Origin: a virus
Virus record (IMG/VR): IMGVR_UViG_3300004369_000158
Span: 1 to 22,856 of that record
Direction: 5' to 3' (one strand)
Length of the DNA stretch: 22,856 bases
Numbering within the stretch: the first letter of the stretch is position 1; each line of letters begins with the position of its first letter. The notes beneath the pieces were generated by a model. That model did not search any database, was not told the origin of the DNA, and saw only the letters and a list, made by a program, of their open reading frames with translations. Positions 1 to 22,856 of the stretch are shown piece after piece. Made by a program: the position numbers and the translations under genes.

Positions 1-339
1 GTGAATACCAGCAGTACGACACACGGCATGATGACACTTGATAGCATCAACTTTGGTGCTGCTGTTGAAAGAAGTCTCACCACTATGAACGTGGAAGACT
101 TCAGCATTCACAGTGCCGTTGAGAGCAGACCAGAACTCATCACACAGTTGGTTTGCCAGCAGAATACGTGGGGCAACCACAACGATGGTCTGAGGGGTCT
201 CAGCAGCAAGCAGACGGCGCTCAGTGTCCTTGATCATCACAAGGGTCTTGCCGCCGCCTGTAGGCACGATCACCTGACCGTGAGTGTTGTTCTCAAGAGC
301 AGCAAGAGCACGCTGCTGGTGAGGACGAAGGGTGAGCAT
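1..339 (-). CDS. Superfamily II (DEAD/DEAH-type) helicase, N-terminal part; 3' end beyond window
   Basis: The minus strand from the ATG at 339-337 stays open to base 1, giving 113 residues of a truncated gene. The protein starts MLTLRPHQQRALAAL, the usual opening of phage and bacterial SF2 helicases. The Walker A motif VPTGGGKT is near residues 30-37, and the motif Ia-like APRILLANQ is near residues 66-74. The DEAD/DEAH box and the C-terminal RecA lobe would lie outside the window. SF2 helicases of this type unwind or remodel DNA or RNA using ATP; T4 UvsW is one phage example, but I cannot say this is UvsW. The gene has its own promoter (365-373) after a terminator, so it is probably transcribed separately from the ParB-like gene. 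Base composition is clearly more GC-rich than in the fibre genes: the line 181-240 has 34 G/C of 60. Confidence 0.85.
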   Translation of the reverse strand, partial: MLTLRPHQQRALAALENNTHGQVIVPTGGGKTLVMIKDTERRLLAAETPQTIVVVAPRILLANQLCDEFWSALNGTVNAEVFHVHSGETSFNSSTKVDAIKCHHAVCRTAGIH

Positions 340-364
340 CGGGCGTCTTGCTGAGTACCTTGTT

Positions 365-373
365 ATTATAGCA
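365..373 (-). promoter_or_regulatory. Extended -10 promoter for the helicase gene
   Basis: On the minus strand the sequence TGC-TATAAT lies just after the terminator hairpin at 377-398. It matches an extended -10 element (TGnTATAAT). No TTGACA-like -35 box is visible 17-18 bases upstream, because that position falls in the G/C stem of the terminator. A start about 7 bases downstream would give a leader of roughly 20 bases before the ATG at 339. Host sigma70-type recognition is inferred. Confidence 0.6.
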
Positions 374-398
374 GAAAACCGCCCCCTAGGGGGCGGTT
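374..398 (-). terminator. Rho-independent terminator after the ParB-like gene
   Basis: Bases 377-398 form a perfect palindrome with 11-base arms (each AACCGCCCCCT as read 5'->3'). On the minus strand it runs into TTTTC. It lies about 20 bases past the stop codon of the ParB-like gene (418-420). The perfect symmetry leaves no unpaired loop, so the real hairpin loop would be formed by opening the central pairs. The AAAA on the other flank means it could work weakly in the opposite direction too. Confidence 0.8.
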
Positions 399-402
399 AG
401 GA

Positions 403-416
403 CAGTTCATGAACTG
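403..416. repeat. Short perfect palindrome between stop codon and terminator
   Basis: CAGTTCATGAACTG is a perfect 14-base palindrome just downstream of the ParB-like stop codon. It could be a small protein-binding site or an extra hairpin before the terminator. It may also be chance. Confidence 0.35.
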
Positions 417-417
417 G

Positions 418-1395
418 TCAACGATCGACCCTAATCAGTTCAGTTTCTTCACCAATAACTTGGGGATAGATGTAGCTGATATCAAAAAGTCGATATGAAG
501 CACCAACCTTCAAACGTTCTTGAAATGCTTCTTCAAACCAATCGTTGTACTGATCAATGATCTTCAAACCAGACTCACGAACCGCTTCTGCTTCTTCGGC
601 AGGAGTATCTTTCAAGTAACCAACACCAACAATTTCGGAAGTCTTCGAGGTACACTTTGCTTCAAGTGCGTCAATGACAGCTCGCTTGAGATAAGTCTTG
701 TTACCACTGACGTTGACAGGGACAACACGAACTCGGTTCGTATATGCTTGAGACACTCGCTGAACAACAGTCTTGGGATCTACAGATTCCATAGTTTTGG
801 AAGCACGGTTAGATTTCAGGACATCTTGAGCGATATTCGTCACGATCTCCTGAGAGAAAGAGTGGGGGATGTAGTTGATCCAGTCAACACATTGACCCTG
901 AGTAGGAGTCTCTTCCTGAAGAGCAACCCAACAACTAAGGCGCTTCCTGAAATCTTCTCGGGTAGCAGCCTTGCTAGGAGGATGATCGTTGGCACCGAGA
1001 CCAATCTCATCCCAGACATCATTCCAGGTAAAACCTTCCTTCGGTTCAACAACGTTGAACACCCAGTATTCCATACCCAAAGAAAGGATTGCCTCAAAAC
1101 GAGTGAATCCATCATAGAGGCTGTCGTTGGTTCCTAGAAAAGGAGGTTGAGCATCAAGAAGAACACCCTTGATCTTGATAGAGTTAGCAAGGTTCTGAAC
1201 GTTCTCTCGGTTGGTCCCCAGTTCACGGGCGAGGTTGATTACCTGTCCGTTTTCGTTGGTACGAATCACATCAGACAGAGCAACTTGCTCACGACCAACA
1301 CACACAAAAGTCCGACCTTCGGGAAGAGGAAGGGACTCAAACCAATCCACATCGGGGCAAGAAGCAGACGTGGAGAGTTTACGATACGTAGACAT
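418..1395 (-). CDS. ParB-like nuclease/DNA-binding domain protein (325 aa)
   Basis: The recognisable part is residues about 62-107. NVQNLANSIKIKGVLLDAQP and then LYDGFTRFEAILSLG fit the ParB N-terminal (ParB/sulfiredoxin-like) fold: a helix ending in 'S(I)...G', a beta strand, and the DGxxR signature (D95-G-F-T-R99). Proteins with this fold bind or cut DNA, or hydrolyse nucleotides (CTP in true ParB). The function of phage-encoded copies is mostly unknown. The remaining ~210 residues, rich in charged helical sequence, show no motif I recognise. The start is the ATG at 1395, directly after a tandem 11-base repeat; no clear Shine-Dalgarno sequence is visible. A TTGACA/TATATT promoter lies upstream and a terminator downstream, so it appears to be a single-gene unit. 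GC content resembles the helicase gene and differs from the fibre genes (line 721-780: 29 G/C of 60). Confidence 0.75.
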   Translation of the reverse strand: MSTYRKLSTSASCPDVDWFESLPLPEGRTFVCVGREQVALSDVIRTNENGQVINLARELGTNRENVQNLANSIKIKGVLLDAQPPFLGTNDSLYDGFTRFEAILSLGMEYWVFNVVEPKEGFTWNDVWDEIGLGANDHPPSKAATREDFRKRLSCWVALQEETPTQGQCVDWINYIPHSFSQEIVTNIAQDVLKSNRASKTMESVDPKTVVQRVSQAYTNRVRVVPVNVSGNKTYLKRAVIDALEAKCTSKTSEIVGVGYLKDTPAEEAEAVRESGLKIIDQYNDWFEEAFQERLKVGASYRLFDISYIYPQVIGEETELIRVDR

Positions 1396-1419
1396 AATTT
1401 ACTTAGCGAATTTACTTAG
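1396..1419 (-). repeat. Tandem 11-base direct repeat in the ParB-like gene leader
   Basis: AATTTACTTAG occurs at 1396-1406 and again at 1409-1419 (13-base spacing); on the minus strand it reads CTAAGTAAATT twice. The second copy directly touches the ATG of the ParB-like gene and occupies the position where a ribosome binding site would be. Further small tandem repeats (TGTCGC twice at 1428-1439, TGAC twice at 1441-1448) follow in the same leader. It is a candidate operator or translational control site, by inference only. Confidence 0.45.
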
Positions 1420-1454
1420 TGGTCAGTTGTCGCTGTCGCTTGACTGACTTAGGT

Positions 1455-1483
1455 AATATAGCACTAAAAAGGGGGTCTGTCAA
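1455..1483 (-). promoter_or_regulatory. Sigma70-type promoter for the ParB-like gene
   Basis: On the minus strand TTGACA (1483-1478) is separated by exactly 17 bases from TATATT (1460-1455), with TG one base before the -10 (extended -10). The -35 hexamer matches the consensus in all six positions. Expected transcription start is near 1448, giving a leader of about 50 bases. The promoter overlaps the preceding terminator, and TTGACA spans the hairpin loop. Confidence 0.8.
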
Positions 1484-1489
1484 CCCCCT
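1466..1489 (-). terminator. Rho-independent terminator at the end of the late fibre cluster
   Basis: On the minus strand AGGGGGT and ACCCCCT (1489-1483 and 1476-1470) form a 7-base stem with a six-base loop TGACAG. The T-tract TTTTT follows, its first T (1470) also closing the stem. It begins 7 bases after the TAA of the 131-aa gene (1497-1499), so it is well placed to end the late structural transcript. Confidence 0.85.
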
Positions 1490-1496
1490 GTGCCAC

Positions 1497-1892
1497 TTAT
1501 TCAAGTGGTTGTGGTGTCGGTTCTCTCAGTCCATTGTGTCCGTCGTTACCACGAACATATAAACCATTAGAATAAATTACATACTGTACAAAATAATCTG
1601 GATCACCATCTCTTGATCCTGGGAAATTATCTCTACAGAACTCCCAAGCATTCTCTTCTGTATCAAATTCAACAAATATGAATTCATTATACAGCATTTT
1701 ATCAAAGATTTCAGGTGCTTCTGACTGTAGATTCAAATAATATGCTGAGTAAATAGCATTTGCTTTTGTAGCATCATCAACACCATCAGGACCAGTAGTT
1801 CTAATTAAAACCATGGTTGATTGTGTTGCTGCCGTGTAATGAATCATCCAGTCTTTAAAATTTCTGGTTGTTAAGTATCCTGCTGCCGACAT
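1497..1892 (-). CDS. Hypothetical protein (131 aa), last gene of the structural cluster
   Basis: I do not recognise a family. The protein is acidic and aromatic-rich, with one central stretch FIFVEFDTEENAWEFCRDNF (about residues 71-90) that looks like a small alpha/beta fold. It has no signal peptide, membrane segment or low-complexity fibre repeat. The start is well supported: AGGAG (1903-1899) lies six bases before the ATG, and only one base separates the ATG from the TAA of the 309-aa gene. It is therefore likely co-translated with the chaperone-like protein and expressed late. A terminator follows directly. A role in tail-fibre assembly or as a minor virion protein is a guess from position only. 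Confidence 0.7.
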   Translation of the reverse strand: MSAAGYLTTRNFKDWMIHYTAATQSTMVLIRTTGPDGVDDATKANAIYSAYYLNLQSEAPEIFDKMLYNEFIFVEFDTEENAWEFCRDNFPGSRDGDPDYFVQYVIYSNGLYVRGNDGHNGLREPTPQPLE

Positions 1893-1893
1893 A

Positions 1894-2823
1894 TTAAACT
1901 CCTAAATTCAAATTATCGATAACGGCACCAGTGAGACCGTCATTAATTCTATACTGTTCGACTTTATCCCAGATAGTTTTTGCTACTGGAATACCATCAG
2001 ATAGTCTTGCTTTCTCGCTTAGTGCTGCTTGCTTGATACTACCAACTAAAATTTCTGTAGCATATGTTCCTGTACCTTCAATTGTGAAAGCAAAATGTTC
2101 AGGGGCAGAAAGATATTCAGTTGTATGCTCTGGATCAATTTTGTGATATTTAAATGGATCAATGGGCCACCTAAACTCTTCATCATAAATTAAGAAATCC
2201 AGAACATCTTCAAAATCATTTGGACCTTTAACATTTTCACGAATCCATTGTCTGTAAATAGTCCATAATGCCAATTCACCTTCAAAAGATTCTGTAGCAT
2301 CAGGAAGTTGTGTCCAATCAGAACTTCTTAACAGCAATTTAATCTTGTTTTGCTTATCTTCATCAATAACAGCAAGATATTCTGTTGCTGTGGCAACATC
2401 CAAGATTGCTTTCGATCTAATAACTTCATCATCAATTTGCTGAACCTGTAAAGCAGCTTTCATAATGTTAAACAATTCAGTCACTTGACCAAGATCAAGA
2501 TCTTTATACTCATATCTTTGCCATTTGGACTGTTTGGTATTAAAATCAAACTTTAGTTTTTCTTTTTCTAAAAGATACTCGCCATCTTCAAAAATAGAAA
2601 AACTAACAATTCTATCATTATCATTAGACCATTCATCTGGCATATGATTGTGTAAGTTGCTGTTAACAGTATCACTCAATTTGCTAGCAACATAGACATA
2701 TTCACCAGATTGTTTAGTTCTTACAACCATGAGACGATGTAGGGCATCCCACTCTAGGATAGGCTTACGCTCTTCAGGTGGTAAGATTCTCTCAAATTGA
2801 AAATCGTCAGGATTGAATGCCAT
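1894..2823 (-). CDS. Protein with phage tail-fibre assembly chaperone motif (309 aa)
   Basis: Residues about 160-222 carry the pattern of phage tail assembly chaperones (Phage_tail_APC type, Pfam PF16778): RSSDWTQLPDA (167-177), then LWTIYRQWIRE about 10 residues later, and a terminal RWPIDP (218-223). In that family the core is SDWTQLPD...YRQ.LR...WP..P, usually in a protein of 60-200 residues. Here it sits inside a longer protein with about 160 residues before it and 85 after. Such proteins help fold or attach tail fibres and are usually encoded beside the fibre they serve, which here would be the 1921-aa fibre immediately upstream. The ATG at 2823 follows a CTAAATA box with 20 bases between. 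The Shine-Dalgarno is weak (GAG). The N-terminal part (WDALHRLMVVRT, EYVYVASKL) is not recognised. Confidence 0.7.
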   Translation of the reverse strand: MAFNPDDFQFERILPPEERKPILEWDALHRLMVVRTKQSGEYVYVASKLSDTVNSNLHNHMPDEWSNDNDRIVSFSIFEDGEYLLEKEKLKFDFNTKQSKWQRYEYKDLDLGQVTELFNIMKAALQVQQIDDEVIRSKAILDVATATEYLAVIDEDKQNKIKLLLRSSDWTQLPDATESFEGELALWTIYRQWIRENVKGPNDFEDVLDFLIYDEEFRWPIDPFKYHKIDPEHTTEYLSAPEHFAFTIEGTGTYATEILVGSIKQAALSEKARLSDGIPVAKTIWDKVEQYRINDGLTGAVIDNLNLGV

Positions 2824-2833
2824 TTCTACTCTA

Positions 2834-2850
2834 CATTTATAACTATTTAG
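2834..2850 (-). promoter_or_regulatory. Late promoter box(es) CTAAATA and TATAAATG before the 309-aa gene
   Basis: The minus strand reads CTAAATA at 2850-2844, and TATAAATG follows at 2841-2834, one base off the T4 late consensus TATAAATA. The TAA inside CTAAATA is the stop codon of the 1921-aa gene. CTAAATA-type late promoters have been described for T4-like cyanophages. Either element could place the start of the 309/131-aa mRNA. Confidence 0.6.
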
Positions 2851-5800
2851 AATGCTTTAATCAACCACTTGACCCATGTATATGGTGTTACAAGTGGAAC
2901 ATCTGTCTGTGGATCTAGTGATGGAGTTGGTACTAACTGCTTACTTTGTGATAATGTGAAAGTTCCAGGTAAAACTTGAATACCAACACCCAAAGCAGTA
3001 AAGGTAACGTCAACACTACTATTAACACCACCAGCAAAACTATTTAAAGCAGTACTTGCTGTTCCACCAGTTTCGTTATTGCCATATCCATAAACATTAT
3101 CAACAGAACTAGGATCTGTTAAAGAAACATAATGGGTGTGTTTTAATTTTTGTGATGGGCTATAAGATTTAACGGTTACATCTTTTCTAGGAATATCTAA
3201 AGATGTAACAAATTTGAGGGCATCACCTTCACCGCCAGCAGTTCCACTATTTCCTGGGAATGGTTGATTAGCAAGATCAATATAATCATCAACCTCATTG
3301 TAATTAGTTCCACCAGCTTTCATGTTATCTTGAGTGACAGTAACAGAACCATAAGAACCCATAGTTTGTGTTCCTTCATAACCTGGGTTTGTGCCTGCTC
3401 CCCACTCACTAGTGCTACCATTCCACCATGCTGGTGTTCTGGATCCACAATACTGTGATTGTGGCAAGTTATTGCTATCTAAGGTGTAATTGTCGGTATG
3501 ATAACCCCATAGGTTGAAGGCAATCGTTGTACTAGAACTGAATGTAGCAGCACTAGAAGATCCAATATTATTAGTACCAACAGCAACTGACTGACTATAT
3601 CCGCCTTGACCACCCCAGTTAATTCTACCTTTAAATGATCCTGGGTCTGCTTTACCAGTAATTAAATCGTGGAAATGTAGTGGTACATCATATACTTTTT
3701 CCTCTTTCAAACTCACTGGACAGACAGCAGATCCAATAGTAGTAAATTCAATCGTGCCTTGTACATCACTATATCCACTAGTAGTTACAGTAGCAATACC
3801 AAAAAAGTCAGAAGATTGTGCTGGTTGACCTGTTGCTGGTTGATCAACTTGATCAATTTCACCAACACTAGGATCACCAAGATCATTAACAAACCAATAA
3901 CCACCAAATGATCCTGGTTCAGCATTACCAGGAGCTCCAGATTGCTTTGTTCTGTTATATTCTGGTGTCAATCCTGGTGATGCTAGCTGACTACCATCAA
4001 TAACACCAGTTCCCTTGAGATATCTGTTTCTCATGTCAGGTAATCTGAAATAAGTAACAGAACCCACAACCTTGGCGCCATAAGTATACTCAAGAACAGA
4101 ATAGAGAGCGGGATAATCATTTGGATCTAGATATTCTCCATTACAGTACATAAAACCATGGAATCTGGAGTTGAGTTTGCCATCCAAAACACCCCAGTTG
4201 TCACTTTGAGTAGCATCTTGGAACACAGGCATCATGCTACCAACAGGCATACCATCTAACTTAGTGCTATACCTAACCTGAGAAGATCCAACATACTTAA
4301 CTGGAGTAATCGAACTGTACCATTGACCATAAATTGGATCTTGTACATCTGCTGGTGTCTGTACACTGAAGGATGTATTGAATGATCCAACGTAAATCTG
4401 ACCAACTCTAGTAAATCCTTGAATAGGAGATGATAACAATCTTACTTTAATTGTTGTTCCATTTGATACAGTGGCGGGAGCACTAATTGGATAAGCGTTC
4501 CATGAAGCGCCGTTATTGAATGAAACTTCGAGTCCATTCGAAGCAAACATTGCTACAGAAACGCCGTTGGCCAATCCACTGATTGTGATGTTTTCAGCAG
4601 ATTCTGTATATACACCACCAGCACTAGCAATTTGTGGTGTAAAAGCAAATGGAGTTGGATCTGTACCAAATTGTCCTGCTGTCAAAACATTCCAAGTTGT
4701 TTCGTAGTATCCAGCAGTAGATCCAGACAAACCTGTTTTTGTGTTAAATACTCTAGTTTCACCAACATTTCCAGAAGTGGTATAGACCAATGCCACTGTA
4801 TCAAAGTTTTCTAAAGTTGTTTGTGTAACTCCAGGAGCAAGTAAAATATTATTCTTTTTAATTTGTGGCAATTGTCCCAAAGGATCAAAATCTCCAGCAC
4901 CAGACTCAACAATAAAATCCACAACAGTATCAATACCTTGAATTAGAACTGTGTTGCTTTCATATTCTGCCAGTAAATCTGCCCCAGTTACCGTAATCCA
5001 AGTAAACCCATTTGGTGTGCTATCTGATTCAACACCTGTTGAGACATTCCATTCAATACTATCACCAGTACCAACTGTAATCTGTGTAGTTACTGTACTA
5101 ATAGTAGATGATGTTGAATAAGTAGAAGGTGACGTGATTCTAATTCTCAGTGTTTGACCATTTTCAATTTGAGGATTGGATGTTCCAGAAACCCAAGCGC
5201 CACCATTAATTTGGACTTCAGCACCATTAGTAGCAGTCACATCGACTGGTACAGTAATGCCAGAAATAGTTACTGTTTCACTATACACTAGTGTACTTGG
5301 ATTAACGCCAGTAACATCAGTGAAGAAGAACGGAGCTGGATCTGTATCTGGTGGAGCTCCTGTATTGATATTCCAGTTGGCAGGAATATTTCCTACCGTA
5401 ACATTGACAGTGTACGTGTTATTATAAACACTACCAACCGTCGCTCTTAACTGTACATATTCATTATTAGAAACTGTACTTGCTCCCCATGGTCCACAAG
5501 TTCCTGCCGTAGGACCACTACAAACTCTAGCAGTGGAAGTAAAACCAGGAGAAGACAATTGAATAGGAACAGAACCTGTAATACCAGTAATTTGTACAAT
5601 ATTAGATTCTGCGTTGCTGTTGATTTGTGCTCCATCAACTTCACTAAAACTATATGGGTTTGGACTAATATCCTGCTGTGGGAATTCAATATAAACAGCA
5701 CCAGCAGAACGTCCAGGCGCTCCTAATCCAGATGGATTAGCAGAAGATAATGGAGTAACATAGGTAGAATTATAATACACACCACCACCACTGCCGCCAG

Positions 5801-8612
5801 TAGCATCTAAGTCACTCGTTTGAATTACACCACCATCAGGATCTAATTTTTGAGTTAATAGAACACCAGCGGATCCATCATATCCACCACCTCCACCACC
5901 AGGACCAGCACCTTCTCCAGTAGCATTAGGAGCATTATCTCCAGGCAGATTTAAATTAATAGTTGAGGTAGATAATGGTCCATATCCAAGGTGGTTGCCA
6001 TAAGCATTAGCTGCTGGAATTGTAGTATCGCCGCCAGCACCAGATCCACCGCCGCCGCCACCTGCCATAGCGATAAGAACGTTGTTTGATAATGTAATGG
6101 CAGCGGCGCCGCCACCACCTCCACCACCACCAGACTTATCACTAGGACCAGAATTACCACCATTACCACCATAGCAATATCCAAATCCACCAGCGCCTCC
6201 GCCGCTGCCTTGAACATAATTTTGTCCGTCAAGACCATGATCAGGAGCATAAACCCTAATTTTATAATCTGGTTCTCCACCAGCATTTAATGGAAATGCT
6301 GATACTGGAATAGATACAGTTCCTCTAAAAATATTGCCATTTCCTCCAGGACCACCTTCTGAATTAGGAGCATCATCTCCACCTTTACCGCCACCAGCTC
6401 CAACTAATGTTAGATAGAAGAATGTAGATCCAAAAGCAGGAATGTCATATTCAATGTAATTTGATTGATTGTCTCCCTGCCAAGATGCTTCAACAAAATC
6501 TCCTTCATTGTTAAATTGACCTGTATAAATTCTAAATGTATCAGATATTGTACCAATTTGATAAGTTAATTGTTGTACAGCGCCAGATGTTACTGAAGCA
6601 TTTTGTCTTACAAATAAAGTTGTGTCAGTTGGTTGTATTGTTACTGTACTGCCCCAGTTAACACCATCTCTACTGAGAGTTCCAACACCATTGGTAATGG
6701 TAGCAGTTGTAGTTACGTCAAGACCATCAATCGCTACAGAAGCAATATGTTCTTGACCAGGGTTTGACAAATATACTGGATCAGCATGGAAAGTATATGG
6801 TGTATTTCTTGCTGGTCTAGTCGTCAACGTCATTGTTGCTGTCTTGTCAGCATACGTTGGCGAAGAAGGTCCGTTAGTTGGGTTTCCAACAGAAGGATTA
6901 CCGCTGGGAGGACCCTGTAATCTTACTGATGCTGTGGCAGCAGCACCATATGTTGTGCTAGCATTTCTCTTCAAATTAAGAGTGTCGCCATTCTGTACAG
7001 ATATTTGCTGTACCCAAGCACCAGTATTATTTTTTCTAATTTCTCCACCAGTTCCATCAATGATGGCATTAATTTTTACTGTCTGACCATTTAAGGTAGC
7101 AACTTTATTTTGAATATTACTGATAGATTCGCTAGTACCACTATATGGAGATGCTAGGTCACCATATGATCCAGAAGTATATTCAGTTCCAAGTCCACTG
7201 ATAGGCATATCAGTAAAGTACATAAACCCTGCTTCTGCCAGAGTGTTATCATCTGTAGTAGAAACAGTAATTTTTTGGTACTCTTGAATAGTAAACTGAG
7301 CATTAACAGCGGCAGGATTAGTTGATGGTGTTGGTACAGTTATCAAATCGCCCGCTAGATAACCATAACCAGGGTCGGCAATGAATACACCAGTAGCAAA
7401 ATTATCGGTAGATCCTACCATTTGCTTGACTTTCATTCCACTACCACTTCCACCAGTAGTGCTATATGTTTGACCATAAACAAATCCAGATCCAGTAACA
7501 AATCCTGCTTCACTAGCATTTGTTTTCACATTATATGTAAAAATAGGAGCAGCAGTAATAGTATTGGGATATCTGTCTACTTCAGTCCAGATTTGCCAAT
7601 CATCTGTTACGTTACCATTTGATTGTACAACCTGATAATTTCCATATGTATTGTTGCCGCCATATGTTCCAGAATTATTATTTTCATATCCCCCAGCTAA
7701 GGTATCACCATTAACGGCAAATATTGCTAGAGTTCCATCAGATTTGTCTGTGTAATTCGGTCCATTTACAATTCTGGTATTTACTACATCATTTAATACT
7801 AATCCAGTTAATGATTGAACCCAACTTCCAGTTCCATTTTTTCTAATAGTAATATCACCTGTAGCCGTTGCTCTTAAAACAGCATCACCATCAATATTAT
7901 TGATATTAATATTTTGAGTATAATAACTTACACCACCGTCAGCAGGAATCTTAGCGTCAACTCTATCAGTAAATTGATAGGATGGAATTGTAGTGTCTTG
8001 TGCTCTGGTTGTAATTGACCACGTTCTGCTAAATGACGCTGCTGGTTGACCAATGTTGGTTCCCCAGGTTTCATCAGAAACTGTAAAAGTAACAGTAGTT
8101 GCTGTAGTATACCAGTTTGGCGTAGTAACTCTCAACTGAATCTTATCGCCAGGTTGTAATCCACCCGTACCATTTACATAGTTAGCAGTGATACTTGTTC
8201 TCCAAGAATCAAAAGCACCGTTTCTATAAATTCTAAACTGTGCTGTAGTATTGGCAGTATTATTATTCTTAGGGCCGTTAGATACTGCCGAGATTGTAGC
8301 AGGAATTGGTACTTCGATATCAGAAATATCAATTACTTGAGAATAATATGTAGTATTCCTCTGGAAAGTTGTAGTACCACCAGTACTAGTGGTTCCATTG
8401 AATGCTCCAGTAAATCCAGACTGGTTTGTAAAAGCAAATGTATTTGGTGTTGCATCAGGAATTTTTGTACCAAATGTGATGCCATCAGGATCCGATCCAG
8501 TACCAATTTTTACGTTAACTGTGACAGTTTCATTCCAATAATCTGGAGTAACGTATCTAACTTGGATATTATCCCCGTTGCTTACATATACGGGAGTTGA
8601 TGAGAATGGCAT
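2847..8612 (-). CDS. Giant mosaic tail fibre: Ig-like repeats, glycine-rich domain, tail collar domain (1921 aa)
   Basis: Order of parts, with residue numbers estimated from base positions: 1-40, a half Ig-like module (VSNGDNIQVRYVTPDYW); about 60-720, several beta-rich modules with the signature 'I.I.KNG.GSWVQ...NGD.L.LR'; about 730-975, a glycine-rich domain with long Gly runs around VLIAMAGGGGGG; about 984-1420, four tandem Ig-like modules; about 1455-1550, a phage tail collar domain (GSMMPVFQDA...GFMYCNGEYLDPNDYPALY...YFRLPDMRNRYLKG). A C-terminal tip contains HFHD (about 1646) and HTHY (about 1825) and ends YTWVKWLIKAF. The collar part resembles T4 gp12-type fibres, where HxH pairs bind a metal ion on the trimer axis. 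It is probably a trimeric receptor-binding fibre on the virion. The ATG at 8612 has AGGG about eight bases upstream. The candidate chaperone gene is immediately downstream. Confidence 0.85.
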   Translation of the reverse strand: MPFSSTPVYVSNGDNIQVRYVTPDYWNETVTVNVKIGTGSDPDGITFGTKIPDATPNTFAFTNQSGFTGAFNGTTSTGGTTTFQRNTTYYSQVIDISDIEVPIPATISAVSNGPKNNNTANTTAQFRIYRNGAFDSWRTSITANYVNGTGGLQPGDKIQLRVTTPNWYTTATTVTFTVSDETWGTNIGQPAASFSRTWSITTRAQDTTIPSYQFTDRVDAKIPADGGVSYYTQNININNIDGDAVLRATATGDITIRKNGTGSWVQSLTGLVLNDVVNTRIVNGPNYTDKSDGTLAIFAVNGDTLAGGYENNNSGTYGGNNTYGNYQVVQSNGNVTDDWQIWTEVDRYPNTITAAPIFTYNVKTNASEAGFVTGSGFVYGQTYSTTGGSGSGMKVKQMVGSTDNFATGVFIADPGYGYLAGDLITVPTPSTNPAAVNAQFTIQEYQKITVSTTDDNTLAEAGFMYFTDMPISGLGTEYTSGSYGDLASPYSGTSESISNIQNKVATLNGQTVKINAIIDGTGGEIRKNNTGAWVQQISVQNGDTLNLKRNASTTYGAAATASVRLQGPPSGNPSVGNPTNGPSSPTYADKTATMTLTTRPARNTPYTFHADPVYLSNPGQEHIASVAIDGLDVTTTATITNGVGTLSRDGVNWGSTVTIQPTDTTLFVRQNASVTSGAVQQLTYQIGTISDTFRIYTGQFNNEGDFVEASWQGDNQSNYIEYDIPAFGSTFFYLTLVGAGGGKGGDDAPNSEGGPGGNGNIFRGTVSIPVSAFPLNAGGEPDYKIRVYAPDHGLDGQNYVQGSGGGAGGFGYCYGGNGGNSGPSDKSGGGGGGGGAAAITLSNNVLIAMAGGGGGGSGAGGDTTIPAANAYGNHLGYGPLSTSTINLNLPGDNAPNATGEGAGPGGGGGGYDGSAGVLLTQKLDPDGGVIQTSDLDATGGSGGGVYYNSTYVTPLSSANPSGLGAPGRSAGAVYIEFPQQDISPNPYSFSEVDGAQINSNAESNIVQITGITGSVPIQLSSPGFTSTARVCSGPTAGTCGPWGASTVSNNEYVQLRATVGSVYNNTYTVNVTVGNIPANWNINTGAPPDTDPAPFFFTDVTGVNPSTLVYSETVTISGITVPVDVTATNGAEVQINGGAWVSGTSNPQIENGQTLRIRITSPSTYSTSSTISTVTTQITVGTGDSIEWNVSTGVESDSTPNGFTWITVTGADLLAEYESNTVLIQGIDTVVDFIVESGAGDFDPLGQLPQIKKNNILLAPGVTQTTLENFDTVALVYTTSGNVGETRVFNTKTGLSGSTAGYYETTWNVLTAGQFGTDPTPFAFTPQIASAGGVYTESAENITISGLANGVSVAMFASNGLEVSFNNGASWNAYPISAPATVSNGTTIKVRLLSSPIQGFTRVGQIYVGSFNTSFSVQTPADVQDPIYGQWYSSITPVKYVGSSQVRYSTKLDGMPVGSMMPVFQDATQSDNWGVLDGKLNSRFHGFMYCNGEYLDPNDYPALYSVLEYTYGAKVVGSVTYFRLPDMRNRYLKGTGVIDGSQLASPGLTPEYNRTKQSGAPGNAEPGSFGGYWFVNDLGDPSVGEIDQVDQPATGQPAQSSDFFGIATVTTSGYSDVQGTIEFTTIGSAVCPVSLKEEKVYDVPLHFHDLITGKADPGSFKGRINWGGQGGYSQSVAVGTNNIGSSSAATFSSSTTIAFNLWGYHTDNYTLDSNNLPQSQYCGSRTPAWWNGSTSEWGAGTNPGYEGTQTMGSYGSVTVTQDNMKAGGTNYNEVDDYIDLANQPFPGNSGTAGGEGDALKFVTSLDIPRKDVTVKSYSPSQKLKHTHYVSLTDPSSVDNVYGYGNNETGGTASTALNSFAGGVNSSVDVTFTALGVGIQVLPGTFTLSQSKQLVPTPSLDPQTDVPLVTPYTWVKWLIKAF
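4350..5665 (-). repeat. Four tandem Ig-like modules of about 95-120 residues in the 1921-aa fibre
   Basis: Each unit opens with a phrase like PYSFSEVDG, PFFFTDVTG, GFTWITVTG or PFAFTPQIA. It continues with 'S.TV.ISGI..PV', an 'INGGAW'-like turn and 'NG.TL.IR..S...Y', and closes with a 'W.V.TG'-like strand. The second unit (TVTISGITVPVDVTATNGA) is the clearest. Units have diverged and are recognisable only at protein level. The same type of unit ends the 385-, 513- and 535-aa proteins. Confidence 0.7.
5690..6410 (-). repeat. Glycine-codon tract (glycine-rich domain of the 1921-aa fibre)
   Basis: The region is dominated by GGN codons (CCN triplets on the plus strand). Gly runs of up to about nine residues are separated by short inserts. 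It matches the architecture of the tracts at 9905-10508 and 11745-12370. Confidence 0.8.
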
Positions 8613-8633
8613 CGATTACCCTATCACACTACA

Positions 8634-8828
8634 CTATTCCTTAGTGTTATTTAGGTCCGATTGTCTGACATTAATCCATGGACCATTATTGATTCTGACC
8701 TGAATGGGTTTGTCAGCAGTAATCTCAACTTTTTCATTAGAATCAATTTCTGGAGAGAAAATATTTGACCTGTAAAAAGGATCTTTATCAGGATGTAAAT
8801 TATAAGTTACTGGAAATTTTTCGTTCAT
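8634..8828 (-). CDS. Small ORF (64 aa) homologous to the C-terminal half-module of the adhesins
   Basis: The ATG at 8828 is preferred to an upstream in-frame TTG at 8840. It overlaps the stop of the 69-aa gene as ATGA, and GGAG (8838-8835) lies six bases before it. The C-terminal part, VEITADKPIQVRINNGPWIN followed by VRQ, matches the last residues of the 513-aa (NVNGTGWKYVRQI), 535-aa (VRKNGGTWQNVRSI) and 385-aa proteins, but with about ten extra residues before a TAG stop. It is in the same reading frame as the 1921-aa gene that follows and is separated from it by TAG, five codons, TAA and one codon. The 1921-aa protein begins with the sequence that would complete this module. It could be a functional small subunit or the detached front end of the big fibre. 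Confidence 0.7.
   Translation of the reverse strand: MNEKFPVTYNLHPDKDPFYRSNIFSPEIDSNEKVEITADKPIQVRINNGPWINVRQSDLNNTKE
8648..8654 (-). promoter_or_regulatory. Late promoter box CTAAATA for the 1921-aa fibre
   Basis: CTAAATA lies inside the last codons of the 64-aa ORF (Asp-Leu-Asn-Asn), 35 bases before the ATG at 8612. Of the four boxes in the window, this is the only one not containing the stop codon of the preceding gene, and it gives the longest leader. Confidence 0.6.
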
Positions 8829-9034
8829 AATGTACTCCAATAATGAGAAGAAATCGACTGAACTAAAGCATCTTCGGAAGACAAATCATCTCCCTCAACG
8901 AAAAACTGAGTTAAGAAATCAGTTGCCACCAACTCCTCGTCCTCATATGTTTTCACACACTTAGTTACTCCAATTTGTTTCATAAGTGGTCTAATTTCAA
9001 TAGAATCTACAATGATCTCTCTAGTAACAGTCAT
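8825..9034 (-). CDS. Small acidic hypothetical protein (69 aa)
   Basis: I do not recognise a family. The sequence is acidic (YEDEELVATDF, VEGDDLSSEDALVQ) with an N-terminal beta-like start MTVTREIIVDSIEI, and shows no membrane or signal segment. It starts 16 bases after the 513-aa adhesin gene and its CTAAATA box, without a clear Shine-Dalgarno sequence. It ends in an ATGA overlap with the 64-aa ORF, so the two are very likely translated together. A role as a small assembly factor for the neighbouring adhesins is possible but not shown by the sequence. Confidence 0.7.
   Translation of the reverse strand: MTVTREIIVDSIEIRPLMKQIGVTKCVKTYEDEELVATDFLTQFFVEGDDLSSEDALVQSISSHYWSTL
8835..8838 (-). 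promoter_or_regulatory. Ribosome binding site that fixes the start of the 64-aa ORF
   Basis: GGAG on the minus strand, six bases before the ATG at 8828-8826. It lies downstream of the alternative TTG at 8840, so it supports the shorter protein. Confidence 0.7.
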
Positions 9035-9047
9035 GGCGTTTTATTAT

Positions 9048-9054
9048 TATTTAG
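9048..9054 (-). promoter_or_regulatory. Late promoter box CTAAATA before the 69/64-aa genes
   Basis: CTAAATA on the minus strand. Its TAA (9053-9051) is the stop codon of the 513-aa adhesin. Only 13 bases separate it from the next ATG at 9034, so the predicted leader is extremely short. Confidence 0.6.
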
Positions 9055-10592
9055 ATCTGTCTTACATATTTCCATCCAGTACCATTGACATTCACTTGTA
9101 ATCCACCATCACTGCTTTTTATTTCAACTGGTATTTGTACATCATTTACACCAACTTGACCTGTAGTCAAATATTGGGTAGGAGTATTTGTAATGGTATC
9201 AATATCTTCAAACGGGTATTGGTTCGCTACATCACCAATATCAAAATCTTCGGCAATCCTTGGTGCTTTGGTTATAACATTAACATTAAAAAATGATGGA
9301 CCTACAGTGACACCCACAGTTTTTGTATTAGTTTTTCCATAAATTCCAGTAGATCCAGAATAATCAGTGTTATAAGCCAACGTATTTGTTCTCATCTTCA
9401 GTGTTTGACCATTATAAACTGTTAATGGATTGGAAAACTGACCGCCTGTGCTAAAAGTAGTACCAGAAGATGATGTAGAAACAGAAATGGGAATATCAAT
9501 TCCACTAATTGTACCCAATGTTAGATCAGTTTGAGTAGATGGGTTTAGATTATTAAAACTGGTATTCCAAGAGTTAGTTAAAGTGTTGTCGTTCTTAGAA
9601 TATACAGTAATCTGAGCAGTAGTACAAACACTATTAAAACATGCTGTTAACGTATATGTTCTAGATGCTGGACTGGTGCCATCGGCATTAGATTGAGGAA
9701 GATTTGTTATATTTAAACTGTTTTGTCCTGTTACGGTATAAGTTTCGCCAGCAGAACTAGTCACTGTTAAACTGTTAGCGTCAGCAACGTTCCATTGGAG
9801 TGTCGTACTGTATAAGGGAATGCCAGTGAGACTATATTGTTGTACAGGATTGGCACTAAAAGAAAAAATTTCTGGATAAACACTAGTATATGTAACTCTA
9901 ACATATCCACCACCACCATTTTCACCTTGAGAGAATATAGATGCTACGGCGCCGCTAGAATAATATCTACTACCAGCGCCACCACCACCACCGCCACCGT
10001 TTTGAAAATCACATCCACCACCACCGCCGCCAGCACCTCCAGCGCCGCCTCCGCCGCCGCCACCACCAGCGCCATCGCCACAACTAGCGCCATTACCATC
10101 GCCACCACCACTTACGCCAAATCCTCCACCGCCTCCCCAACCGCCAGCGGTGCCGCCGTTCGACCCACTAACCTCCCATGCTCCACCGCCGCCGCCGCCT
10201 CCACCGCCAGCACAAATAATCCATCCGTAAATATTACAATAGACGCCAGATCCACCGCCGCCGCCTCCACCAGATCCAGAACATCCAGTAGCAGATCCAC
10301 CACCGCCACCAGAAATATCACCAGAACTTCTACCAGTTCCCCTACCAAAACATCCAGGACCACCTTGTCCACCGCCACCAGGACGACATTGTAGTGTTCT
10401 AGCAACATAATTTTGTAGAGTAAATGCTCCATATCTACCGTTTCCACCACTACCGCCGTTGCCGCCAGAGTCTCCCCCACCATTGCCACCACGACCACCA
10501 GCAGCATAAACACGTACATTATATGCTGTGTTTGGAACAGTTACATTAAAGTTGCCGCCCCGATTTCCACTATCGTAATTAGTTAGCGCCAT
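9051..10592 (-). CDS. Glycine-rich adhesin-like tail protein with Ig-like C-terminus (513 aa)
   Basis: Residues about 30-232 are a glycine-rich domain (runs of seven to nine Gly) with the core IICAGGGGGGGGGAW. It contains several cysteines, in CRPGGGG, GPGCFG, ATGCSG, VYCNIYG, ASCGDG and GGCDFQ. After YVRVTYT comes an Ig-like region with a Cys pair (TLTACFNSVCTT), then a full module (ISGIDIPISV...NGQTLKMR). Next are the linker PRIAEDFDIGDV and TPTQYLTTG, and a terminal half-module ending GWKYVRQI. Glycine-rich domains of this kind fold as bundles of polyglycine II helices in the gp38 adhesin of Salmonella phage S16, so receptor binding at the fibre tip is a reasonable inference. The gene overlaps the preceding 85-aa gene by 14 bases. 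It is a paralogue of the 535-aa protein. Confidence 0.8.
   Translation of the reverse strand: MALTNYDSGNRGGNFNVTVPNTAYNVRVYAAGGRGGNGGGDSGGNGGSGGNGRYGAFTLQNYVARTLQCRPGGGGQGGPGCFGRGTGRSSGDISGGGGGSATGCSGSGGGGGGGSGVYCNIYGWIICAGGGGGGGGGAWEVSGSNGGTAGGWGGGGGFGVSGGGDGNGASCGDGAGGGGGGGGAGGAGGGGGGCDFQNGGGGGGGAGSRYYSSGAVASIFSQGENGGGGYVRVTYTSVYPEIFSFSANPVQQYSLTGIPLYSTTLQWNVADANSLTVTSSAGETYTVTGQNSLNITNLPQSNADGTSPASRTYTLTACFNSVCTTAQITVYSKNDNTLTNSWNTSFNNLNPSTQTDLTLGTISGIDIPISVSTSSSGTTFSTGGQFSNPLTVYNGQTLKMRTNTLAYNTDYSGSTGIYGKTNTKTVGVTVGPSFFNVNVITKAPRIAEDFDIGDVANQYPFEDIDTITNTPTQYLTTGQVGVNDVQIPVEIKSSDGGLQVNVNGTGWKYVRQI
9905..10508 (-). repeat. Glycine-codon tract of the 513-aa protein
   Basis: A near-continuous GGN triplet tract with mixed third bases (GGT, GGC, GGA). 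The plus strand reads as CCACCACCGCC-like sequence and makes long spurious open frames. Small in-frame gains or losses would leave the gene open. Confidence 0.85.
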
Positions 10593-10836
10593 CTTCTGCT
10601 TCTGACAACAGTGTGAGTAAGTATGCTTGGTATTCTTCTCTAATTTGTTTAATAAAGTCCTCTGGCGTAATTCCAGTTTCTAATACATACTCTTCAACTA
10701 CAGCATCAATATACTCAGTTAAAGTATTATCACCTCTTTTAGCAAAATAATCAGCAAACGCCATATTGAATGGAGTTGCAGCCAGGAAAACTTTTTGTAA
10801 TTTATGAATATTCAAATTTTTATTTGGGTACATCAT
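10579..10836 (-). CDS. Small acidic hypothetical protein (85 aa)
   Basis: I do not recognise a family. The sequence looks alpha-helical and acidic (EYIDAVVEEYVLETGITPED, FIKQIREEYQAYLLTLLSEAED), with no membrane segment. It starts with two consecutive ATGs (10836 and 10833), only 12 bases after the 535-aa adhesin gene and 9 bases after a CTAAATA box, with no Shine-Dalgarno sequence. Its end overlaps the start of the 513-aa adhesin by 14 bases, suggesting translational coupling to that gene. A cognate chaperone or inhibitor of the adhesin is a guess from position. Confidence 0.7.
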   Translation of the reverse strand: MMYPNKNLNIHKLQKVFLAATPFNMAFADYFAKRGDNTLTEYIDAVVEEYVLETGITPEDFIKQIREEYQAYLLTLLSEAEDGAN

Positions 10837-10845
10837 TTTTATTAG

Positions 10846-10852
10846 TATTTAG
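10846..10852 (-). promoter_or_regulatory. Late promoter box CTAAATA before the 85/513-aa genes
   Basis: CTAAATA on the minus strand. Its TAA (10851-10849) is the stop codon of the 535-aa gene. It lies nine bases before the first ATG of the 85-aa gene and shares GATCTAAATA with the box at 9048-9054. Confidence 0.6.
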
Positions 10853-12456
10853 ATCGATCTAACATTTTGCCAAGTGCCACCGTTCTTTCTAACCTGAACG
10901 TTAGCATTATCAGTTTTAATTTCAACAGGAATTTCAACATCGTTGACAGATATTTGTCCTGTAGTCAAGTATTGTGTTGGAGTGTTGGTAATCAAATCAA
11001 TATCTTCATATGGATATTGATTTTGAACGTTGCCAATATCAAAAACCTCTTGGATTCTTGGGGCATCAGTTTTTAATTGGAATGTGAAAGAATATGTACC
11101 GACAGTAATGCTAATATTTTTTATGTTTTCCTTACCATACACAGCAGTAGAACTAACACCAGTGATATCTGTATTATATGCTAATGTCGTAGATCTTAGT
11201 CTCAAAATATCTCCATTGTAGATAGTAATTGGATTACCATAAGATCCACCATTTCTACTAAAAGTCACACCAGAATCACTACTAGTCAATGTGGTTGGAG
11301 CATCGATTCCAGCAATACCATTTACAAAAATTGGAGAGTATTGAGTATTTGGTTCTCCAGTAAATGAAGTAGTCCAAGTATTCGTCGAAGAAGGTGTTGT
11401 GTCATTATAAACATTTACCTGCTTAGTTAATGTAAGTGTGGCACCACTGACAGAAGTAGCATATACTCTTAAATAAACAGTATCTGGAGACACAGAACCA
11501 ACAACCGATTGCTGACCATGATTCCATTGCCCAGACCAACCTGTTCCTGTGGCAATAGTTGTCCACCCAGATGATCCGTTTTGAGAATATGCTAGATAAG
11601 CAGATGTACAATCAGTTGTTCCATAGTTAATACTAAGCGTACTAGCGTTTGTTGTGTGAATATTACCACTATTAGTTCCATTTGTGGATGATATTGTTAG
11701 ATTATTAATTTGTGGGTTATACCTATTCCAGCTAATAGAAGCATATCCCTGTCCACCATTAGTGCTGTTATTTCCTAAGAATGTTGTATATGAAGAAGAA
11801 TATCTAGATCCTCCACCACCTCCACCGCCGCCAGGATATGATAAATCTTGTCCACTGCCACCGCCGCCGCCGCCATTACTACCAGCACCACCACCACCGC
11901 CTCCAGCGCCATCTCCACCTTTATCGCCGCCTGTGCCGCCATTTCCAGAAGGAACAGTCCCAGAAACAGCAGACCAACCACCGCCTGCTCCACCGCCAGG
12001 AGCTGTACCAGAGTTGTGAGATCCTCCACCACCACCGCCACCTCCAGCGGCGACAATAACATAACCCCCAGCATGACTATCATAAACAGCAGTGGCGCCA
12101 CCACCACCTCCACCACTACCAGACCACCCATTACATCCAGCATAACCACCCCTACCACCACTCAATCCTGGGCCAGGGTTTGGTCCAGGACTCCCAGATC
12201 CCCCTCCACAATTTACACTAGCGCCATTACCACCAACACCACCAACGTAAAAATTTAAGTTTCTCGTTTTAAATCCAACCAGACTAAATTGACCTGTTCT
12301 TCCAGATCCAGCACCGCCGCCTGGTCCACCAGCGTCTAATCCACCTGAACCGCCTCTAGCACCATAAAGGGTAATTACAATATCTCCATCGTTATCGGTA
12401 AGACTAACAGGTTGTCCAGTAGGACCAGACCAAGCATTAGAAAAAGGTGTTGGCAT
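10849..12456 (-). CDS. Glycine-rich adhesin-like tail protein with Ig-like C-terminus (535 aa)
   Basis: Residues about 30-245 are glycine-rich, with GGGGGGATAVYDSHAGGYVI then VAAGGGGGGGGGS, and close with SRYSSSYTTFLG. The phrase GGGGGGAT...(I/V)AAGGGG is also the hallmark of the glycine-rich domain of the animal receptor kinases ALK/LTK. An Ig-like stretch follows (about 250-350). Then come a full module (GIDAPTTLTSSDSGVTF...NGDILRLRSTTLAYNTD), the linker PRIQEVFDIGNVQNQYPYED, TPTQYLTTG, and a terminal half-module ending GGTWQNVRSI. From the module onward it aligns closely with the 513-aa protein, while the front end and the Ig region differ. AGGAG lies six bases before the ATG, which overlaps the 385-aa stop codon by one base (TAATG). 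Probably a virion adhesin. Confidence 0.8.
   Translation of the reverse strand: MPTPFSNAWSGPTGQPVSLTDNDGDIVITLYGARGGSGGLDAGGPGGGAGSGRTGQFSLVGFKTRNLNFYVGGVGGNGASVNCGGGSGSPGPNPGPGLSGGRGGYAGCNGWSGSGGGGGGATAVYDSHAGGYVIVAAGGGGGGGGSHNSGTAPGGGAGGGWSAVSGTVPSGNGGTGGDKGGDGAGGGGGGAGSNGGGGGGSGQDLSYPGGGGGGGGSRYSSSYTTFLGNNSTNGGQGYASISWNRYNPQINNLTISSTNGTNSGNIHTTNASTLSINYGTTDCTSAYLAYSQNGSSGWTTIATGTGWSGQWNHGQQSVVGSVSPDTVYLRVYATSVSGATLTLTKQVNVYNDTTPSSTNTWTTSFTGEPNTQYSPIFVNGIAGIDAPTTLTSSDSGVTFSRNGGSYGNPITIYNGDILRLRSTTLAYNTDITGVSSTAVYGKENIKNISITVGTYSFTFQLKTDAPRIQEVFDIGNVQNQYPYEDIDLITNTPTQYLTTGQISVNDVEIPVEIKTDNANVQVRKNGGTWQNVRSI
11745..12370 (-). repeat. Glycine-codon tract of the 535-aa protein
   Basis: GGN triplets with runs of up to nine codons, separated by short aromatic or polar inserts. 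Like the tract at 9905-10508, it creates proline-rich shadow frames on the plus strand. Confidence 0.85.
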
Positions 12457-13613
12457 TATATACTCCTAGTATTTTTCCATCCAGTACCATTAACATTTAT
12501 CTGAGTATTTCCATCATTTGTTTTAAATTCTACAGGTATTTCGATGTCATTCATACTTATAGATCCCGTAGCTAAGTATTGTGTTGGGGTTAATGTAGTA
12601 ACATCAATTTTTTCATATGGCAGTTTATCTTTTACATTCCCATAATCAAATATTTCGGCAACCTTTGGCGCTCTTGTAGTAAATGTCACATTGAAAGAAG
12701 ATGTTCCGACAGTAACAGATATTGTTTTACTATTAGTATATCCATATGTTCCAGAAGCTGGCATTGTAGTATTAAAAGGCATACTAAATGCTGTCAAGTA
12801 AACGGTTTCGCCACTATTATAATATGTTTTACTAAGGCTACCACCAGAAGCGGTGGAATATGCTCCTCGATCTATACACTGTAGTGTTCCTAGAGGAACA
12901 GTGTATGAAGTATTTTGATCTAAATTGGTAAAAGAAGTGCTCCAACTATTGCTAGGACTATCATCACTGTATAAATTAAATGTTTTAGTATCACTAACAC
13001 AATATGGTCCATTACATGCTGTTAAAGTCCAAGATTTTGTAGCAGGGGAAGGTCCACCACAAGCATTCGAAGAGATGTTTGGACACCTAACTTCAGATCC
13101 TGATCCACCCTTACCAACTCCATTAATAGTAACTGAAGTTGCTCCATTTGTATTCCAGGTAAGGGTAGTACAACTAGATCCTCCTCCTGCCCCATATGTT
13201 GTAGTAGGATTAATAGTTAAATCAGCTGATACTGTAATACTATAACTCTGCTGATTGACACTAACAATTTCAAACAAAGCATTAGTGTCATCACCATCAT
13301 TATCAATAAATTTAATACTTTGATTATTAACCGTTGCTGGATTTAACTGACCATTGGTACTAATTGAATAGTTACCTGGCGTCATAATCCAATCTTTGAC
13401 ATCATTACCATTGCTACCAGGACTATTAAATGTTCTACCATCAATAGTAAGACTACCAATAGCATCACCAGCAATATTTGGATTGTCACTCCAAGACAAT
13501 TTAAATTTTACTCTAGCACTTCCAGTACCAGTTACTTCTGCTCTAAAATTGTTGCCGCCTCCATCAAATTTAACATTTATATTTGAGTTTACGGTCCATG
13601 TTTGTGCTGGCAT
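12456..13613 (-). CDS. Adhesin-like paralogue without glycine-rich domain (385 aa)
   Basis: The first ~135 residues (MPAQTWTVNSNINVKFDGGG...) are a beta-rich domain I do not recognise; it replaces the glycine-rich domain of its two paralogues. Then comes an Ig-like stretch (about 140-215) with TLTWNTNGATSVTINGVG and the Cys pair TACNGPYC, which matches TACFNSVC of the 513-aa protein. The shared back end follows: a module with SPSNSWSTSFTNLDQNTSYT, linker PKVAEIFDYGNV, TPTQYLATG, and the half-module ending GTGWKNTRSI. It is thus a third member of the family with an exchanged tip. The start lies one base after the TAA of the 302-aa gene (TAA-C-ATG) with no obvious Shine-Dalgarno, so translational coupling is likely. 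Confidence 0.75.
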   Translation of the reverse strand: MPAQTWTVNSNINVKFDGGGNNFRAEVTGTGSARVKFKLSWSDNPNIAGDAIGSLTIDGRTFNSPGSNGNDVKDWIMTPGNYSISTNGQLNPATVNNQSIKFIDNDGDDTNALFEIVSVNQQSYSITVSADLTINPTTTYGAGGGSSCTTLTWNTNGATSVTINGVGKGGSGSEVRCPNISSNACGGPSPATKSWTLTACNGPYCVSDTKTFNLYSDDSPSNSWSTSFTNLDQNTSYTVPLGTLQCIDRGAYSTASGGSLSKTYYNSGETVYLTAFSMPFNTTMPASGTYGYTNSKTISVTVGTSSFNVTFTTRAPKVAEIFDYGNVKDKLPYEKIDVTTLTPTQYLATGSISMNDIEIPVEFKTNDGNTQINVNGTGWKNTRSI

Positions 13614-13614
13614 G

Positions 13615-14523
13615 TTAAATCTTGATTAAGTATTCTACTAAAATATATGGTGGTGTTGCCTCGTCTAATTTATATAGATTTTCTGTAGTAACATTAACAG
13701 TAGAAGACAATCCAAGTGGATCAATTTCAACCTGATCAAAACCAAATCTCAAATTATTATTGGCAGCAATAGTCTGTGAATTTGGGAAATTAATAAAGTG
13801 ACTGTGCCCAACAACAGCAGCAGAATCAGTTGGGGCATTGATAAATGTAAGTTCGTTCGATCCTTCATTTTGACCATCATTACCACCCTGAGAAATACCA
13901 GTAGTAGTGTTGACAGCAAAAGAATCTGTCCACTTACCTAGGTATGTAAAGACACCAACTTCAGAATCATGACCATGAGCTTGGAATTCTTGCTCTGATA
14001 AAAATGCTTGTAATGTTTTACCATCCGAAGTTGTGGTGCCGAATGATGGATTGCCGACAAATTCAATAGAAGATTGAGCAACAACAGTAAAGTTGCCTGT
14101 GTATGTAATCGTCTCTGTATCACCAACCAAAGATATCACATTAACTTCAGCGCCGACTCTATATGCTCCAGTTAATGATCCAGCAGATGAATTAGTAATT
14201 TTATCATTTAGATATGTTCCTGAAGCATTGCCGCCAGCAATATATTTTGACCCAAGATCAGGTAATTGAAACTCATCAAAGGCAAGTTCTACATCAGATC
14301 TTTTAAATTTACTATCATCACCAGTACCAAGAACCTGAGCTAAAACTGGATATGTTTGTGCTTTAAGAATAGAACCATCACACCTCAAATAACCAGCGGG
14401 CAAATAATCTTTCCAGTCTCCAGTAACACCATCATTAACTGCTGGCATCTTAACAGTGTATGGAATGATGGTTCCTGTAATACCACCATATCTTCCCTTT
14501 TCGTTAGTGTAATATACCGTCAT
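13615..14523 (-). CDS. Phage tail collar domain protein (302 aa)
   Basis: Residues about 20-95 contain the tail collar pattern (Pfam PF07484 type): DYLPAGYLRCDGSILKAQTY, PVLAQVLG, and EFQLPDLGSKYIAGG. The remainder is beta-rich, with two HxH sites, AHGHDSE (about 182-188) and GHSHF (about 238-242). It ends in PPYILVEYLIKI, which resembles the end of the 1921-aa fibre. In T4 gp12 and gp37, HxH motifs from three chains coordinate metal along the fibre axis, and a similar role is plausible. The start lies one base after the TAA of the 564-aa gene (TAA-G-ATG), with AGGG about nine bases before it. Probably a short tail fibre or baseplate-collar component. Confidence 0.82.
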   Translation of the reverse strand: MTVYYTNEKGRYGGITGTIIPYTVKMPAVNDGVTGDWKDYLPAGYLRCDGSILKAQTYPVLAQVLGTGDDSKFKRSDVELAFDEFQLPDLGSKYIAGGNASGTYLNDKITNSSAGSLTGAYRVGAEVNVISLVGDTETITYTGNFTVVAQSSIEFVGNPSFGTTTSDGKTLQAFLSEQEFQAHGHDSEVGVFTYLGKWTDSFAVNTTTGISQGGNDGQNEGSNELTFINAPTDSAAVVGHSHFINFPNSQTIAANNNLRFGFDQVEIDPLGLSSTVNVTTENLYKLDEATPPYILVEYLIKI

Positions 14524-14524
14524 C

Positions 14525-16219
14525 TTAGTATGCCCTGATTAAATTTGTAACGGATAGAGATGGTACTCTAGTTGTAAATGTAATTTGTAATGCCCCAGGA
14601 AGTTGACCAGGAATAATATTTGGTTGTACCTGAACATTAATCTGTTGAGGAACATCCATATTAGAACCATCATACTTAACAGTAAAGGTTCCATCGTGAT
14701 CATGAGCATTAATTTTATCTTGTACTCCACCACCTGTTGGTGTGTTTACTGTAAAACTAATACCAGCATGATTAAACAACGTTTTTGTATATCCATGAGT
14801 ATTATCAGAACCTCCAGTGCCAGGGTCCCAGTTAGGCATTTTAACAGTTGTACTAGAGTCTGAGAAAGGAATCTTATACCCAGGTAAAATTCTACCAGTA
14901 TTCTTAAGTGCTGTCATGTTAGTATCACCACTAACAGAAGTAGCACCAGCTTTATCTCTTAAGTTCCAGTGTGATCCAGAACCAGCAAACCAAGATTTAG
15001 CAATACCATGTCCAGTAGCAGTTGTAGCAAATGGTCTATGCTCATTAATTGGTCTGCTACCACCAACACTACCAATAGCATATCTACCAACACCAGTATC
15101 AAAAGGACCAGCATCCCACTGACTGATTGTATTTGATGGAGAGTTTCCGACGTAAAATCCAGTGTTAGGGTTAGATGAACACGATAATGATGTTGGTTTG
15201 GGACAGGGAACTGTTAAAGAAAAGTAACCACTAGGACATGGGTGAATTCTATCATAGTATTCCACAACATTGACATCTGGAGAGTTCCAGATACAAACAC
15301 CACGACCAGGAGCTTCACCAGCATCACCAACGTTGATACTTTCGTATGTCCCTTCATGGAAGTGTTGAGGAAAGTGTAGTCTTCCTAGTTTTCTTGGAAC
15401 AACAAAAACTTCTTCAATAGAAAATCCTTCAATTAATGTCTGTCCTGTAATAGTTCCTTCAAAATACGAAGAACCAATTTGTGTAATTGTAATCGTAATG
15501 TCATTTGCTGGAGAGGTTCCACCCTCAGCAGAAAAATTAGTTCCAGAAATTTTTATAACATCACTAACAGCATAACCAGATCCTTTAACTTTTGGAGCAA
15601 TATCATATGTACCATCATCATTAATAACGACCGTAAAGGTAGCACCAATACCAGTAACAGCAGCACCTGTTTGAGAGTTTGTGCCAGCAACCGTAGGAAT
15701 ATTTTGTTTAACAACAGCAGTAGTTACTGATGGTGCTGTTCCTGTGAATGTTAGATTAGCAATAGTTCCCTGGGGATCGGGAACGTAAGCAAAATTAATA
15801 TCTGTTTTGGCATTGATAACGTTTGGTGGACCAAGGTCTCCTGGTTCGAATCCAAGGGCACTGGTTCCAATATAATTTTGAACAACAGCGAGAGCGTCAG
15901 AATTGTCAATAGGACTTGGAATTGTTCCACTAAGAGAATTATATGCTCCAAAATATGCTGTGGAAATGTCCGCTAATGCTTTGTCATTTGTAGGCGGCAA
16001 TCGAATAGTTCCTGTGTAATTAGGAAAATCTCCATCAAAATCAGTGCCACCATATGTGTCTCGAATAATTCGAGCAAGCAATGGATAATCTCCTGCTTCA
16101 ACTTCGGCAAAATTACATAACAACCATCCTTTTGGAATTTGAGATAGGGGTCCTCCCCATGGTTGTACTGAACCAATGGGGAGAGCTCTTTGAGTTTTGA
16201 CTACGTTATATCCTGCCAT
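14525..16219 (-). CDS. Phage tail collar domain protein (564 aa)
   Basis: The collar domain is at the N-terminus (about 13-75): LPIGSVQPWGGPLSQIPKGW, LLCNFAEVEAGDYPLLARII, then TIRLPP. Near residues 200-245 is a short motif GSGYAVSDVIKISGTNF, resembling GYGYLAGDLITV of the 1921-aa fibre. HxH sites are at about 285 (PQHFHEG) and 506 (AHDHDG). A cysteine-containing stretch (HPCPSGYFSLTVPCPKPTSL) lies between them. The end, VPSLSVTNLIRAY, fits the LIK/LIR ending seen in the other collar proteins. Start and upstream stop are one base apart (TAA-C-ATG), with no clear Shine-Dalgarno. Probably a structural fibre with the collar fold at its base and a metal-binding tip. Its exact T4 counterpart (gp12, gp10 or other) cannot be decided here. 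Confidence 0.82.
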   Translation of the reverse strand: MAGYNVVKTQRALPIGSVQPWGGPLSQIPKGWLLCNFAEVEAGDYPLLARIIRDTYGGTDFDGDFPNYTGTIRLPPTNDKALADISTAYFGAYNSLSGTIPSPIDNSDALAVVQNYIGTSALGFEPGDLGPPNVINAKTDINFAYVPDPQGTIANLTFTGTAPSVTTAVVKQNIPTVAGTNSQTGAAVTGIGATFTVVINDDGTYDIAPKVKGSGYAVSDVIKISGTNFSAEGGTSPANDITITITQIGSSYFEGTITGQTLIEGFSIEEVFVVPRKLGRLHFPQHFHEGTYESINVGDAGEAPGRGVCIWNSPDVNVVEYYDRIHPCPSGYFSLTVPCPKPTSLSCSSNPNTGFYVGNSPSNTISQWDAGPFDTGVGRYAIGSVGGSRPINEHRPFATTATGHGIAKSWFAGSGSHWNLRDKAGATSVSGDTNMTALKNTGRILPGYKIPFSDSSTTVKMPNWDPGTGGSDNTHGYTKTLFNHAGISFTVNTPTGGGVQDKINAHDHDGTFTVKYDGSNMDVPQQINVQVQPNIIPGQLPGALQITFTTRVPSLSVTNLIRAY

Positions 16220-16220
16220 G

Positions 16221-19200
16221 TTAGATTTCTACCAACCACCATCCTTGAGTTGTTGCTGGAGCACCAGTAGAAGTTTGATCATAGTTTTGAGATCCAAGGT
16301 AAATCAAACCAAGACCAGCGTGTGGTGTTTGTACAACTAATTCACCACCATTATAATTTATGCTCTGTAGATTAGGAATGTTAGCGTTAGTATTATCTCC
16401 TTGTACAGAGGTTCCATTAGGTGCTCTAAATCTTAGAGAAATATCATAAGTTAGGTTTCCACCGACATCAACAACTCGAATCATATCGCCAGTTACGGGA
16501 TTTGATGGTAGTTTGATTGTCATATCAGCAGATGGAGAAACAAAGTAGTTAACGTTAGAGACAGCATCTACAGTATCTTCACCAGCACCAACAAAGACCC
16601 ACTTTCTAGCACCAGTTGGAGTAAAGAATCCTTCTTGTCCAGCGAAGTTCATCGAACCATCGCTTTCAACTTCAAAGAGTTCTTCTGGTTGCTTAACCTT
16701 GAGGAATGTTAGATCAATAGAACCATTATTTTGTGTTCCAGATGTATGTGTTGGTGCTACAGTGCCAGATGTACCAGATCCACCAGCAGCAACAACTGTG
16801 TAGATATTTGATCCATAGAATACCGTAACTCCGTTGTTGTATAGAGTGCTTGCTTGCCATTCTGGAGATTGATCCAACTTGTTGAGTTGGAAGTTTCCAC
16901 CATCAATTTGTACTGGACCAGTAAAGTTACTTTCAGTAGATCCAGAAACTGTAATGTGACCAGCAAATGTAGCATTACCAGTGCTGTTCTGAACAACAAA
17001 CTTAGTATCGGAAGAATCACTACCACTTACAACTAGGTTACCACCTCTAAAGAGTGAGTTTCCAGTCTCAGCATCGACGAAGAATCTATCACAGTTTGGA
17101 CCACCTGCCTTGAGATCACCAATAAAGCAGAGTTCACCAGTAGCAGAATCAACTTGGAATGTAGTTGTTGGATTGGTTGCTCCATCGGTAATACGAAGTT
17201 TTTGTGATCCAGTAGCAGTAGATCCAGAAAGAGTAAAGTTAGAGAATACTGTGACATTACCGAGAACTGTAGTTTCTCCATTTGTAGAATCAACAACAAA
17301 TTGCTCAACGGGGTTTGTATTATTACCATCAGTGATAACAAATCTCTGTGGAGATGTTGTGTTGATATCAGTAATAAGAGCAAGTTCTCTGTCAGTAAAT
17401 CTGAGGATGTCTCCAGGACCAACAGCACCAGAGAAATCACCAGTGTTAACATTATTTGTCGTACCACTAGTTGTAGCAGGAAGACCATTTGGATCTTCAA
17501 TGTAGCTAACATCAAGAGCAAGATCATAACGTGTTAGTAGTGAGTTATCTGGGTGATCAGTTCTAATATACTTAAAAGTAGAAACATCGGCGCCATTAGG
17601 AAGATCAGCAGGTGTTCCAGTGATTAACTCCTCGTCTCCAGGAGTACGCTGGTTCATACCTCTCTTAACAAGAACTCTTAGTGGTAGATCAGAAATATTG
17701 TTGAGGTTTGTTAACTCAACAACTTGAAGAAGTTCACTGTACTGCTGACCAACAGGAGCATTGCCCTGAGTTGAAGCACCACCAACAAAATTAGCGGTTG
17801 TTACAGTGGTTCCAACAGCAAAGCTCTTGCTGAGTGTTAAGTTTGAACCGTTAACAGCAGTTATCTGAGCATGTCTAGTTCCATCAGCAAAGAATACATC
17901 TTCAGTAACCAGTTCTACCCACGTTGTAGAAGCTTCAAATCCAGATACAGTAGAAGCACCAGTGATCGTATTATCTCCAGCAGTAATAGTACCACCAAAA
18001 GCAGTTGGATCAAAGATAGCAAGCTTGGCACGATCAATTAAGAGATAAGATCCTACTTCAAATTGAATTGTAGTTGAAGTTGTAGAGATTGGTAGGTAAT
18101 ATAGATTCTCCCCAGTAACAGTATCAAGAATAGTAGTTTGATCTTGATTACCACCCCAGAATCCACCGCCAGGAGTATCAATGTATCTATCGATAATTTG
18201 TCTCTCGAAAATGTCGATGTTGGCGTTGTCGATATCACCCTGACCATGAGCAATAGCATCAGTTCCGAAAGATCCTCTAAGGATTTCAAACTCACCAGAG
18301 TTTAGACCACCAGATAGGGTTGTGTCACCTTCGAGAAGGGTAGACGATTTAACAATCAATGAGTTGTTAATCTGAGTGTTACCACCTTTTGCTCCAAGAT
18401 ACATTCTGGAGGTGGCGCCACCGATGTATAGTTTTGATGTAGTTGTATTGAACAGGTTGACAGACTCAGCAGGAGATCTTAGAGTTGTAAATCCAGTTGA
18501 GTTTGGCAGAGCAGCGCCGATTGTTAAATCGCCGTCAACTTCAGTAAAGCGTGTTCTAATTTTAGTGATAGAACCATCTGTTAGAGAGTTTGATTGCTTG
18601 AGATAAGCGCCACCAATTTCAACTACAGAAACGTTACCAGTAGCAAAGTTACCTACAGTACCAATCTTAGTTCTGTTTTCTGTACCAGAACTATGAAGCA
18701 GTAGATTTGTTACGGGAACAAAAGAACCAATATTGAGGTTCTGTACTCCAGCATTTGTACCAATGTTAATTGTTTGGTTGTCAGAAGATTGAACCGAATT
18801 GGCAATATTTAAAGTAGTAGCAGCAGAAGCAAAGTAAACAGTAGTTGATCCACCATCAATCAAACTAAATGTCGATGCAGTAGTAGATAGAGAACCACCA
18901 TTGACTGCCAGATTATCCTCAAAGAGAGTAAATTCAGTTACTCTCATGTCACCCACAACCGTCAAGGTGTGGTTCATTGTACCATGATCTACGTTAATAC
19001 CAACTCTACCACCGCTGAATAGTCTTGGCAGACCAGCAGTTTGACCAGAATGATTACCCTGAATACCATTGGTTGTAGAAACTCTTAGAGCAGCAAGGTT
19101 ATTAGGAGCTACAGAATCACCACCAACCAAGAAGGCATTATCCATATCTTGGAATGTTCTGTCTGCTAACAGAGCATTATTGGTATAGTTTGTGTCTGTC

Positions 19201-22200
19201 AGTTCTTTGCCACTAATAAAGCTGTTACCAACAACGTCTAGAGATGCTCTTGGATAAGAAGCTGTGGAAACATAAGCATTATCTTGATCGCTATGTGCTG
19301 TTCTGGCAACTGTGTTAATACCAACAGCATACTTACCAGCAATATCCGTATAAGTTCTAATTGCTTCAGCACCCAGAACGCCAACTTCTTTCCAAGCATT
19401 GGTAGATACAGAGATCTCAGCAGCAACTGGAATAGCAGTGGGATCGTCTACAGGACTTGTTTGAATGATAACAGGAGCATTTACTTGGAAATAGTTGGCA
19501 GTCACAGCAGAAACTGTTCTGATGCCATTTACATTTTCAAATCTACCAGTAAGTCCTTCAATCTTTACAATAGTTCCTTGCTGAATACCCAGAGAAGAAA
19601 CAGATGTACCAGTTACCGTATCAAACTGAACTACAGATCCACCAATAGCAGTCGAAGACTCGATGCTAACAGTAACAGGATTGTAGTAATTAGAATAAAT
19701 CCAACCAAGTGATCCAGAACGATCTACCTGCTTACCTTTAAGTAGAATATCACCAGTTAAAGGTGTTTTCGTATCAGGGTTAGATCCAAATTCAACTTCA
19801 AATCCAAGAGCAGGAACTGACTGATTTGGCGTTTTGTTAGATGGTTCGTTGCCGTTTGTATGATCTACATGAGTTCTAATACTGTAATCTTGTCCAGAAA
19901 GCAGTGTATTGCCTCTTGGATTCATTCTGTAGATAGCAGAGAAGATCTGGTTCTGGTGTAATACAATATTACCCTCAGAAGCAATAACACTTCTAGAGAA
20001 TGAAGATGTATCTAGAGTTAGATCTCCACCATCATTTGTGTCAACATTAGAGAATACCGTTAGTGACTTACCATCAACATCAGTGTCAACATTAATCTGT
20101 ACTGGGTTATTGAAGTTTGCTTGTCCATCAACGGTGATTTCTTGTTCAAATACAACAGGAAGTTCGAAAGTAGTTACTAGACCACCAATATCTCCACCGT
20201 CGTCATCTGATGAGGTTAGTTCTGCTCTCTCAAGGAAGGTTTCTTCGCCTGTAATAGCGTTGATCTTACGGTTGCCGATGTAGAGGTCGCCGTTGGAGTT
20301 TAGACCAGTGTAGAAGACGATACCACCGTCTTCACGCTTAGCTTGAGCATAGAAATCTTGAACATCTTCAAGAACAACTTCTTGGCGAAGTGGGAAACCA
20401 GTTGAGTAGTTACCAGGACCAAAACCAAGATATTCAAATGTGTGGTTACCAGATCTAGCAATAGATGGTCTACGTAGTTCAACGTATAGTCTCTTCTCTG
20501 TAGGATATGGAGAATCACCACAGATAGGAATTAGACGATCTTCAGAACCAGATGTAGCGTTACCATCTTGTGCTTCGATAGCATTTGTGGTGTACTCATA
20601 TCTGTTTAGAGCAGGGTTGTTAATTAGATCAAAGACAACTTCTTTTGTTTCACTGTTCTTATAGTCGTTGGTTTTAACCAAACCATGAATAAAGTTATCA
20701 GCGGCACAAATTGTAGCAGGGGGATCGAGAACAGTAATATCTCTTGTTCCATCTGACTGAACTTGGAACCACAAAGGATCGTTCTTATAATCAAGAGGAT
20801 ATAGTTGACCAATTGGTTGTGAGAACTTGAAGTTTCTAAAGTTTGTGCCAACTCCAGGACCAGTAGGATATGGAGAAATATTTCCTTTGATACAAGTTAG
20901 ATAGTAGATACCTTCTTGTTGGTTTGGAATACGACGTTTGATCTCTTCGATGTCAAAGATGTAGAAGGAATCTTCAATCTGTCCAGCATCTTCAACTGTA
21001 GCAATCTCATACTGTACACCATCATCGTCAAGTACCTTATCACCAGGAGTCATGGTAAGAACGTTGGCGTTTTTGTCGCTATACAGATAATCCTTTCTGT
21101 CAGACTTGCTTAGTTTATTACCAGGATTGCCAGCACTATCTGGTTTTGCTTGTAGCGTGGCATAAATTAGAACTTGATTGCCATTACCATCTAGTACAGG
21201 ATCGTTATCAGCATCAAGAACAGTTTGTGAGAATACTGTAGCAACATTTTCGTTGTAAACTACAGTGTCTCCGTCAAGACCCTTAAGAATTAAGTAATGC
21301 TCATCAGTTCCATCTGGATTAAAGTATCCTTGTAAATATCCAAATCCAGCAGAGAATCCATTCCAGTTAATTTTGTTGATTGAATTGCTCTGTGATGTAT
21401 TAAATCTAAATGATCCACCCTGAGGAGCATTAATTCTAATACTTACAAACTGCTCATTTCTTACAGCATCGTCAGTAATTCCAAGATCAAATACAGTGAG
21501 TTCTAGGTAATCAGTTCCATTTTGATTTACCTGTCTAGCAGATTGAATGCTGAAAGAAACCTTGGATTCTGTCTTCTCAGATCCAATTACTTTAACTTGA
21601 TCGATGTTGTATGGATCATATAAGAAATCAGGATCAAGTTGATCAGCAGTTAAACCTAGCTGCTGGGCGATTGTGCCACCCTGAGCAAGTTGAGTAGTTA
21701 CGTTAAATAGAGCAACTGAAGGAGAACCAACACCAACTGGTTTTAATAAAATCTTCTGTGGTAAAAGTCTTCTAGTTTCGTCAGTTCTTGCCTTGAGGAC
21801 AAATCCATTGAGAGGATCACGTACACCATCAGCATACTTAGGGATAACATAACGTAAGCGATAGATTCTATCAAGAGCAGATCTGTCATCTTTCAGTCTC
21901 TTGTAGATCGTATTCTTCGATCTAGCATCCTTAAGATCTTGACCGATCTGATTCATTCTTGCCTGAATATTTACAGCAGGATCGTAATCATCGGTAGTTT
22001 GAATGTACCACTGACCTGTAGTTGTTTCTTGATCATCTACTGGTAAAGCACTATCATCTCTAGTGGCATCAAATCTTACAGGAGATACACGCTTGTCAGC
22101 AAATACATAGAAGTTCTGACCAAATCCAGGAGCAAAGATAATTCTTGGGGTTCCAGCGACTGCCTCAGCAGCAGTTTCAAAAACAGCAAATGTCTTCTGA

Positions 22201-22856
22201 GTAATAAATCTAGCGTAGTAATACTGATTAGGATTAATCTCTGTTGTTACACCTTGATTTGTTACTTGTGGCAGAGTCGAGTTTGTACCAAATGTTCTAA
22301 AGAACACCCTTTGTACATGACCAGTAGTACCAGGAACATCGAAGATGTGTGGCACGTCGGTTTCAACAACGTCAGTTAATCCAGTTGGGAAGTTACAAAC
22401 ATACTGGTGGAGGTCGTATGACTCATCAAGAACGAACTGGTAGAGATCAATCTGTACATTGTAATCCACAGAGTCAGTCTCTGGAGAATACATGTAAATA
22501 CCAGCAGCGGCATTTTCTTTGGTAGATGCCAGCATAATCTTGGTAGTTGTATCCTTAGTGAATACGTTTGGATATGTAGCACCATCAGAATAATCTTCTG
22601 GTTGTGTAGTTCTACCAGGAGCGATTACATAGTAGATGGTGTTAGTATCAAATCCTTTTGGAAGTCTAATAACACGCTTATCTACAGTAGCAGCATCAAC
22701 ACCATCTCTTACGTTAGGAACAAGTCTTACTGGTGTTCCAGTTTCAAAGTAGTGTGGATCAGACTGAGACAGTCCAGTGTTGACTGTGAATAATGTAGCA
22801 CGGGTGGCAAGGTTTGCTGTATCGAGATTTGGTTCAACTCTAGTGACAACATTGAA
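16221..22856 (-). CDS. Giant virion structural/tail fibre protein, 5' end beyond window (at least 2211 aa)
   Basis: The frame is open without a stop to the window edge, 107 codons upstream of the first ATG at 22535. That Met is therefore internal and the gene is 5'-truncated. The visible N-terminal ~700 residues are a mixed globular sequence (e.g. VQIDLYQFVLDESYDLHQYV, LLPQKILLKPVG) that I do not recognise. After about 850, fibre-like beta repeats dominate (GQANFNNPVQINVDTD, HTLTVVGDMRVTEF). Residues about 1837-1975 hold short repeats 'F.VDS.TGE..F.G.L.VSG'. About 1997-2055 is a WQASTLYNNGVTVFYGSNIY...GTSG..APTHTSGT block resembling CBM5/12-like carbohydrate-binding segments in phage tails. 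The last ~150 residues (MTIKLPSNPVTGDMIRVVDV ... GWWLVEI) fit a common phage-fibre C-terminal beta domain. Probably a long proximal fibre or baseplate-attached fibre. Confidence 0.8.
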   Translation of the reverse strand, partial: FNVVTRVEPNLDTANLATRATLFTVNTGLSQSDPHYFETGTPVRLVPNVRDGVDAATVDKRVIRLPKGFDTNTIYYVIAPGRTTQPEDYSDGATYPNVFTKDTTTKIMLASTKENAAAGIYMYSPETDSVDYNVQIDLYQFVLDESYDLHQYVCNFPTGLTDVVETDVPHIFDVPGTTGHVQRVFFRTFGTNSTLPQVTNQGVTTEINPNQYYYARFITQKTFAVFETAAEAVAGTPRIIFAPGFGQNFYVFADKRVSPVRFDATRDDSALPVDDQETTTGQWYIQTTDDYDPAVNIQARMNQIGQDLKDARSKNTIYKRLKDDRSALDRIYRLRYVIPKYADGVRDPLNGFVLKARTDETRRLLPQKILLKPVGVGSPSVALFNVTTQLAQGGTIAQQLGLTADQLDPDFLYDPYNIDQVKVIGSEKTESKVSFSIQSARQVNQNGTDYLELTVFDLGITDDAVRNEQFVSIRINAPQGGSFRFNTSQSNSINKINWNGFSAGFGYLQGYFNPDGTDEHYLILKGLDGDTVVYNENVATVFSQTVLDADNDPVLDGNGNQVLIYATLQAKPDSAGNPGNKLSKSDRKDYLYSDKNANVLTMTPGDKVLDDDGVQYEIATVEDAGQIEDSFYIFDIEEIKRRIPNQQEGIYYLTCIKGNISPYPTGPGVGTNFRNFKFSQPIGQLYPLDYKNDPLWFQVQSDGTRDITVLDPPATICAADNFIHGLVKTNDYKNSETKEVVFDLINNPALNRYEYTTNAIEAQDGNATSGSEDRLIPICGDSPYPTEKRLYVELRRPSIARSGNHTFEYLGFGPGNYSTGFPLRQEVVLEDVQDFYAQAKREDGGIVFYTGLNSNGDLYIGNRKINAITGEETFLERAELTSSDDDGGDIGGLVTTFELPVVFEQEITVDGQANFNNPVQINVDTDVDGKSLTVFSNVDTNDGGDLTLDTSSFSRSVIASEGNIVLHQNQIFSAIYRMNPRGNTLLSGQDYSIRTHVDHTNGNEPSNKTPNQSVPALGFEVEFGSNPDTKTPLTGDILLKGKQVDRSGSLGWIYSNYYNPVTVSIESSTAIGGSVVQFDTVTGTSVSSLGIQQGTIVKIEGLTGRFENVNGIRTVSAVTANYFQVNAPVIIQTSPVDDPTAIPVAAEISVSTNAWKEVGVLGAEAIRTYTDIAGKYAVGINTVARTAHSDQDNAYVSTASYPRASLDVVGNSFISGKELTDTNYTNNALLADRTFQDMDNAFLVGGDSVAPNNLAALRVSTTNGIQGNHSGQTAGLPRLFSGGRVGINVDHGTMNHTLTVVGDMRVTEFTLFEDNLAVNGGSLSTTASTFSLIDGGSTTVYFASAATTLNIANSVQSSDNQTINIGTNAGVQNLNIGSFVPVTNLLLHSSGTENRTKIGTVGNFATGNVSVVEIGGAYLKQSNSLTDGSITKIRTRFTEVDGDLTIGAALPNSTGFTTLRSPAESVNLFNTTTSKLYIGGATSRMYLGAKGGNTQINNSLIVKSSTLLEGDTTLSGGLNSGEFEILRGSFGTDAIAHGQGDIDNANIDIFERQIIDRYIDTPGGGFWGGNQDQTTILDTVTGENLYYLPISTTSTTIQFEVGSYLLIDRAKLAIFDPTAFGGTITAGDNTITGASTVSGFEASTTWVELVTEDVFFADGTRHAQITAVNGSNLTLSKSFAVGTTVTTANFVGGASTQGNAPVGQQYSELLQVVELTNLNNISDLPLRVLVKRGMNQRTPGDEELITGTPADLPNGADVSTFKYIRTDHPDNSLLTRYDLALDVSYIEDPNGLPATTSGTTNNVNTGDFSGAVGPGDILRFTDRELALITDINTTSPQRFVITDGNNTNPVEQFVVDSTNGETTVLGNVTVFSNFTLSGSTATGSQKLRITDGATNPTTTFQVDSATGELCFIGDLKAGGPNCDRFFVDAETGNSLFRGGNLVVSGSDSSDTKFVVQNSTGNATFAGHITVSGSTESNFTGPVQIDGGNFQLNKLDQSPEWQASTLYNNGVTVFYGSNIYTVVAAGGSGTSGTVAPTHTSGTQNNGSIDLTFLKVKQPEELFEVESDGSMNFAGQEGFFTPTGARKWVFVGAGEDTVDAVSNVNYFVSPSADMTIKLPSNPVTGDMIRVVDVGGNLTYDISLRFRAPNGTSVQGDNTNANIPNLQSINYNGGELVVQTPHAGLGLIYLGSQNYDQTSTGAPATTQGWWLVEI
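16690..16870 (-). other. CBM5/12-like segment in the giant fibre
   Basis: Protein pattern W-QASTLYNNG-V-YGSNIYTVVAAGGSGTSG-APTHTSGT-NGSIDLTF. Spaced W, Y, G and 'HTSGT..NGS' residues like these are common in sugar-binding or attachment segments of phage tail proteins. The assignment is by pattern only. Confidence 0.5.
16935..17350 (-). repeat. About four short fibre repeats in the giant structural protein
   Basis: Successive units: FVVDSTNGETTVLGNVTVFS, FQVDSATGELCFIGDLKAGG, FFVDAETGNSLFRGGNLVVS and FVVQNSTGNATFAGHITVSG. The first two units are preceded by 'ITDG..TNP'. The spacing of about 30-45 residues suggests a repetitive trimeric beta shaft. Confidence 0.7.

Follow-up and report, generated by a model that had tools for sequence, protein, structure and literature searches.

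An intergenic element of 35 bases in a cyanophage genome fragment very probably represents a compact and recurrent transcription-unit boundary, in which one set of bases would serve, in a fixed register, both as an intrinsic terminator and as the sigma-70-type promoter of the next unit. The fragment is a 22.9-kb IMG/VR record (the window, by which the whole analysed stretch of 22,856 nucleotides is meant); matches to its first 3 kb were obtained in 148 phage records, each of which carries Synechococcus, Prochlorococcus or cyanophage in its name, and by similarity the fragment can be assigned to a T4-like Synechococcus phage. The main genes of the window are located on the minus strand, and their arrangement, together with the components of the element, is given in Table 1.

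Table 1. Features of the window in the order of minus-strand transcription
Feature	Position	Strand	Basis or detail
Very long reading frame	22856-16221	-	ORF list
Collar-domain and virion protein genes	between the long frame and the tail fibre gene	-	profile matches
Short tail fibre protein, phrog_4924	2847-8612	-	PHROG match
Tail assembly chaperone, phrog_4697	1894-2823	-	PHROG match
Final gene of the fibre cluster, phrog_4883 (function unknown), with the hairpin 7 bases past its stop	1497-1892	-	PHROG match
Terminator hairpin, AGGGGGTT GACA GACCCCCT	1470-1489	-	8 pairs, 5 G-C, -14.2 kcal/mol
U-tract TTTTT, first T paired with the stem A	1466-1470	-	sequence
-35 element TTGACA, at the hairpin tip	1478-1483	-	promoter scan; -35-like hexamer kept in relatives
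-10 element TATATT, spacer 17, TG at 1463-1462	1455-1460	-	promoter scan
Predicted transcription start region	1448-1450	-	inferred from the spacing to the -10 and the onset of the conserved leader
5' leader hairpin GTCAGTCAAGCGACAGCGACAACTGAC, conserved and with covariation among relatives	1422-1448	-	folding, leader alignment
Downstream gene ("ParB-like"), phrog_27790, unknown function	418-1395	-	PHROG match
Second hairpin, AACCGCCCC CTAG GGGGCGGTT, tail TTTTCT, past the ParB-like gene and ahead of the helicase gene	377-398	-	terminator scan
TATAAT, TG at 373-372, starting 17 bases past the centre of the second hairpin	365-370	-	terminator scan
Start of DEAD/ResIII helicase gene, running off the window	1-339	-	profile matches

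Anatomy of the element

On the minus strand, the element reads AGGGGGTTGACAGACCCCCTTTTTAGTGCTATATT and begins seven bases past the last stop codon of the fibre cluster, which ends at 1497, the bases from 1489 to 1466 being AGGGGGTTGACAGACCCCCT and TTTT with AGTGC and TATATT following. Two signals are found in these bases. A stable, G-C rich hairpin with a U-tract immediately after it, as characteristic for intrinsic terminators, folds as RNA into an eight-pair stem with the loop GACA (-14.2 kcal/mol, z -3.0), and hexamers at the 16-18 bp distance of sigma-70 promoters agree with the -35 and -10 consensus in 11 of 12 bases, with a spacer of 17 and a TG before the -10, this promoter (1483-1455) being the best among the 41 promoter-like sites listed for positions 1-12000. 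An earlier note on this DNA had proposed one 35-base element that is both terminator and next promoter, with a perfect TTGACA followed by TATATT at a spacer of 17, and both proposals are supported by the sequence; its further statement that TGACAG forms the loop holds in that the -35 is located at the hairpin tip, but the unpaired loop is GACA and both T's of TTGACA are paired in the fold (T-A and U-G).

Taken separately, neither promoter-like sites nor terminators exceed their chance number (41 versus 36.2 expected and seven versus 6.3 expected, respectively). On the other hand, composite elements, defined as hairpins that carry at their centre a -35 matching in at least 5/6 and that have a stem of at least six pairs with four G-C, a T-tail and a -10 of at least 5/6, occur once in the window and in none of 600 dinucleotide shuffles. 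The non-chance feature is the coincidence of promoter and terminator in register, not their number.

Initiation near 1448, as also put forward in the earlier note, is supported at the level of sequence, with a start predicted at about 1450-1448 and the conserved leader hairpin of relatives beginning there. The leader starts with GTCAGWCA six to eight bases past the -10 (a distance read by eye in locus L127) and forms a hairpin; as it begins at the predicted transcript start of the promoter, it supports this promoter. Among 17 leaders nine are distinct, and in these all cells of eight pairs hold standard pairs, which is reached by 1 of 500 shuffles, with pairing falling to 17-39% in slid controls; two pairs have both partners changed, which 46 of 500 shuffles equal, and the leader covariation is modest. 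The leader hairpin might shield the RNA at its 5' end or serve as an autoregulatory site. Considered as a repeated DNA-binding site, the leader motif was found at one place in S-CAM3 and on one IMG/VR contig, and a genome-wide parS-like role is therefore unsupported.

Downstream of the gene, a second, perfect hairpin, AACCGCCCCCTAGGGGGCGGTT, is located upstream of the helicase gene and followed by TTCTGCTATAAT, the DNA after this terminator (398-377) reading TGCTATAAT. No -35 is found on the loop of this hairpin, and the register of its promoter is nearly the same as that of the 1489-1455 element. Each of the two intergenic terminators found in this stretch is fused to a promoter, and three further terminator-like matches in the window are located inside genes.

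Conservation at copies of the downstream gene

A peptide-pattern search with the single protein retrieved no relatives of the downstream gene, and a three-sequence alignment retrieved 18 from IMG/VR, two of which come without upstream DNA, so that 16 loci were assessed. At all 16 loci and in the window, a hairpin that carries a -35-like hexamer is located directly upstream of the gene, with the -10 located 16-17 bases past the -35 and with TTGACN as the hexamer in all assessed loci except L137 (TTGCGA); the promoter of L127 reads, by eye, TTGACA-16-TATAGT. The 17 copies, several of which are near-identical and not independent, have 12 distinct strings with about nine different stems, such as AACACCC/GGGTGTT (core ACACCC/GGGTGT), GAGAGGG/CCCTCTC, CCCAGGA/TCCTGGG and GGGGGC/GCCCCC. 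As pairing is kept in all of them, covariation of the stem is evident around a promoter that is retained.

S-CAM3 (L141) is a weak case, its hairpin having six pairs, one irregularity and no T-tail. By eye, no such element is seen at the copy in S-MS29, which is an additional relative from the named phages, and the score is therefore 17 of 18 assessable copies, window included. Equally, at the comparable junction of Sf-FR1, between fibre and helicase, a TTGACA promoter is present with no hairpin that could be recognized by eye. In a scan of whole records, the G-run stem pattern (GGGTTGACAN{1,5}CCC) occurs in 22 of 25 and the reversed control pattern in 0 of 25, 21 of the 25 having been picked beforehand for a match and the window being another; the pattern is absent from S-CAM3, S-MS29 and Sf-FR1.

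Enrichment and register in cyanophage genomes

The association extends to the genomes of nine complete T4-like cyanophages, in which hairpin positions were surveyed around 619 promoter-like sites in 4-base bins from -80 to +80. T-tailed hairpins are centred on the -35 in 16 cases versus at most four in any other bin, and an alternative count of hairpin positions gives a similar picture. None of 160 promoters of the control phages T4, T5, lambda and Felix O1 has such a hairpin on the -35, and these four, considered as carriers of the -35-on-hairpin form, yielded none. Syn9 has no case with the -35 on a hairpin either.

Viewed from the terminators, 28 of 470 have a TG-extended -10 that starts 17-21 bases past the hairpin centre, versus 0-3 in 13 other intervals of equal width, which leave out the mirror peak upstream of hairpins; half of these cases (14 of 28) come from one genome, ACG-2014f. 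An in-register -10 is found at 58 of the 470 cyanophage terminators versus 5 of 155 control-phage terminators (three in T5, two in T4). A -35 of at least 5/6 lies on the loop in 16 of the 58 terminators with an in-place -10 (at least 5/6) versus 19 of the 412 without (Fisher p 2.7e-7), and where no -35 is present on the loop, the -10 is often TG-extended. Furthermore, TTGACA ranks first among 180 letter permutations at terminator tips (7 of 625, 13 genomes; mean 0.93), with ACTTGA as the runner-up (6).

As an observation of its own, the mirror peak in the nine cyanophages consists of T-tailed hairpins whose centres are located about 15-24 bases past the point where a TG-extended -10 starts, and these hairpins are located right after predicted transcription starts.

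Hairpins without a T-tail are found on the -35 as well (10 versus a mean of 2.1 and a maximum of 6 elsewhere), and as they are enriched there about five-fold over the mean, termination alone is insufficient to explain them. This enrichment, together with a near-identical hairpin of this kind at three places in ACG-2014f, would fit a regulatory protein that binds the palindrome around the -35 with the hairpin being incidental. We consider such an operator highly improbable, given that the sharper peak belongs to the T-tailed hairpins and that the stems of the relatives differ widely yet stay paired, unlike a sequence-specific operator.

Occurrence beyond cyanophages

Hairpins of the form GGGG-TTGACA-CCCC in IMG/VR have, among the matches listed, an in-register -10 in 94 of 129 and a -10 together with a T-tail in 53 of 129, versus 3 of 119 and 1 of 119 among the matches listed for the scrambled loop TAGTCA, matches with too little DNA after the hairpin having been left out of the IMG/VR set. 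A collection of 84,980 cellular genomes contains 52 stretches with the T-tailed G-stem form, and a -10 is present in 35 of 53 matches. An intergenic match to the window element is also found in Enterococcus Saphexavirus (83% over 36 bases, E 0.06). The terminator-promoter fusion has probably arisen many times.

Two side observations concern individual cases. Four Lachnospiraceae contigs (L488, L491, L517 and L532) have a -35-in-loop element in common, GGGGTTGACATACCCC together with a T-run and GATAAT, which suggests a conserved cellular case. The Saphexavirus match is located at 1501-1536 of L535 (MK721189 40850-40885), and 52 Enterococcus phage records match, mostly weakly.

Where intergenic space is small, a terminator and a promoter might overlap by chance in a short gap, and such overlaps do occur, if rarely, in cellular genomes as well. 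Set against the peak at offset 0, the fixed register, the permutation and scrambled-loop controls and the covariation in relatives, chance overlap is nevertheless extremely improbable.

Genomic positions

According to annotation, 15 of 16 sites are located at gene junctions, and some of these reach into the final bases of the preceding gene. Sites are found after regA (S-CAM3, Syn1 and P-SSM2), before hli genes (S-CAM3, S-PM2 and Syn1), ahead of the nrdC block (Syn1) and the td block (Sf-FR1 and ACG-2014h) and after a tail protein (ACG-2014f), the remaining sites being surrounded by small genes that are mostly unknown; where different phages share a junction, as after regA and before hli, the stems differ. 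The exceptional site, ACG-2014h 181726, is located inside the annotated nrdC start, which may have been annotated too early, since nrdC has 501 bp in ACG-2014h versus 246 bp in Syn1. ACG-2014h also has a composite with the loop TGCAC at the helicase start, the same place as in the window; its -10 is located a few bases inside the annotated start, and the alignment with the window helicase starts about 20 bases later.

The regA junction was considered as a universal home of the element and rejected, with 32 of 78 junctions having a terminator and 9 of 78 passing a loose composite test (80 loci sampled from at least 593 relatives, two dropped with fewer than 90 bases after the gene). Several of the IMG/VR regA terminators (L283-L362) share hairpin tips such as TCCAC or TCAAC, with TATAAT or TTAAATA following at another spacing, and this spacing may mark a different promoter type.

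A possible regulatory role was proposed in the earlier note, namely the silencing of the downstream gene in the late phase, when heavy late fibre transcription would run into the overlapping promoter and shut the gene off. The element follows the fibre genes, and with the footprint size of RNA polymerase, a terminating polymerase would by geometry cover the promoter from roughly -36 to +1. However, the terminator would limit read-through across the promoter and, as it would stop incoming polymerase ahead of it, interference would on balance be reduced, whereas silencing would require this balance to be reversed; furthermore, with similar elements before the hli, nrdC and td blocks and after regA, late fibre transcription is no common factor. 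Late silencing is unsupported and decidedly unlikely, insulation being the likelier function.

The downstream gene as a probable moron-like unit

The label ParB-like given to the downstream gene finds no support from ParB profiles. The protein has no significant Pfam or NCBIfam match, matching phrog_27790 only, and a PDB profile search retrieved one weak MarR match and no ParB. Equally, its structure model is poor (mean pLDDT 63, low confidence) with no PDB match at E 0.001. It contains a DGxTRxEA..LG motif, which we take to resemble ParB.

The gene is present in six of 50,697 phage records, derived from two phage kinds, and is positioned after fibre genes in the window, among small genes in S-CAM3 and among tRNAs in S-MS29; several of its IMG/VR relatives are located at another junction, with the C-terminus of RegA upstream (read by eye). 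This is the sporadic distribution, at differing places in related genomes, that characterizes a moron. The other characteristic, an own promoter and terminator, is present as far as sequence signals go, with the composites 1489-1455 and 398-365 flanking the gene; as both intergenic terminators are fused to promoters, the gene is bounded like a moron. The term, denoting a transcriptionally autonomous gene, has been applied to genes of the cyanosiphovirus P-SS2 in the available part of that report (PMC2784084). The downstream gene resembles these morons in being bounded by terminator and promoter on both sides and in having relatives at another junction, and differs in that terminator and promoter form one element here and two there.

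Proposed mechanism and polymerase fate

Sequence, enrichment, register, stem covariation and the beginning of the leader at the predicted start were computed here, and from them we infer how termination and initiation would proceed in the cell and which purpose the element would have. The hairpin tip would serve as the -35 site, with the -10 about 17-21 bases past the hairpin centre; this geometry would account for the register, since with the -35 in the loop and the 17-bp spacer taken up by 3' arm and U-tract, about 45 bp would serve both signals and the stem bases would be free. The RNA of the incoming fibre transcript would fold into the hairpin and end in the U-tract, so that the upstream polymerase would not cross the promoter, and transcription of the downstream gene would be initiated separately, at about 1450-1448, by a host-type RNA polymerase. 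Changes in the stem would be tolerated as long as it remains paired, with the -35 being kept. Most likely, the function of the element is the insulation of a self-contained, moron-like gene in a genome with little intergenic space.

Alternatively, the polymerase might stay on the DNA after release of the fibre RNA and, as the promoter overlaps the terminator, rebind sigma and restart at the next gene, whereby upstream transcription would feed the downstream unit. The terminator-promoter distance is zero here, with a fixed register, and in vitro E. coli polymerase is retained and reinitiates after intrinsic termination, with reinitiation amounting to 37% of terminations and to 55% with added sigma70, the authors expecting a dependence on the distance between terminator and promoter (PMC6978380, available part). 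Equally, sense coupling at promoters near terminators has been proposed (PMC6978322, available part). Such polymerase recycling predicts that a terminated polymerase can serve a nearby promoter, but the available parts of the two articles concern in vitro templates and discuss no natural zero-distance element. The same anatomy is, however, predicted by simple compaction. Late cyanophage transcription may use another sigma, which would need to be exchanged, and altogether we regard hand-over of the polymerase as rather unlikely. That T4-like cyanophages chain their units by zero-distance modules that pass the terminated polymerase on, a natural and conserved form of polymerase recycling, is an unlikely extension of this idea.

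Relation to known systems and significance

Compared with known signals, the element resembles an intrinsic (Rho-independent) terminator in its G-C stem, short loop and U-tract and differs in that loop and following bases also spell a promoter; in the same way, it resembles a bacterial sigma-70 promoter in TTGACA-17-TATATT with a TG before the -10 and differs in having the -35 and the spacer inside a terminator. The nearest precedent found is the promoter P_asr of Clostridium saccharoperbutylacetonicum, which overlaps the loop of the sol operon terminator and drives an antisense RNA (PMC9402939, available part); the promoter region overlaps the loop of a terminator region in both cases, but P_asr is antisense, whereas both signals have the same direction here and the fixed register is repeated. 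In the available part of PMC3037559, cyanophage promoters and terminators were predicted by separate programs, and in the available part of the LUZ100 phage transcriptome (PMC10134795) no such overlap was found. A description of a fixed-register terminator-promoter fusion was not found in the open-licence literature, and as the search was limited to open-licence papers, novelty is provisional: each signal alone is textbook knowledge, and it is their fusion in fixed register, recurring across T4-like cyanophages and occurring also in other phages and a few bacteria, that was not found described. The finding suggests a simple rule for locating transcription-unit boundaries and cargo genes in abundant ocean viruses and equally provides a natural substrate for asking whether a neighbouring promoter re-uses the terminated polymerase.
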